Shown here piece after piece: positions 1 to 59,794 of a stretch of 59,794 nt of DNA. A program made the translations under genes and the position numbers. The number at the start of each line of letters is the position of its first letter. The stretch's first letter is position 1. Source of the DNA: Bacteroidales bacterium (GTDB taxonomy: Bacteria; Bacteroidota; Bacteroidia; Bacteroidales; UBA10428); contig JAFGOZ010000398.1 in assembly GCA_016926235.1 (NCBI GenBank), positions 1 to 59,794 on the forward strand, given 5' to 3'. The notes below the pieces were generated by a model, which did no database searches, was not told the DNA's origin, and saw only the letters and a program-made list of their open reading frames with translations.

Positions 1-1677
1 GATGCCAACGGGAATTTGTTTACCCAGGATATCCCATCAGGAGGAACCTCTCCATGGAGTGTTTCCAGTCCAAATATTTACTATAATGTAACGGATGGGA
101 AGGTTGGTATTGGTATTATTGAGCCAACGGCGTATTTTCATTTATATGAAAACTTAAATACAAGCAGTAGTATCGTGGGTGGAAAAATACAAATAAACAA
201 TACAGGTTCGGGATCTGTAATAGGATTAAATGTAATTACTACTTCTTCGTATGAAGATGTGCCATTATATGGTGTTAAAGTACATGTTGAAAATACATCA
301 TATGATCCGGCTGAAGGACCAGAAAATATTTATGGCGGATACTTTATTGCAGACCCAAAAGAAACAGGAGGGGATAATGGGATGTCTTATGGTGTATATG
401 CTGAAGGTAATACGGCTATTGAGGGGATAGGGAAAGGATATGCTCCAACCGGAGTTTTGGGAAGTGGTTATAGAGGTGTTTATGGTATTGGAGCAGGAAC
501 GGGAGATAATTTTGGAGTCTTGGGATTTTCTTTAAATGGGAAAGCTATATGTGGTAATTCAACAAATGGTTATGCAGGATATTTTCAGGGGAAATCATAT
601 TTTTCTGAAAATGTGGGGATTGGAGTGTTAAATCCATCAGCTTGTCTGGATATAAGTAAGACTTACAATACAAGCAATACTAGCATAGGAACTAATATTC
701 AAATACAGAATACAAATTATGGTGGTATTACAGGTTTAAATATTAATGCTACATCTGGTGTGGATAATGATGCAAATATTTATTATGGGATAAAGGCTAG
801 TATGTCCTCAACAGATGATAATCTTGATGGTTTTTATTATGGAGGATATTTTACTTCTACTTTAACAAACACATGGGATGCAGGAGAATCATATGGGATT
901 TATGCAAAAGGTTATGATTATGGAATTTATACTGAAGCTACTGATCCCGAAGGTTTGGCAGCATATTTTAATGGCGACGCAAGTATTAACGGTGATTTAA
1001 TTATAACAGGTACAATCAAAAAACCCAACGGCCAACCCTATTCAGGTGTATGGAATACTGTGACAGGGGGTATTTACTATAACAGTAAAGTTGGCATCGG
1101 CACCGATGCCCCAAAAACCAACTTAAATGTTAAAAACACCTATGTTTCCAACACACAAACAAACTTTACCCAAAGTCTTACTAATGCCGGAATTCTAATT
1201 ACCACAACTTATACAGATGGAACTTTTACACCTGGACTATTTTGGTCGACGGATCATACTGCTGACCGACCTAAAGCAGGTATTTATCTTAAAGCAACAG
1301 GTACAGGTACATATATGTATTTAGGCACATCAGATGAATATGCTGTAGGGATAAAAAACAACGTAGTAATTACACCCGCCGGAACCCTCGAAGCCAAAGA
1401 AATAAAGGTAAAAGTGGAACCCGGCTCTGCCGCCGACTTTGTTTTTGAAGAAGATTACAACCTCCGCTCCCTGCAGGAAGTAGAAGCCTTTATTAAAGAA
1501 AACAAGCACCTGCCCGATGTAGCGCCTGCCAAAGATATGGAAGAGAACGGCGTAAACCTTTCCGAGCAAAACCAGCTACTCCTCCAAAAAATTGAGGAGC
1601 TTACGCTTTATATTATTGAGCAACAGAAGGAGATTGAGGGGTTGAAGGGGGAGATAAAGGAAATTAAGCAGAAATAA
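1..1677 (+). CDS. Tail-fibre-like surface protein, 5'-truncated by the window edge
   Basis: The frame is open from base 1, so the true start lies upstream; the first available start-like codon, a TTG at 16, is internal. The visible ~558 residues contain three repeats of a short motif, VGIG followed about five residues later by a hydrophobic patch (near residues 35, 205 and 365), typical of trimeric tail-fibre-like stalk proteins of Bacteroidota. The C-terminus carries the familiar HLPDVAPA segment followed by a heptad-like coiled coil rich in Glu, Lys and Leu (last ~50 residues), resembling the region that trimerises fibre proteins. No T9SS sorting domain or membrane anchor is visible. The first kilobase is markedly more AT-rich than the last 650 bases, suggesting a mosaic with a variable shaft and a conserved tail. 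A structural or adhesive surface role is inference. Confidence 0.7.
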   Translation, partial: DANGNLFTQDIPSGGTSPWSVSSPNIYYNVTDGKVGIGIIEPTAYFHLYENLNTSSSIVGGKIQINNTGSGSVIGLNVITTSSYEDVPLYGVKVHVENTSYDPAEGPENIYGGYFIADPKETGGDNGMSYGVYAEGNTAIEGIGKGYAPTGVLGSGYRGVYGIGAGTGDNFGVLGFSLNGKAICGNSTNGYAGYFQGKSYFSENVGIGVLNPSACLDISKTYNTSNTSIGTNIQIQNTNYGGITGLNINATSGVDNDANIYYGIKASMSSTDDNLDGFYYGGYFTSTLTNTWDAGESYGIYAKGYDYGIYTEATDPEGLAAYFNGDASINGDLIITGTIKKPNGQPYSGVWNTVTGGIYYNSKVGIGTDAPKTNLNVKNTYVSNTQTNFTQSLTNAGILITTTYTDGTFTPGLFWSTDHTADRPKAGIYLKATGTGTYMYLGTSDEYAVGIKNNVVITPAGTLEAKEIKVKVEPGSAADFVFEEDYNLRSLQEVEAFIKENKHLPDVAPAKDMEENGVNLSEQNQLLLQKIEELTLYIIEQQKEIEGLKGEIKEIKQK

Positions 1678-1695
1678 TTAAAATAAGTATTGATT

Positions 1696-2424
1696 ATGAA
1701 GGCAATATATATACAAATCATTTTGCTAATGATGATTCAATCTGTGTTGATTGGACAACAAGATACAACTAATAGAATAAAATATGATGCTGCTAGCAGA
1801 ATTTTAAGCTTTCCGGGTTCAGCAAAGAACATTATTCAAGTAAAAGAGGATGAAAGGGTAAATGTTTCTAATAATGGAAAGAAAGCGGCGGTATTAAAAC
1901 TAGCCAATCCTGGGATGAAAGAAACAACACTCGAAATTTATAACACAGATGATAAAATAAATCAAAGCTACAAAGTAAAACCTTTAAGCGATATTATAAT
2001 TTCTAATGATGGAAGATATGTTTTATATGGTTATGAACCAACAAATCAAGAAGCTTTAATCTCAAAGATAACAATGTATTCAAATACAGGAGAAGAATTG
2101 GAATTAATTAATAGATCGTTTGGAATTACGATTATTGGTTGTTTTTCGGACAAGAACAATTATTTAGTTTTTCTTGCTGATTCCGTACCGGATAATGGTC
2201 CTACAAAAACGGTTGAACTATATGTTTTTAACAATCAAAATAAATTACTTAATAGATATTCATTTACAGATTGGACAAGAGAGTCATACTTTATTAAACC
2301 TAAATTTAGTGATGATGAAGAAGAGATTCATCTTTTCCGTTATGATAATAAAAAGAATAAAGAAACATTAATTGTTAATGTTAATAATTACGAAATTAAA
2401 AAGGAATCTGGATGGAAACACTAA
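1696..2424 (+). CDS. Small exported protein of unknown function
   Basis: I do not recognise the family. The protein (242 residues from the ATG at 1696; an in-frame TTG at 1690 is less likely) begins with a clear signal peptide: a Lys, a long Ile/Leu/Met-rich core, then a likely cleavage after IGQ. The mature part is predicted to be mostly beta strand, with phrases such as ISNDGRYVLYGYE and FSDKNNYLVFLAD that recall the blades of WD40/TolB-like propellers. It is only 18 bp downstream of the fibre gene and its last 13 bp overlap the start of the giant gene that follows, so the genes are very probably co-transcribed. A partner role for one of the large surface proteins is inference. Confidence 0.6.
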   Translation: MKAIYIQIILLMMIQSVLIGQQDTTNRIKYDAASRILSFPGSAKNIIQVKEDERVNVSNNGKKAAVLKLANPGMKETTLEIYNTDDKINQSYKVKPLSDIIISNDGRYVLYGYEPTNQEALISKITMYSNTGEELELINRSFGITIIGCFSDKNNYLVFLADSVPDNGPTKTVELYVFNNQNKLLNRYSFTDWTRESYFIKPKFSDDEEEIHLFRYDNKKNKETLIVNVNNYEIKKESGWKH

Positions 2425-5400
2425 AAATCAATATTTCATTTATATTTATACTTTCATTATTTTTAATAAATAAAGGTATATCTCAAAACTGGCCAGCAAC
2501 AGTAAATGAAGTATGTGGTTCTTTTGGGACAAATGAAAATGCTTCATTCCATAATGGGATTGATATTGCAGGTACAGCTTGGACTAATGTTATTGCAATT
2601 GGAAATGGAGAAATAACTCAAGTTAACCAACAAAATAATTCAGTAAATATTTATATTGAACTTGATGTTAATAATGATAATTTAGCTAATGATGGAGTTT
2701 TTGCAGTTTATGTGCATTGTGAAGAATTACCAACTACCGATCCAAATTGGGTAGATATTTGGAATGGGAGTTATGGTTTGGGCTTTACTCCAGTGATAGG
2801 AACAAAAGTGACTCAAGGTCAGGTTTTTGCATGTATTGCACCAAGTGGATCCGGTGGTGCAGGAACAACATTTGATCATGTGCATTTTTCTTATCAAGAA
2901 GGGACAAATCCATTAGCTGACAGGGTTAATCCTCTTGATCAAACAGTAGCCTTTCCTATTGGTAATGAAGATCCTCCTGGTACAGGAGTTCCACCTCATT
3001 TTGGCCCTTTATTTATTAAACAACCATATAATTATGATAGTTATCAAGATTATACTTTACAACCTGATTTATTCGGTTGCGTAAAGATAATAAGGGATAT
3101 TAGTGATTATATGGGTCACGAGGAGCCAAATCCTTCTGGAAATGTTACATTAACAGATCCTGATGCGTGGGATTTGAATCCACCAAATACTTCAAGGATT
3201 CAAGGGATTACTTCTAGTCCATATATTGTTGAGTTTAGTGTTGAAGATGAAAATGGCAATCAGGTTTTTCCTATTGATAATAGTGGTACAGTATATGAAG
3301 CATATACGGTAAATAGTTTCCCAATTTTGAGTTTTTATCTTTTATTTGATGTCGACAAACCATCACCTGCAACTGTATCCCTTGAATATTTTTATTGTTA
3401 TGACCTGACTAATATTACCTCTGATGATAATAATATTACAATTACTCCTGAGGATAAGTATTGGAATACATGTTTAAAAGACGGAGAAGGATGGAATGGT
3501 AATACTGCTTCTCTTAATAGCGAAGCGGAGTTTTCGGATGGATTATATACAATAAAAATGTCAACTGAGGATTTAGTAAATTCACCTGTAGAGGAAGAAA
3601 TAGAAATGATAATTGATAACTTTGTACCTTTTGTTGAAAGGGTGGAGGTTTTATCAAATAACATAGAAATATATGAAGCACACTGGGATTTAGGCGTGTC
3701 TGATCTGACTTTAAGTAGTCCTGATGGCGATCCTGATAATAGTATTGTATCCCCAGCAAGTCCATATATTGATGTTGTAATTAAGATTTATTCAAGCGAG
3801 CCAATGACAGAAGTGAATATTACTGATATATCACCTCTTGATTGGCATCCGACATCGCCTACTAGTGTTAGTGCAGATAATAAAGTATGGACTTTTACTA
3901 TTCCAAACTCTCAGATTCCAAATGACGGATCAAAGGATGGTATTCAAATTATTTCAATCGAAGGAAGGGATTATGCTGATAATGAAATTCAAGCATATAA
4001 TGATTCAAAAACGTCCTATCGATTATATGAGATTCCAAAACGTGATTTAACTGCGGGAGCAACATATGGAAACTGGTCACCATCAAAAAATGATGGAGCT
4101 GATCAGATTCATCGTTTTGAAATACAAAGAACAGTAATAACTACAGGATTTAAATATGAACAGAAGGACAAAGACTATCCAAATCTTGTAAGTTTTACTG
4201 ACCTTTCTACTCCATCAGAAGAAATATATACACGTAGTTGGAATTTTGGTGATGGAAATACTTCACCTGATCCAAATAATCCAGAACCAGAACATCTATA
4301 TGATGATCCGGGAGAATATCATGTAAGCTTAACTGTAAATGGTTATTATACGTGGTCTGAGGATATTAAAGTACTACGAACAGATGAAATTCAATGTAAT
4401 TTTGACTATGATATCATTCCTGATGATGATTATTACTACGTAAACTTCAATGATAAATCAAAAGGATTGTTCTTGGAATATTTATGGACATTCTCTGGAG
4501 GTGATCCTTCCAGTTCACTTGTACAGAATCCAAGGCAAATTCAATTTGATAATAATAATTCCTTGAATCCTGTAACTTTATCATTGACAAATTATTATCT
4601 TTATTCTTCAACATGTAGTCAAACAATTTCATATAATCCTGCTACCGATCCTACCCTCATCCTCAATATGTGCCAGATTTCAGGCACCTATGAAGTGAGT
4701 TTTTGGCTGGCAGTAAACAATGCAGAAACCTATGACTATACGCTTGAATTTGGAGACGGGGCATCCACCGGGCTTGTTACCGGTCAAACTACCATGTCGG
4801 AAGAATTTCATTCGTACTATTCTGCTGGTACCTATACGGTAAAGGTTACCTATACGGCTCATAACGCAGGAAATACTATAACAAAGGAAAGATATGCCGA
4901 TCTGGTTGTTTCTTCATCTCAGCTTACAGTTATCACCTCTGCAATGGGTACAGGTTCATGTCCCGGCTACCAGGTGGGTGAGCAAATTAATTTTTCGGCA
5001 ACCGTTACGGGGGGTGATGGTTCTCCGTACTTTTATACCTGGGTTGTATATTCTTCTTCCTCAGGTGAGTATTTGGGTTCAAAACAGGGATATAGTGCTA
5101 CCATTCCTGCATATGCATATACTTTTCTGGAAGCAGGTGATTACTTTGTTGATCTGTTTGTCTCAAACAGGGGTATAACGGGCAGAAGCATAACAAGTGT
5201 GAGTATTGTGGAACCTGTACAATGTATTGAAGCTGGTATAGATGAGGTCACGTCGGGTCAGATTATTGATGTATGTATTGGATCAAGTGCAATATTTAAT
5301 GCGTATTATACATATGGAAACTGTTCCTGGATGCCACCTGAGGAATTAATACCAAACCAAATAGCATGGTATCTAGATGATGATCCTGATCCTATTTCAT

Positions 5401-7754
5401 CAAAACCAATTACCGACGGTATACCTTCAGGAGAGGACTTAGAGGCTTATATATATTTTGAGACTGATCTGGGAGTTGGACTTCATACTTTACGAATGGA
5501 TATGTGGAATGATAAATCCCATGATAATGAATGTTATTCTTTCTTTCGTAGTGATGAAGTAATTCTGAATTTCAGGGATGATATGTTAAGTTTTGTAATT
5601 ACTCCTCCGTATAATGAGAGAGTTGGATATAATGAGATCCGTAATAAGAACGAATGGTATCCCCGTACCTATCCAACAGGATATTTACAGGCTACTGGCC
5701 GATATGAAGATGCTCATTGTATACTATCAACTGATGATCCATGGATTAGAATAGAAGATACTGAAATGGATGCATGGCCTGAAAGGGAACGAGGAATGTA
5801 TTTTGGTTATGAAGAAAATACAACTAATGCAGGTCGGATAGGTTCTGTTGATATTCATTGTACCAATTGTGATTATAATGCTGATCAAACATTTTATTTT
5901 TACCAGATGTCGGCTGCGGGCGCACCTATACAGACAGTTAATGCCGGAGTCGATGGTAATAACAGTGATTTTTTGGGTTATTCCGTTGCAGTTGATGGGA
6001 ATTATGCTATTGCAGGGGCACCCGGAGATAATCATACAATATTACTCCCTGATAATAGAGGATCGGCATACATTTTTAAGAAAAACGACATTGGGGAATG
6101 GGAGAAGATAAAACGGGTAAGATGGCTTTCAAGTAATAATGATGATAACTTTGGGACTTCAGTGGATATTGACGGGGATTATGCTGTTGTTGGTGCCGTT
6201 GGTGCCAATGGGAATGTGGGTGCAGGCTATGTGCTTTATAAATATGAAGGAGGAACAGATGAATGGGGTATTATAGCCAAACTTGCACCCAATACAACAG
6301 ATAAAGGAAGGGCCGGACAATCTATAGCCATTTCAGGGAATACGGTAGTAATAGGAGCACCGTATTCTGACATTGATGGCAATAATGCCGGTCGGGCATA
6401 TATTTTTGAACGTCCCGCAGGCGGTTGGCAGTCTGCTAGTTTACATAACGAAACAAAAATACTGACTGCATCGGATGCAGGGGCCGATAAAACGTTTGGG
6501 TTTTCCGTTTCAATTGACAGAGATGATATTATTGTGGGTTCACCAGGTGCCGGCAAAGGTTATTTCTTTAGCAGGAATCAAGGAGGTAGTAATAATTGGG
6601 GGCAAGTGTTCACTTCTTATAATCAAAACGGCTCTGGTAGAGCTGTATGTATTAAAAATGAAGAGGCTATAATATCTCATTACCCACAAAGTGGCAGCGT
6701 AAGAGAGGGGGGCTTTTTTGTTTATAAAAAGGAAAATGGAACCTGGACTTATAAACAGGGTGATAATTCAAATTATTACTGTAATGGGAGTACACTTGGT
6801 TTATTTAATGACGATTTTGGCAAGGAAGTTTCTTGCTGGAATAGTGAATTTATAGTTAGTGCGCCCGATATGAATATTACTACGGGCGATTGTCCTCCAA
6901 ATCTGCCCGATTGGGGTGTTGGAGCTGGATGGACAAGGCATTATTATCCTTATGAATCACAAGGTCAAATATTATACAGTAATGATTTTATACTTCCTAT
7001 CCTTTCTAGTTCATATTATAGATTATATTCAAATGATCATTTTGGATCTTCAGTTGATATGGATGGGTCACATATAATAAATGGCATACCTTACCGTAAT
7101 GCTGAAGCAGATGATGATGGTGAAATTTATATTTATAATTATCGACCAGGTATATTTCCAAATCCATGTGAGGATGTCATTGATGAAACAAACACTACTT
7201 TATTGGCATTAGATTATGGTACTATAAAGGCAGGATCAATCTCACTTGGAGGAGGCGGGTATAATTTTATTGTGGGAAGCTCAACAACAGTTACCTACGA
7301 AAGCGCTGAAGTTACCCTGAAACCAGGATTTAACGCCCAACCGGGTAGTGGTTTTACTGCAACTTCCATGGATTGCACGGCTCCCTTCTTTATTGAAATG
7401 TCATCAGCAGAACTACATGATGATAATACCATAAAGGAACTTACTGTAAATGATACTCCTGATGATGCTGTTGTTACTACAGACGGAGAATATGTACTAA
7501 GGTATTATAACGAAAACTATATATACCTATGGATAAAATTCTCAGATGAGAATTCAAATGAAGTTCAAATAACAGTATATAATGCAGAGGGTAAGAGCAT
7601 GTATAAAGAAAAGGCGGCGGATAAAACGGTATTTAAAATACCCATACACGAATATCCGGGAGGAATGTATAAAATTGAAGCTACCCGGAGTGGCAAATCA
7701 TTTATAAATTATTTTCGTCAAATTGAAAAACCCACTACAGATGAAGAAGAGTAA
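2412..7754 (+). CDS. Giant T9SS-secreted protein: M23-peptidase-like domain, PKD domains, FG-GAP-like propeller
   Basis: A 1780-residue exported protein. A signal peptide (residues 1-25, cleavage after ISQ) is followed by an M23/LytM-like fold with apparently intact zinc-site residues: HNGID (His47, Asp51), His102 in YVHCE and HVH (His156, His158). The central region contains PKD-type Ig domains recognised by WNFGDGN (about residue 615) and LEFGDG (about 780). Residues ~1175-1580 hold FG-GAP-like blades with repeated GYSVAVDG, GTSVDIDG and FGFSVSIDR cores, forming a beta-propeller. Residues ~1600-1650 match the LKPGFNAQPGSGF-type motif common in Bacteroidota surface proteins, and the last ~80 residues are a T9SS type A sorting domain. 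It overlaps both neighbours. A peptidoglycan- or protein-directed peptidase or adhesin is plausible; catalytic activity is not shown by sequence. Confidence 0.8.
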   Translation: METLKINISFIFILSLFLINKGISQNWPATVNEVCGSFGTNENASFHNGIDIAGTAWTNVIAIGNGEITQVNQQNNSVNIYIELDVNNDNLANDGVFAVYVHCEELPTTDPNWVDIWNGSYGLGFTPVIGTKVTQGQVFACIAPSGSGGAGTTFDHVHFSYQEGTNPLADRVNPLDQTVAFPIGNEDPPGTGVPPHFGPLFIKQPYNYDSYQDYTLQPDLFGCVKIIRDISDYMGHEEPNPSGNVTLTDPDAWDLNPPNTSRIQGITSSPYIVEFSVEDENGNQVFPIDNSGTVYEAYTVNSFPILSFYLLFDVDKPSPATVSLEYFYCYDLTNITSDDNNITITPEDKYWNTCLKDGEGWNGNTASLNSEAEFSDGLYTIKMSTEDLVNSPVEEEIEMIIDNFVPFVERVEVLSNNIEIYEAHWDLGVSDLTLSSPDGDPDNSIVSPASPYIDVVIKIYSSEPMTEVNITDISPLDWHPTSPTSVSADNKVWTFTIPNSQIPNDGSKDGIQIISIEGRDYADNEIQAYNDSKTSYRLYEIPKRDLTAGATYGNWSPSKNDGADQIHRFEIQRTVITTGFKYEQKDKDYPNLVSFTDLSTPSEEIYTRSWNFGDGNTSPDPNNPEPEHLYDDPGEYHVSLTVNGYYTWSEDIKVLRTDEIQCNFDYDIIPDDDYYYVNFNDKSKGLFLEYLWTFSGGDPSSSLVQNPRQIQFDNNNSLNPVTLSLTNYYLYSSTCSQTISYNPATDPTLILNMCQISGTYEVSFWLAVNNAETYDYTLEFGDGASTGLVTGQTTMSEEFHSYYSAGTYTVKVTYTAHNAGNTITKERYADLVVSSSQLTVITSAMGTGSCPGYQVGEQINFSATVTGGDGSPYFYTWVVYSSSSGEYLGSKQGYSATIPAYAYTFLEAGDYFVDLFVSNRGITGRSITSVSIVEPVQCIEAGIDEVTSGQIIDVCIGSSAIFNAYYTYGNCSWMPPEELIPNQIAWYLDDDPDPISSKPITDGIPSGEDLEAYIYFETDLGVGLHTLRMDMWNDKSHDNECYSFFRSDEVILNFRDDMLSFVITPPYNERVGYNEIRNKNEWYPRTYPTGYLQATGRYEDAHCILSTDDPWIRIEDTEMDAWPERERGMYFGYEENTTNAGRIGSVDIHCTNCDYNADQTFYFYQMSAAGAPIQTVNAGVDGNNSDFLGYSVAVDGNYAIAGAPGDNHTILLPDNRGSAYIFKKNDIGEWEKIKRVRWLSSNNDDNFGTSVDIDGDYAVVGAVGANGNVGAGYVLYKYEGGTDEWGIIAKLAPNTTDKGRAGQSIAISGNTVVIGAPYSDIDGNNAGRAYIFERPAGGWQSASLHNETKILTASDAGADKTFGFSVSIDRDDIIVGSPGAGKGYFFSRNQGGSNNWGQVFTSYNQNGSGRAVCIKNEEAIISHYPQSGSVREGGFFVYKKENGTWTYKQGDNSNYYCNGSTLGLFNDDFGKEVSCWNSEFIVSAPDMNITTGDCPPNLPDWGVGAGWTRHYYPYESQGQILYSNDFILPILSSSYYRLYSNDHFGSSVDMDGSHIINGIPYRNAEADDDGEIYIYNYRPGIFPNPCEDVIDETNTTLLALDYGTIKAGSISLGGGGYNFIVGSSTTVTYESAEVTLKPGFNAQPGSGFTATSMDCTAPFFIEMSSAELHDDNTIKELTVNDTPDDAVVTTDGEYVLRYYNENYIYLWIKFSDENSNEVQITVYNAEGKSMYKEKAADKTVFKIPIHEYPGGMYKIEATRSGKSFINYFRQIEKPTTDEEE

Positions 7755-9393
7755 TTTAATACTATATAGTCTGCTTTTCAGTATATGCCAATGGTCATAT
7801 TCTCAAAAGCTGATATCGGAATGGGCAATCTCAGCAGGTGGTCCTGATGCCGATGGTTGTCAGGCAATTACAATGGATTCCTATGGAAACCTGATTGTAA
7901 CCGGATATTTTCAGTCAAAAGCAAAGTTTGGGTCACATGTACTGCAACCTTTTGGAGATACGGATATATTTTTAGCAAAGTATAGTAATAACGGGAAATT
8001 ATTATGGGTTAAGAATTTTGGCAGTATGTTTACCAAAAATATCACCATCACCGAATCCGGTAATGACGTTGCTGTGGATAGTAAAGATAATATGTATGTT
8101 GTGGGGAGGTTTGCTGAAGCAGCTAGTTTTATGGATACTACTATAAAATCTGCGGGTGGTTATGATATCTTTTTTGCCAAGCTGGATAAAGATGGGAATT
8201 TGGAATGGGTGGAAGGTATTGGTAATCATATGTACGATGTTTCCAATTCAATTTTTATTGATGGGAATGATAATATATACCTTTCAGGTACTTCCCAGGG
8301 TACTCTTATGCTGGGTAATTATTTAATGAGTACTATTGGAACAAATGCTTTTATTGCAAAGTATAGTTCTGATGGAAATATCCAATGGGTGAAGCATATG
8401 CAGATGAAAGGTAATGCTGAGATAAGTGAGATAACCGGTAATGACAAGTTCGTATATGTAGCTGGATTTTTTGAAAAGGATTTAATATTTGAAGATAAAA
8501 GATTAGAAAGTAGTGGTGACAGGGATATGTTTCTGGCAAAACTTACCAGCGAAGGCAGTCTGGTATGGGTAACTCATTCCGATGAATGTACAAGAGCTAA
8601 AGCAAATACCATGTGTTTGAAAGATAATGATATTTATCTTACTGGCAGTTATAATAAATGGCTTTCTATGGGGGATAAAAAAATAATGTCGGAAGGTAAG
8701 GATGACGTTTTTGTAGTAAAATACTCAGATGATGGTCAGGTTGCTTGGTTAAAGTCCATCGGAGGCCCGGGTCAGGATATTGCAAATGCTATTTCCATAT
8801 TGGGTTCTAATGGATGTTTAATCTCAGGTATGTACAGCGATCAATTATTTCTGGGTGACACAACTATGGAATCAAATGGATTGGAGGACTTGTTTATTAT
8901 AAATATAGATTTATCAGGGAAAACCCAATGGGCAATGTCCTTTGGAAGTACTTTACAGGATCGTTTAATGGATGTGATTGTAGACAAAAGCAACGATATA
9001 ATTCTTACAGGTTTCATGAGAGAGAGCATGTTGTTTGATAATATTATCCTGAATTCGAATGGAGGTTCTGATATCTTTATAGGTAAATTAATGAATTATC
9101 AGAATGAGATTCAAAGTACTGATAATTTCTTAGCGGATGATGAAATTACAGAATTTGAGTTGTATCCAAATCCTTGTAAAGGAAATTTTTCAATTTATAC
9201 GAATACTGAGTTTTTAGAAGAAATAAAATACTTTGAGATCCGCAATGCACTTGGCGAATCCGTTAAAATAATTAAGAAATCCGCGGGTAATAAAATAACG
9301 GTTAATATCTCCAACTTTCCCAATGGTGTATATTTCATTGAAGCTGTTACAAACGATGATGATGTGTATAGCCGTAAGCTGGTGAAGTTGTAA
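7741..9393 (+). CDS. SBBP-repeat beta-propeller protein with T9SS sorting domain
   Basis: The start is the ATG at 7741, which opens a proper signal peptide (KKSNLILYSLLFS, cleavage near SYSQ); an in-frame TTG at 7723 would add a poor N-terminus. The mature protein is built of about seven repeats of roughly 60 residues, each containing a phrase like VTGYFQ, followed by FLAKYS, then G.L.WVK, the signature of SBBP (seven-bladed beta-propeller) repeats. The last ~75 residues, beginning FELYPNPCKGNF and ending in a Lys-rich strand, are a T9SS type A sorting domain, so the protein is exported across the outer membrane and probably anchored to surface lipopolysaccharide. The gene overlaps the preceding one by 14 bp, implying coupled translation. 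Ligand and role are unknown. Confidence 0.8.
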   Translation: MKKSNLILYSLLFSICQWSYSQKLISEWAISAGGPDADGCQAITMDSYGNLIVTGYFQSKAKFGSHVLQPFGDTDIFLAKYSNNGKLLWVKNFGSMFTKNITITESGNDVAVDSKDNMYVVGRFAEAASFMDTTIKSAGGYDIFFAKLDKDGNLEWVEGIGNHMYDVSNSIFIDGNDNIYLSGTSQGTLMLGNYLMSTIGTNAFIAKYSSDGNIQWVKHMQMKGNAEISEITGNDKFVYVAGFFEKDLIFEDKRLESSGDRDMFLAKLTSEGSLVWVTHSDECTRAKANTMCLKDNDIYLTGSYNKWLSMGDKKIMSEGKDDVFVVKYSDDGQVAWLKSIGGPGQDIANAISILGSNGCLISGMYSDQLFLGDTTMESNGLEDLFIINIDLSGKTQWAMSFGSTLQDRLMDVIVDKSNDIILTGFMRESMLFDNIILNSNGGSDIFIGKLMNYQNEIQSTDNFLADDEITEFELYPNPCKGNFSIYTNTEFLEEIKYFEIRNALGESVKIIKKSAGNKITVNISNFPNGVYFIEAVTNDDDVYSRKLVKL

Positions 9394-9420
9394 ATAGTAG
9401 ATAAACCAAACAACAACGAA

Positions 9421-9448
9421 CGTCATCCTGAACTTGCTTCAGAATCTC
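9421..9448. repeat. Dispersed GTCATCCTGAAC-type palindromic repeat
   Basis: The sequence GTCATCCTGAAC, a short spacer, then CTTCAGAATCTC forms an imperfect hairpin. From memory this resembles a short repeat scattered between genes in many Bacteroidota. It sits just after the last T9SS gene and could act as a transcript-end hairpin, though no T tract follows. Confidence 0.4.
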
Positions 9449-9471
9449 AAGCAAACGGCACCAACCCAGCC

Positions 9472-9573
9472 ATGAAAACCGCCTGCATCTGCATCCTCCA
9501 CAACAAAAACCGCACTACCCTTTTTATAGGAGCCACCAACAATATCCAGAGGAGGATACTGGAATATAAGTGA
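9472..9573 (+). pseudogene. GIY-YIG endonuclease gene fragment 1 (5' part only)
   Basis: An ATG opens 33 codons whose product (ILHNKNRTTLFIGATNNIQRR) matches the first third of small GIY-YIG endonucleases, but a TGA follows immediately after the EYK that should lead into the catalytic Arg-containing region. The sequence after the stop does not continue the family. It matches fragments at 10343 and 11595; fragments 1 and 3 share the same ATAAGTGAGGATTT end, so they derive from one already truncated copy. Confidence 0.7.
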
Positions 9574-9697
9574 GGATTTTATATTAAGAGTCAACTTATT
9601 TTTTGCTGAATATATTATTTAAAGAGGAAGGTGTTCTTAAAAATGAGATCGATAAATATCATCCGTTAAACTAAAACAAAATAACAGAAATAATCGT

Positions 9698-9705
9698 TAC
9701 CTTTG
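9698..9705 (+). promoter_or_regulatory. -7 box of the first toxin-antitoxin operon
   Basis: TACCTTTG fits the Bacteroidetes -7 consensus TAnnTTTG exactly. It lies 25 bases before the ATG at 9731, which favours that start over the ATG at 9716. No clear -33 TTTG is visible. Confidence 0.5.
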
Positions 9706-9730
9706 TAGTAGCACAATGGAATTTAAAATC

Positions 9731-9973
9731 ATGAATACAGCACAAATAAAACAAAAGCTCCATGATTATATTGACCATGCAGACGAAACATTTTTAAAAA
9801 TGGTACATGCCATGAGTAAAGAATACAAATCACCTGTAGTTGGTTTTAATATAGATGGTTCACCAATTACCCAACAAGATCTTAAAGCCAGGGTTAAAGC
9901 AGCTTCAAAACGAGTGAAAGCAGGAAAGTATACCACCCAGGAGGAACTTGAAAAGGAGATCGAAAATTGGTAG
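9731..9973 (+). CDS. Antitoxin of a RelE/ParE-type module
   Basis: An 80-residue helical, charged protein; an upstream in-frame ATG at 9716 would add five residues. It has the layout of Bacteroidota antitoxins paired with ParE/RelE toxins: an N-terminal helical segment (KQKLHDYIDHADETFLKMV) and a C-terminal basic/acidic helix that would wrap the toxin (TTQEELEKEIENW). The toxin gene starts inside its last codons (overlap 7 bp), which is the normal order. It would neutralise the toxin and repress the shared promoter at 9698. It is the only TA pair here on the plus strand. Confidence 0.75.
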   Translation: MNTAQIKQKLHDYIDHADETFLKMVHAMSKEYKSPVVGFNIDGSPITQQDLKARVKAASKRVKAGKYTTQEELEKEIENW

Positions 9974-10293
9974 GGAAGAAAGGACTTCCCATACGTTGGG
10001 ACAATAAAGCCAGGGATAACCTTAATGGAATCTATGATTATATTTCAGAAGATTCTGTAAGTGCTGCACGTTATGTAAAAAAAGAACTCATAAAACTTGC
10101 TGGTAGTCTGAATGATTTTCCTGAAAAATACTCAAAGGAAGAATACCTGGCCGATGAATCTGAAAATTACAGGTCAGTTGCAAAATGGAGTTATAAAATT
10201 ATTTACGAGGTTACAGACGAATGCATTATTATAGCAGATATCTTTCACACCAGCCAGCATCCTATGAAGATAAAACGGGTAAAAGATAAGTAA
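9967..10293 (+). CDS. RelE/ParE-family toxin
   Basis: A 108-residue protein of the RelE/ParE superfamily: an N-terminal helix-hairpin (WDNKARDNLNGIYDYIS), the central FPEKYSKEEYLADESENYRSV and a beta sheet ending in YKIIYEVTDECIIIADIFHTSQHP, the usual conserved end of this family. The only start-like codon in place is TTG at 9967, overlapping the antitoxin stop; there is no ATG nearby, so expression probably depends on translational coupling. Members either cleave ribosome-bound mRNA (RelE) or poison gyrase (ParE); the YRSV...IIYEV pattern fits the ParE side better, but the sequence does not settle it. Confidence 0.8.
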   Translation: MVGKKGLPIRWDNKARDNLNGIYDYISEDSVSAARYVKKELIKLAGSLNDFPEKYSKEEYLADESENYRSVAKWSYKIIYEVTDECIIIADIFHTSQHPMKIKRVKDK

Positions 10294-10342
10294 CCCACGA
10301 CCACCCCTGTTAGGTATAATATGGCCTCAAGTTAACAATGAA

Positions 10343-10750
10343 ATGAAAAGAGCTTATATCTACATCCTCTCCAACAAAAACCGCACTACCCTTTACATAG
10401 GAGTTACCAACAACCTGCAGCGCAGGCAATGTCATTTAGTTAAGAAAAATATATGACTCCGGAGGAGTCAAATGTTTATAGAAATGAATGTATTTCTATA
10501 AACATACGACCCCGGCCGGGGTCGTATCTCCTTAACTAAATGACATTGGAAGCGCAGTATGTTGGAGCATAAGTCCGGTTTGGGTTCGGTGTTTACCAGG
10601 AGGTATGGTCTTACCTGTTTGCTTTATTTTGAAGAGATTATTGGCATCCATGGAGGCATAACAGCAACCCCTACCAATCCAACTACCTCCCCGAAAAATC
10701 AAAAAACAAAGTCATTGATTTGGCAAGGGCCTTCCAGTAGTCAAACATAA
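10343..10750 (+). pseudogene. GIY-YIG endonuclease gene 2, split by a MITE-like insertion
   Basis: The 5' part (10343-10425) encodes the GIY-YIG start (YIYILSNKNRTTLYIGVTNN) and the frame resumes at 10558 with MLEHKSGLGSVFTRRYG, the next conserved block with the catalytic Arg. Removing the element plus one copy of the 6-bp duplication GCGCAG joins them exactly in frame as NNLQRSMLEHK. After LLYFEEIIGIHGG the product no longer follows the family and the remaining sequence is a relic of a GH2 gene read backwards, so the copy was already 3'-damaged. The ATG at 10559 that opens the second half is not an independent start. Confidence 0.8.
10426..10551. mobile_element. MITE-like palindromic element with nested hairpins
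   Basis: A ~126-bp non-coding insertion flanked by direct repeats GCGCAG (10420-10425 and 10552-10557). Its ends are an 18-bp perfect inverted repeat, CAATGTCATTTAGTTAAG at 10427-10444 and its complement at 10531-10548. Between them lie three further palindromes: GACTCCGGAGGAGTC, a ~14-bp inverted repeat starting ATGTTTATAGAAAT, and the GC-rich ACGACCCCGGCCGGGGTCGT. The whole could fold into a multi-hairpin RNA or cruciform. It has no coding capacity and must have been moved in trans by an unknown transposase. Confidence 0.8.
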
Positions 10751-10751
10751 A
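10683..10751 (-). pseudogene. Relic of a GH2 gene 3' end (copy 1)
   Basis: On the minus strand this stretch encodes FMFDYWKALAKSMTLFFDF then SGR and a stop, nearly identical to the end of the GH2 protein at 14090 (MYFDYWKARAKSMRLFFDF, SGS, stop). Only the last ~22 codons are present. The first 42 bp (10683-10724) are base-identical to 12830-12871. Confidence 0.75.
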
Positions 10752-10768
10752 GTTTTTAGAAGAATTAT

Positions 10769-10799
10769 GAAAGGCCTTTTAACATTCAAGGTCTTTTTA
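10769..10799 (+). terminator. Possible rho-independent terminator
   Basis: AAAGGCCTT and AAGGTCTTT form a 9-bp stem (one G-U pair) with a 9-base loop followed by a T-rich run. It would stop plus-strand transcription before it enters the convergent PIN toxin gene. Confidence 0.4.
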
Positions 10800-11204
10800 T
10801 TTAAAAGGATTAACAATTGTTAGAATGTTATCAATGACCTGTCCGTCTTGCATATCTTCAGTATAAAGCGTTATGCAATTACTTGAAAGGGCTGCAGTAA
10901 TAATCAATGAATCATAAAATGAGTACTGGTATTTATCAGCAATTTGGCAGGCCCTTTCAATAGTAGCGGGCTTGTTTACATAAATATTAAAATCAGAACT
11001 TACTTCAGCAATAACCTTTTCTATGGTTTGCCAGTCCTGTTTAAACTTTTTTTTCAATGTGTTCGATAGTTCGGTCAGGACCAGGGTGCTGATAAATGTA
11101 TTGGGATCGTTGACAATATTTAAAGCTGCTTGCCGTTTAGCCGGTTCGTCATTGGTAAAGCAGAAAACAAGGATATTGGTATCAATAAAACAATTATCGT
11201 TTAT
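10797..11204 (-). CDS. PIN-domain toxin (VapC-like) with no canonical start codon
   Basis: The reading frame encodes a full PIN domain of ~136 residues: CFIDTNILVF with the first catalytic Asp at the N-terminus, TELSNTLKK with the acidic Glu in the middle, and FYDSLIITAALSSNC then LYTEDMQDG with the C-terminal acidic residues. PIN toxins are Mg-dependent RNases that cut tRNA or rRNA. From the upstream stop to the family's N-terminus there is no ATG, GTG or TTG; the best placed codon is ATA at 11204, overlapping the antitoxin gene by 11 bp. A TTG at 11057 would give only the C-terminal 86 residues without the first Asp. Either ATA is used through coupling, or a mutation has silenced the toxin. 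Confidence 0.7.
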   Translation of the reverse strand: MNDNCFIDTNILVFCFTNDEPAKRQAALNIVNDPNTFISTLVLTELSNTLKKKFKQDWQTIEKVIAEVSSDFNIYVNKPATIERACQIADKYQYSFYDSLIITAALSSNCITLYTEDMQDGQVIDNILTIVNPFK

Positions 11205-11409
11205 TTGCTTCTTCCCTGTTAAATTTAAACCCTTTGGTATTTAATTTTATCGCAGAAAAACTTTTACTGCTTTTAGTGCTATAATAAATCACATCTTCCA
11301 AAGGCTCATCGACAGCAAAAGCAATCACTTCCATTTTCTTACCAATATACTTTTCAGGAATATTGAAAGTAAGATAGTTTTTATCAGGTGTTATAACTGT
11401 CCGTATCAT
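11194..11409 (-). CDS. Antitoxin paired with the PIN toxin
   Basis: A 71-residue protein with a beta-rich N-terminus (MIRTVITPDKNYLTFNIPEKY) and a charged C-terminal tail ending EEANKR. This resembles small Bacteroidota antitoxins encoded immediately upstream of PIN toxins, in which the first half dimerises and binds DNA and the tail blocks the active site. Its stop codon lies inside the toxin reading frame. Transcription is expected from the promoter within the duplicated repeat at 11449-11556, shared in sequence with the RelE-type module near 13461. Confidence 0.7.
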   Translation of the reverse strand: MIRTVITPDKNYLTFNIPEKYIGKKMEVIAFAVDEPLEDVIYYSTKSSKSFSAIKLNTKGFKFNREEANKR

Positions 11410-11448
11410 AATCTGAAATTTCTATTTTGTATTCGTTGATGATCCTTC

Positions 11449-11556
11449 CAAAATTATTTCTTTTGGATATGAAAAACAATATCATTCCAAAGGAATCTGT
11501 CTGATCCACTTTGTATTCTGGTTTAGAAAAACCGGTGTCTTAATTTCAAGGCTTCC
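11449..11556 (-). repeat. Promoter-bearing repeat, copy 1
   Basis: About 108 bp closely matching 13491-13599. Read on the minus strand it contains a TTG (-33), a ~20-base spacer and TAATTTTG (-7, complement of 11449-11456), 40 bp before the PIN-antitoxin ATG. Just upstream is the perfect 13-bp palindrome ATTCCAAAGGAAT (11484-11496), a candidate operator. Confidence 0.7.
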
Positions 11557-11594
11557 AGAATCCTGTATTCTGTCTCCTTACCTTCTTTCAGAAC

Positions 11595-11642
11595 ATAGGT
11601 GTAACCAACAACCTGCAGATCAGGATGCCGGAGCATAAGTGA
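11595..11642 (+). pseudogene. GIY-YIG endonuclease gene fragment 3
   Basis: Sixteen codons, IGVTNNLQIRMPEHK and a stop, match the second conserved block of GIY-YIG proteins and the two other fragments at 9472 and 10343. No start codon and no 3' part are present; the TGAGGATTT end is shared with fragment 1. Confidence 0.65.
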
Positions 11643-11654
11643 GGATTTCATGTT

Positions 11655-11912
11655 CTAGTAATGTCCTTTAAGTGAATGTACGATCACTTTATCGTTAAAC
11701 ACTTCATATACAATATGGTGTTCTTTGTTTATTCTGCGAGACCAGCATCCGGTAAGGTTATATTTTAGCGCTTCGGGTTTGCCAATGCCTTCATAAGGGT
11801 TTTGCATGATGGATTCAATAAGTTTGCGAATTTTCTTTAAAATAGCAATGTTGTTGGATTTTTTCCAGAAGTCCAAATCTTCCCTGGCTTGCAGGGTATA
11901 TTCTATTTCCAT
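11655..11912 (-). CDS. yoeB: YoeB/Txe-family mRNA interferase toxin
   Basis: An 85-residue protein, the usual size of YoeB. Family features are REDLDFWKK near the N-terminus, KKIRKLIESIMQNPYEGIGKPEALK in the middle, and the C-terminal active-site region WSRRINKEHHIVYEV...VHSLKGHY, with the Arg, His and terminal His-Tyr pair used in ribosome-dependent mRNA cleavage. The gene overlaps its antitoxin by 10 bp in antitoxin-first order. All catalytic residues look intact, so the toxin is probably functional. Confidence 0.88.
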   Translation of the reverse strand: MEIEYTLQAREDLDFWKKSNNIAILKKIRKLIESIMQNPYEGIGKPEALKYNLTGCWSRRINKEHHIVYEVFNDKVIVHSLKGHY

Positions 11913-12112
11913 ATATCGTCAAGGCTTATTTTAACTGTTTTCCCATCACTTGCCTGTTTTCTGCTTTTTTCAATTTTAGCAATGAACTCAGGGTTATATG
12001 GAGTATCTTTAGTAATTTCAAATTTTATTTTAAGAGCTTCAAAAAAAGCTTTGATAACGTTCATTTCCTGTTCATTTGAAGGATGTGCAATAAGTATATT
12101 TTGTGATTTCAT
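11903..12112 (-). CDS. Antitoxin of the YoeB module (DUF2683-like)
   Basis: The ATG at 12112 gives a 69-residue protein (an ATG at 12121 adds three). It begins IAHPSNEQEMNVIKAFFEALKIKFE and ends KTVKISLDDIWK, the layout of Bacteroidota antitoxins found with Txe/YoeB or RelE toxins: an N-terminal dimerisation/DNA-binding helix pair and a C-terminal toxin-binding helix. The -7 box at 12140-12147 would give a short leader ahead of this start. It would autoregulate the pair. Confidence 0.75.
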   Translation of the reverse strand: MKSQNILIAHPSNEQEMNVIKAFFEALKIKFEITKDTPYNPEFIAKIEKSRKQASDGKTVKISLDDIWK

Positions 12113-12139
12113 GGATGACAAAATTTATTGTATATTTTA

Positions 12140-12147
12140 CAAATTTA
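12140..12147 (-). promoter_or_regulatory. Promoter of the YoeB module
   Basis: On the minus strand TAAATTTG matches the -7 consensus, with TTTG 18 bases upstream as a -33 element. The box overlaps the end of the HEPN relic, so the promoter sits on debris of the neighbouring module. Confidence 0.5.
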
Positions 12148-12340
12148 GGAATAAAAGTTGGATTTCAAATTGTCTGATATTTTCTTTGTTGCTTCACCTA
12201 TAATTTCAACATTCCGTATCACGGCATCCTGTAATAATTCATTTTTATTAAAAATCCTCCATCGTAATACCTTTTGTATAGGAATAAATTTTATCTGTCG
12301 ATTGTAGCATGTGTTCAATATATGCTAAATCATCCTTCAT
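12145..12340 (-). pseudogene. HEPN (DUF86) toxin gene relic
   Basis: The ATG at 12340 overlaps the end of the nucleotidyltransferase gene, the normal MNT-HEPN arrangement. The frame reads DDLAYIEHMLQSTDKIYSYT then KGITMEDF and meets TAA; one base over it continues NELLQDAVIRNVEIIGEATK, typical DUF86, and stops after SNFYS. The essential R-x4-6-H RNase motif and the whole C-terminal half are missing. It has therefore both a frameshift and a truncation and should be inactive. Confidence 0.75.
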
Positions 12341-12620
12341 ATATTACCTTAAGATCTTTTTGAATATTATTTTTAATTCGATTATTTCGTAATGCGCCTT
12401 CTGTGACTAAATCTACTTTAATACCTAATTTATCAGATAGTTCATTTTCAATCTTTATGAGTTGAAGGAGGGAAAAATTGGTATGAAACCTTACAAGGAT
12501 ATCAATATCATGGATGATTTTGGAATCATCTCTGATGAAAGACCCAAACAATGCTACCATTTCGGGATTATAATCCCTTAGATAAGTAATATTTATATTT
12601 TGTATATCCTGCTTTGACAT
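12330..12620 (-). CDS. MntA-type minimal nucleotidyltransferase (antitoxin)
   Basis: A 96-residue minimal nucleotidyltransferase: VALFGSFIRDDSKIIHDIDI contains the GSxxR and DxD catalytic signature, followed by KLGIKVDLVTEGALRN, typical of MNT domains that AMPylate and inactivate a HEPN RNase. The partner HEPN gene immediately downstream is broken, leaving this antitoxin orphaned. A TATTTTTG sequence (complement of 12625-12632) sits immediately before the ATG and might give a leaderless transcript, but a -33 box is not clear. Confidence 0.82.
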   Translation of the reverse strand: MSKQDIQNINITYLRDYNPEMVALFGSFIRDDSKIIHDIDILVRFHTNFSLLQLIKIENELSDKLGIKVDLVTEGALRNNRIKNNIQKDLKVIYEG

Positions 12621-12730
12621 GATACAAAAATAAGCATATTTTTTTTAATAATCTGACAATCAATAGAATTTAGAATACACAGTCAGGGAAGGAGAGAGTA
12701 GCAGTGGTTGTCCGCCGTACATAACACACC

Positions 12731-12827
12731 TCACATCATGACTTCGGTCTTCCGTCTTCCGATTTCGGTCTTTTCGCACATTTCACATCACGACTTCGGT
12801 CTTCCGTCTTCCGACTTCGGTCTTTTC
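12731..12827. repeat. Two tandem 52-bp units rich in CTTCGGTCTTCCG
   Basis: Two nearly identical 52-bp copies start at 12731 and 12783. Each contains CACATCA, then GACTTCGGTCTTCCGTCTTC and GGTCTTTT. The CCGAAGA/TCTTCGG theme recurs at 35847-35876 inside a GH43-like gene. No coding role is visible; an open frame across it is composed of the repeat itself. Confidence 0.75.
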
Positions 12828-12829
12828 CT

Positions 12830-12871
12830 CTACCTCCCCGAAAAATCAAAAAACAAAGTCATTGATTTGGC
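12830..12871 (-). pseudogene. Relic of a GH2 gene 3' end (copy 2)
   Basis: Forty-two bases identical to 10683-10724. On the minus strand they encode AKSMTLFFDFSGR and a stop, the last 13 residues of a GH2 protein like the one at 14090. Unlike copy 1, homology ends abruptly at 12871. Confidence 0.7.
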
Positions 12872-12911
12872 GCTGACTTTATTAGAGTAATTGAAATGAC
12901 TACTATGGAAA

Positions 12912-13238
12912 TTACTTTATCATTTTAAGTAGTTCCCGTAGTTCATTATCTGAAATATCTTCTTTTTCGGATTTATCATAAACTGTCAGTAAGTATACAT
13001 ATTCCCTTACTGCAACAATATGAGTAATTGCCCTTGCTCCGCTTGATTTACCTTTACCTTTTGATTTGACGGCAATACGTATTTTATAGCAGTTGTTACC
13101 TAACGAGGTTCCTTGTATCGGATCAGTTTCTAATGAATCAAATAATTCAGAAAGTTCTATCCTGAATGATGGAAATTTACGGGTGAGGCGTTTAATCTGT
13201 CTGTCAAAATGTGGAATGGTTTTAACTCTATAACTCAT
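12912..13238 (-). CDS. RelE-like toxin
   Basis: A 108-residue protein of a RelE-superfamily group common in Bacteroidota: an N-terminal IPHFDRQIKRLTRKFPSF (basic recognition helix), DPIQGTSLGNNCYKIRIAVK with the conserved Lys/Arg on a beta strand, GARAITHIVAV and a C-terminal VYLLTVYDKSEKEDISDNEL. These are predicted ribosome-dependent mRNA interferases. The gene overlaps the antitoxin gene by 11 bp. Nothing suggests inactivation. Confidence 0.8.
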   Translation of the reverse strand: MSYRVKTIPHFDRQIKRLTRKFPSFRIELSELFDSLETDPIQGTSLGNNCYKIRIAVKSKGKGKSSGARAITHIVAVREYVYLLTVYDKSEKEDISDNELRELLKMIK

Positions 13239-13461
13239 TTAACAGGTCTTTAGCGTCACGTGCTTTTAATTTGCCCTGTTTGACCAGGTTCAGTTCTTCT
13301 ACAGCTTGCTTTAACCCTGACAGAATTTCTTCTTTCGATTGTTCTCCGATTTCTTCTTCTTCCAGGCCCTTATATTTTGCTTTAAGCCCTTCCCATTCCT
13401 GTATCGGAATAAACACCCCTGTTGTTTTACCTTTATTATCTGAAATATACTGTAAGTTCAT
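13228..13461 (-). CDS. Antitoxin of the RelE-like module
   Basis: The ATG at 13461 gives a 77-residue protein starting MNLQYISDNKGKTTGVFIPI, the usual start of this antitoxin group; the longer frame to 13551 would be transcribed from upstream of the promoter and is rejected. The N-terminal beta-strand segment (GVFIPIQEWEGL) resembles Phd-type DNA-binding ends, and the C-terminal charged helix (EELNLVKQGKLKARDAKDLL) would bind the toxin. Transcription comes from the TAATTTTG/TTG promoter inside the repeat at 13491-13599. Confidence 0.78.
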   Translation of the reverse strand: MNLQYISDNKGKTTGVFIPIQEWEGLKAKYKGLEEEEIGEQSKEEILSGLKQAVEELNLVKQGKLKARDAKDLLNEL

Positions 13462-13490
13462 AAATCGTTTGTTTAGTATATTTGTTAATG

Positions 13491-13599
13491 CAAAATTACT
13501 TCTTTTCGAAATGAAAAACAATATCATTCCAAAGGAATCTGTCTGATCCACTTAATATTCGGGATTAGAAATACTGCTGTCTCAATTTTCAGGGTTTCC
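13491..13599 (-). repeat. Promoter-bearing repeat, copy 2
   Basis: This copy matches 11449-11556 along its length, with a core of more than 40 consecutive identical bases. On the minus strand it supplies TTG, a 20-base spacer and TAATTTTG (complement of 13491-13498) 30 bp before the antitoxin ATG, and the same palindrome ATTCCAAAGGAAT at 13526-13538. Confidence 0.72.
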
Positions 13600-14089
13600 T
13601 ATTATATAACAAAATCTGTAAAATATTGTAAACCAGAAGAACAATTTTAGCGATCTTATTATATTTCAATAATTCCGTTTCATAAATCGTTCGGCATTTT
13701 ATTATAACATTATAGATGCAATGGATATTTATTGACATTGTTTGGGCTTCTACCATATTTTCGTGCCTATGGCACTACTTGAGAATTATGCATCTTCCTT
13801 TATAAGCACGCAAACGGCCTGATATAATTTTTATTACAAAACAAGCAAATTGTTTCTTATCAGGCAATGGAAGCATCCCACGAGTCCCGTCTGCTGAACT
13901 AAATAAAAGTGGATGGCCTTTCATCGGGACGGCTTGGGATGCGTGGGGAAACAGTTTGTGTAGATTTTGTTTAAAAATTATATGAAGCCTTGATTTTTTG
14001 TTACCTTTTGGATCAAGCCAAAAGTAATACAAATATTCAATTTTGCTACTTTGTAGTATAGTTCTACTAATGAGAAATAGTATTCTATA
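13600..14089. other. Gene-free stretch with small palindromes
   Basis: No convincing gene. It contains the palindrome GTGCCTATGGCAC (about 13763-13775) and near 14000 a hairpin formed by TTACCTTTTGG and CCAAAAGTAA beside CCTTGATTTTTT, both of which look like dispersed intergenic repeats. An open frame of 85 codons (13775-14032, minus) has no recognisable product and spans these repeats. Confidence 0.5.
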
Positions 14090-16873
14090 TTAGCTTCCCG
14101 AAAAGTCAAAAAACAACCTCATAGACTTTGCACGGGCTTTCCAGTAGTCAAAATACATGTTTTTTCTGCCTGATGGCCCCATATTATCAGGTATCTGGGA
14201 TTTGGTGCCTATTGGCGGAATTGCCTGCAGGAAGGACAAGTCGCCTGTTGGGAATGGAGGAGCCGTGTTGAATGATTGCTCCGGAGTTTCCGGTGTAAAC
14301 AGGCGCATAAAAATATCTTCGTCATTGGATACTACTGTGAGTGGCTGACCATTTGTCATAAGTTTCATCCAGTACATCCTTGAATGATAGCCTTTAAACT
14401 CAGGGTATACAAAGTCTTTAACACCTGTAATGGTATTGTTATAGTCTTTATCCCACACTCCCAATGAATTTCCTTTCATGCGGTTTTTCCATACACGATA
14501 AGGGCCATCGCCAAACCATTGCACTGCTTTTACCTCACTTTCGGGAAAGGAGAAGTTAATTCCCATAAAATCAGAAAGGTATTCCTGCGGCCGGTAAGCA
14601 ACATCCAGTTGAACCCATCCGGAGGGAAATATTTTCCATTGCACATACTTAAAATTACTTTCTTTCCCGTATTCATTTTCAATGAGAAGGGAATCGCCAT
14701 CCATGCGATAGTTCATCTTTTGGAAATCAGCTTTGCCATCACATAAAACAGGGCCATTGCCGAGGGGAATAATACCATTGCTGTTCTTGGCCCGCTCCAG
14801 TAATCCGTTGTTTTTATTGAAGGTAATGGTTATTTCATTTACGGAAACTATCAATAAGGAGTCCTTCTCTTCTGTCTGAATTTTACCTTCCCCGTTTTTT
14901 ATTACCACTTGCCCTGCAACATCCCCGGGCAATGATACAGGCCAGCTCCAGGTAAATAGTATATGGTCGAATGCATCCAGGGCAGTTACGTATAATACAT
15001 CGAAGTTCTTCCAATCTTCTGGTAATGTCAGGTTTAAGTATCCCCAGTCGCCGGGTTCGATAGAAGGTGTGGGAATGCCACCTGTTTTGTTGGTCTCTTT
15101 TCTATCCGGGCCGGGACCGGAATATTTTGTTAGTTTCCATTTAAATGTACACTGGTTCATATTGGTGTAGTGGTATCGGTTCTCAATCTTTAGTCTTCCG
15201 TCGAATGCAGGGGTTATTTCTTTCGGTTCAAAATATACCGGGCTCCAGACCTCTTTTACGGTATAGAAACTACCCTCCTTTTCACGGTAGGGGCCAAGTA
15301 TGCCATCTGCGCCATGGTTGCCGTCAGTGTCTATAATGCCATTTTTATCTTTGCGGACCACACCTTCATCAGATAAGTCCCAGAGAAAGCCGCCGGCAGA
15401 GAGGGGCAGATGCCACATAAGTTCCCAGTAGTCGTCGAGGCCGGCGCCATGGCCGCCATCGTATAGGCCGTGCAAGAATTCTGTTGGAAAAACAACTTCA
15501 TGGCCATGGAAGCATGTACCGGCCCCATAGTCATAATTTATGTAATGCTCGGTATTTGTACCCTTAAAGGTCTCCCAGGCTTGTATCACAGGCCGTTTTT
15601 GTATGTCCAGTTTTTCATACAGGGGCAGGAGATCGGGGTTATGGCCTCCTTCGTTACCGTTTACCCACATTACGATGGACGGGTGGTTCATATTGCTGGC
15701 AAGCATCTCGTGTACCAGCTTGGTACCCACTTCGGTATCGTATGCATCGTGCCATCCGGCCAGCTCGTCCAGCACAAACAGGCCCAGGGAGTCGCATACA
15801 TCCAGAAAATGCTTGTCAGGAGGGTAATGGGAATTTCGTACTGCATTCATGTTCATTTCCTTCATCAGTTCCACATCCTTTATACTCAGCTCTTTGCTCA
15901 CAGTACGTCCGGATGAAGGCCAGAAACTGTGGCGACATATACCTTTAAATTTGACCTTTGCTCCATTCACATAGATACCATCACGTTCACGTAACTCAAC
16001 AGTTCGAAAACCAAAGCGTTCGTTTACAACATGGCTTCCCGATGATGTGGTTAGTGTGAACTGAACTGTGTATAGATTGGGAAATTCAGGAGACCAAAGT
16101 TTCGGGTTGCTAACCTTTGTAGCCAGTTGAATTTTTGTATCACCAGCTTTAACAGCTTTTTCAAAAGCATCACCTGTTTTTTGGCCATCGAGGGTGTAAA
16201 TCTGAGCAGTAACTTTTCCGCTGTTTACACTCCCTTTTAATTTAACGTTGGCTGTAAATTCTCCATCGGCCCGGGCATTTAGCTCTAGTCCTTCAATGTA
16301 TTCTTTGGGTGTGGCTTCAAGGTATACAGGCCTGAATATTCCTCCAAATATCCAGTAATCGGCATGCCGTTCAGCCTTGTTTATGGACTCATTGGAGGAA
16401 TGTTTGGCTACACTTACTTCCAACTGGTTGGTTTTACCCACTTTTAATAGATCCGTAATATCATATGTAAACCGATAGAACGCGCCCTGATGCCTTGGCC
16501 CTGCAGGCTGACCATTTATTTTCACTTCTGTGTCGGTCATAGATCCCTCAAAAACGAGGCAAATGATTTTGTTTTGCCAGTTAGAGGGCACTTTGAATGT
16601 ATACTTATACATTCCTGTTTCTTTTCCTCTAACAGTGTCTTTATCCAGGCCATAATTATAGGTACCGAATCCTTCCAGTTCCCAGCAGGACGGTACGGGT
16701 ATTTTTGTCCATCGGCCGGCCTTATTGCCTTGTGTGCAATAAAAATCCCACTCTGTGGTATTGTCATTCCCGGTACCGGACAGGTACATATATTCGGTTT
16801 CCTGTGCTATTAAAGGAGTTGTAAATAGTATAACTGAAGTAAGTATAACAAGGGTTTGGTTTGAGTTTTTCAT
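14090..16873 (-). CDS. GH2-family glycoside hydrolase, beta-galactosidase-like
   Basis: The ATG at 16873 gives 927 residues starting with a signal peptide (cleavage near LIAQ); the frame's earlier ATG at 16897 only adds repeat-derived residues. Domain order is the GH2 one: sugar-binding jelly roll with WTKIPVPSCWE, GMYKYTF and the HADYWIFGGIFRPVYLE block, an Ig-like domain, then a TIM barrel with NSHYPPDKHFLDVCDSLG, the acid/base in NGNEGG (about residue 406) and the probable nucleophile Glu in PTEFLHG (about 464). C-terminal beta domains complete the family length. It would release galactose or glucuronate from pectin side chains in the periplasm. It is the last PUL gene; relics of a similar 3' end lie at 10683 and 12830. 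Confidence 0.88.
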   Translation of the reverse strand: MKNSNQTLVILTSVILFTTPLIAQETEYMYLSGTGNDNTTEWDFYCTQGNKAGRWTKIPVPSCWELEGFGTYNYGLDKDTVRGKETGMYKYTFKVPSNWQNKIICLVFEGSMTDTEVKINGQPAGPRHQGAFYRFTYDITDLLKVGKTNQLEVSVAKHSSNESINKAERHADYWIFGGIFRPVYLEATPKEYIEGLELNARADGEFTANVKLKGSVNSGKVTAQIYTLDGQKTGDAFEKAVKAGDTKIQLATKVSNPKLWSPEFPNLYTVQFTLTTSSGSHVVNERFGFRTVELRERDGIYVNGAKVKFKGICRHSFWPSSGRTVSKELSIKDVELMKEMNMNAVRNSHYPPDKHFLDVCDSLGLFVLDELAGWHDAYDTEVGTKLVHEMLASNMNHPSIVMWVNGNEGGHNPDLLPLYEKLDIQKRPVIQAWETFKGTNTEHYINYDYGAGTCFHGHEVVFPTEFLHGLYDGGHGAGLDDYWELMWHLPLSAGGFLWDLSDEGVVRKDKNGIIDTDGNHGADGILGPYREKEGSFYTVKEVWSPVYFEPKEITPAFDGRLKIENRYHYTNMNQCTFKWKLTKYSGPGPDRKETNKTGGIPTPSIEPGDWGYLNLTLPEDWKNFDVLYVTALDAFDHILFTWSWPVSLPGDVAGQVVIKNGEGKIQTEEKDSLLIVSVNEITITFNKNNGLLERAKNSNGIIPLGNGPVLCDGKADFQKMNYRMDGDSLLIENEYGKESNFKYVQWKIFPSGWVQLDVAYRPQEYLSDFMGINFSFPESEVKAVQWFGDGPYRVWKNRMKGNSLGVWDKDYNNTITGVKDFVYPEFKGYHSRMYWMKLMTNGQPLTVVSNDEDIFMRLFTPETPEQSFNTAPPFPTGDLSFLQAIPPIGTKSQIPDNMGPSGRKNMYFDYWKARAKSMRLFFDFSGS

Positions 16874-16919
16874 AGTATTATTTTGTCTTTTATACATTAT
16901 AATATTTATTATAAAAATT

Positions 16920-17388
16920 GTTCACGCAAAGTCGCAAAGTTGTGCGCAAAGACCGCAAAGATTATAAATTATTTACTATTCTGTGAATATTATCCTTTAG
17001 AATTTTCGAATTAAAGTTAATGATAAGGCCCAATTTTATATCTGAAAGCTTTAAATAGGTTAACAATTGTGAAAAATTCACAGGGGCTAAAGATTCAACC
17101 GATTTTATTTCAAGTATCACCAAATTATTGACTAATAAATCAACTCTATATCCTACTTGTTGTTTAACTTCTTTATATACAAAGGGCATTGGAACTTGCT
17201 GTTTTACATCATACCCAAGTTTCCTCAAATCATAAGCTAAAGCATTTTCATAAGCCGATTCTAATAATCCCGGACCGATATTTTTATGCAGGTCAATAGC
17301 TGCACCTATGATTTTATTTGACAATTCATTTTCATTCATTATCCTTTGCGTCCTTAGCATGTTTTCTCTTTGCGCCCTTTGCGTGAAC
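16920..17388 (-). mobile_element. Candidate GxxExxY unit bounded by inverted GCAAAG repeats
   Basis: The GxxExxY gene is enclosed by the perfect 12-bp inverted repeat GTTCACGCAAAG (16920-16931) and its complement (17377-17388). Inside each end are further direct copies of GCAAAG (TCGCAAAG, GCGCAAAGACCGCAAAG on one side; GGCGCAAAG and GGACGCAAAG on the other, read inward). The unit is ~470 bp and fills the space between a GH2 and a GH78 gene that are otherwise neighbours in the PUL. Mobility is inference; no target duplication was identified. Confidence 0.5.
16962..17339 (-). CDS. GxxExxY protein (PD-(D/E)XK nuclease-like)
   Basis: The start ATG at 17339 (MNENELSN) is chosen because the longer frame to 17360 is encoded by repeat DNA. 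The 125-residue product shows the defining GPGLLESAYE (GxxExxY) near residue 28, then VGYRVDLLVNNLVILEIKSVE with the D...ExK pattern of PD-(D/E)XK nucleases and SQLLTYLKLSDIKLGLIINF, the complete family length. The biochemical role of the family is not established; its fold implies DNA or RNA cleavage or binding. It has no metabolic link to the pectin genes around it and sits between inverted repeats, so it looks inserted. Confidence 0.88.
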   Translation of the reverse strand: MNENELSNKIIGAAIDLHKNIGPGLLESAYENALAYDLRKLGYDVKQQVPMPFVYKEVKQQVGYRVDLLVNNLVILEIKSVESLAPVNFSQLLTYLKLSDIKLGLIINFNSKILKDNIHRIVNNL

Positions 17389-17439
17389 CATTGCTTTTAA
17401 TAGTTTTATTGAGTAGTTGTTTTTTAAATTTCAAAGATT

Positions 17440-20214
17440 TTAGTTATCCACCACCTTAAACTCATAATTCCCCGATCCCACTCCAACAAGGGTATAGCCA
17501 TCTTCAATCCCAACAATTTTGACATCATTGACCTTATTTAAAAGCTTCCCCCCTTCGGTAATTACTTTTTCATTTTCAGTAGGAAGATATACAATAGCCT
17601 TAGTATTTACCGGAATTCCCACTTTTATGGTGGTAAAACCGGACTTCCTCTCCCAGCTACTGACAATTTCACCATAAGGAGACATGAAGCTAGCCTTAGC
17701 ACTGGTAATATCTCCTACAAATGATGGTTTTATTACTGGGTACTTATATGCAATAGAACTATCGGCTTGTTGAATGCCACATAGTCCTTTATAAAACCAC
17801 TCCATGATATGCCCAAGCATCATATGGTTATTGGAAACCACCGGAAGTGCCTGCCAGGACTCTGTAAGTGATGTGGCTCCCTTTCTAATTTGAAATCCAT
17901 AACCGGGAACATCATCCCTGTTATTCATTTCATAGAACAATTGAGATTCCCCTCCAAAAGTTAGCGCTTCAACAAGATAATGAAAGCCTATGTCGCCGGC
18001 AGTTAATGCCTTATCGTTATTTTGGATGGAATCAACCATGTTATGAAGCACTGCTTCTCTATCCTGCTCAGGGACCAATCCCAGGCACAATGGCATGGCC
18101 ATGGAGGTCTGGCTTCCGGTAGCATAGACTTTCCTGTCCGCATCGTAATATTTTTCATTAAAAGCTGCTTTAATCTCTTCGGCCAACTGCATAAAATTGT
18201 CTGCTTCTTCTGATTTTTTCATCAGGCGGGCCATTCGTGACATTAGTATTGCGTCATAATAATAGGTAGCTGTGGCCGTTACACCTTTAGGTGTAAGTTG
18301 AGCAACACCGGGCTTATTCGGGCCTAAATCATACCAATCTCCAAGACCGTAAGAAAGTATGTGATCTTCAGCTCTTGTGCCAAGGTATTGTATATACCTG
18401 GTCATCATGGGCCAAGCTTCCTGCATCACATTTGTATCACCATACCATTTATATATCAGCCATGGAAGAATAATGCCTGCGCTACCCCATTCCGGTGAAT
18501 CCGTAAATCCATACCCAAAATAAACATATTCAGGAGCAGTGCTTGGAATGAGGCCATTGTCTTCTTGAGAATACCCCATGTCCTTAATCATTTTTTGGTA
18601 TATGTTATAAATATCAAAATTATAATGTACCGAGCCTCCCATTAAATAGCTTTGCTCTAGCCATCCCAACTTTTCACGATGAGGACAATCGATCATCATG
18701 CTTTGAGTGTTGCTTTGAATCGCATATAATATCAACCTGCTTACCTTATTGAATAATTCATTGGAACATTTAAAATCTCCTACACGGGGAGTTGAATTAT
18801 AGGTATGCAAATGCTGAATATTTATTATCTCGGGAACGCCATTATTATTCGGTTCACCTGTTGGAACAGCATTTTCTATTTGTACGTAACGAAACCCATA
18901 GAAAGTAAACCAGGGCTGATAAAACTCCTCTTCTTCCCCTTTTAATGTATATTTCCAATAGTACGGGCTTCCGGTTGACTTTTGATTGATCCGGTTATTT
19001 TCGAATAATAACTCTCCCGGTCGTATAGTTATGGTTTGTCCCTTCTTACCTTTTACTTTAACGCGGATAATACCCGCCGCATTTTGTCCAAAGTCGAATG
19101 TAAAGGTATCTTCTGCCAATTTCATAACTGTATCCACCCTGAAAATTTCATTAACTTTAACCGGATGTGTGATTTCTGCTTCCAGCCTGCCATGTGGCGG
19201 CCTTACCAGCAATGCCTCTTTCCAGGAAGAAGCATCGAATGAAGGAATATCCCAGCCAGGTTGTTCCAATGTTGCATCATAATCTTCACCACTATAAATG
19301 CAACTATATGTAATGGGCGAGGGTGATGTTTTCCAACTTGCATCCGAAAGTATACTTTCGTGAGTGCCATCGGTATAAGTTATCTTTAAAACCGCAATCA
19401 TCTTTGGATTGCCGTAGGTCATTAATAACTTCTTATACCTTTCATTATTAATATTGTGAAACCCATTTCCAACCATCACTCCTATAGCATTTTCGCCTGG
19501 CCGGATATAGTCAGTGACATCATATGTATTATATAAACAGGTTTTACTGTAGTCTGTCCAGCCAGGTGAAAGAAAATCATCACTGATCTGATTTCCATTC
19601 ATAAAAGCTTTATATTGGCCCAACCCGGTAATGAAAATCAAGGCAGATTTTACATTTTTAGCAATCGAAAATTCTTTCCGAAATAATGGGACAACAGCCC
19701 TAAGCTCTGCTTTGCCCTTGGCACTGCTAAACCATGGACTAACTCCTGGAACAAGATACAGCGAATCTGCCAATTCTTCATAGCCGATCCATTTTGCCCC
19801 ACTCCAGTCAGTTGAATCAAATAATGCAGTAATAAATGTTCCTGTTTCACTCCATGACGATTCCCCACCTTCCTTATCCCAGATTTTTACTTTCCAGAAA
19901 TATGTTTTGCCTGCTTCCAAAGGCATTCCTTCATAAGGTATTGATAACGACTGATCCGACTCTACCTTTCCACTGTTCCAATGGTTTCCTTCATTCTTAC
20001 GTAAAGTATTCTCCTCATCTGAAACAATAATCTGATAGGCTGTTTGAGACTGGTTTCTTTCTTCGGAAGTCATAATCCAGCTAAACTTAGGTGTTTTACC
20101 AATGCCTGTCGGATTTATTTTCTGATCACATTTTATCTCAGCAATATCAATTGTTCTTGAACATGATAAGCTGATGAAAATTACCGAAGAGAGAAACCAG
20201 ATGTATTTTCTCAT
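17440..20214 (-). CDS. GH78 alpha-L-rhamnosidase, lipoprotein
   Basis: A 924-residue enzyme with a lipoprotein signal peptide (IFISLSCS, lipobox Cys at residue 18). N-terminal Ig-like and jelly-roll domains (FSWIMTSEERNQSQTAYQI; LGQYKAFMNGNQI; DYSKTCLYNTYDVTDYI) precede the (alpha/alpha)6 barrel with DCPHREKLGWLEQ (about residue 506), TDSPEWGSAGI, YGLGDWYDLG and the C-terminal GATSLTESWQ...SNNHMMLGHIMEW, all standard GH78 blocks. The motif differs from the textbook DCPQRDER form found in the second GH78 here, so substrate linkage may differ. It removes terminal L-rhamnose from pectin fragments, probably in the periplasm. DUF3826 precedes it by 18 bp. Confidence 0.9.
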   Translation of the reverse strand: MRKYIWFLSSVIFISLSCSRTIDIAEIKCDQKINPTGIGKTPKFSWIMTSEERNQSQTAYQIIVSDEENTLRKNEGNHWNSGKVESDQSLSIPYEGMPLEAGKTYFWKVKIWDKEGGESSWSETGTFITALFDSTDWSGAKWIGYEELADSLYLVPGVSPWFSSAKGKAELRAVVPLFRKEFSIAKNVKSALIFITGLGQYKAFMNGNQISDDFLSPGWTDYSKTCLYNTYDVTDYIRPGENAIGVMVGNGFHNINNERYKKLLMTYGNPKMIAVLKITYTDGTHESILSDASWKTSPSPITYSCIYSGEDYDATLEQPGWDIPSFDASSWKEALLVRPPHGRLEAEITHPVKVNEIFRVDTVMKLAEDTFTFDFGQNAAGIIRVKVKGKKGQTITIRPGELLFENNRINQKSTGSPYYWKYTLKGEEEEFYQPWFTFYGFRYVQIENAVPTGEPNNNGVPEIINIQHLHTYNSTPRVGDFKCSNELFNKVSRLILYAIQSNTQSMMIDCPHREKLGWLEQSYLMGGSVHYNFDIYNIYQKMIKDMGYSQEDNGLIPSTAPEYVYFGYGFTDSPEWGSAGIILPWLIYKWYGDTNVMQEAWPMMTRYIQYLGTRAEDHILSYGLGDWYDLGPNKPGVAQLTPKGVTATATYYYDAILMSRMARLMKKSEEADNFMQLAEEIKAAFNEKYYDADRKVYATGSQTSMAMPLCLGLVPEQDREAVLHNMVDSIQNNDKALTAGDIGFHYLVEALTFGGESQLFYEMNNRDDVPGYGFQIRKGATSLTESWQALPVVSNNHMMLGHIMEWFYKGLCGIQQADSSIAYKYPVIKPSFVGDITSAKASFMSPYGEIVSSWERKSGFTTIKVGIPVNTKAIVYLPTENEKVITEGGKLLNKVNDVKIVGIEDGYTLVGVGSGNYEFKVVDN

Positions 20215-20232
20215 ACTTGAAAATTTAAATGC

Positions 20233-20910
20233 TTAATTTTGTTTTTCTTCTTCCGCTTTTTTACGTTCCAGCATATCCTTTTCGGCCTGCTTTAGATCAA
20301 TTCCGGCTTTGGACAAATAATTGTTTATCCTTCCTTTGTATTTACCGAAAGTTGCATGTTTTTTATCTGATGTTTCCCGATCCATAGCCAATTCGCGTGC
20401 CTCAACAAGACAAGCATAGATAAATCTTTTTTGTTCATCGGTCAAGTCCGGTAACATCTCCATATACACCTGATAGGTTCTAGGCATTACGCTGTAGGTC
20501 ATACCATCTTTTACTTTCACAACCTGCTCAGCTGTCAATTCGGATGCCAACCTGCCAATATATGCAGCATGCAATTCGTACAACTGCACTGTAGCAGCCA
20601 TCTTTACAGCATCAACCTGAAGATTTATTGCTTCTTTTTCCAGTCCGGCCTGAGCTTTTATTTCTTTTACTTTGGCATCCCTTGTATCATGAATATTTGC
20701 AAGATCTTTGTATTGCTGAACAACAATATTACGTACACGGATATATTTTTCAGGATCAGCAACCGGGCTTAGTACATCGGGTAAAAACTTGCCAACCCGT
20801 TCAATCAGAACACGGGTATAAGCCGTATCGGGATCTGGAGATTCTTCTTGTGCATTAATAATTATAGATGTAAGAAATGCTATCCCCAGGATAAATAGAT
20901 AATTCTTCAT
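20233..20910 (-). CDS. DUF3826 protein, exported
   Basis: A 225-residue protein from the ATG at 20910, with a signal peptide (cleavage near INAQE). The mature part is almost entirely helical and matches DUF3826: ADPEKYIRVRNIVVQQYKDL, then a helical hairpin rich in Lys/Glu, TYSVMPRTYQVYMEMLPDL and TDEQKRFIYACLVEARELAMD. This family is known from pectin and rhamnogalacturonan PULs of Bacteroidota, usually beside rhamnosidases, but has no assigned activity. The Lys/Glu-rich C-terminus could be a coiled coil. Placement between a GH78 and a beta-helix gene supports a pectin-linked role; enzyme versus binding protein is open. Confidence 0.82.
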   Translation of the reverse strand: MKNYLFILGIAFLTSIIINAQEESPDPDTAYTRVLIERVGKFLPDVLSPVADPEKYIRVRNIVVQQYKDLANIHDTRDAKVKEIKAQAGLEKEAINLQVDAVKMAATVQLYELHAAYIGRLASELTAEQVVKVKDGMTYSVMPRTYQVYMEMLPDLTDEQKRFIYACLVEARELAMDRETSDKKHATFGKYKGRINNYLSKAGIDLKQAEKDMLERKKAEEEKQN

Positions 20911-21040
20911 TGTCATTTTATTTAGCTCTCAGGCGTTACCTTCGGTGAACTCACCAGCTCGGTTCAGCCTGAAATTTGTTGTAATTATATATGGAGCGAT
21001 GCCCCACGCTTTAAAATATAGGACATTCAGCCTTATTAAC

Positions 21041-22924
21041 TTATTTTAATAAGTCATGTAAATCTTTAAATTCAGCTTCCAAACCAGCTTTATTTTTAAT
21101 CTCATCTGACACCTCAGGACCATTGTTTTTCCATTCATTGCCGGGTCCGGGCGTATTGGAGAAAAATTTATCTTTTTCTGTCCAGTTATTTATAGATCTT
21201 ATATAGGAAGAACCTTCATCAAAATATATGTATTGGTAATGCTCCGGGATGTGAGCATATGGTGCCTTCTCCAGATTTTCGATCCGGTTTTCACTTATTT
21301 CTGTATTTGGTTGTGCTGATAAGGTGTATATTCCGCCAACGTCGTACATATTTTTGGCAAAATGATGAATGTAATTTGCATGAACCCTGTTGTTCTTCAT
21401 ACAGGTGATAGTTTTAGTCCATCCCCACCCTATGCATATGCCTGAATAATTAAGATTACTTACTTCATTATGTTCAATATTTACATTTTGGGCGTACCCA
21501 ACGCTTATACCCACGCAACCCCAGTCCTCATTGGTACAATCAGTTATAAGATTGTTTTTAATTGTTTCAAACTGACAGACTTCCCTTTCATCAGTTGGAT
21601 TATAAGGGACATGGGCTTCAAAGACCTCACTGCCAAAGAAGCCCATTTGCAAACCGGTTCCTCCAATATCATTGATAATACAACCTTCAACCAGATTATG
21701 ATTGGTACCACTCACAAAATCGAGTGCGGAACCAGCCATATGCTGGAACCTGCATCGTTGGAAGTGAATATTGTTGGCATTTTCAACTGTCACACCGGCT
21801 GATTGTCTTTCAATCCAGGCCTGGTTTTCCAGACCAGCCTTATCGGGTGTTCCCGGTTCGAGAAGCTTATAGGCATCCGTAATAGACCATCCTGCCTGCA
21901 AAGGTACATGGCCTTGTTTCGATGGCCTCATCCAGGCGGCATGTTCAAATTGGACTCCCTTAAAATAGATATGTGATACCGGATTATCCAGGGTACCTTT
22001 AATACTTAAAATATTTTCAAGATATGGCACCACCACCTCATCTTTTGCCAGGTTTTCATCATCTTTAGGCCAATAGTATACCTTCCCCGCATTTACATCT
22101 TCAAACCATTCACCAGGTTGATTTAAAAGTTCCGGTGCATTGGCAAAATAAAAAGCAGAATTGCCATTAAGGTCTTTTTTCTCATCTATGAAAGGTGCCG
22201 GCCATGGATGCTCGAATTCAATATGACTCTCAGGTTGATAAAAAGTAACCCGGGCTGAATCGCCTGCAATATCAATGGATTTTACTCTAAGAATGGCAAT
22301 TGCCCACCACTGATGAATGACAAATTCCAGCTGATCAATATGGGTCAACGATGTTTTTGGAATGGGTATCCATAATTCCTGTTTAGCTTTATTCACTGAA
22401 AGAATACGGTCTAAGGTCCCATCATTCAGGTTACTTGCACGGACAGCTTTGTTATTATTTATCCATAATTGCCGGAATTCCAGGTTTCTGCCGCCAACTT
22501 TCGGAATGTCAGCCACCCAGATCTTCCCTTTGGTTTTGGATGGCAACCCGGGAAGATCGGCATCCATAAGTTTCCAACCTGCAACTACCATTCCTCCACT
22601 TATTACAGGTGCTTCGCCCGGAGCGGCCTCAATCCAGGTAGGGCTGTCTTCCGTGCCGCTGTCTTCAGGACGAAGGATAACGGGTTCAACCTGCTGATAA
22701 AGACCTCCCTTTAAGATGATGTGAACCCCTCCTTTTATGGAAGGATCATTTAAACGCCTTAATTCACGGATCTTTCGAACGGCCATTAAAACCGTTTTCA
22801 AAGGTTTTTCTTTAGTGCCCGAATTACTGTCATTACCATTGGGTGACACCCAAATATCGATGGCGTTTAATTGAAAACTGAAAAATAAAATTAGAATAGT
22901 TATGGTTAAAGTTTTAATTTTCAT
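21041..22924 (-). CDS. Right-handed beta-helix carbohydrate-active protein (GH141-like)
   Basis: A 627-residue exported protein with a signal peptide (IILFFSFQLNA-type core, cleavage before IDIWVSPNG). DIWVSPNGNDSNSGTKEKP is the classic start of parallel beta-helix enzymes; later blocks such as VTVENANNIHFQRCRFQHMAGSAL, NLVEGCIINDIGGTGLQMG and NVNIEHNEVSNLNYSGICIGWGW are successive helix coils, with a beta-domain inserted early (ISGGMVVAGWKLMD). The overall layout resembles GH141 (fucosidase/xylanase) and related pectin-PUL proteins. I cannot assign the substrate. It lies upstream of DUF3826, separated by 130 bp with no clear gene content. Confidence 0.7.
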   Translation of the reverse strand: MKIKTLTITILILFFSFQLNAIDIWVSPNGNDSNSGTKEKPLKTVLMAVRKIRELRRLNDPSIKGGVHIILKGGLYQQVEPVILRPEDSGTEDSPTWIEAAPGEAPVISGGMVVAGWKLMDADLPGLPSKTKGKIWVADIPKVGGRNLEFRQLWINNNKAVRASNLNDGTLDRILSVNKAKQELWIPIPKTSLTHIDQLEFVIHQWWAIAILRVKSIDIAGDSARVTFYQPESHIEFEHPWPAPFIDEKKDLNGNSAFYFANAPELLNQPGEWFEDVNAGKVYYWPKDDENLAKDEVVVPYLENILSIKGTLDNPVSHIYFKGVQFEHAAWMRPSKQGHVPLQAGWSITDAYKLLEPGTPDKAGLENQAWIERQSAGVTVENANNIHFQRCRFQHMAGSALDFVSGTNHNLVEGCIINDIGGTGLQMGFFGSEVFEAHVPYNPTDEREVCQFETIKNNLITDCTNEDWGCVGISVGYAQNVNIEHNEVSNLNYSGICIGWGWTKTITCMKNNRVHANYIHHFAKNMYDVGGIYTLSAQPNTEISENRIENLEKAPYAHIPEHYQYIYFDEGSSYIRSINNWTEKDKFFSNTPGPGNEWKNNGPEVSDEIKNKAGLEAEFKDLHDLLK

Positions 22925-22940
22925 ATCATTTTATTTTTTA

Positions 22941-23020
22941 CCGCAGAGGCGCAGAGAAGGCGCAAAGGTCACAGAGTTTATTCTTTGCGGACTCTGTGCA
23001 TTCTTTATGCTCTTTGCGGT
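22941..23020. repeat. GCAAAG/GCAGAG-type repeat cluster
   Basis: Between two PUL genes lies ACCGCAGAGGCGCAGAGAAG, then GCGCAAAGGTCACAGAG and, in inverted orientation, CTTTGCGGACTCTGTGCA and CTCTTTGCGGT. The halves could pair into a long imperfect hairpin. The same repeat family occurs at 16920, 17340, 25372, 41347 and 59591. Confidence 0.7.
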
Positions 23021-23956
23021 TTATATTGTTTTTTGAAATATTGATTTTAAATATCGAGTATTTGCCCCGAAGTTGCCGACCACATTTTTTGGGTCATTGG
23101 CATCGCGGGAGCGTTCGATAACCAGCCAGCCTCTCCAGTCCATTTCATCCAGAGTTTGTTTTACTTTAGGCATGTCTATTCTGTCATTATTCTCCAGCCA
23201 CACTCCATCTTTGTCGGTACAGTGGATCTGGCATATACGGTCTTTCCCAAGAATTTTTAATTCGTTTATCAAATCCCTTCCGGCTTCCAGTGGATTAGCA
23301 AAATTGAAATAGATCTGAATGGATTTAGAACCGATCTCTTCCAAAAGTTTTACCTCACCCTCAGCATCCAGGGCAGTTTCAAGGCCAATAACCACATTAG
23401 AAGCCTCTGCCATTTCCGCTACTTTTTTCATCCTTTCAACGATAACTGGTCTAAGTTCAGGATACTGAACCAGATCCCCTTTTACACCCAGGGGTAAGAA
23501 GGCAACCTTCACATTCATTAAATCCATGGAATTGATGCAATCACGCACCATGATGTTGTATGTTTCCCTTTCGGCAAATGACTGGGCATAGAAGCCCGAC
23601 ATGGCAAGTGAACAAATCTCTATATTGTACTTGATCATTTCATCCCGGAAGGTTTTACGAAATACCGGATCCAGTATTTTATTGTCAAATGTCTCCCTGT
23701 CACCAAGTCCGCCCATATCCAGTTCCACTCCATCTGCACCTATTTCGCTGGTCTTTTGAAATGCACCAACTTTTTGGCGTTTCAGGATCATCCAGTCGCA
23801 AACCCCGATTTTGTAACGAAAGTCTGTAATTTTATTAGTAAAATCCTTAGTTACCGGATAGTTAGTTTCTTTGGAGAATGCAAGGTTAGGTAATACAGTA
23901 CCTGCTGCCAGTATAGCAGCAGACCTTTTAATAAAATTTCTTCTGTTAGTAATCAT
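23021..23956 (-). CDS. Exported xylose-isomerase-like TIM-barrel protein
   Basis: A 311-residue protein of the sugar phosphate isomerase/epimerase-like (AP endonuclease 2) family. It starts with NRRNFIKRSAAILAAGT, a twin-arginine-type signal, so it acts in the periplasm, where phosphosugars are not expected. Barrel motifs are GADGVELDMGG, NVVIGLETALD (metal-ligand Glu), CQIHCTDKDG and WRGWLVIERSRD (second Glu), all intact. Known exported relatives act on keto-sugars or 3-keto-glycosides, with oxidoreductase partners; no such oxidoreductase gene is visible in this window. A role in epimerising or eliminating a released pectic sugar is inference. It follows the esterase gene by 7 bp. Confidence 0.75.
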   Translation of the reverse strand: MITNRRNFIKRSAAILAAGTVLPNLAFSKETNYPVTKDFTNKITDFRYKIGVCDWMILKRQKVGAFQKTSEIGADGVELDMGGLGDRETFDNKILDPVFRKTFRDEMIKYNIEICSLAMSGFYAQSFAERETYNIMVRDCINSMDLMNVKVAFLPLGVKGDLVQYPELRPVIVERMKKVAEMAEASNVVIGLETALDAEGEVKLLEEIGSKSIQIYFNFANPLEAGRDLINELKILGKDRICQIHCTDKDGVWLENNDRIDMPKVKQTLDEMDWRGWLVIERSRDANDPKNVVGNFGANTRYLKSIFQKTI

Positions 23957-23963
23957 CTGGATA

Positions 23964-25343
23964 TTATTTTTTTACAGCGTTTTCAAATACTTTTTCCAAT
24001 TCATCAAAGCCCTTTATTGCATTTGATGGTAAATTTTCACCTTTATCACCAAATACATACATAGCCTTGGCTTCTTCCACTGTTACTCTTGATTCATCAA
24101 TATTCCCCTTTTTATCCCTCACCGCATCCAGGTTTAAATTTAGCTCTCTGGCCATAAACTCATACATGGCAAACCGTTTTGAAGGACCATTATCATGTCC
24201 CTCTTCAGGAAGATGAACATTTTCAACCTGATCTGCTTTACCATAAAATCCATATATCCGTTGCAAAAAGGGATATTCAATTTCAGGCACATGATCAGAC
24301 CAGTCTTTTCCGTCAGATACGATCAACTGTGGCTGTGGGGCAGCCATGGCAGAGAATTCCACATTGCTGGAACGACCTCCGCATAAATGAGCTGGCATAC
24401 CACTTTCGCAAGGGCAGCCTCCATAAAAATAGCATGATAGCATCACCACAGGAGCACTTACCCTGATCCGGTCATCTAAAGCGGTAATCAGCATGGTCTG
24501 GCTCCCTCCTCCTGAAGCTCCTGTCATACCGACCCTTTCGGGATCGGCTTCGGGTAGTGACAAAAGACAGTCTAGAATACGTACACTATTAAGTGCCTGA
24601 ATGGTCATTGCAAGGCTTCGACGATGATCCTGAGCATCAAACTGCAACTGGTATTCTCCCCATCCAAACAAATCATAATTGAAGGTTATTGCACCCATTT
24701 TAGCCAGCATGGCACAGCGCGTTTGAACGCTTTCATTATAACGGCCCTCGCTGAAATGCCCGTTTGGACAAAGGATTACAGGTATTTTTCCAGAGATTTT
24801 AGCAGGTTTGTAAAGTGAACCACATATGTAAAGTCCTGGCAATGTTTCGATAGCCACATTCTGAACCGTATAACCATTCATTTTCCGAACCGGGGTTACT
24901 ATCGGCTTTGAATCCGGTTTGTCAGGTAAAGGACTCAACCGCAATGCCCTCCATATGCAATCTCTCAATTCTTGTTTTCGTGTTTCCCATGATGCAACAT
25001 CGTTGTATTTTGTGGCCAGGGTATCCAGAAGTTCTTTTCCTTCTTCCACGGAGAGCCTGTAGTATTCGAATTTTTTTATTTTATATTTATTTTCTCCCTC
25101 ATTACGGTAAACCAGGTTTGCCGGGGTTAAAACATTTTCAAGTGTCTCTTCAACATCCGGACGAAAACGCCAATCAGCATACAAAATCCACTGATCCTTT
25201 GCCAGGTTTTCCGGATCACGTATAGTAACATTATACCTCACCTCAATATCTTTCAATACATCTGTTAATGGCCTCCTGTATTGGTCATCAGAAGTTTGGG
25301 AATGGAGAAGATTCAAGCACATAAAACCCATAATCCAAACCAT
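23964..25343 (-). CDS. Alpha/beta-hydrolase esterase with N-terminal STN-like domain
   Basis: The start is placed at 25343 (MVWIMGFMCLNLLHSQ), a normal signal peptide of the 459-residue protein; the longer frame to 25439 is translated from GCAGAG-type repeat DNA. Residues ~20-85 (LKDIEVRYNVTIRDPENL...VLTPANLVYRN) look like a secretin/TonB short N-terminal (STN) domain. The rest is an acetyl-xylan-esterase-like alpha/beta hydrolase: NGHFSEGRYNESVQTR, nucleophile Ser in GASGGGSQT (about residue 265) and catalytic His in EEGHDNGPSKR. It probably removes acetyl groups from pectin. CCGGRSS-like Cys residues near the active site (GGCPCESGMPAHLCGG) could form disulphides. Confidence 0.78.
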   Translation of the reverse strand: MVWIMGFMCLNLLHSQTSDDQYRRPLTDVLKDIEVRYNVTIRDPENLAKDQWILYADWRFRPDVEETLENVLTPANLVYRNEGENKYKIKKFEYYRLSVEEGKELLDTLATKYNDVASWETRKQELRDCIWRALRLSPLPDKPDSKPIVTPVRKMNGYTVQNVAIETLPGLYICGSLYKPAKISGKIPVILCPNGHFSEGRYNESVQTRCAMLAKMGAITFNYDLFGWGEYQLQFDAQDHRRSLAMTIQALNSVRILDCLLSLPEADPERVGMTGASGGGSQTMLITALDDRIRVSAPVVMLSCYFYGGCPCESGMPAHLCGGRSSNVEFSAMAAPQPQLIVSDGKDWSDHVPEIEYPFLQRIYGFYGKADQVENVHLPEEGHDNGPSKRFAMYEFMARELNLNLDAVRDKKGNIDESRVTVEEAKAMYVFGDKGENLPSNAIKGFDELEKVFENAVKK

Positions 25344-25371
25344 GCCAATCCGCGTAATACCATAGTATTTT

Positions 25372-25412
25372 ACCACAAAGGACGCAGAGAAAAAACGCCG
25401 AGGACGCAGAGA
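25372..25412. repeat. GCAGAG/GCAAAG-type repeat overlapping a gene start region
   Basis: ACCACAAAGGACGCAGAG and GAGGACGCAGAGAC occupy the interval between the sialidase-like gene and the esterase start. They leave the esterase frame open, so an apparent N-terminal extension is encoded by repeat DNA. Confidence 0.65.
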
Positions 25413-25419
25413 CTTTATT

Positions 25420-26532
25420 TTATTTAGGCCATTCTTCATTTTTTATAAGACTTGGTTTTTTTATAATTATTCTTTTGGGATCGATTACTACGTGTTTTAT
25501 TCTTTCCCGCCTCCATGTATATACAATATGAACGATACCATCGGAAGTTTGAATTACAGAGGGATATGAATACTGGCTAATTTCAGAATCTTCCAAAACA
25601 AATACTGCATACCAGTTGATACCATCCTCTGAAATAGCTACATTCAGAGGTGTACGATCCCCTTTTTTAGCTCCTTCAGGAGTTTTAACATGATTATAAA
25701 CCAGTAGTTGCCTTCCATCAAACAAAGTAACTGCATCTGTTCCCGAGTTATTATTCGGAAGATTTGTCGCTCTAAGCGGAGACCATGTATCGCCATTGTC
25801 ATTAGACCATGACTCAACAATCGCCCTGTTTTTACTACGGCATAATATCTGCAACCTGCCATCCTTATACTTTAATATACTTGGTTGGATGGCATTGATT
25901 GTTTTATCGTCATTTATAGGTCCTATTTTTCGCCATGTTACTCCAAAGTCAGGAGTAATCTCAAAATGAATTTTCCACCCATCACCTTCGGTACTGGAAC
26001 CACAAATTAGATTTCCATTATCCAGCAATACAGGTTTGTTTTTTACCGGTCCAATAAATCCTTCAGGTAAAGGGGTAGCTTCCGACCATGTAATACCACC
26101 GTCTGCTGAACGCTTCATCCATCCTTTCCATGTAGACGGGCTCGGGCCAATCTTATAAAATAATATCAAATCACCATCCGGAATTTTATACAATACGGGA
26201 TTCCAGCAAGGTTGACGCAATGTATCGTTAATAATTCCGTTGGCTACTTCTACTGGTTCAGTCCATCCCATTAACAGCTGGCGGCTCACCCAGATTCCCA
26301 CATCAGGATTTCTTTCCTTGGTACCACCAAACCAGGCAGCTACAAGTCCTTTGTCTGTTTCAGCAATGGTAGCTGCATGACAGGAAGGGAAGGGTGCTTC
26401 TTCAAAAATAAATTCCTCACTAATCCAGCCTTTTTTCCAGTCTTTATCATATTGAGCTTTAATACTCCCAGATATGATAACTAAAATCAATAACATAATT
26501 ACTTTCCTCTCATATTTCATTTCTATCCTCAT
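25420..26532 (-). CDS. Sialidase-like (BNR) six-bladed beta-propeller protein
   Basis: A 370-residue exported protein (366 if the ATG at 26520 is used; AGGAT lies just before that codon). After the signal peptide (cleavage near IKAQ) it shows repeated Asp-box-like turns (SADGGITW, SNDNGDTWSP, SEDGINWY) and an N-terminal PSCHAATIAETDKGLVAAWFGG, which places it with the predicted neuraminidase COG4409-type propellers. True GH33 features (FRIP and the full Arg triad) are not evident, and sialic acid is absent from pectin, so another glycosidase or lyase activity on pectic sugars is more likely. It follows a GH78 gene by 3 bp. Confidence 0.75.
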   Translation of the reverse strand: MRIEMKYERKVIMLLILVIISGSIKAQYDKDWKKGWISEEFIFEEAPFPSCHAATIAETDKGLVAAWFGGTKERNPDVGIWVSRQLLMGWTEPVEVANGIINDTLRQPCWNPVLYKIPDGDLILFYKIGPSPSTWKGWMKRSADGGITWSEATPLPEGFIGPVKNKPVLLDNGNLICGSSTEGDGWKIHFEITPDFGVTWRKIGPINDDKTINAIQPSILKYKDGRLQILCRSKNRAIVESWSNDNGDTWSPLRATNLPNNNSGTDAVTLFDGRQLLVYNHVKTPEGAKKGDRTPLNVAISEDGINWYAVFVLEDSEISQYSYPSVIQTSDGIVHIVYTWRRERIKHVVIDPKRIIIKKPSLIKNEEWPK

Positions 26533-26535
26533 TTT

Positions 26536-29349
26536 CTATTCATCTACTGTTTGAAAATTATAGTTGCCTGATGAAAGGTCAAAAACACATACGTCACTTT
26601 CCGTGCCAATATACTCAATATTTGGATGTGTAAGAGCATCTCTTCCCCCCTCTTTTACATGATGTTGTGAAACAGCAGGAATATAAATCCTGGCTGTAGT
26701 ATTTGCTGGAATGGTAACACTCCACGATATGCCCTCTTCCGTTTTTTTCCAATCACTCCTAATCAAACCGTGAACTGATTTATAGGAAGCATTCACATAA
26801 TCAAGTCCTTTAACAAAATCCGGTCGCATAATAATTTTCTTAAATCCCGGATGTTGAGGATCAGTTCTTATACCTGCAAGGTCTTCATAAAACCACACTA
26901 TTAAGTCTCCCAGGAGCATCACATGATTTTTTGAATTCATTTGGGGCCCGGCAGTATTGCCATTCCATAACTCCCAAATGGTAGTAGCGCCATTTTCAAC
27001 CATATATCCCCAGCTCGGATAAGTGGTATTTGTAGCCATTTTATAAGCCAAGTCTGCCCGGCCATTTTCCGTTAATGTCCGCATAAGCCATTGTATACCA
27101 ACCAGTCCTGTACTTAAGTGACCATCATTATCTACTTCAATGGTTTTTACAATATGATCAAAAACAATTGGTTTATATTCATCAGGTACCAACCCAAAAT
27201 ACAGTGGCAGTATATTGCCCGTAACGGAACTATCATCATAACATCCTAATTGCGGTAAATAAAAATTAGTTTGAAATGCATTCTTTATTTGCTCACCTTC
27301 AGCTAAAAAAGCATAATAATCTTCTGAGTTATTTAAAACAAATGCAAAACGTGCCATTACATTCATAAAATGATAATAGTAAGCCGTAGAAATCAATACA
27401 CTGGGGTGTTTTATATCTGCACTTTTTCCTTCTCCTTCTTCAATGGTTTTGGGAGGCGGGCACCAGTCACCGTAGCTATCTTTGTCCAGTATAAAATCAT
27501 CGGTCATATAGCGATCCTTCATATATTCTAACCATTTCTTCATATAAGGATAGTGCTCTTTGATAACCTCCATATCGCCAAACTGATAATAAAGCATCTC
27601 TGCAACAAGAATGTAGGTACCCGGCCAGGTCATGTTGTCACTATAATATCTGTAAAACGGAGGGGCTACATCAGAAATGGAACCATCCTCTTTCTGACTG
27701 TCCCGAATATCATTAAGCCATTTTACATACAAAAGGGCATTATTAAACAGAAAACTTTCTCCATACGAACCGATTGCCCTGTCGCCTAACCAGGGTTGCC
27801 TTTCATCGCGCTGGGGACAATCAATGGGCATTCCCTTGTAATTGGAAGCAATGCTCCACCATGCATTTTTGTAAATCTGGTTTAGTGTTTCATTGGACGT
27901 TTCAAAGCTGCCGGTGGTTTCCATCTCGTCATACACCATTTTACCACGAAAATCATTCACTGTTGGAATTCCAGGAAAATCTGTGATCTCAACATATCGA
28001 AATCCATGATAAACAAACCGTGGTTCCCAAATTTCCTGCTCTGCCCCCTTAAGGATGTATACATCTGTTGCCTGTGCGCTCCTCAAAGGCTCAGTATATA
28101 ATTCTCCGTTTTCCTTTAAGACTTCTGCAAATCTAAGTTTTACCTTTTTACCCTTCTGTCCATTGACCTTCATTTGAATCCATCCTGCCATATTCTGTCC
28201 CATGTCGAGTATATACACATTCGACCTCAGATTATTAATGCTCACAGGAATTACAGTGTCCATAACTCTCATATTTTCATTCATCTGGGCCTTGTATTCA
28301 CCTCCGGGCTCTTGCACATACTCTGCTGCCAGCCATTTATTATCATTAAAACCTAAAGAATTCCATTCTGGCATCTCCTTCCGGGCATCGTAAATTTCAC
28401 CGTCATATTCATTATTGCTTCGAATAGGCCCGTCAGCTGTATACTTCCAGCTGTCATCCGTTCGAATCGTTTCTTCTGTTCCATCTTTATATTCAATAAC
28501 AAGGTTCAGAAGCATTTTTGGATATCCAAAATCTTTTATTTTATAGGGTTTATAATTTTGCCTCATGGTATAATACCTGCCGTTGCCAAGAATTGTAGCA
28601 ATTACATTATCTCCCTGTTGTATATATTGAGTTACATCATAGGTATTATACAGCACTGTTTTTGTGTAATCGGTTGGCGATGGAGAAAGCACCTGTTCCC
28701 CGATTTTTTGTCCGTTTATATATAGCTCATATAATCCCAGGCCCATGATGTAAACCGCAGCTCTTTTTATCTCGTTCGCGGTTTCAAATGATTTTCGATA
28801 ATAGCGGGCTGAAAGTTCTGAATGAAACTCTTCCTTGTCCCAGGGAAATGGATGATCTGTGCCGATCCACCTGCCTTTCCAGTCCTTATAATGAAGAAGG
28901 CCCGTACTCCATGTCGCTGTTTCACTCCAGGGGCTCTGGCCGTTATTGGCCCATATTTTAACTTTCCAATAGCATTTTTGTTTACTTGTAAGAGGTTTCC
29001 CTGCATAAGGTATATTAATTGCCTGATCTGAAATAATCCTTTCAGAGTTCCAAAGGTCTGCACTGTCTTCGGTAAGTTTATCAGGGCTAGTTGCCACCAG
29101 AATCTGGTACTCTTCCTGCCTGATATCCATCTGCTTTCCTTTAATTATCCAGCTTAACCTGGGAGTCACAATATCAATTCCCTCCGGGTTTTTAAGCATC
29201 TCACATTGTAGATTTGTAACCTCAAGATTTACTGGCATATTTTTTTCGCAGGAAGAGAAGAAGAGGAAAAAAAGAATATATAAAGTGTAAAAAATACACT
29301 TATATCTTATCTGCGACTTATATTCCAAATTTGTTTTCATCTTATTCAT
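26536..29349 (-). CDS. GH78 alpha-L-rhamnosidase, lipoprotein
   Basis: A 937-residue lipoprotein (FFSSCEK lipobox at about residue 33; an ATG at 29340 would shorten the N-terminus by three). The domains follow the GH78 order: Ig-like (PRLSWIIKG), two jelly rolls (GLGLYELYINGQKIG; DYTKTVLYNTYDVTQYI), then the (alpha/alpha)6 barrel with the canonical DCPQRDERQPWLGDRA (about residue 510-525), DNMTWPGTYILVAEMLYYQFGD, YGDWCPPP and GATTIWELWNG...KNHVMLGD-like end. The catalytic Asp and Glu of the RDER block are present. It overlaps the upstream fusion gene's stop by 8 bp, implying co-translation. It cleaves terminal alpha-L-rhamnose. Confidence 0.92.
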   Translation of the reverse strand: MNKMKTNLEYKSQIRYKCIFYTLYILFFLFFSSCEKNMPVNLEVTNLQCEMLKNPEGIDIVTPRLSWIIKGKQMDIRQEEYQILVATSPDKLTEDSADLWNSERIISDQAINIPYAGKPLTSKQKCYWKVKIWANNGQSPWSETATWSTGLLHYKDWKGRWIGTDHPFPWDKEEFHSELSARYYRKSFETANEIKRAAVYIMGLGLYELYINGQKIGEQVLSPSPTDYTKTVLYNTYDVTQYIQQGDNVIATILGNGRYYTMRQNYKPYKIKDFGYPKMLLNLVIEYKDGTEETIRTDDSWKYTADGPIRSNNEYDGEIYDARKEMPEWNSLGFNDNKWLAAEYVQEPGGEYKAQMNENMRVMDTVIPVSINNLRSNVYILDMGQNMAGWIQMKVNGQKGKKVKLRFAEVLKENGELYTEPLRSAQATDVYILKGAEQEIWEPRFVYHGFRYVEITDFPGIPTVNDFRGKMVYDEMETTGSFETSNETLNQIYKNAWWSIASNYKGMPIDCPQRDERQPWLGDRAIGSYGESFLFNNALLYVKWLNDIRDSQKEDGSISDVAPPFYRYYSDNMTWPGTYILVAEMLYYQFGDMEVIKEHYPYMKKWLEYMKDRYMTDDFILDKDSYGDWCPPPKTIEEGEGKSADIKHPSVLISTAYYYHFMNVMARFAFVLNNSEDYYAFLAEGEQIKNAFQTNFYLPQLGCYDDSSVTGNILPLYFGLVPDEYKPIVFDHIVKTIEVDNDGHLSTGLVGIQWLMRTLTENGRADLAYKMATNTTYPSWGYMVENGATTIWELWNGNTAGPQMNSKNHVMLLGDLIVWFYEDLAGIRTDPQHPGFKKIIMRPDFVKGLDYVNASYKSVHGLIRSDWKKTEEGISWSVTIPANTTARIYIPAVSQHHVKEGGRDALTHPNIEYIGTESDVCVFDLSSGNYNFQTVDE

Positions 29350-32300
29350 TAGGTCCCATGGCTTTCTTTATGAGCATCTCATGTTCAATGCCAGCCCATA
29401 TAAATGGGGCAATAGCTTTTGGATCCGTATTTGATTTGCGTTCGCTCATGTAATATTCAAAGCTGCCATCCCGATTGCCTTTCCCTCCCAGTCCGGCAAC
29501 TGAACAACTATTAGTCACTGAAATTGTGCCATCATTATTTACACGGATAAGATGATGAAGCAGACCATCGTATCCTTCTAAAGCCGTCTCCAGATATGAT
29601 TTATCAATATAACCCATTCTTACTGACTTAAATAGAAAATAGACATACATGGAAGAAGCGGAGGACTCCAGGTAATTCCCCTCTCTCTCACCCTGGTCAA
29701 CAACCTGATACCACAAACCTGTCTCGCGGTCTCTGTGATTTTTTATCCCTTTTGCCAGTTGCTGAATGTTGGCAATAACAGCTTCTCTTCCGGGATGGTC
29801 TTCAGGCAAATAATCCAGGACATCCACCAATGCCATTGCAAACCAACCCATGCCCCTGCCCCAGAAACAAGCCGATGTGCCGGTTTCCTTATTTGCCCAG
29901 TTTTGCTCATGCTTTTCATCCCAACCATGGTAATATAAACGCTTGGTTGAATCATAGGTGTATTTTGAGATAAGGAGTATCTGGTTTACAACATCATCAA
30001 ATAATTCAGGCTTATTAAATTCTTTTGCGTATTCCGCAATAAAGGGGCTAGCCATATAGATACCATCCAGCCACATCTGGTTTGTATATTTCAGCTTATG
30101 CCAATATCCACCTTCCGTTGTTCTCGGTTGTGTTTCCAACTGACTCATCAGGGAATCCATAGCCATCCTGTATTTTTCATCTTTAGTCCGGCCATATATA
30201 TCGAAAAGAATCTTGCCCGCATTGATATCATCCAATGCATAACTTTTCTTTTTATAATGATTTATGACCCCATTCGAATCAATCATAAAGTCGGCATACG
30301 CCTTTACCTTATTAAAATAACCTGTGTCCCCGGTAAATTTCCACATATCCAGTAATGCCTTGTACATTACTCCTTCCATATATCCCCAATGACTATATCT
30401 ATTTACTGACACCCACCATGATAATGAATCTTTTTCAAACACTGAATTCATCATCCACTCCGACCATGAAATGCTGGTTAATGCAGTATCACAATACAAA
30501 CTTGAATCAACACCTTTAAGCCAAACAGCATAGGAATATGCAGATGAATTACTATCCGGTTTTTCATTTACATCTTTATACCACTTCCCGGTATTGGCAA
30601 AAGGTAAAACCATAAGTTCAGCACATCTGCCTGTATACAGCTGAATGGGTACAATATAAGCAGGACCAAGGATGTTTTCATCTTTAATATCCACTTTTTT
30701 TAGTAATGACGGATCTTTCAGGATATACCTTACATCCTTCATCATATTTTCAGGAAAGTCATAATAGGATCCGTTATAATACAGGTTGTCTGCTGAATAA
30801 ACTATTGGGCCTCGCAACAAAGCATAAGGAGGATCGGGATCCTCTTTGGCAGGATAAGGTTTGCTATCTTTAACATTCATATGGTGCTCTCTTCTCACCC
30901 AATGCAATTCCATTGGAAGTTCAATATCAATGCGATCACCAGGCTTCCATTTTCTATCTAGTGAATAATATTTCCCGGCACAAACTCCTTCCATTTCAGC
31001 TCCATTTAAATAGACTTTTGGATTATCGCACCATGTGGGCATCCTGAGGCGTAGCGTGAATTTTTGCTTTTTCTCCGGATTTACAGTTATTGTAAGATTT
31101 TCTTCTGTTGGAAACGCAGAAGAAACTTTGAGATTCACTGGTCCGGCATCCGGCAGATCAACGCCAACTTCAGAATTGATATACTGGTTTACCGTTAATG
31201 TATTTCCTCCTTTAATGGTGTAAACAAAACCAGGAAGCATGGAAATTAAACGGTGACCACTTGCAGTACAGCAATCCGGACCATGGTAATAGTTTTTGGG
31301 TTTGTCGCCATTTGGAGGAGTATTATATTTATTACAATCCCCATCAATGGTTTGGGCAGCAAAGAGATTATTCCAGAGCAGCTTTTCCATGGCATCTGCA
31401 TATTTGGGATCATCGGTGAGTTCCAGCAGGTATTGTGAAAGCTGCATCCATGACATGCTGGCACAGGTTTCGATCATTTTACCAGTAAGCGGTTTTATAT
31501 AATCCCGCTCATAATGCTCACCAACGCTCACTCCTCCGGTGATATACATCTGACGTTCAGCTATATCATCCCAAGCACCCGCTACTTTACCTAAATAGGA
31601 AGGATCTCCGGTAATCTGATACATCCTTAAAAATCCCAGGAAGTTCATATGAAAGGTATGCGAATGTACATACGGTTGAATTTCATTGATCTTCATTGTA
31701 CCATCCGCCACAGAATCCAGTTTTGAAAAAGAGTTCCATCCGCTCCATTTATCTATGTTGTGAATTACCCAGTCTGACCAGTTCAGATAACTTATATTCC
31801 CTGTTAGCTCATAAAGCCGAAGCATGGGGTCGATCAGTAATGAACCTTCCCATGAATAATGAATGGCATGGCCGGCAAGATCGGAATGTTGCTTGCCGGA
31901 GAGTTTTTGTCCTATATTTTCAGGATAATGCTTTTCAGATGGCCAAAACTCAGCTTTTCCGGGACCGATATATTTCACAAAATAATTAGCAAGGTTTTTT
32001 GCTGTTTGTAATGCTGCAGTATCATTATATTCCTCGTATATAGTAAGAAATGCATGCATTAAAAAATAGAGCTCATAAGCATCCATTCCTCGCAAAGGTT
32101 TTTCAGGTGTGCGGATATCGGGATCGGTAGCGCCTACATAGCCCTCCGGTTCCTGTGATTCTCTTAACCTGTTGAAATATTCTATCACCATTTGCTGAAG
32201 AGCCGGATCGTGTTGCAATTCACATGAGAACACAGATGATTCAAGCCATTTTCCAGGTTGCTCAGCTTTTTTCCAGTCCCAGTCACGATGTTTTCTTTCC

Positions 32301-32530
32301 TCTAAAAACTTTACATGTTCTTCAATTGGGAATTTCTTCAGGTAATTGTCATAGTTTTTATACATCCTGTTACCCACAAATCCTCCTACAAAATAAAAAT
32401 GATCGATGGGCACGGCTTGTTGAATTTTCCTGACCTTAATATAGGCTGAATTATCTTCAACCGAATCCTGCCCTTTTAGAGGTAATAAGCAAATAATAAG
32501 GCTTAATGTAAATAGTAGTAGTTTGTTCAT
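29342..32530 (-). CDS. GH127-like beta-L-arabinofuranosidase fused to GH105 unsaturated uronyl hydrolase
   Basis: A 1062-residue exported protein with two catalytic modules. Residues ~25-620 are a DUF1680/GH127-type barrel with WEGSLLIDPM, ETCASMSWMQLSQYLLELT (acid Glu about 353) and GPDCCTASGHR (Cys pair about 420), the Glu/Cys set that holds zinc and provides the nucleophilic Cys in GH127. Residues ~690-1062 are a GH105 (alpha/alpha)6 barrel: SYALDDINAGKILFDIY (catalytic Asp about 765), QMWLDGIYMASPFIAEYA, ACFWGRGMGWFAMALVD and ESSASSMYVY. It would remove beta-linked L-arabinofuranose and the unsaturated galacturonate left by pectate lyase. It is about twice the size of either family. The GH78 gene overlaps its 3' end. 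Confidence 0.88.
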   Translation of the reverse strand: MNKLLLFTLSLIICLLPLKGQDSVEDNSAYIKVRKIQQAVPIDHFYFVGGFVGNRMYKNYDNYLKKFPIEEHVKFLEERKHRDWDWKKAEQPGKWLESSVFSCELQHDPALQQMVIEYFNRLRESQEPEGYVGATDPDIRTPEKPLRGMDAYELYFLMHAFLTIYEEYNDTAALQTAKNLANYFVKYIGPGKAEFWPSEKHYPENIGQKLSGKQHSDLAGHAIHYSWEGSLLIDPMLRLYELTGNISYLNWSDWVIHNIDKWSGWNSFSKLDSVADGTMKINEIQPYVHSHTFHMNFLGFLRMYQITGDPSYLGKVAGAWDDIAERQMYITGGVSVGEHYERDYIKPLTGKMIETCASMSWMQLSQYLLELTDDPKYADAMEKLLWNNLFAAQTIDGDCNKYNTPPNGDKPKNYYHGPDCCTASGHRLISMLPGFVYTIKGGNTLTVNQYINSEVGVDLPDAGPVNLKVSSAFPTEENLTITVNPEKKQKFTLRLRMPTWCDNPKVYLNGAEMEGVCAGKYYSLDRKWKPGDRIDIELPMELHWVRREHHMNVKDSKPYPAKEDPDPPYALLRGPIVYSADNLYYNGSYYDFPENMMKDVRYILKDPSLLKKVDIKDENILGPAYIVPIQLYTGRCAELMVLPFANTGKWYKDVNEKPDSNSSAYSYAVWLKGVDSSLYCDTALTSISWSEWMMNSVFEKDSLSWWVSVNRYSHWGYMEGVMYKALLDMWKFTGDTGYFNKVKAYADFMIDSNGVINHYKKKSYALDDINAGKILFDIYGRTKDEKYRMAMDSLMSQLETQPRTTEGGYWHKLKYTNQMWLDGIYMASPFIAEYAKEFNKPELFDDVVNQILLISKYTYDSTKRLYYHGWDEKHEQNWANKETGTSACFWGRGMGWFAMALVDVLDYLPEDHPGREAVIANIQQLAKGIKNHRDRETGLWYQVVDQGEREGNYLESSASSMYVYFLFKSVRMGYIDKSYLETALEGYDGLLHHLIRVNNDGTISVTNSCSVAGLGGKGNRDGSFEYYMSERKSNTDPKAIAPFIWAGIEHEMLIKKAMGPNE

Positions 32531-32539
32531 TCTTAACAG

Positions 32540-34453
32540 CTAGTTTTTCTTTGTTTTCAATGATTTAATTAAAAATACGGCTTTTAAGTCAGGTTTGCCA
32601 CCTTTTTCCACATCAAAATCCTGATCAGTCGGAGTATCGGCGTCAGGGAAACGGCGAATATCACCCGTTCTGAAGACGATTCGTTCAACTGCTTGTACAG
32701 GGGCATAAATGATCTGCTTCTTTTTGACAGAATCGTTTATTGTGACTTCATATATCCTGGTTTCAAGATTAAGTTCTACTTTAATCCTGTATTCTTCACC
32801 CGCATTATATTCTGTAATTCCGGAGTAGCGATAACCTGCTTTAACCATTATTTTACCTGATTCATCAAATATAAGTCGGATAGTACCCAAACCTGTAGCA
32901 TCCTGAAATTCAACCTGCAACATTCCATGGTCATTTTGTTGTGGTACAATTGTAAATTCAGCAATCATTTTCTTTGCAGCAGGAATAACCCTTTCAGCCT
33001 TTGCAAAATCGTAATGATCCCAATCTGATAATGACAGGTATTTTTCGCCTTGAAGAGATTGAATATAAACCGGAGCCCATTTTGGACTGAAAATGTTCCA
33101 AAACCTTAATTCCTCCCCATTAGGCAGTTCATTAAATGTCTCATTTATATCATTTACAACCTTGTCTTCAACAGGTATCGGGATTTCTGAAACCCAAATA
33201 TCCTCCTTATTCATGCTGTAAGTCACCCATAAATTGCCATCTTCGGGAGTTCCGTTCCCTTCGGTAATCCCACGCACATATTGCGGGCCATAGGATTTGT
33301 AGTTGCCCCCATAGCGCATCGTTGATACTTCACCATTTACCAGAAGCAAATTTTTATATTCGAGACCATTATCGCTCACCGATAAAGCCAACGGCCATCT
33401 AAATTCCGAAGGATTATAAACTGTGACATATTTCCCGTCAGATGTTTTTTGTCCCCATATTTTGGCATTGCCGTTTACAAAGCCGGGGGCACGCTTTGCT
33501 TCATAAAGCCAGGTCTTCCCGTTGTCTTCACTTATTGACGTAAGCGCATGTTTCCAGAGCCCAACTACTCTTCCATCCTGAAGATGATACCATGAAAAAG
33601 CTTTATATTCCTTCTTTAACGGAATAAGCGGGTCATCCCTGTCAGCTTCTTCTACCCATTGCTGCATCATCAAAGGAACAGACAGCAACTCATCGCAAGC
33701 TTTTACAAATCCTTTATCCTTAGATTTTTTATAGTTAGGAAACGATGTATTCCCTTCATTCCATCCGTGATTATACCTTATAAAATAAATAGGGCCAAAC
33801 GATCCGTCCTTATATATTTCTCTTACTACACGCCCGATTCCTTTACCATCATTCGGGCTGTCTTTTGCATTTAATGAAATACCATAAAATGCCAGCACCA
33901 GTAAACGATTATCCTTTGAAACATAAAATCCCATTCGCTGGTGATTCACAGCTATCAGGTCTTTAGCAACACCCTCAACTCCCTCTTTTGTAGTCCCGTC
34001 AGGTATTTTATATTGAGGGAAAACAACAACCGGTTTATTCCAGTCATAGCCATTTTTTGATGTCGCTAAAAAGGTTTGTCCCGGAGGAATATGTTCACCA
34101 ACGCTGTCGCTTAGATATTCCAGAAAGAAGGTATTGTTCCAGTAAACCAGCATGGGTGCATGATTATATGTCCAGCCATAACCGTCAGCACTGTCGGGGT
34201 ATTCCCGATTGGCACGAACTACCTGAATATTGTGGACTCCAATAACGGGTTGTAATTGACCGTGATGATAGTCAATATTTGATAGGATCGTTCCAGTATA
34301 CTTTATTATTTCTTGGGAAAAACTTTTAGTAGTAAATGTTAAAGGAATAATTAATATTAACAGAAATTTATCAAGTTTTTTATTAACTAAATAAAATGGA
34401 TTTAAGAACAAAGAACACTGATTAACGATTGTTGAATTATTCATTTTAATCAT
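32540..34453 (-). CDS. Exported beta-propeller protein of a pectin PUL, function unassigned
   Basis: A 637-residue protein with a signal peptide ending near TKSFSQ after an unusually long basic N-region. The first ~400 residues form a five- to seven-bladed propeller with Asp-box-like turns (TSKNGYDWNKPV, ISEDNGKTWLYEA, VSDNGLEYKN) and HAPMLVYWNNTFFLEYLSD, in which aromatic and acidic residues could form a sugar site. The last ~200 residues are a concanavalin/LamG-like beta sandwich (FTIVPQQNDHGMLQVEFQD). It recalls BNR-containing lyases and hydrolases found in pectin PULs, but I cannot name the family. Its ATG overlaps the stop of the four-helix-bundle relic (ATGA); an ATG at 34444 is an alternative. 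Confidence 0.65.
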   Translation of the reverse strand: MIKMNNSTIVNQCSLFLNPFYLVNKKLDKFLLILIIPLTFTTKSFSQEIIKYTGTILSNIDYHHGQLQPVIGVHNIQVVRANREYPDSADGYGWTYNHAPMLVYWNNTFFLEYLSDSVGEHIPPGQTFLATSKNGYDWNKPVVVFPQYKIPDGTTKEGVEGVAKDLIAVNHQRMGFYVSKDNRLLVLAFYGISLNAKDSPNDGKGIGRVVREIYKDGSFGPIYFIRYNHGWNEGNTSFPNYKKSKDKGFVKACDELLSVPLMMQQWVEEADRDDPLIPLKKEYKAFSWYHLQDGRVVGLWKHALTSISEDNGKTWLYEAKRAPGFVNGNAKIWGQKTSDGKYVTVYNPSEFRWPLALSVSDNGLEYKNLLLVNGEVSTMRYGGNYKSYGPQYVRGITEGNGTPEDGNLWVTYSMNKEDIWVSEIPIPVEDKVVNDINETFNELPNGEELRFWNIFSPKWAPVYIQSLQGEKYLSLSDWDHYDFAKAERVIPAAKKMIAEFTIVPQQNDHGMLQVEFQDATGLGTIRLIFDESGKIMVKAGYRYSGITEYNAGEEYRIKVELNLETRIYEVTINDSVKKKQIIYAPVQAVERIVFRTGDIRRFPDADTPTDQDFDVEKGGKPDLKAVFLIKSLKTKKN

Positions 34454-34810
34454 TTTTTCATATTGTTTTGTGCTGTTTCAATACTTTTTACAAAAATTGA
34501 AATGAGCTCATTGTTTTCCTTTTTTAATTTCTCAATTTTAGTTTCCACTTTAAATAATTTTGCTTTATGAATTATTTTAAGACAAATGAATGTTTCTCTT
34601 AATTCTTTTAAAACTATTCATTTTATAAATAAAGTCCTTTTTTGATTCTCCACTCTGTGCTTCGCCATAGTTAAGTGCTATAGATGTTCCTGAACGAATT
34701 ATTTGACCCTCTAAATGATTACCTGCCTTGGTATTAGGTATATCTTTGACCATATCAATGATCATAACAGAAAAATCCACTAATCTTTCTTCTATATCAA
34801 ACTTATTCAT
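34450..34810 (-). pseudogene. Four-helix-bundle (S23-like) protein gene with frameshift
   Basis: The first 60 codons (IEERLVDFSVMIID, GNHLEGQIIRSGTSIALNYG, GESKKDFIYKM) match the four-helix-bundle family closely. After KM the frame shifts to FKRIKRNIHLS and a stop, while another frame continues the family: IVLKELRETFICLKIIHKAK, then ELISIFVKSIETAQNN to a TGA at 34450. Comparing the expected ATGAAAATAG with the observed ATGAATAG suggests loss of two bases. Size and helices are otherwise normal (~117 residues). The gene is unrelated to pectin use and sits between two PUL genes, so it is probably an acquired, decaying insertion. Confidence 0.85.
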
Positions 34811-34873
34811 TATCTATTAATTCTAAATTCAGAAATCGTTAATCCTTGTTCAATATTCATATCCAGGCCTATT

Positions 34874-35917
34874 TTACTGATTCTCTGAGATTGTATCAAT
34901 AATCTCAAAATCACTTGGGTTTCGTTCGGTTTTCTTTTCAGCTTCCTCTAAAAGTCCATTCAAAATCTCCTTTGAAGCCTTGAAAATGGTTCCATGCTTA
35001 TGCCCTTTAGGAATATTTACCTTATCCGTTATATCTGCAAAGGTCATAAAATCCTTTGTAGATGCTGCACCATAAATTCCTTTTCGATATGCATCATAAT
35101 AAATCACCCAATCCTCTCCCAGTTTAAGAACAGTGGGACCTTCAGTAAAGGTGTCCGTAAAAGCCGGTGAGATTCCTGTATAAGGGCCAAAGGGTGTAGT
35201 ACCAAAAGCTACCTTCAGATTTCTTTCAGGCCGTGTATTGTCCTTTAGAACCAAAACATAATCCTCCTTGTCCCTCTTTACGATCACAGCGTCAATCACG
35301 CTAAAACCAGGATCAAGAAACAACCTGGTATCCGAAAATGTTTTGAAATCCTTTGTTGTTGTATAATACATCCTGTGATTATTTTTCTCATCTTCAATAC
35401 CCCGCTCAAACTTATAGGGTATAGTAGATGCCCAGATAATAATGAACTGATCGCTTTCATCATCATAATAAAGCTCAGGAGCCCATACGTTTACCGTAGA
35501 AGTATCAAAAGCCATGACCGGGATAAATTGCTGCTCCGACCAGTGAATAAGATCTTTAGAACTTGCATAGCCAAAACCAAGGTCTCCCCTCCAGGAGGAA
35601 GTCCAAACGAGATAAAAGGTTCCGTCAGGACCCTGAACAATTGAAGGGTCTCGCATTACCTTTTGGTTACCAACCTCAGGAACAAGAAATACACTATCAA
35701 TACGCTCCCAATGGTAGCCATCATAGCTATACAGGAACCTGAGTCCTTCATTGGCTGGTTCTTTGAAGGAGGTGAAGAGGTAGACGGGAGACTCTTTTTG
35801 GCAGGAGGTGGCAATGAAAATAAGTAAGAACATAAGTAATTTTTGGACCGAAGACCAGAGACCGAAGACCGAAGACAAAACTTTACTTTTATTTCTTCTA
35901 AATGCAATCTTATTCAT
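34874..35917 (-). CDS. GH43-like arabinosidase/xylosidase, lipoprotein
   Basis: The start at 35917 (MNKIAFRRNK) yields 347 residues. A lipoprotein signal (FLLIFIATSCQ) follows an odd basic stretch, VLSSVFGLWSSVQKL, which is encoded by the CCGAAGA-type repeat at 35847-35876. The mature part is a five-bladed propeller of the GH43 clan: MRDPSIVQGPDGTFYLVWT (catalytic-base Asp), NVWAPELYYDDESDQFIIIWAS, SVIDAVIV with the pKa-modulating Asp position, and TFTEGPTVLKLGEDWVIYYD with the general-acid Glu. GH43 enzymes in pectin loci usually remove alpha-L-arabinofuranose or galactose. The gene follows the GH140-like gene by 17 bp. Confidence 0.82.
   Translation of the reverse strand: MNKIAFRRNKSKVLSSVFGLWSSVQKLLMFLLIFIATSCQKESPVYLFTSFKEPANEGLRFLYSYDGYHWERIDSVFLVPEVGNQKVMRDPSIVQGPDGTFYLVWTSSWRGDLGFGYASSKDLIHWSEQQFIPVMAFDTSTVNVWAPELYYDDESDQFIIIWASTIPYKFERGIEDEKNNHRMYYTTTKDFKTFSDTRLFLDPGFSVIDAVIVKRDKEDYVLVLKDNTRPERNLKVAFGTTPFGPYTGISPAFTDTFTEGPTVLKLGEDWVIYYDAYRKGIYGAASTKDFMTFADITDKVNIPKGHKHGTIFKASKEILNGLLEEAEKKTERNPSDFEIIDTISENQ
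35847..35876. repeat. CCGAAGA-type repeat inside a signal-peptide coding region
   Basis: GACCGAAGACCAGAG and ACCGAAGACCGAAGAC are tandem short units of the same theme as 12731-12827. Here they are translated in frame as part of the GH43-like N-terminus without breaking the gene. Confidence 0.65.
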
Positions 35918-35934
35918 ACTATAATATTTTATCT

Positions 35935-37326
35935 CTATAAACTTTCCATTATAAGCACCCAATCCATACCCGGAGCGCTGGCGCCGGGAGGGTCAAAGCC
36001 TGCTACACCTCGGTTGATAAGAGTATCGGCTGGTATAGTTGTTCCTTCCCTCGGACTATACCAACTGGTTTTTATTTTATCTCCTTTTATCCTGCCCAGG
36101 TTTACCTTAAATGGGAAGCCAGTGTAGGTATATAAAAATGCATAATCCTGTCCACGGGTTGCAATAACTCTTTCGTATTTTTCCCCATTATCTTCAGTCA
36201 GAAGGGACTGGTCAGGAATCCTTTCGAAATAAGGCTTTGAAAGGATCAGTTTTTTTAAATGCTGCATCTGACCTGCACCCGGATGGTTTAAAGCTTCCTG
36301 CCATGTATGTTTCACACCGAAAGAGCCACTTGTGTCTGTCTGTTTATGAAATTGCATAATCGCATTATGGCCGTATGTAAAGCCCGCTCCTCCAGCAAAT
36401 ACTGACCAATAAGCATAACGGCGAACATCGCTTTCATTCCAATATGGCTGGGCAGTATCATGTAATCCCTGCAATATCTGCTCATATGACGGTTCTCCAT
36501 CCAAAGTTGGTTTTACAGGAGTAAGTGCATAATCTTCTTCTATATAATTCCAGTTATCTTCACCATATGCTCTTTCAGTATCATCCTGGTCATAACGGCG
36601 ATGGCCGGACTGGAACATATTAAAATCAAGCCAGGGTTCATTATGAAACCACCATGAGGATGAAGTCCTGCCCCTCGGATGAAAGGTAATCAAGTGGTTA
36701 TCATCAATATCGTTTATTGTATTGCCAATGGCATTCCAGATTTCAATGGAATCGCTTCCCATTATATCTCCTCCATTTAGCCAGATAACATTTGATTTCT
36801 TCTTATATCTTTTTGCCAGGAAGGTTGCATATTCCTTCGCTTCTTCAAGGGTTACATGCCCTCCTTTTACATTTCCTCCCCAAACAGGGACCAATCCCAT
36901 ATAAAGACCTTTTTGTGCTGCCAGATCAACTATAAAGTCCACATGATCCCAGTAATCATATTGGGCAGAGTCCGCAAAGTCACTTCCTTTAGTTACTGCC
37001 GGAGTTGCTACATTATGGTTGATCAATGCACTGTCTCCATACACATTTGTTAACGATAAATTATGAAGCACCATCACCTGGATCACGTTAAATCCCTTTT
37101 CTTTTCTGTCTTCGAGGTATTTTTCTGCATCTTCGCGGTTAAGCTTGGAGAGCAAAAGCCAACCCGTATCACCTAAGTAGAAAAAAGGATTCCCATCTTC
37201 ATCCTGGAAGAATCTGCCATTTTCAGATACTTTGAGCTTTGGTAGCTGATTTTCATTTTTCTTGTCTGAGCTACATGCAAATGCAAAAAGCATTATAAAT
37301 GCAATGATAGTTAGGTTTTTTCCCAT
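35935..37326 (-). CDS. GH140-like apiosidase (DUF4038), lipoprotein
   Basis: A 463-residue lipoprotein (MLFAFACSSD lipobox). The TIM barrel has the DUF4038/GH140 blocks: FFYLGDTGWLLLSKLNRED, KGFNVIQVMVLHNLSLTN, NVIWLNGGDIMGSD (Asp about residue 186), TFHPRGRTSSSWWFHNE, NMFQSGHRRYDQDD, LDGEPSYE (Glu about 277) and RRYAYWSVFAGGAGFTYGHNA; a small C-terminal beta domain follows. The Asp and Glu fall where the GH140 catalytic pair is expected. Characterised GH140 releases D-apiose-linked galacturonate in rhamnogalacturonan II. Related DUF4038 enzymes may have other specificities, so apiose is the favoured but unproven target. It is the first gene downstream of the REP/transposase insertion. Confidence 0.85.
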   Translation of the reverse strand: MGKNLTIIAFIMLFAFACSSDKKNENQLPKLKVSENGRFFQDEDGNPFFYLGDTGWLLLSKLNREDAEKYLEDRKEKGFNVIQVMVLHNLSLTNVYGDSALINHNVATPAVTKGSDFADSAQYDYWDHVDFIVDLAAQKGLYMGLVPVWGGNVKGGHVTLEEAKEYATFLAKRYKKKSNVIWLNGGDIMGSDSIEIWNAIGNTINDIDDNHLITFHPRGRTSSSWWFHNEPWLDFNMFQSGHRRYDQDDTERAYGEDNWNYIEEDYALTPVKPTLDGEPSYEQILQGLHDTAQPYWNESDVRRYAYWSVFAGGAGFTYGHNAIMQFHKQTDTSGSFGVKHTWQEALNHPGAGQMQHLKKLILSKPYFERIPDQSLLTEDNGEKYERVIATRGQDYAFLYTYTGFPFKVNLGRIKGDKIKTSWYSPREGTTIPADTLINRGVAGFDPPGASAPGMDWVLIMESL

Positions 37327-37346
37327 TTTATCTCTAATTAATTTAT

Positions 37347-37577
37347 GGGGCTAAAGCCCTTTTTTATTATTTATTTTATCCGTTGGCTAAAGCCAACGGA
37401 AATGTGTTTACTTATCAACAAATTTTTTATCCTTCTTTATTAAGAACACTATTTTCAAAAAAGCCAGTGTCAATATTATCATCCTGTTAATCTATATTTT
37501 TTCAGTGCTATAATTTTCATTGCTGTCGGCTTCAGCCAACGGACAGCATTGAATTTGTTCTTTAAAGGCTTTAGCCT
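37347..37577. repeat. REP/BIME cluster on the 3' side of the transposase gene
   Basis: Four palindromes in order: GGGGCTAAAGCCC (37347), CCGTTGGCTAAAGCCAACGG (37380-37399), GTCGGCTTCAGCCAACGGAC (about 37525-37544) and AAGGCTTTAGCCT (37565-37577). The same order recurs at 38037-38203 on the other side of the gene. Confidence 0.8.
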
Positions 37578-37579
37578 CA

Positions 37580-38020
37580 TTAATTATTCTCCCTAATTAT
37601 AGCCCATCCATTTTTTTCCATAAATTCATCAATCTCTTCTGTAAAAGTACTTGTTTTATGATGAATCTCCTGATTCTTAATATAATCTCTTACTTTTTCA
37701 GTATGACTTTCGCTGACACTTACTGCCCAAAAATCATCCTGCCATGCAAATTTTGACTCTGTCAGTTTTACTTTGTTTATCCAAAAGGAAGACTCTCCTT
37801 TAATTAATTGAGCTACTTTGCTTATGGATTGATCTCTCCCCAAAGAGACTAAACAATGGATATGGTCTGAATATCCTCCGAGTGTATTCAACCATATATC
37901 CTTTTCCTTTGCATTTTTTTGGATATGTTGAAACACTTCATTCCTTATATGCTTAATAAGAAAATGCTCTCTGTTCTTTGTAGAGAAGACTGAGTGAATC
38001 CATATTCTAACCCATGACAT
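37580..38020 (-). CDS. REP-associated tyrosine transposase (IS200/IS605-like, Y1)
   Basis: The ATG at 38020 (MSWVRIWIHSVFSTKNRE) gives 146 residues, normal for this family; the longer frame to 38110 is translated REP sequence. It has the Y1 single-strand transposase features: HSVFSTKNREHFL, the HUH pair in YSDHIHCLVSL (about residue 60), QLIKGESSFWINK, then WAVSVSESHTEKVRDYIKNQ with the nucleophilic Tyr (about 115) and a Lys/Glu-rich tail. Such proteins nick and rejoin hairpin-forming REP DNA. The flanking palindromes are its probable substrates. No accessory TnpB gene is present. Intact catalytic residues suggest a functional enzyme. Confidence 0.88.
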   Translation of the reverse strand: MSWVRIWIHSVFSTKNREHFLIKHIRNEVFQHIQKNAKEKDIWLNTLGGYSDHIHCLVSLGRDQSISKVAQLIKGESSFWINKVKLTESKFAWQDDFWAVSVSESHTEKVRDYIKNQEIHHKTSTFTEEIDEFMEKNGWAIIRENN

Positions 38021-38036
38021 AGTAGCTTTATATAAT

Positions 38037-38203
38037 GGGGCTAAAGCCCCTGTTAAGTCCTGTTTATCTTTACGTTGGCTGAAGCCAACGGCAATATGTT
38101 CAATATTCAAATATTCTAATAATCAATTCTTCCTCAATGATTCCATTGCCGTTGGCTTCATCCAACGGGTATTAATTTGTATGTTCTCTTTAGGCTTTAG
38201 CCT
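38037..38203. repeat. REP/BIME cluster on the 5' side of the transposase gene
   Basis: GGGGCTAAAGCCCC (38037-38050), CGTTGGCTGAAGCCAACGG (38073-38091), CCGTTGGCTTCATCCAACGG (38149-38168) and TAGGCTTTAGCCT (38191-38203), a repetition of the order seen at 37347-37577. The first palindrome lies immediately before the transposase start. Confidence 0.8.
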
Positions 38204-38206
38204 CAT

Positions 38207-41200
38207 CTATTCTCCTTCAGTCACCCAAATTATTTCAGGTTTGTCACTCACTTTATCTAATGTGATACCATGTCCTCCCTGTTGCTTCATAAGAGTTTTC
38301 ATAATTTTCCCATCTTCCGGGTTGATCCAGTAAATGTCATATCCATTTTCCAAAGCTTTAGCCAATATTACCCTTACAGGTTCATAGGTATCATTATAGA
38401 CAATATATTCTTCCTTTTCATTTTTCAATACATAATGCATCCATGGCTGACCCATCAGGTCTGCCGGACGCATACTTGCTGCATTCAATAAAAATTTTTC
38501 ATTTTCAACTTTGGGGATGGATGTCAATGATCCGCCCGCCATAAAAGCTGCCCAGGCATAATCTGTATAATTTCCTTCGGAATACATTACGGCTTTCTCA
38601 GGAAATTTGTCCTTGTATTCCCTTACAGATCTGTACACCTGATCAAAAGACCTCTTGCCAGGTTTTACCTGCCGGGCATACTGGCGGGGAGCCAGGTTCT
38701 GGCCACCAGGTTGAGCAAACAGAGTACTGTCTTCACGGTAACTCCAGTACCTTATATCAATAACATTCACAATTTTAGACCGGACAGGATCATTAAGAAT
38801 AGCATCCTGCACATCCTTTGATACGCTAAGGGCTATACAGGCTTCTTTCCCGGTTTCTTTTTCCCATTCCTTTATTACATCCAGCCAAAATTCAACAAAA
38901 TGTAAAGGGCCTGAAAATTCAGCACTAATAAACTGGATTACACTTGAATTATCAGAAAAATTATTAAGGCACTGACGTATATAAAGCCGGTGTAGCTCCC
39001 TTCTTTGGGGATCCGAAATATCATAAAATTGTTCGGCCATAAAAATGCGTTTGTCGCCAGCATAGGGTGGGGGTTCCGGGAATCCGGTATTATTAATATT
39101 ATTGGCTGTCCGCCATGGAAAATCGGCCCAGTGCGCTCCCGCTTCTAAAATATTATGCTGAAAATAATTTTGATGTAATAATACCAGACCCTTTTGATCA
39201 GCAATATCTGCAAATTGCTTCAACCGCATCCAGTACCAGTGATTATATTTTGTAAGATCGTATTTGCTTAATCCATCCCAGGCTGTTCCCTGACCACTAC
39301 GAGCAAAAGGCAACTCGTAAAACGGCGGCCATACTTCACCGTCTCCTCTGCGAACACGAACATGGTCATCTCTTCTTCGTTCATACCATAAACCGTAGTT
39401 ATAATCTACCGCTACAATGCCCATTTGCTTCATCCAATCAGCAACTTCATCAATATTGTCAGTTAATCCCATTTCGTATCTGCCCGGAACAAAGCGCGTA
39501 ATATGAGGGGTTACCCTGTTTCTGTCATAAGGTCTCGGATCCCCTCTCCACCATTCTACCTGGTGACGATTTCCTGTGATTATACTTTCTTTATAGGTAA
39601 GCCATCCATTCTCAATTTTAATATCAGAAGGAATGGATACAATTGCTTTCTCTGGAATCCCTATCTTATCAATAGTCTGTGTGCTTTTTTTACTTGTAAT
39701 TGAAATTGGATTACGTTCTGCAGCCTGATCAATCCATTCACTCAATTGCAATGCAGGCACAACTGAATTTTTCGTAAGTTCCATAGCTAATTCCGGACTG
39801 GGATTGCTGGTAGTTTCCGTTTCAAAGGGCATTAAATCCACCCTATTTATAATTTTATATCCAAGCCTGTCACTTAACTGTGCATAAAACAGACTTCCTG
39901 GATTTACATGTTCATTACATCCGTGCCAATAACCATCGCCTGCATACTGTGCCCATATGCCAAAAGCCCAATTATTTGCTGTAGGTGGTTTATAACATTC
40001 AATCCTGGAAGCCGAACATTGCCAAAAAACACTGTTAGCTGCACACCATCCGGCACCCGAATCATCAGCGCCACGGTTACTATAACAAAGGTTATTACCA
40101 TCAACCTTCATAATGTCAAATAATATGCCGGTTGACCAGCTATCAATGGCTCCGCTGAAACTATAGGGTAAATGCGATTCGCACTGTACAAAAGCATTTG
40201 GTCCCGCTGCGCAAAAACCTGTAGCAAAATCATGATATCCAAACTCGGCATAGCAATTTTGAAAGAGCGTTTGTTGTCCTTCAGTAAAAAAGGTGTATCT
40301 GCGTGCACCTCCTATTTCACTGACCGGTGAAAGTGATTTGCAATTATTAACAGTGATTCTCTTTGCTCCATCATACAAGGCAACAGCAGAACCTGCAAAA
40401 TGCTTAAATGCTACCTGTCGTACCCAACTATCCTGAATATTATCCATTGTAATGGCAAACCAGCAATGTTCTTCATCTATAGGATTTACTTTGTTGTATT
40501 CTGATTCTAATCTCAGATTTTCAATTCCCACCTGGCTAATCCTTCCATCCCAGGTATAGTGGATTACCTTCCCTCCTCCATATTTCTTTTCGATAGCACA
40601 AGTTAGCGGGGCATCAATTGTGATAATATTTCCATCAACCGCAACCACCTTCCTGTCCCAGAATGTAATACGCTCATTCTCTTTCCATCTTAACCAATCT
40701 GTTTCCCCTCCAAAATAATCCATTCCCAACTTAATAATCCATTCCTGGTTTGGTATTCGTTGTATTAAAATATTATCGCCTGCTTTTAAGCCATGGTTTG
40801 TAGTAAGCTGAAGTTGAAATGCATTTACCGGAACATATTCCTCCTGTATTTCCAGCACCGATTTTTGTTCACGATCATACTTCCCAGTAATTGTAATAAA
40901 AGTGCGTCTATCCTTTCCTGTTGCAAGTATTACAGTCCCATTATCACCCATACCACAACCTCGAATTACAATACCTGATTGATTAATTCGTAAACCTCCT
41001 GAAACTTCATGAATGCCTTTGTCAAGCAATACTGCTCCTCTGAAACCATTCTCATCCGCAGAAAGTCTGGATACATAATCAATAGCTGCCTGGATGCGTG
41101 TTGTAGCATCACTCTGTATACAGGGAACAATAACTTTAACATCAACATCCGGAATAATTTTCTCGCTTGCCATATAACCACAATATGAAAAATCAGGAAT

Positions 41201-41473
41201 TCTATTACCTAGTTCATCTGCAATATATACCAACTTGCCCTCTTTGTTCAATGATAATGGTACAGGGCCTTTGGATTGTGAAAAGCTCATACTTTGTGAG
41301 AGTGCTAAAAGAAGCAAAATTATATGCAAATCAGACAGAATTAGTGGTTCACGCAAAGGCCGCAAAACTACCTTCACTACCGATCCTCCATCCAGGAAAG
41401 ACGCAAAGAGCGCAAAGAAGGATTTCTTTGAAGTAGAAGTACTTCGATATGTTTTAGATCGGGTTTTTATCAT
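38207..41473 (-). CDS. Beta-helix plus DUF6298 protein (DUF4955/DUF6298 type) of pectin PULs
   Basis: A 1088-residue exported protein. Residues ~70-560 are a parallel beta-helix of the pectate-lyase-superfamily type: SDATTRIQAAIDYVS, RGAVLLDKGIHEVSGGLRIN, GIVIRGCGMGDNGTVI and RITVNNCKSLSPVSEIGG. Residues ~640-1085 are a TIM-barrel-like domain (DUF6298): VEWWRGDPRPYDRNRVTPH, MKQMGIVAVDYNYGLWYERR, YNHWYWMRLKQFADIADQKG and FISAEFSGPLHFVEFWLD, with several acidic candidates. The signal peptide (LHIILLLLALSQSMSFSQ) starts near residue 50; everything before it is translated repeat DNA (41347-41420) and the real start codon is uncertain. No activity is established. It follows the pectate lyase gene. 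Confidence 0.75.
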   Translation of the reverse strand: MIKTRSKTYRSTSTSKKSFFALFASFLDGGSVVKVVLRPLREPLILSDLHIILLLLALSQSMSFSQSKGPVPLSLNKEGKLVYIADELGNRIPDFSYCGYMASEKIIPDVDVKVIVPCIQSDATTRIQAAIDYVSRLSADENGFRGAVLLDKGIHEVSGGLRINQSGIVIRGCGMGDNGTVILATGKDRRTFITITGKYDREQKSVLEIQEEYVPVNAFQLQLTTNHGLKAGDNILIQRIPNQEWIIKLGMDYFGGETDWLRWKENERITFWDRKVVAVDGNIITIDAPLTCAIEKKYGGGKVIHYTWDGRISQVGIENLRLESEYNKVNPIDEEHCWFAITMDNIQDSWVRQVAFKHFAGSAVALYDGAKRITVNNCKSLSPVSEIGGARRYTFFTEGQQTLFQNCYAEFGYHDFATGFCAAGPNAFVQCESHLPYSFSGAIDSWSTGILFDIMKVDGNNLCYSNRGADDSGAGWCAANSVFWQCSASRIECYKPPTANNWAFGIWAQYAGDGYWHGCNEHVNPGSLFYAQLSDRLGYKIINRVDLMPFETETTSNPSPELAMELTKNSVVPALQLSEWIDQAAERNPISITSKKSTQTIDKIGIPEKAIVSIPSDIKIENGWLTYKESIITGNRHQVEWWRGDPRPYDRNRVTPHITRFVPGRYEMGLTDNIDEVADWMKQMGIVAVDYNYGLWYERRRDDHVRVRRGDGEVWPPFYELPFARSGQGTAWDGLSKYDLTKYNHWYWMRLKQFADIADQKGLVLLHQNYFQHNILEAGAHWADFPWRTANNINNTGFPEPPPYAGDKRIFMAEQFYDISDPQRRELHRLYIRQCLNNFSDNSSVIQFISAEFSGPLHFVEFWLDVIKEWEKETGKEACIALSVSKDVQDAILNDPVRSKIVNVIDIRYWSYREDSTLFAQPGGQNLAPRQYARQVKPGKRSFDQVYRSVREYKDKFPEKAVMYSEGNYTDYAWAAFMAGGSLTSIPKVENEKFLLNAASMRPADLMGQPWMHYVLKNEKEEYIVYNDTYEPVRVILAKALENGYDIYWINPEDGKIMKTLMKQQGGHGITLDKVSDKPEIIWVTEGE
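41347..41420. repeat. GCAAAG-type repeat inside an N-terminal coding region
   Basis: GTTCACGCAAAGGCCGCAAA opens the copy (41347), followed by GACGCAAAGAGCGCAAAG (about 41400-41417). The first 12 bases are identical to the inverted repeat bounding the GxxExxY unit. The repeat is read through by the beta-helix/DUF6298 frame upstream of its signal peptide. Confidence 0.7.
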
Positions 41474-41586
41474 GATACTATTAATGATAGCTTTATGTTA
41501 TTTTGAGATAATGTATTTCGCCCTCCGTCCGCTATTCGGCGCCCTCCTTTCCGCCAGTTGGTGGAAAGACAACACAAAGACAGCAT

Positions 41587-43281
41587 TTATAAATCTTCCA
41601 GTAATCCGTTCTTTTTATCCTTCAAAGTATCCTTGTTATTAGCCGGATCCTTCCAGTTTACCTTTTTTGAGGGATCAATTCCATTTATATATTTTTCAAT
41701 ATTCGTATAGCCATCACCATTAAGGTCTCCATTTGCATCCTTTGGATCTTTTGGATTAAGACCATACTTCTTCTCCCATTTGTCCGGCATACCATCCATG
41801 TCGGTATCAATATAGGGTTCACCTTTATACTCAGGATATCCTCCTACCTGGGCAACATCGGTTATAATTCCCTGTTTATAGGAATCCGGTCCTAATCTGC
41901 GATGTTCGAACTGATATAAAGAATCGATAACTACATAATTACTTAAATCAATCTTATTTTCCCTTACCTGTTTTACTATCCTTATGTCGACCGGGTCTCT
42001 TACAGGTAATGTTGCACCGGCATTTTCAAGTACATAATCGTAGGCTTCATTTGTTTCCATTAATTTGAACCAGGGCATCTCAAAACGTTTAGATGATTTA
42101 ATCTGAGGCAGGAATTCTCCGGCATCATCCATATCTTCAATCTGAACGCCTTTCCAGTTGTTCTTGGTAACCTCAGGATAGCCTTCCATGATATTGCCTT
42201 CAACCCATACTTTTCCATAAATCTTTGTTCCGTTGATTTTATAACGAGATTCCGGTTTTAAGAAACGGTGCCCTACAGGTTCGTCTGTCGGAGTAACCGG
42301 ACCAGGTTTGTAGTAATTGTTAATTAGTTGGTAACGAGAGCTGAAATCGCCACCGTCCATTGTCCGGTGATACCAGTTGTAAACCACATTATTGGCAAAA
42401 TTAAAGGTGCCGTTCATACCTACTGACGGGTTACGCCCGGTATTATTTGCCCATAAATTGCGGGCAAACAAACAGTTTTGACCGCCCAAAGTACTTCCAA
42501 AAGCATGTCCATAGGTATCCAATGCTTCAGAGAAGATGCTGTTCTGGATCGTGATATTTACTAACGATAACTTATGCACAGGTGCTTTTGGATTTTCAGG
42601 GGCGTCGCAAAACATGTGACGGTAAAGTGTCATGTTTTCATCGAGGCCCCAGGAAGCTGATATATGATCGATAATGATATTTCCAACCGGGTTGCCACCA
42701 ATGGCGTCGTCCCGACGACCAACCCAGGTGTCGCCTCTCCGGAAACGCATATGACGGATAATTACATCATGTGTATTAATAAGGAAGGATTCACCTGCAA
42801 TACAGATTCCGTCTCCCGGGGCAGTTTGTCCTGCAATGGTGATAAAAGGTGCATTAATATTAATAGGTCGTTCTAATTGAATAATACCCGCCACGTTAAA
42901 TACCACAATGCGGGCACCACCTGCAGCACATGCCTCACGAAGGGTCCCCGGACCATGGTCGGCAAGGCTGGTTACTACAAATACTTTCCCGCCGCGTCCG
43001 CCAAAGGTGTACATTCCACCTCCTTCGGCACCGGGAAAAGCAGGTATGTCAGCCTGCGGAAGATCGTCGGCACGAAATGCCCACTGATTGTAGGCTTTGT
43101 CGTTTTGCATATCCTCGTATATAATCGGCCAGGCTTTTTCAAATGCTTCATCTTCGAGCGCATCCCAAATTTTATTTAATGAGTCGACTATTGGTTGCAC
43201 TCCACTCATAGAAGGGTACTGCGCAGAAATAGAAATGGAAAATACAACAGAAAAAGTCAATAAAAGTTTTACTATTTTCAT
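41587..43281 (-). CDS. Pectate lyase, PL1 family
   Basis: A 564-residue exported lyase with a clean signal peptide (FSISISAQ). The catalytic beta-helix begins at IPAFPGAEGGGMYTFGGRGG (about residue 80) and contains TSLADHGPGTLREAC, GARIVVFNVAGIIQL, ITIAGQTAPGDGICI, DVIIRHMRFRRGD and the calcium-site/catalytic block NIIIDHISASWGLDENMT, all standard for PL1. The C-terminus (DTDMDGMPDKWEKKYGLN then DLNGDGYTNIEKYING) carries two calcium-binding thrombospondin-3/EF-like loops. It cuts de-esterified homogalacturonan by beta-elimination, giving 4,5-unsaturated ends that the GH105 module removes. It lies 70 bp downstream of the methylesterase gene. Confidence 0.92.
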   Translation of the reverse strand: MKIVKLLLTFSVVFSISISAQYPSMSGVQPIVDSLNKIWDALEDEAFEKAWPIIYEDMQNDKAYNQWAFRADDLPQADIPAFPGAEGGGMYTFGGRGGKVFVVTSLADHGPGTLREACAAGGARIVVFNVAGIIQLERPININAPFITIAGQTAPGDGICIAGESFLINTHDVIIRHMRFRRGDTWVGRRDDAIGGNPVGNIIIDHISASWGLDENMTLYRHMFCDAPENPKAPVHKLSLVNITIQNSIFSEALDTYGHAFGSTLGGQNCLFARNLWANNTGRNPSVGMNGTFNFANNVVYNWYHRTMDGGDFSSRYQLINNYYKPGPVTPTDEPVGHRFLKPESRYKINGTKIYGKVWVEGNIMEGYPEVTKNNWKGVQIEDMDDAGEFLPQIKSSKRFEMPWFKLMETNEAYDYVLENAGATLPVRDPVDIRIVKQVRENKIDLSNYVVIDSLYQFEHRRLGPDSYKQGIITDVAQVGGYPEYKGEPYIDTDMDGMPDKWEKKYGLNPKDPKDANGDLNGDGYTNIEKYINGIDPSKKVNWKDPANNKDTLKDKKNGLLEDL

Positions 43282-43350
43282 CTTTTTAAATTTTAAAGGT
43301 AAAATATCCGCCTTTAGAAGGCAAAGTATTTTAACACTATATTGATTGTA

Positions 43351-44814
43351 TTAATGTATATAAAATTTTGCAGCCCTGACCATCCCATGTTGAGTAGTTA
43401 GTCTGGCTATATAAACACCTGATTGATAAGAACCTACATGCACCTGTTTAACATTTTCAAATTTGTCCATTAATACTCCCGATACAGAATATATTCTGAT
43501 ATCTGCCTCCTCCGATATATATAACTCATTGCCGGCTACATATATTTTAATATCCGGCTTAATAGTTTGCCGGAAAGGGATGCCTGTAACCAGACCTGAC
43601 ATTTCACTAAGGTTCCCGTTTACACTTACCGACTTAACAGAATAGGTATCTCCGGAAACCATGTTCGTATCTGTGATTGTATCAGATGCTGTAAACCCGA
43701 ATATTTCCCCGTTCTTAAATATAATATACCCTTTGGCTGTATCAATGCCCGTCCAACTCACCTTTTGACTGCTAATTTGCAATCCTGATGGCGCTGCCAG
43801 GCTTTCAGTTATAGGAAGAGGATCCCACTCTACATCATTCTTTTTAAGAAAATATGCCAGGTTATAATAATCGTTAACCTCTGAAATCGTCAATTGTTTG
43901 CTCCATGATACACGCGATGATACATCCAATATAACACCTGCTGTATCACGGCTTCTATATTCAGCAAAACATCCTGAAAGATGGTTATTCGATTCCCATG
44001 TCGACCAGCCTTCAGGTTTTATATGATCTCCCAGACGGCAATTGATATACACCGATGACGCATCTTTATTCCATGGACGTCCCAGATAGTAACTGCTATT
44101 ACTCACACCTGAAGCAGCAAGTACATCACATCCTTTGAAAAGTAACCCATGATAAATAGTAGGATCAGTGGAAGGATAATTTGGTTGAGTAATAGTTTTT
44201 GCATCGGCAGGAGCTGAAATATAACTGCCTCCTGACTTGCACATTATGGTGCAATTTTCAAATACACAAGTAGCATCACCATAAATAAAGTCAGTGGCAC
44301 CGCTTATATAACAGTTTAAATTATATTGGCGGTTTTTATGCGCGTAATACGTATCCTGAAATCCGAGAAATTTGCAATTCTTAAATACCTGGCGTTCACC
44401 AATAGTATGTATTGCCAATGCCTGCCCTGCAGCGCCGGATGAATTCTCAAAGGTTATATTCTCCGCATAAAAGTCATTAGCTTCTGCATAAAATGTGTGT
44501 GTTTGTGCTGCCGGGGTTCCATCATTATAATTATCGTCGTAAGTAATTATTACACTATCTGCATCCTCTCCAATAAGGCTCACGTTAATTTTGGTTGCGG
44601 CCAGGTCAACCTTTTCATAATATACTCCTTTTTTTACAAAAATTAAAGTCCTGGTACTACTGTTGTTTGATACGCTATTCAATGCTGCCTGAATAGTAGT
44701 ATAATTACCGGAACCGTATTTAGCCACCACTTTGTTAAAAACCTGGGCTTTACTGCTATTTTGTCCAATTAACAAAAGAACCCCAATGGATACATAAAAA
44801 ATCCTGCTCATCAT
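43351..44814 (-). CDS. Pectin methylesterase (CE8) with T9SS-type sorting domain
   Basis: A 487-residue secreted enzyme. After the signal peptide (NSSKAQ) the CE8 beta-helix has every hallmark: GNYTTIQAALNSVS, GQALAIHT (oxyanion Gln), FLGFQDTYYAH (Gln and catalytic Asp), ISGATDFIYGDATCVFENC (nucleophilic Asp) and YYLGRPW (Arg). Residues ~335-405 look like a fibronectin-type domain (SLAAPSGLQISSQKVSWTG), and the last ~75 end in the T9SS type A pattern (DIRIYSVSGVLMDKFE, YQSGVYIARLT). It demethylates pectin at the cell surface, creating substrate for the adjacent pectate lyase. It is the first gene after the terminator at 44897. Confidence 0.92.
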   Translation of the reverse strand: MMSRIFYVSIGVLLLIGQNSSKAQVFNKVVAKYGSGNYTTIQAALNSVSNNSSTRTLIFVKKGVYYEKVDLAATKINVSLIGEDADSVIITYDDNYNDGTPAAQTHTFYAEANDFYAENITFENSSGAAGQALAIHTIGERQVFKNCKFLGFQDTYYAHKNRQYNLNCYISGATDFIYGDATCVFENCTIMCKSGGSYISAPADAKTITQPNYPSTDPTIYHGLLFKGCDVLAASGVSNSSYYLGRPWNKDASSVYINCRLGDHIKPEGWSTWESNNHLSGCFAEYRSRDTAGVILDVSSRVSWSKQLTISEVNDYYNLAYFLKKNDVEWDPLPITESLAAPSGLQISSQKVSWTGIDTAKGYIIFKNGEIFGFTASDTITDTNMVSGDTYSVKSVSVNGNLSEMSGLVTGIPFRQTIKPDIKIYVAGNELYISEEADIRIYSVSGVLMDKFENVKQVHVGSYQSGVYIARLTTQHGMVRAAKFYIH

Positions 44815-44896
44815 TCTATAATATATTTACTAAGAACCCTGAAATTAAAATGTATAAAGTCTACCATGGTGTTGCTTGTGAAGGATAAAGAAACAG

Positions 44897-44945
44897 TTAA
44901 AAATACCAGGCGCAAGTTCATCTGTTTCCCTTGCGCCTTGGTATT
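44897..44945 (-). terminator. Rho-independent terminator after the SusCD/EF-hand operon
   Basis: AATACCAGGCGCAAG and CTTGCGCCTTGGTATT form a 15-bp stem with one bulged base and a 13-base loop. On the minus strand the stem is followed by a run of U (GGUAUUUUUAAC). It separates the transport/binding genes from the enzyme genes. Confidence 0.75.
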
Positions 44946-45018
44946 ATTCAATAATGTTGTACCGGATAATCTGTTGATTTAATTTTCAGATCGCCGCAAA
45001 ATACAATCACAGATAAGA

Positions 45019-45954
45019 TTATCTTATGTACACTTTATGTGCATACCCCCTTTGATTTCTCACAATATATATATTGTGGCGCTCAACAGCAACAGAGGTT
45101 CCTTTGCCTATAAACTGACCTAAGATATTGTAGACTTCAATCTGGCCTGAATTTGAAAGGATTATATTATCTTTAATAGTAAATAACTGAGATACTGAAT
45201 TTGTTTTTATCTCTTTGTTTGAAACAAAAGTACCTGTATCTGCAGTAATAATCCATTGATGAACCTTTACACGTTGTGCAAGGTTTGCAGTTACTCTAAG
45301 TACAATCGAGCCTTCTTGTGAGGCTTTAATCATAGTATCAATAGCCGTATAAGCAGGATCTCCGGCTTCAATTTGGAAAATATCTCCGCTTTTATTATCT
45401 TCCGCACAACCTACTTCGATAAAATTATCGTCATCCCAGGTAATACTATCTTTCGAATACTCTATCCATAAAGTAACAGGTCTAGTAGCTGTTTTGGGGG
45501 TAACATCTGGTGAAATAATCACTTTTATGCTTTCAAGGTTTTTAATCGGAGAACTTACAATATATCCCCCACCTTGAGCGGAATCAGTACCAGCATAAAG
45601 GTTTTTCTTCAGCATGATATACCCAAGCGGAACTCCCGGGGCAGGCTCATTTTTGGTGCTACAGGTAGGCATAATCATGGTCTTTTCATAGAAAAAACCT
45701 TGTTGTAAGCCAGTTTCCCAAAAATCATCATCGCCCCAAAAATCATCAGGATTCGGACAACCAGAGGCCCATTCCCCCTCTTCAATAATATCATTCCCAT
45801 CAATATCGGCAGGCACACCATAAAGATAATAACCTGAATCGGCAGGAGTAAGCGTAGAAGGATCTAATGTAAAATCTGTCTGGGCACAAAGGCCAAAAGA
45901 TAATGCTGCCAGGAAAAATCCCAGCCAAGTTTTTTTGTGTAAATTTTCTTTCAT
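45019..45954 (-). CDS. EF-hand/T9SS surface protein, paralogue B
   Basis: A 311-residue exported protein (signal peptide ending GLCAQ). I know no named family. The mature start FTLDPSTLTPADSGYYLYGV precedes an EF-hand loop, DIDGNDIIEEGEW, with acidic residues at the calcium-binding positions (1, 3, 5, 9, 12). A beta-sandwich-like central region (VTLWIEYSKDSITWDD) is followed by a T9SS-type tail IEVYNILGQFIGKGTSVAVE and YIVRN...VYIR. Its closest relative is the next gene upstream (46048-46980). Position after SusD, where surface glycan-binding proteins normally lie, suggests pectin binding, with T9SS rather than lipid anchoring. Confidence 0.7.
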   Translation of the reverse strand: MKENLHKKTWLGFFLAALSFGLCAQTDFTLDPSTLTPADSGYYLYGVPADIDGNDIIEEGEWASGCPNPDDFWGDDDFWETGLQQGFFYEKTMIMPTCSTKNEPAPGVPLGYIMLKKNLYAGTDSAQGGGYIVSSPIKNLESIKVIISPDVTPKTATRPVTLWIEYSKDSITWDDDNFIEVGCAEDNKSGDIFQIEAGDPAYTAIDTMIKASQEGSIVLRVTANLAQRVKVHQWIITADTGTFVSNKEIKTNSVSQLFTIKDNIILSNSGQIEVYNILGQFIGKGTSVAVERHNIYIVRNQRGYAHKVYIR

Positions 45955-46005
45955 AAATAGTAGTTTAGTTGGTTAATAATCTGTAATTAATAAAAAATCT
46001 TGATT

Positions 46006-46040
46006 AAGACCTGACAGGTTTTCAAAACCTGTCAGGTCTT
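46006..46040. repeat. Perfect 17-bp palindrome between the EF-hand paralogues
   Basis: AAGACCTGACAGGTTTT, a single C, then its exact complement. It begins 7 bp after the stop of the upstream paralogue. It may act as a transcript-processing or attenuating hairpin; GACCTGACAGG-type palindromes look like a dispersed repeat of this phylum. Confidence 0.65.
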
Positions 46041-46047
46041 TTGTTGT

Positions 46048-46980
46048 TTATCTTACATACACCTTCTGAACAAACCCATCAGGCGCTTTTACAATATAAA
46101 TGCCCCTTTCAACAGCCACCATTTTCCCGGAACCGATTCGCTGTCCTAAAATGTTAAAGACAATAATTTCAGCGCTTTTGGCAATAATTAAGTTATCCCT
46201 AATCTCAAACATGCGGGTTTGATTATTTGCCAATAGATCTCTGCTTGATACCACTGGTTTCGTAGCAGTGATTTCAATTTTATGGACATCAAGAAGTCTA
46301 CCTCCCAAGGCGTAAGTAGGGACCATTAACCTTAGTTTAATAGGTCCAGCCTTGGATGCAGCTATCATAGGCCGTAATTCTTCTGAAGTAGCAGAATCAT
46401 AAAATGCATGAGCAGCACCTGCCTGCTCGGTAAGAGAATAGAGATCATCATCAAGCATATCTGCTTCCCAGGTTGTTCCATCATCTGTAGTATACTCTAA
46501 GAAGAAGGCAACAACTCTGTCACTTCGCACACTAACATCAGAAGATAAATCCATAGATATAGAAACAAGATTTACAATTTCAGGAGAAATAATAGCACCT
46601 ATTGCAGAATCCAAAGTTGCAGACACACGTAATTGTACATATCCATCAGGTATAGCAGGAGGGTCTGTATTGTATTTTGGTTCACAATCAGGCATTACCA
46701 TCCCACCAGTGTAGGAAAATCCATTATATACACCTGACTCATCATTATTACTAAAATTAGCATAATCTTCATAAAAATCCATGCATTTACTAGCCCATTC
46801 CCCCTCATCAATTGTTCCATTTTCATCAACATCGGCCGGTATACCATAAGCATAGTAACCGGAATCATCTGGTGTTACCTCTGATGCATCAAAGATAAAA
46901 GTAGTATCTTGTGCAAATAAGTTTGTATATAGCATAGGAGACACAAGAAACAACAGTAGTTTTGTAAAATTTGTTTTCAT
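46048..46980 (-). CDS. EF-hand/T9SS surface protein, paralogue A
   Basis: A 310-residue exported protein (signal peptide ending NLFAQ), clearly paralogous to 45019-45954 over its whole length. FIFDASEVTPDDSGYYAYGI is followed by the textbook EF-hand loop DVDENGTIDEGEW (acidic or polar ligands at 1, 3, 5, 7, 9 and 12). A beta-rich centre (VVAFFLEYTTDDGTTWEAD) and a T9SS-type end (AEIIVFNILGQRIGSGKMVA, ERGIYIVKAPDGFV) complete it. It lies 41 bp after SusD, so it is co-transcribed with the uptake genes. A calcium-dependent surface glycan-binding role fits, since pectin itself binds calcium, but this is inference. Confidence 0.72.
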   Translation of the reverse strand: MKTNFTKLLLFLVSPMLYTNLFAQDTTFIFDASEVTPDDSGYYAYGIPADVDENGTIDEGEWASKCMDFYEDYANFSNNDESGVYNGFSYTGGMVMPDCEPKYNTDPPAIPDGYVQLRVSATLDSAIGAIISPEIVNLVSISMDLSSDVSVRSDRVVAFFLEYTTDDGTTWEADMLDDDLYSLTEQAGAAHAFYDSATSEELRPMIAASKAGPIKLRLMVPTYALGGRLLDVHKIEITATKPVVSSRDLLANNQTRMFEIRDNLIIAKSAEIIVFNILGQRIGSGKMVAVERGIYIVKAPDGFVQKVYVR

Positions 46981-47021
46981 AGTTATTTTCTTTTGATTTA
47001 ATATTATAAGGTATTAATTTA

Positions 47022-48809
47022 TTATTCAGCATACGGATCAAAGCCCCCCTCGTTCCAGCCTTCTGTTTGCTTAATAGCAGGGCTGCGGTCCAGCACTGTT
47101 TGTTGTATCGCAAAGAAATTGTACAAGGGCTGAGGGAAATTGATTACAAAATCCTGATATTCCACTTCATATTCCTCTACAGAAAAATAGGTTTCAAAAT
47201 CCGTATCAATATTAATTATATCCTGATAATTGGCTACAAAATAATCAGCAAGAGTATCTATCCCAATTCCCGGAATTGGTTTGAGGATGGTTGCCAAACC
47301 GTGTCGCTGTGTACCATTCAGTGTCATAACAGAACCGAGATCTCCCGAGAAACAATTACGACGTCGTAAATCCCAGTATCGTTTGCCTTCGAAAGCCAAC
47401 TCTACCTGACGTTCAAGCATTATTGCTTTACGCATGGCAAATTTATCCATTCCTGATTGAAGTCCATAAAGATTGTCTGCACCAGGAGTGATGCCAGCCC
47501 TTTGTCTTAACTGAATTAACATATCATAAGCTTCATCCCTTTGGTCAATCTCATTAGCACATTCTGCCAGGTTTAGCATTACTTCTGCCAATCGCAATTC
47601 AACCCAGTCAGTACCTGTTTCACGTACCTGATCCTGAGGGATAGACTCATCTATATTCTTTTTACAATAAAAACCTGTCTGAGTGGCAGATGGAGTTTCG
47701 ATGCATGCATAAGTTGTATCTGTGCCGCTTATAACCGGATAATAATAATGCCACTGTTTTGTGTCATTTGGGAAACCCGCAAATGCCCAAGTCATACCAT
47801 TGTATGCAATGGTTGCGTAAAATCTGGGATCACGGTTTACCCAATATCTTTCAGGGTCATAACCCGAAGCCGGATCATCAATGGACAAACCATTTTTCAT
47901 CGGAAATGCTTCAACCAGTTCCCAGGTGGGATTATTTAAGCCCCCGCCAGTGGTATTTCCAAAAGCCCTGGGCCTGCAATCATTTTCCCATCTGTGTGTT
48001 TCCCCAAGATTATAATCATATAACCTTACGATTATACGTTCATCATTATCTTCTATAAAAATATCTTCAAATTTGGAGTATAATTCCTTCCCGGATTTAA
48101 TACAAGTATCATAGGCTGCCTGATTGGCCTCAAAAGCCATTTGCCAACGCTCCTGTTTATTTCCCAGATTAAATTGAGGACTTGCCCAATACAACAATAC
48201 CCTGCCTTTAAAAGCCAATGCCCCTCCTTTTGTTATCCGACCTTCTTCACCTGGCCAAGATTCAGGTAACATAGATGCTGCCTTATCCAGATCATCCACA
48301 ATCTGGTAAATACATTCGGATGTCTTACTTCTGGGAATATTTAATTGATCCGCCCATTTATCCTGAACGGTCAATACAAGAGGAACTCCGCCATATAATC
48401 GGACCAAAAGCCAATATTTATAAGCCCTGAGAAAATACGCCTGTCCCAGTACCTTGTTTTTCCCCTCTATATCCATTGAACCTTCATTAAGACTTTCAAT
48501 AGCAATATTTATCTCTCTAATTGTAGTATATGGAGTTTCTGTACCAAAATCCCCAACACCATCACTGGTAAGTGTTCCATATATATAGTCGTTATTTCCT
48601 GGCGACTCATCGGACCGGGAGGATAAGGATTGAAACATTGTTGATGTGAAACATTTCGTATAAAGCGTATTGATATACAACATAGCTGCATCTTCATCAT
48701 CCCATATTTCCGGGTTTATTGCCCCTATAGAAGGTTTTTCCAGTACTTTCTCACAGGAGGAAAATACAACTAATACTACTATTATTATATATATATAAAA
48801 CTTTTTCAT
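47022..48809 (-). CDS. susD: SusD/RagB-family glycan-binding lipoprotein
   Basis: A 595-residue lipoprotein (VVLVVFSSCEK lipobox at residue 19). Typical SusD features are the N-terminal VLEKPSIGAINPEIWDDEDA, the tetratricopeptide-like helices KVLGQAYFLRAYKYWLLVRLYGGVPLVL and GGALAFKGRVLLYWASPQFN, and the C-terminal RLAEVMLNLAECANEIDQRDEAYD, AFEGKRYWDLRR block. It forms the lid of the SusC transporter and selects oligosaccharides at the outer surface. It starts 11 bp after the SusC stop. Ligand by context: pectic oligosaccharides. Confidence 0.93.
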   Translation of the reverse strand: MKKFYIYIIIVVLVVFSSCEKVLEKPSIGAINPEIWDDEDAAMLYINTLYTKCFTSTMFQSLSSRSDESPGNNDYIYGTLTSDGVGDFGTETPYTTIREINIAIESLNEGSMDIEGKNKVLGQAYFLRAYKYWLLVRLYGGVPLVLTVQDKWADQLNIPRSKTSECIYQIVDDLDKAASMLPESWPGEEGRITKGGALAFKGRVLLYWASPQFNLGNKQERWQMAFEANQAAYDTCIKSGKELYSKFEDIFIEDNDERIIVRLYDYNLGETHRWENDCRPRAFGNTTGGGLNNPTWELVEAFPMKNGLSIDDPASGYDPERYWVNRDPRFYATIAYNGMTWAFAGFPNDTKQWHYYYPVISGTDTTYACIETPSATQTGFYCKKNIDESIPQDQVRETGTDWVELRLAEVMLNLAECANEIDQRDEAYDMLIQLRQRAGITPGADNLYGLQSGMDKFAMRKAIMLERQVELAFEGKRYWDLRRRNCFSGDLGSVMTLNGTQRHGLATILKPIPGIGIDTLADYFVANYQDIINIDTDFETYFSVEEYEVEYQDFVINFPQPLYNFFAIQQTVLDRSPAIKQTEGWNEGGFDPYAE

Positions 48810-48820
48810 ACCATTGAATA

Positions 48821-51800
48821 TTAAATAGTTATTTTCACTGCAAAATGATACTCCCTTAGTAGGGGATAGGCATTGTACCTGGATATGGCCGGATCCTTGT
48901 ATTCAAAAGGATTAATGACCGTCCAAAGATTTCTTCCCGTAAAAATGAATGAAACAGGTGGAATTTTATACTGATCGGTAAATTTTTTGGGTAAATCATA
49001 GGATGCTGTAATGGCATTCATCCTCAACACATTTCCGTTCCTTGCCCAAAAAGTAGACTTCTGTGTTGCCCTGTTATTATATGGCCTTGGATACTCTGCA
49101 TCAGGATTATCCGGAGACCAGTAATCGCTCCAAATTGCCAGCACATTTTCCCTATACTCCGGATCTTCATCTGTCCATTCATATACCTCTCCTTCCATAT
49201 AGATATTATGGCCGGATGCACCTGTAAAATTAGTAGCAATATTAAATCCTTTATATGACAAACCTATTTGAAAACCATAATTATAAGGTGGATTACTAAA
49301 TTTCTCAATCGCCCGCATATCACTTTTGTCAATTATACCATCAAGGGAATCGTTATCACCGGCGGAACCCATATCCATGTAATTCATCATACCAGGTTCA
49401 GGATCTCTTCCTAATATTGTCCAGCCCTGTGCAATTAATGCATCCGCTTCTTCCTGGGTACGTATAATGCCTGTGGCTATGTAACCCGGTTCATCCTGGT
49501 CCATCCGTCCCATATCATCATGCCATGTATTAACTGCCGTCGGATTTTGATCTATTACCAACATCATTGACCTGGTAAAACCTATATTAGCTGATAGATG
49601 TAAAACCAGTTCACCAACTAATTTTTTATCGTACCCGACCTCCATTTCCATACCGTATGCCTGGGCTACACCAAAATTTTGTTGAGGTTCTTCTTTTGGT
49701 ATACCAACTGTAGATGGAAATGAAGACTTTCTTTGTGTTAAAATATCATATGTATATTTATAGAAAATATCATAGCTCATACTAAAATCATCCAGGAAGC
49801 GCATGTCAACGCCTCCATTATAAGATCGTGTTTTTTCCCATGTAGCGCTGGGATTCACGTCCATCCCGTTAGATGCCGTGAGTCCGGTGGAGTAGTTAGT
49901 ACCTCCCAGGTATGCCCCATCAGCTCTTTTAAAGCTAAGTTCCCATACCCTTTCCCCTTTCAGGCCTCTGTCATTACCAAGTATTCCGGCAGAACCCCGT
50001 AACTTCAGGTAGTTAATAAATGAAATATTGTCCTTAAAGAAGCTTTCCTCAGATACTCTCCAACCCACAGCAACTGAAGGAAAGAAACCCCATCTCTGTT
50101 CCGGACTGAATCTTGTGGAACCTTCATACCTGAAGGCTGTCTCTAAGATATATTTTTGGGCATAGCTGTAATTCAACCTGCCAATATATCCCAGTGAAGC
50201 GCCATTACCAGCTCCCTCATCATTTTCTTCGGTCGCATCTGAAAATCCGTCAATATATTCATAGGCGGGAATCACCATGGTTGTGCGGGATGCTTTAAAC
50301 CAGGTATTTTCCCGTTCGCTTTGTTCATAAATAGCCAGTACATTTATATCATGCTTACCAAAAGTCCTTGCCCAGGATAAACTAGTATTTATCTGATAGC
50401 CTTTGTCATAACTTGTACCCAGGAATATTCCGTTACCGTTTGGTACAATATCAATATCACCAAGATCAATTAAAGCATCAGGGTAAATTATATGACTATT
50501 AGCTCCGGCCTCTTCAAAATTATAAAGGAAGTATGGCTCCCTGTAACTCTTTGAGTTACTGCTGCCTTGCAGATAAGTATATGAGAACCTGGCTTTCATC
50601 CCTTTAATAAAGGGCATGCGATACTCCATGGAAGCAACTACATCGTAATCCATTCCCCTATTTCTGCTGTATGCCCCGCTTTCCTGAACCGCCATTGGAT
50701 GTGATGATATTATATCCTGTCCTACCGGTTTACCATCAATATACGGAGGAACCCACCTGGGTGTATTCAATAATGTTTTAAAAGTACCATACAAAGGATC
50801 GGGTTCACTTTTATCAGCATCATTATAAGGAGCGTTCTTCTTAATATTATTTGAAGACAAGGTTAATGAAGCCGTAAGATCCTTTGTTACGTCGGCATCC
50901 AAACCTAAGCGTAGTGTATACTTTTCTACATTCAGATTTTCAAAATTACCTGTTTGATAGTAATACGATCCTCCTCCAAAATAGCGCACCTTATCACTAC
51001 CTCCCTGGATATTCATTGTATGACGTGTAAGATAGGATGTTTGCCAGGCTTCATCCAGCCAATTATAATCAACAGTGCGGAAATAGTCTAATTCATCTTG
51101 AGAATACATATCTGCTAATGTATTCGCATCAGGATCCGGATTTTCTATCAAATACCTTGCATTTATTAATGATGCCTGTTCATATGCGCTTAACATTTCA
51201 GGAAACTCGGCAGCTTTTGAAAAACCATATGAACCGGAATAGGTGATTTTTGGTTTCCCTTCCCTACCCCTCTTTGTTTTAACAACAACAACACCTCCTG
51301 CAGACTTAGCGCCATACACAGCAGCCGACGCATCTTTTAGTACCGATATGCTTTCAATCTCACTTGGATCAAGCATATTAAACCTGTCCATATCTTCGTA
51401 CACAATTCCATCAATAACAAAAATAGGTGATTCATTATTCCATGTTCCGGCAATCCTGATACTGAGAGAAGTGGCTGCGTTCGGATTCCCTGAAGATTGA
51501 CCCACTTTTACACCTGCTAAACGTCCTTCTAATAAAGTAGCAAGATTTGTAGCTGGTATTTCTTCAATTTCGCGGGCAGAAACATCTACCACCGCACCTA
51601 CCACGTTGGCCCTTTTCACTTCTCCATAACCCACTACCACTACTTCATCCAATTCAGTAGCTTCGGCTTTCATGGTTATTTCAAAATATACTTTTTCTCC
51701 TACAGTAACTTCCTGTGGAATAGTACCGATAAATGTAAATACCAGGGTTGATTCATCTGTGACACCTCCAACGGTAAATTTTCCATCCATATCTGTAATA

Positions 51801-51946
51801 CTACCCTGAGTGGTACCCTTAACAACAACATTCACCCCGGGCATGGGCTCTCCGGTTTCATCCAGTACCTGGCCGGTAACCTGCTTTTGGGCGAACAGAG
51901 AACCTGATACGAGGATAAAAATGAAAAATAAAAAGCATTTTTTCAT
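48821..51946 (-). CDS. susC: SusC/RagA-family TonB-dependent outer-membrane transporter
   Basis: The start is placed at 51946 (MKKCFLFFIFIL), preceded by AAGG; the longer frame to 52036 adds 30 polar residues before the signal peptide. The 1041-residue protein has a signal peptide (GSLFAQ), a carboxypeptidase-regulatory-like domain (VTGQVLDETGEPMPGVNVVV), a TonB-box/plug start (ELDEVVVVGYGEVKRANVVG), the plug motif SIRIAGTWNNESPIFVIDG and SVLKDASAAVYGAKSAGGVV, and a 22-strand barrel ending in an aromatic residue-containing strand (YHFAVKITI). There is no STN domain, so it does not signal to an anti-sigma factor, consistent with LacI control of the locus. It imports the bound oligosaccharides. 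Confidence 0.94.
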   Translation of the reverse strand: MKKCFLFFIFILVSGSLFAQKQVTGQVLDETGEPMPGVNVVVKGTTQGSITDMDGKFTVGGVTDESTLVFTFIGTIPQEVTVGEKVYFEITMKAEATELDEVVVVGYGEVKRANVVGAVVDVSAREIEEIPATNLATLLEGRLAGVKVGQSSGNPNAATSLSIRIAGTWNNESPIFVIDGIVYEDMDRFNMLDPSEIESISVLKDASAAVYGAKSAGGVVVVKTKRGREGKPKITYSGSYGFSKAAEFPEMLSAYEQASLINARYLIENPDPDANTLADMYSQDELDYFRTVDYNWLDEAWQTSYLTRHTMNIQGGSDKVRYFGGGSYYYQTGNFENLNVEKYTLRLGLDADVTKDLTASLTLSSNNIKKNAPYNDADKSEPDPLYGTFKTLLNTPRWVPPYIDGKPVGQDIISSHPMAVQESGAYSRNRGMDYDVVASMEYRMPFIKGMKARFSYTYLQGSSNSKSYREPYFLYNFEEAGANSHIIYPDALIDLGDIDIVPNGNGIFLGTSYDKGYQINTSLSWARTFGKHDINVLAIYEQSERENTWFKASRTTMVIPAYEYIDGFSDATEENDEGAGNGASLGYIGRLNYSYAQKYILETAFRYEGSTRFSPEQRWGFFPSVAVGWRVSEESFFKDNISFINYLKLRGSAGILGNDRGLKGERVWELSFKRADGAYLGGTNYSTGLTASNGMDVNPSATWEKTRSYNGGVDMRFLDDFSMSYDIFYKYTYDILTQRKSSFPSTVGIPKEEPQQNFGVAQAYGMEMEVGYDKKLVGELVLHLSANIGFTRSMMLVIDQNPTAVNTWHDDMGRMDQDEPGYIATGIIRTQEEADALIAQGWTILGRDPEPGMMNYMDMGSAGDNDSLDGIIDKSDMRAIEKFSNPPYNYGFQIGLSYKGFNIATNFTGASGHNIYMEGEVYEWTDEDPEYRENVLAIWSDYWSPDNPDAEYPRPYNNRATQKSTFWARNGNVLRMNAITASYDLPKKFTDQYKIPPVSFIFTGRNLWTVINPFEYKDPAISRYNAYPLLREYHFAVKITI

Positions 51947-52234
51947 CCTTAAAACAACATTCTTGTTTTCAGATGGGGCTCGCATGCAATTGTTCATTTG
52001 CATAAGTGAGCGTTCATTTTGACATTCATGGTTCATAGGTTTTTATCATTAAGTTGTTTATTGGTTTAATGTATGATTTTTGGCTTACTTGAACTCTAAA
52101 AATATAATTATTCCCAGAGAACAAGCAAGTTAGTAAAAATCCTCTAAAATCAATAATTATAGAAGTAAAAAAGTACCAAATCAAGGTAAAATATGAAACA
52201 GAGTTCTCCTTTCTATATAAATTATTGATATCCA

Positions 52235-53800
52235 TTAATTTGAGTTATTATTTGTTAATGCTTTCCATCCAGAATAAGTCAGGGAACTGATATCTTTATC
52301 ACTCTTAAAAAATAAGCTGGCAATGTATCCTACAACAAAAAGAACTATATGGCTGTATACTCCCAGCATATATTTATGATGAGTAAAGTTTAGTCTTCCC
52401 AAATCAAGGAGCAACCTTTTACCATCTCCAAAATCAAATTTAGAAGATGTTAGTAATGCATAGGCTGTAAACAGCACACAAGCAAGTAATCCAATATATA
52501 CGCCTTTTTTATTAGCCCGTTTACTAAATATCCCTAATAGAAACAAACCGGCAATACCCCCTGAAAAAATAGAATACAGTGTAAATACAATTCCCAGAAC
52601 CCCTTTCCCATCAGTTTTTACATAATACATGGCAATAAGAATTGCAGCCAATCCTGCTAAAATCACAATCAACCTGCTAAAATTCATCTTTTGTGATTCT
52701 GTACTGGCAGGCTTGAACCGAATATAGTAATCTTCCACACAAATAGCTGACAGACAATTTAGATCAGAATCAAGACTTGAGATTGCCGCAGCCAAAAGGG
52801 CCGACAGAATAAGTCCAATTACACCCACAGGCATTTTTGTCATAATAAAAAGTGGGAAAACTTCCTCTGGTTTTATGTCTGCAGGCAACACTGATCCGGT
52901 AACTTTATAATATGCAAATAAAGCGGTGCCAATAAACATAAATAATGCCCAGACAGGAACACTCATTAAAACTCCCATTAAAGAAGCCTTTATGGCAGCC
53001 TTATCCGAACGGGCTGTCAGGTATCTCTGTACAATGGTTTGATCTGTTCCATATTTTTGAATGGCATAAAATATACCATTAAAGATCATAACAATCAAAG
53101 TAAGATTGACAAAATCTATATTGTAGGGTCCAAATCCTGTTCTGCCGTTTTCCCTGGCAACATCCCATATGGTAGAAGCGCCGCCAGGAGTATGAAAGAA
53201 GATAATAAAAATAGTGATAATCCCGCCTAAGATCAATAGAAAACCCTGAATTACATCAAGCCAGATAACAGCCTCAATGCCACCCAGAAGTGTAATTAAA
53301 ATAACCGTTACCCCAATTATCCAGATCATATCATTTGTATTGAATCCCGTCATTTTCGAAAAGGCAAGGGCAATGAGAAAAAATACTGTTCCCATTTTTG
53401 AAAAATGTGCTAAAAAGAAGCCCAGTGAGCTATACAGACGTGCCAGGAAACCAAATCGCTGTTCGAAATACTCATATGCACTTATTTTTATTGCTTTTCT
53501 GTATAGTGGCACAACAAATCGTATAAAGAACACAAGAGTGATGGGGACCATTAACCCCTGAACCAGCAATATCCAGTTGTTGCTAAATCCTTCACCGGGA
53601 TATGCCAGAAAAGTAATGCTACTTATAAGAGTAGCCAGAATAGACATACCTATGGCCCACGATGGCAGAGAACCTCCGGCTGTAAAATACCTGTTTATAT
53701 TTTTTTGCCTCCCGGAGAACCCTACACTTATCAGGACCGGTATAACAAGGAAAACCCCTATAATAACATAATCAATAATATGCAATGATGGTTTCACCAT
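52235..53800 (-). CDS. Sodium:solute symporter (SSS family)
   Basis: A 521-residue inner-membrane protein with about 13 transmembrane helices. SSS hallmarks: DYVIIGVFLVIPVLISVGF (helix 1), the RYFTAGGSLPSWAIGMSILATLISSITFLAYPGEGF signature in two parts (about residues 37-72), GGIEAVIWLDVIQGFLLILG, and ALLAAAISSLDSDLNCLSA with the conserved Ser-Ser-Asp sodium site. Its ATG shares a base with the kinase stop (TAATG), so it belongs to the acid-sugar operon. By context it imports a monosaccharide or sugar acid released in the periplasm. It lies between the catabolic genes and SusC, 289 bp from the SusC start, a stretch with no clear promoter motif. Confidence 0.9.
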   Translation of the reverse strand: MVKPSLHIIDYVIIGVFLVIPVLISVGFSGRQKNINRYFTAGGSLPSWAIGMSILATLISSITFLAYPGEGFSNNWILLVQGLMVPITLVFFIRFVVPLYRKAIKISAYEYFEQRFGFLARLYSSLGFFLAHFSKMGTVFFLIALAFSKMTGFNTNDMIWIIGVTVILITLLGGIEAVIWLDVIQGFLLILGGIITIFIIFFHTPGGASTIWDVARENGRTGFGPYNIDFVNLTLIVMIFNGIFYAIQKYGTDQTIVQRYLTARSDKAAIKASLMGVLMSVPVWALFMFIGTALFAYYKVTGSVLPADIKPEEVFPLFIMTKMPVGVIGLILSALLAAAISSLDSDLNCLSAICVEDYYIRFKPASTESQKMNFSRLIVILAGLAAILIAMYYVKTDGKGVLGIVFTLYSIFSGGIAGLFLLGIFSKRANKKGVYIGLLACVLFTAYALLTSSKFDFGDGKRLLLDLGRLNFTHHKYMLGVYSHIVLFVVGYIASLFFKSDKDISSLTYSGWKALTNNNSN

Positions 53801-54996
53801 TATTTTACTTCCTCTTTTTGAGTGACTGTATTCATTTGTTCGTTATTACCCAAATACCAGATTTCATCAGGCCAAAGGTAACTTCCGGGTTTTGTTGTAA
53901 TATGTAAACCAGGCCTGCCCTTTACATTCATCCGTATCACACCGGTCTCAAATTCATAAAAAGGCTTCAATTCATTTATTTCAAGAGCCTTAAGTATTGC
54001 CCAGGTTGTAGCTCCTCCTTCAATAATCAGCTCATCGATTGGAGTTTGGTCAAATACTTTTTTTACCATGACACCAACAGCATTCCTTATCTTACCTGTA
54101 CATTCAGCCAGACATGTTGATTTTTGTGGTATAGCAATCACTACCTTCTTATGGTTCTTCATAGCTTCAGCTACGTCATTTGCCCATTCATCGATATAAT
54201 GAGAATTGATATCAGGATTGATATACAGCTCACCCGGCATATTGGAAAGATAATGACTGCTTTCTGAAATTTTTTCTGTCAGACTGTATTGTTTAGGAAA
54301 AGTACTTCCCATAATATACAATGCATTCTCTCCAAAAGGAATATATTCTCTAATACTGTCATGTGGTTTTATATGAAACATAGTCAGAATCTCACGAAAA
54401 AAACCTGATCCACCGGCAGGCAGGGTTTTATCGTCAATTTTTGAAGTCCAGCTTTTAAGATCTTCTATACTTCCGACATCTCCTAAAATAATTCCTTCGG
54501 ATGGTAAATCATCATTGGATTTTATATTAGAATGAACACTTTCCTTTCCTACTATCTCATCTACATATGATGAAGTAACGGGATATTCCGGATCGTTAGA
54601 AAAGAAAGTTTCATGTAATGGTGTCCCATTTATATAATAAACCCCTTTCCTGATAATTCTTTTAAAACTCGGGTTTGCAGGTATAACAATGGCTTTATTC
54701 ATGCCAGTTACAGTCATTTGAGACAATAATTCTTCGAATACATTACCCCGTAAAACAGAGTCAATTTTTTTATATATAAAGTCAGGTTTCAAAGCCATCA
54801 CTTTATTAGCAACATTCTTTATTACTCCTGCAGCTTCTTTCCCATTCAAGGATCTGGTATCCGTGGCAACAACCAGTAAATCTGTATGTATTTGCGCTAT
54901 ATCTTCTGTTTCTATTACTACATCCAAACCATAGCGCAATCCTACTCCTCCGATCTCCGCCGCTCCTGTAAAATCATCAGCAATCACTACAATCAT
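53800..54996 (-). CDS. DUF1537-family four-carbon acid sugar kinase
   Basis: The start at 54996 (MIVVIADDFTGAAEIGG) gives 398 residues; a GTG at 55005 is possible. The N-terminal substrate domain has ADDFTGAAEIG, VATDTRSLNGKEAAG and FIYKKIDSVLRGNVFEEL (the KxDS-LRG substrate block); the C-terminal nucleotide domain has LIIEGGATTWAILKAL and TTKPGSYLWPDEIW. DUF1537 enzymes phosphorylate threonate, erythronate and related acids at the terminal hydroxyl. The pairing with a PdxA homologue in the same operon is the arrangement established for D-threonate/D-erythronate catabolism (kinase, then oxidative decarboxylation to dihydroxyacetone phosphate). The exact acid here is unproven. Confidence 0.85.
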   Translation of the reverse strand: MIVVIADDFTGAAEIGGVGLRYGLDVVIETEDIAQIHTDLLVVATDTRSLNGKEAAGVIKNVANKVMALKPDFIYKKIDSVLRGNVFEELLSQMTVTGMNKAIVIPANPSFKRIIRKGVYYINGTPLHETFFSNDPEYPVTSSYVDEIVGKESVHSNIKSNDDLPSEGIILGDVGSIEDLKSWTSKIDDKTLPAGGSGFFREILTMFHIKPHDSIREYIPFGENALYIMGSTFPKQYSLTEKISESSHYLSNMPGELYINPDINSHYIDEWANDVAEAMKNHKKVVIAIPQKSTCLAECTGKIRNAVGVMVKKVFDQTPIDELIIEGGATTWAILKALEINELKPFYEFETGVIRMNVKGRPGLHITTKPGSYLWPDEIWYLGNNEQMNTVTQKEEVK

Positions 54997-55273
54997 CTTA
55001 AACACTTTTAATGTGAAATCAATATTCTTCAGCTAATCAATAATATTACGTCATAGAAAAAAGGAACGATGGCACCCTTCGGAAAACCAAAGTGCATAAT
55101 ATATGTTAATCTTGCCCAAATATCCATCATTCCAATTTTCATATGACTCAACACCTATTAACCAATAATTAACTCAAATCAGGAAACCTTAAACAGAACC
55201 TGAGATAAATTATACAAAGTATCTCATTTAGTATGAAAGAATCCCTGAATACCTTTTTCACTCGATTATATTT

Positions 55274-56308
55274 TTAATTTGTTAATTTAATAGCATAATC
55301 AATTGCATGCATCAATGCATCGGGACTGGCTAATCCCTTTCCGGCAATTTCAAAAGCTGTTCCATGATCTACAGAAGTCCTGACAATTGGTAATCCCAGT
55401 GTAATGTTCACTCCTTTTACGCTCTTCATCGTGTTTGTACTTTTATCCCAATTAAATCCCAATAATTTGAAAGGGATATGTCCCTGATCATGGTACATAG
55501 CCACGCAACCATCAAACTTACCCCCATGGGCAAGTGCAAACAAAGTATCCGGAGGAACCGGTCCCTCCACATTAAAACCTTTTATCCTTGAAGCCTCAAT
55601 TGCCGGGGCAATTTCATCAATCTCCTCCCTGCCAAATAAGCCTCCGTCACCAGAATGTGGATTTAGTCCTGCTACCCCTATATGTGGATCTTTTATTCCA
55701 AGCTTTACAAGCCCGTCGTATAAAATCGTTATAACTTCTTCCACACGTTGCTTTTTAATAAGATCACAGGCCTGTCGCAAGCTTACATGGGTAGTTACAT
55801 GTATTACCCTGAAATCTTCGTCTGCCAGCAACATAGCATATTTTTTGGTGTTGGTGTAATGCGCATATATCTCTGTGTGGCCCGAAAAATGATGACCGGC
55901 CAGGTTTATTGCTTCTTTATGTATAGGCCCTGTAACCGTGCCATCTACCTTCTTATTCATTGCCAGTTCAATTGCAGTAGTCACCGCTCTGAATGCAATA
56001 TCACCAGCTTCGGGAGATACTTTCCCAAATTCAATATTTTCAGCATTTGCAGCCCCAATCTCAAAAATATCCATGGTTGAAGGTATAAACAAAGCATTTT
56101 TCACATCTTTAATTACATTGAACTTAAGCTTTACCCCTAGTATTCCGGCCACTTTTTCCATTATGGGAGCATGACCTATCAATACAGGCCTGCATTTATT
56201 CAGAAGAACGGGATTTGAGAATGTTTTTACAACAATCTCCGGCCCTATTCCGGATGGATCACCCATGGTAACAGCAAGCAATGGTTTATATGTACTATCC
56301 ACCTTCAT
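55274..56308 (-). CDS. PdxA-family 4-phosphate acid-sugar dehydrogenase (PdxA2-like)
   Basis: A 344-residue cytoplasmic NAD-dependent dehydrogenase of the PdxA family: LLAVTMGDPSGIGPEIV at the start, DGTVTGPIHKEAINLAG, FSGHTEIYAHYT (metal-ligand His), HVTTHVSLRQAC, VAGLNPHSGDGGLFGREE, YHDQGHIPFKLLGF (metal-ligand His) and VRTSVDHGTAFEIAGKG. All metal and substrate residues appear intact. In vitamin B6 synthesis PdxA acts on 4-phosphohydroxythreonine; linked to a DUF1537 kinase it is more likely the PdxA2 type that oxidatively decarboxylates threonate/erythronate 4-phosphate. A 277-bp gap without recognisable content separates it from the kinase, while the aldolase gene ends 4 bp upstream. Confidence 0.87.
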   Translation of the reverse strand: MKVDSTYKPLLAVTMGDPSGIGPEIVVKTFSNPVLLNKCRPVLIGHAPIMEKVAGILGVKLKFNVIKDVKNALFIPSTMDIFEIGAANAENIEFGKVSPEAGDIAFRAVTTAIELAMNKKVDGTVTGPIHKEAINLAGHHFSGHTEIYAHYTNTKKYAMLLADEDFRVIHVTTHVSLRQACDLIKKQRVEEVITILYDGLVKLGIKDPHIGVAGLNPHSGDGGLFGREEIDEIAPAIEASRIKGFNVEGPVPPDTLFALAHGGKFDGCVAMYHDQGHIPFKLLGFNWDKSTNTMKSVKGVNITLGLPIVRTSVDHGTAFEIAGKGLASPDALMHAIDYAIKLTN

Positions 56309-56312
56309 TTAC

Positions 56313-57230
56313 TCAGACTAATTGTTTATTCATTTGTTCCTTTGTCATACCAATAATTGTTTCCACTTCATCCTTTTCCAGCTCATACATGGGAGGCAAT
56401 ACACAGGGTTTACAAAGGCCTTTTACATGCATCATCACTTTTAACGCGGGAATGGATTGGCTTATATTCCTGTTTAATTGATAAATCTCGGAAATCTGGT
56501 TTGTAATCTCCTGAAGGGCTAATGCCTTTAAAGCATCTCCACGAATGGCAGCATCATAAAGGTCCCTGTAAAGCTTTGGGGAAATATTTCCCGTGCTGGG
56601 TACAATCCCGTCAGACCCCTTTTGTAACGCATAGGCAGATTGTGCTGCCCAGCCCAGAAGATGTGAAAAATCCTCCCTGTCGGCCCATAAACTAATGGAT
56701 GTATCCAGCCTTTCCAATCCTCTTTCGGAATCTTTTAATCCAACAATATTTGAATGATAACTCAGTTTTTCAACAACTTCAAGTGGAATTGAGAATTTTG
56801 TGGTTATGGGATTATTATACAGGAATAATGGTGCAGGCACATTATCTGCAATCTGTTCATAATACCTGAGCATTTGGTCAGGTGACAACGGATAATAAAA
56901 AGGTAAATGGGCAACCAGTGCATCCACACCCATATCTGCATAGGCTTTGCCTTCCTCAATGGTATCCTCCAGACAATTACCCGAAATTCCTGCATACACA
57001 ATGCTTCGCTTATTGGAATGTACAACGGTTTTTCTGACAAGATTTTTCTTTTGTGTAAAAGAAACAGATACTGATTCACCTGTTGTGCCAAGTAAAAACG
57101 GAGAAACACCTGCTTCAACAAAGGAGTCAACAATCCGTTCAACAGCCTCTTCATCAATATTAAATTGATTGTTTAGGGGCGTAACCATCGGTACTATCAC
57201 TCCACGATATTTCTTTGCAGGTTTACACAT
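56313..57230 (-). CDS. Dihydrodipicolinate-synthase-family aldolase/lyase
   Basis: A 305-residue class I aldolase of the DHDPS/NAL family: GVIVPMVTPLNNQFNID, FLLGTTGESVSVSF (GTTGE pyruvate-carboxylate motif), LPFYYPLSPDQM, LFLYNNPITT with the relay Tyr, and the Schiff-base Lys in IVGLKDSERGLERLD (about residue 164). A basic start and Cys pair near the C-terminus (KGLCKPCVLPP) are unusual. The operon context (acid-sugar kinase, PdxA, alcohol dehydrogenase) argues against lysine synthesis and for cleavage of a 2-keto-3-deoxy sugar acid into pyruvate and an aldehyde. It lies 6 bp from the dehydrogenase gene. Confidence 0.88.
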   Translation of the reverse strand: MCKPAKKYRGVIVPMVTPLNNQFNIDEEAVERIVDSFVEAGVSPFLLGTTGESVSVSFTQKKNLVRKTVVHSNKRSIVYAGISGNCLEDTIEEGKAYADMGVDALVAHLPFYYPLSPDQMLRYYEQIADNVPAPLFLYNNPITTKFSIPLEVVEKLSYHSNIVGLKDSERGLERLDTSISLWADREDFSHLLGWAAQSAYALQKGSDGIVPSTGNISPKLYRDLYDAAIRGDALKALALQEITNQISEIYQLNRNISQSIPALKVMMHVKGLCKPCVLPPMYELEKDEVETIIGMTKEQMNKQLV

Positions 57231-57236
57231 TGTCGT

Positions 57237-58400
57237 TTAGTATGCTTTTTGATATATATTTTTAATATCCTCGATAGTAATTTCTCTCGGATTATTCTTT
57301 AGCAACCGCTGAACCTGAAATGCCGAACTTGCCATTTTTTCATAGCTTTCGGCCGACACCCCTATCGAAGACAGTTTGCCGGGAAGGCCACATTCATGTA
57401 ATAATGTACGAATAAATTTCACACCTTCGTTTGCTGTTTCCAAATCTGAAGGTTTTCTTTTACAGCCTAAAGCTACGGCAACCTCAGCATATCTCTCAGG
57501 ACATGCTTCCAGATTGTATTCCATCACCCAGGGCAATAACACCGCATTTGAAAGCCCATGTGCAAGTTTATAATCACTACCCAAAGGATAAGCCAATGCA
57601 TGAACTGCTGCTGTATTAACCGGGCCCAAACACATGCCTCCATATACGCTTCCCAGAGATAATTTTGACCTGGCTTCCAGGCCTTTGCCATTCTTCACGG
57701 CATCAGACAAACTACCTCCTATAAGCCGTATGCCTTCAAGTGCAAGGGTATCAGCCATTGGATGCGCATGTTTATTGGTATATGCCTCAATGCAATGGGT
57801 CAGGGCATCAATTCCTGTGGAAGCTGTAATATCGGGAGGCAAGCCCAATGTAAGGGCAGGGTCAATGAACGCGCTATCCGGAACCAGGAAAGGACTTATG
57901 ATACCTTTCTTTAAATAATCTACATCATCCATTAATATGGAATTTGGCGATACTTCACTTCCTGTACCCGATGTAGTGGGAATGCATGCTAAATACGTAT
58001 TACGTGATTTCAACAGTCCGATACCGGTAATCTCCTTTACTGTTTGGTCTGAATCGATCATCGCAGCCACAACCTTGGCAGTATCCATTACACTACCTCC
58101 TCCTATTCCGGCAACAGAATCTGCGCCAAACAAACGCGCATCCTGTATAAGATTCTCAGCATCACTGAACGTCGGCTCTGCTATAATATTTTTATTTACA
58201 GAAATAACGATCTCCGCCTTTTTTAATTTTATTAAAAGTTCGGAAATCATGTCTGCAACAACAGGTACAGTAACCACATATAATCTTTTCAGGTTTTTGG
58301 ATTGCAGGTCACCTATAATTTTATCCACACATCCAACACCCCAAATCAGCTGCTGCGGATGATTAAACACAATTATATTTTTATATGGGTTACTTAACAT
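57237..58400 (-). CDS. Iron-containing alcohol dehydrogenase
   Basis: A 387-residue group III alcohol dehydrogenase: nucleotide-binding GIGGGSVMDTAKVVA (about residue 95), PTTSGTGSEVSPNS, FIDPALTLGLPPDITASTGIDALTHCIEAY with the metal-ligand Asp, and the His ligands in HALAYPLGSDYKLAHGLSNAVLLPWVMEYN. Family length is normal. It may reduce the aldehyde made by the neighbouring aldolase (such as lactaldehyde or glycolaldehyde) or oxidise a sugar alcohol. It is separated from the regulator by 6 bp and from the aldolase by 6 bp, so the set is an operon. Confidence 0.9.
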   Translation of the reverse strand: MLSNPYKNIIVFNHPQQLIWGVGCVDKIIGDLQSKNLKRLYVVTVPVVADMISELLIKLKKAEIVISVNKNIIAEPTFSDAENLIQDARLFGADSVAGIGGGSVMDTAKVVAAMIDSDQTVKEITGIGLLKSRNTYLACIPTTSGTGSEVSPNSILMDDVDYLKKGIISPFLVPDSAFIDPALTLGLPPDITASTGIDALTHCIEAYTNKHAHPMADTLALEGIRLIGGSLSDAVKNGKGLEARSKLSLGSVYGGMCLGPVNTAAVHALAYPLGSDYKLAHGLSNAVLLPWVMEYNLEACPERYAEVAVALGCKRKPSDLETANEGVKFIRTLLHECGLPGKLSSIGVSAESYEKMASSAFQVQRLLKNNPREITIEDIKNIYQKAY

Positions 58401-58406
58401 ATCTAT

Positions 58407-59426
58407 CTAGCAAGAGTTTCTAATCATTAATTCTGTTTTTAAAACCATTCGCACCGTAGGTCTAGAAGGATCACTGATACGCACAATTAACTGTTCTGCT
58501 GCCCTTCGCCCTATCTCGTATGCAGGCTGGCGAACAGCCGTTAAAGGCGGATTAAGGGATATGGACCAATACATATCATCAAAACCAATGATGGCAATAT
58601 CCCCGGGAACATTTAATTTACGTTTATGAATGGTTTCCAGTGCCCCTAATGTTATCAGGTTATTCCCTGTAAATAGTGCATCAGGAGGCTTGGGTAAGTT
58701 CAATAATTCTTCGCAAAGTTCAACACCACTCTCATGGCGTGAGTTTCCGTACTTTATAAGATCCCTGTCTACAGGTAGTCCGTTAGCGTTTAGTGCATCC
58801 AAATACCCGGCTTCACGCTGCTGACTTGAGGGTATCTGAGGTAATCCGGAGATATAAGCAATTCGTTTATAACCAGATTTGGCCAGAAAATCCACCGCAG
58901 AATATGCCCCCTTTTTATTTTCCACAAGTACAACATCCACATCTACCTCAGATAATCCCCGGTCAACGCATACTATGGGTAATCCGGCTTTTACAAGGTT
59001 TATCACATTCGTATCATGTTCGTTTGTTGGAGCAGCAATAAGGCCGTCAATAGATTCTGACTGCATAATATCCAGGTATAACTTGGCCTTTTTTTCATCC
59101 TGGGCAAAGTTGCACATGATAATAGCGTACTTATTCTCATAGGCCACGTCTTCAATGCCACGCAATACCTCAACATAAAACGGATTTTGAATATCGGGTA
59201 CAAGCACCCCCAGAAGATTGCTGGATGCATTCCGGTTACGAAGCCTTTTTGCAACCCGGTTTGGAGTATATTTTAGTTCTTTTATAACCTGCTGGACTTT
59301 TATCCTGGTTTTGGGATTTACATTCGGATTGTCATTAATGACCCGGGAAACCGTGGCAATAGAAACCCCTGCGGCTTTGGCCACCTGTGTAAGATCAGGA
59401 ATTTTGTAAACGTTTTCAATCGGCAT
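58407..59426 (-). CDS. LacI-family transcriptional regulator of the acid-sugar/pectin operon
   Basis: A 339-residue repressor. The N-terminal helix-turn-helix with hinge (TQVAKAAGVSIATVSRVIND and YTPNRVAKRLRNR) is followed by a periplasmic-binding-protein-like ligand domain (LGVLVPDIQNPFYVEVLRG, IPSSQQREAGYLDAL, AIIGFDDMYWSISLNPPLTAVRQP). The gene is first in the minus-strand cluster and 6 bp ahead of the dehydrogenase, so it controls its own operon. Two AAACGTTT-centred operators, one within its first codons and one 55 bp upstream, fit autorepression relieved by an intermediate of the pathway. Confidence 0.92.
   Translation of the reverse strand: MPIENVYKIPDLTQVAKAAGVSIATVSRVINDNPNVNPKTRIKVQQVIKELKYTPNRVAKRLRNRNASSNLLGVLVPDIQNPFYVEVLRGIEDVAYENKYAIIMCNFAQDEKKAKLYLDIMQSESIDGLIAAPTNEHDTNVINLVKAGLPIVCVDRGLSEVDVDVVLVENKKGAYSAVDFLAKSGYKRIAYISGLPQIPSSQQREAGYLDALNANGLPVDRDLIKYGNSRHESGVELCEELLNLPKPPDALFTGNNLITLGALETIHKRKLNVPGDIAIIGFDDMYWSISLNPPLTAVRQPAYEIGRRAAEQLIVRISDPSRPTVRMVLKTELMIRNSC
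59405..59418. promoter_or_regulatory. LacI-type operator O1 within the first codons
   Basis: TGTAAACGTTTTCA, centred on the palindrome AAACGTTT, matches LacI-family operators. It overlaps codons 4-8 of the regulator, where bound repressor would block elongation. Confidence 0.65.
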
Positions 59427-59472
59427 CTTCCTGTATTTTAAGCATTTCCCGTTTATAGATTTCGTTTATTTT

Positions 59473-59486
59473 TGTAAACGTTTTTA
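59473..59486. promoter_or_regulatory. LacI-type operator O2 upstream
   Basis: TGTAAACGTTTTTA shares the AAACGTTT core with O1; centre-to-centre spacing is 68 bp, roughly six to seven helical turns, compatible with looping by a tetramer or two dimers. Confidence 0.65.
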
Positions 59487-59794
59487 TTGCAATATTAAGG
59501 CATATCGATTAGATTTGCAAATTATAATGAGTTAAAATTTATTTTGATCAGGAAAAATTTATTTTTACAGTAAATTAATACAATAAATATTTCACGCAAA
59601 GTCCTCGTGATTTGTTGAATCAAACATCAAATTAGATAATTTTAAGAAAATGCTATTTGAAAAGTCCGGTTCGCGTCCTGGAAATTATATTCCTTCGCAA
59701 AGTTTGGACTAGTGTCATGTCAATACTAAAATGTTACGTATTATTCATCCGATGACTTTTTAGTTGTTTCTTTATATTTGCAATTGATCTCAGA
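59487..59794. other. Upstream intergenic region at the window edge
   Basis: No gene is visible. One GCAAAG-type repeat copy, TTCACGCAAAG, lies at 59591-59601. A TATATTTG at 59773-59780 fits the -7 consensus for a plus-strand gene starting beyond the window, without a convincing -33 box. The minus-strand TATAATTTGC near 59520 is a near match for the regulator's promoter, with one base too many between the halves. Confidence 0.4.

Follow-up and report, generated by a model that had tools for sequence, protein, structure and literature searches.

In the window, by which the whole analysed stretch of 59,794 nucleotides is meant, a GxxExxY gene lies between two inward-facing arrays of the 7-nt unit CGCAAAG, and arrays flanking the gene are the rule for this gene family. 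The unit bounded by the arrays is very probably mobile, and the data are best explained if the PD-(D/E)XK nuclease-like protein that it encodes drives its movement, an explanation for which sequence comparisons give moderate confidence.

The element in the window

The element has a size of about 450 bases and lies between two genes of the same strand:

14090-16897, same strand as the rhamnosidase-like gene: GH2 galactosidase-like gene, flank of the element
16920..16960, + strand: left arm (3' arm relative to the gene), GTTCACGCAAAG and then three further CGCAAAG units
16962..17360, - strand: GxxExxY gene, PD-(D/E)XK nuclease-like (TIGR04256, PF13366), likely true start 17339 (125 aa)
17344..17388, - strand: right arm (5' arm relative to the gene), GTTCACGCAAAGGGCGCAAAG and one inner CGCAAAG
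17440-20214, same strand as the GH2 galactosidase-like gene: rhamnosidase-like gene, flank of the element

A sequence-only reading of the window had described the gene as bounded by perfect 12-bp inverted repeats, with further repeat units inside and a PUL gene on either side, and the anatomy agrees with it on all three points. The GTTCACGCAAAG pair is exact at 16920-16931 (+) and 17377-17388 (-), and seven CGCAAAG copies belong to the element, four in the left arm and three in the right arm. The whole window contains 20 copies, compared with 3.85 expected, and none of 100 shuffles reaches 20. Since the flanks are GH2 galactosidase-like and rhamnosidase-like genes, the PUL-like setting is upheld. 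The family consensus opens with MxENE, suggesting that the true start of the gene is at 17339, and therefore the innermost right-hand unit (17344-17350) falls outside the gene. The stop codon at 16962-16964 starts two bases past the end (16960) of the innermost left-hand CGCAAAG. Given this stop-codon position and the likely start, the arms directly abut the gene. Spacer lengths are unequal between the two arms of this element. No Rfam family matches the window above its gathering score.

Besides the gene-bearing element, the window holds one solitary two-armed palindrome and two half-arrays, together with one end-like copy that may be due to chance:

22941..23019, no strand assigned: solitary two-armed element without a gene, MITE-like, with inverted CGCAGAG/CGCAAAG/CACAGAG units
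25374..25411, + strand: half-array CACAAAG-CGCAGAG-CGCCGAG-CGCAGAG
41347..41417, + strand: half-array, exact GTTCACGCAAAG end and two more CGCAAAG units
59590..59601, + strand: single end-like copy TTTCACGCAAAG with one mismatch, chance possible

The solitary element folds as DNA with a z of -4.7, and none of 200 shuffles folds equally well. Further repeats thus exist, as had been proposed, but the proposed count of five other places does not hold for the exact 12-mer GTTCACGCAAAG, which occurs at only one other place (41347) and, with one mismatch, once more at 59590. When two or fewer mismatches are allowed, the 12-mer is not above chance in the window (6 versus 3.23; 14 of 100 shuffles as high), nor is the degenerate single unit CRCNRAG enriched there (49 versus 48). 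It is the clustering of units, not the number of single units, that stands out in the window.

The GxxExxY protein

The window protein matches only TIGR04256 (E 5.3e-40, 136.4 bits against a cut-off of 35) and PF13366 (E 6e-37, 127 bits against a cut-off of 22), with no match to a recognised transposase family. With Y1 HUH transposase (PF01797) and S23 (PF05635) in the comparison, PF13366 is again the only match at E <=0.001. The GxxExxY motif of this protein reads GPGLLESAY. The PD-(D/E)XK columns in an alignment of 88 family proteins are near-invariant, with E43 present in 99% and D83, E93, K95 and Q107 in 100% of them, and these active-site columns and the two family matches agree with the earlier assignment of the gene as PD-(D/E)XK-like.

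An AlphaFold2 model of the window protein has a pLDDT of 92. The nearest folds by both Foldseek and VIA-align are Cas4/lambda-exonuclease-like, with 4ic1 first in both, and the model also resembles Hjc-type resolvases and restriction enzymes; no clear transposition nuclease is found among the structural matches listed. There is no PDB sequence match to the window protein at E <=1. A known anti-phage defence protein was rejected as a candidate, since PADLOC models give no match to the gene at E <=1.

In one published passage the name GxxExxY is used where a cas4 gene is expected beside a reverse transcriptase, and in another it stands in a viral gene table under the heading of DNA replication, recombination and repair; these two passages report no tested function. 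In an excerpt of PMC12085832, Chrysochromulina parva virus BQ1, which infects an alga, is listed with a GxxExxY gene. Within the open-access literature searched, which leaves subscription papers aside, no report links GxxExxY to repeats or movement.

Arrays flank GxxExxY genes

The statistics on genes and repeats are drawn from the genomes of relatives rather than from the window's own whole genome. A scan of genome contigs gave 54 relatives, labelled Bacteroidetes, Chlorobiota, Ignavibacteria, Neomarinimicrobiota, Chloroflexi, Nitrospinota, Brocadia, Opitutae, Deltaproteobacteria and others. In these 54 loci and the window (55 loci), the density of inward CGCAAAG within the first 250 bp is 6.1/kb upstream and 7.0/kb downstream, compared with 0-0.15/kb in the same orientation and at most 0.27/kb in the other orientation at 1-3 kb off the gene. 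The unit consensus is approximately CRCNRAG, and other members carry the variants CACAGAG, CACAAAG, CGCAGAG, CACGAATT and CGCAGATT.

Removal of 18 genes with stops or odd length from 115 GxxExxY loci left 97, and removal of 9 duplicates left 88 non-redundant intact genes. Of these 88 genes, 78 have two or more copies of a single word, out of 15 tested, within 160 bp; the same holds for 1 of 170 shifted positions and for 3 of 30 loci of four-helix-bundle (S23, PF05635) genes. For 30 loci per family, drawn from close to the top of the score lists, three or more inward C[GA]CN[AG]AG units were found at 26/30 GxxExxY loci, 1/30 four-helix-bundle loci, 0/30 Y1_Tnp loci, which are unoriented so that the higher of both orientations was counted, and 0/60 shifted positions. 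In nine genomes, most of them from other phyla, a broader motif occurs at 19 of 22 loci, compared with 3 of 48 places away from the gene; the locus count includes the loci through which the genomes were selected and was reached by taking 4 fragments from 30 loci, leaving 26, and then 4 loci without 150-bp flanks.

Four loci (L013, L015, L018 and L019) have a GxxExxY gene without an upstream array and a two-armed array directly downstream.

Array word and spacing follow the protein tree

The arrays have diversified together with the proteins, as both array word and spacing follow the protein tree. On the tree of the 88 proteins, the CGC/CAC state (77 rows) changes 9 times, compared with 24.9 times when shuffled, and the unit tail (78 rows) changes 20 times, compared with 30.1; none of 200 shuffles is as low in either case. 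The spacing class (47 rows) changes 8 times, compared with a shuffled mean of 12.4 and a shuffle minimum of 10. The CGC/CAC test is weaker in the Bacteroidota sample (L085-L114) alone, where 27 classified rows give 4 changes against 6.3, with 7 of 200 shuffles as low.

Co-occurrence of the gene and dispersed arrays

The sequence-only reading proposed a statistical association between the gene family and the repeat as its own test. This association is found in a sample of 198 Bacteroidota genomes, 99 with a GxxExxY gene above the family cut-off and 99 without. At least three CGCAAAG array matches are present in 33/99 gene-plus genomes and in 1/99 gene-minus genomes, and the totals are 511 and 28, respectively, compared with 7 and 15 for a backward-pattern control. 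The independent unit CACAGAG reaches at least three matches in 24/99 gene-plus and 1/99 gene-minus genomes, and either unit does so in 46/99 and 2/99. Mean array matches increase with the number of GxxExxY copies, from 0.36 with none to 2.7 with one, 4.7 with two to three and 13.6 with four or more. As counter-evidence, neither exact unit pattern occurs in 26/99 gene-plus genomes, and at least one match occurs in 20/99 gene-minus genomes. Because the genomes are phylogenetically non-independent, as the loci are, P values are only indicative, and common inheritance could inflate both the co-diversification and the co-occurrence.

In six genomes chosen for their many arrays, 94 of the 95 arrays listed lie more than 500 bp from any GxxExxY gene; three of these genomes contribute the first 20 of 53, 78 and 93 places. 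A seventh genome (G002) has one listed match, beside the gene. Therefore, the arrays listed for the six genomes are not merely the GxxExxY gene's own flanks.

Could the arrays be part of a RAYT (TnpA_REP) system, with GxxExxY merely inside a REP-bounded segment? Y1_Tnp genes are common, being above the cut-off in 144/198 genomes, and a passage of PMC6006769 describes a RAYT-related subclass with atypical flanking structures in Bacteroidetes. However, none of the 30 Y1_Tnp loci has three or more units in its flanks, and three or more arrays are found in 4/15 gene-plus genomes without Y1_Tnp and 29/84 with it, compared with 1/61 gene-minus genomes with Y1_Tnp. A RAYT was rejected as the mover on the Y1_Tnp flanks and the genome counts, and this origin of the arrays is very improbable.

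Elements in different surroundings

An all-against-all comparison has shown that the similarity of some elements covers only the gene and the arrays. L028 and L033 have about 486 bp in common with L004/L005, at 84-89% identity and with edges near the arrays, and L005 and L028 belong to one genome. Likewise, L046, L048 and L054, labelled Nitrospinota, Brocadia and Deltaproteobacteria, are 81-88% identical over about 420-466 bp only. The 102 loci represent 84 distinct gene contexts. Differences between L028 and L033 fall 12/5/48 on the three codon positions. The third-position excess in moved pairs indicates that the protein appears to be under purifying selection while the element moves. No copies more than 89% alike in unrelated surroundings were seen in the all-against-all set, which was counted against claiming recent activity.

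The same intergenic site can be filled, empty or occupied by a gene-less derivative. In a Dyadobacter spacer, L186 keeps both ends without the ORF, and L202 has 18 bp only. A Flavobacterium gene spacer was matched in 128 of 131 genomes, and the best 30 loci comprise 9 with a type A GxxExxY gene, 6 with type B, 10 that are empty (20-29 bp), 1 with a 1-bp spacer, 2 remnants and 2 of unclear form. Type A has CACAGAG/CACAAAG arrays, and at least two of its ORFs (L311 and L315) are not intact. Type B has CACGAATT arrays and is 40% identical to type A, as computed with 7 of the 9 type A proteins. One type A genome has a further locus (L301) where CACGAATT-like arrays flank a gene whose product is 52-55% identical to type B. 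In L303, the GxxExxY gene is internally deleted, as read by eye.

Comparison of empty and filled sites had been put forward as a check on the sequence-only reading. Both forms were found in Dyadobacter and Flavobacterium, but exact junctions were not obtained: no base-exact insertion junction was seen at the Dyadobacter site, the Flavobacterium solitary site or the Flavobacterium gene site, and no empty/filled pair was fit to show exact ends or a target-site duplication, the Flavobacterium empty spacers being too diverged for edge alignment. The Flavobacterium spacer loci also include no alignable empty site for a homing-endonuclease test, in which the insertion would interrupt the cleavage site of the enzyme that it encodes. 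A search for an empty form of the L028 site gave the L028 contig, one contig sharing more flank and otherwise other copies or repeated hairpins. A solitary nuclease-like gene with dispersed non-autonomous repeats, as the anatomy had been described, is well supported by co-occurrence, by filled and empty sites and by the occurrence of the block in different surroundings; the earlier interpretation as a whole, in which the protein may spread or process the repeat, is partly supported.

The Dyadobacter operon spacer, which precedes a response-regulator-like gene (L185-L214), is a hotspot that contains GxxExxY elements and a gene-less derivative. Across various species, the same spacer also holds several unrelated short-word arrays, GAATGAGTGAATG, GCTAAAAGCTAAAAG and GTGAGATGTGAGAT. 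Among L303-L309, a terminator-like hairpin, CCTTCGGTGAGCTCGCAAGCTCGGTTC, occurs at several places in two genomes and adjoins GxxExxY elements in two.

Recognition, pairing and orientation

The two arms of an element resemble each other in their units and spacer lengths more than in spacer sequence. At the 55 gene-bearing loci with two adjacent units in both arms, the outermost spacers of the two arms agree in length in 49 (28.4 when shuffled) and in sequence in 5 (2.4 when shuffled). For solitary elements, spacer length is equal in 30/35 (17.3 when shuffled) and spacer sequence in 8/35 (2.8 when shuffled; shuffle maximum 9). Since unit and spacer length match between the arms and sequence mostly does not, recognition by a protein is suggested rather than hairpin pairing, and it is likely that the GxxExxY protein recognises the arrays. 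Equal lengths would likewise arise in neutral spacers if substitutions accumulated faster than insertions. The spacer identity of solitary elements above the shuffled level suggests that pairing or young palindromes have some part. Stem pairing as the main constraint is unsupported, the spacers being mostly non-complementary though the units pair.

GxxExxY genes are co-oriented with co-directional neighbours in 91 of 92 loci (11 were fetched twice; 82 of 83 after subtraction), and four-helix-bundle genes in 26 of 27. Operon genes generally show such orientation, and hence it acts as a constraint rather than as proof. The same orientation bias in both families would fit an RNA-level element resembling the intervening sequences of 23S rRNA, in which, according to a passage of PMC4990558, complementary ends can enclose an S23 ORF. 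In such an element, the arms would pair in the transcript with the ORF in the loop, processing would limit harm, and spread would occur through an RNA intermediate or ectopic recombination. An RNA stem is expected to keep pairing throughout, however, and the mostly non-complementary outermost spacers (5/55 versus 2.4; solitary 8/35 versus 2.8) count against it, making an RNA-level origin distinctly improbable.

Of 30 Flavobacterium loci read (L215-L244), 22 share one solitary array at a constant site between one pair of genes, and a terminator-like hairpin stands in its place in L236 and L241. Its retention at the site and its replacement by a hairpin in two loci suggest that some arrays may serve the host, for example, as terminators. 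This replacement, at 2 of the 30 loci read, would also suit an ordinary housekeeping gene accompanied by chance repeats or terminator hairpins; the unit densities, the shifted and other-family controls, the movement and the co-occurrence all speak against such a gene, and the idea is barely credible.

Four-helix-bundle genes as a parallel

The four-helix-bundle genes correspond to the S23 family, as indicated by the Pfam name of PF05635, 23S_rRNA_IVP. In the set L115-L144 (for example, L123, L128, L137 and L142), these genes lie between inverted arrays built from other short words; in the k-mer and local-alignment tests of these inverted flanks, the edges were off for minus-strand loci. The four-helix bundle was rejected as a carrier of the CRCNRAG repeat, which occurs at 1/30 loci, and it has its own words instead. 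Four-helix-bundle genes are thus a second family of array-bounded single-gene cassettes, and since these cassettes have no nuclease, the inverted-array architecture needs no nuclease. Above all, it is this parallel that calls for caution in regarding the nuclease as the mover.

The occupation of a similar cassette by four-helix-bundle genes with other words raises the possibility that GxxExxY recognises the arrays in order to regulate itself or to serve the host, for instance in processing branched DNA, and that host recombination or another enzyme moves the block, with the gene as a passenger. The protein model points in the same direction: it resembles Cas4/lambda-exonuclease-like nucleases, restriction enzymes and Hjc-type resolvases, and the structural matches listed include no clear transposition nuclease. 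So does insertion, which is nearly always in sense to co-directional neighbours, as for ordinary operon genes. On the other hand, the arrays increase with GxxExxY copy number, and the array word tracks the protein clade within one genus and at one site. Furthermore, the partial rank correlation with CGCAAAG arrays, genome size and the counts of the other two families being controlled, is 0.41 for GxxExxY, and neither Y1_Tnp (0.00) nor the four-helix bundle (-0.09) tracks the arrays when GxxExxY and genome size are held. A passenger role for the gene is therefore unlikely, although it deserves more weight than an RNA-level origin.

A proposed mechanism of movement

Movement driven by the nuclease itself is favoured by the anatomy, the gene-family specificity, the block in different surroundings, the gene-less derivatives, the co-diversification, the co-occurrence, the third-position excess in the ORF and the active-site residues, all of which are observed. 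From these we infer binding of the units, cleavage, a mobilising role of the nuclease and movement of gene-less arrays in trans. The elements would form a widespread family of small mobile elements whose single ORF is a solo PD-(D/E)XK nuclease (GxxExxY) and whose ends are two inward-pointing arrays of 7-nt units with an element-specific period, usually 8, 9 or 10 bp. The protein, which is probably multimeric, would read the units of its own arrays and cut at or near them, or it may cut the target spacer. The element would then enter a new intergenic spacer as one block, either as a copy or by relocation, in most cases between co-directional genes and in sense orientation. Derivatives that have lost the gene but retain both arrays may be moved in trans, giving rise to dispersed solitary arrays, and half-arrays may be decay products.

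A wider and more tentative proposal, somewhat less probable than nuclease-driven movement as such, treats GxxExxY proteins as mobility enzymes of a new class. Small solo PD-(D/E)XK nucleases of this class would read private 7-nt words at a set period in their end arrays, and cutting there would spread their own gene and gene-less arrays across phyla. Word and enzyme would co-diversify as a natural code, and S23 elements would be a parallel class with other words.

The finding places GxxExxY genes in a setting and suggests for them a function that can be tested directly. It explains one group of dispersed repeats, and it provides a natural set of nucleases, each paired with the DNA word that it probably reads. 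With it, a further enzyme superfamily would join the systems of a gene plus dispersed repeats that RAYTs and insertion sequences represent, and an unexplained parallel between GxxExxY and S23 elements comes to light.

Comparison with known systems

The Cas4/lambda-exonuclease-like PD-(D/E)XK nucleases are the nearest folds, and their E, D, ExK and Q/Y residues are kept in GxxExxY. Unlike them, GxxExxY is a core protein of about 125 aa whose gene lies in a mobile unit bounded by arrays. TAACTGA heptamer arrays of Beggiatoaceae, Cyanobacteria and Bacteroidetes, as described in a passage of PMC4679880, are likewise short intergenic heptamer arrays with a patchy spread across phyla. Those arrays, however, are direct repeats of one word, and that passage does not mention a linked nuclease gene.

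The 23S rRNA intervening sequences with an S23 ORF share with GxxExxY elements a size of about 400-500 bp, a small ORF between inverted ends, sense orientation and a sporadic distribution. They differ in that the protein family is another one and that GxxExxY elements lie between protein-coding genes. In GxxExxY elements, the letters of the spacers are mostly non-complementary; the units pair, and the solitary copy in the window folds with a z of -4.7. Insertion sequences and their MITEs resemble GxxExxY elements in their inverted ends, single ORF, gene-less two-armed derivatives and filled and empty sites, whereas the GxxExxY element is without a known transposase and its ends are variable unit arrays, not fixed terminal inverted repeats.

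The resemblance in organisation to REP/REPIN sequences and their RAYTs lies in a solitary repeat-flanked gene, dispersed gene-less copies and a repeat and an enzyme that diversify together. As in REP/RAYT systems, the dispersed solitary two-armed arrays carry the same unit as the gene flanks. The enzyme here, however, is of the PD-(D/E)XK type and not a Y1 HUH transposase, and the ends are arrays of 7-nt units with a period of about 8-10 bp, whereas REPs are short palindromes with GTAG or CGTC tags, according to a passage of PMC3733652. In a further difference from REP/RAYT systems, the gene-bearing GxxExxY unit itself occurs as a block across phyla.
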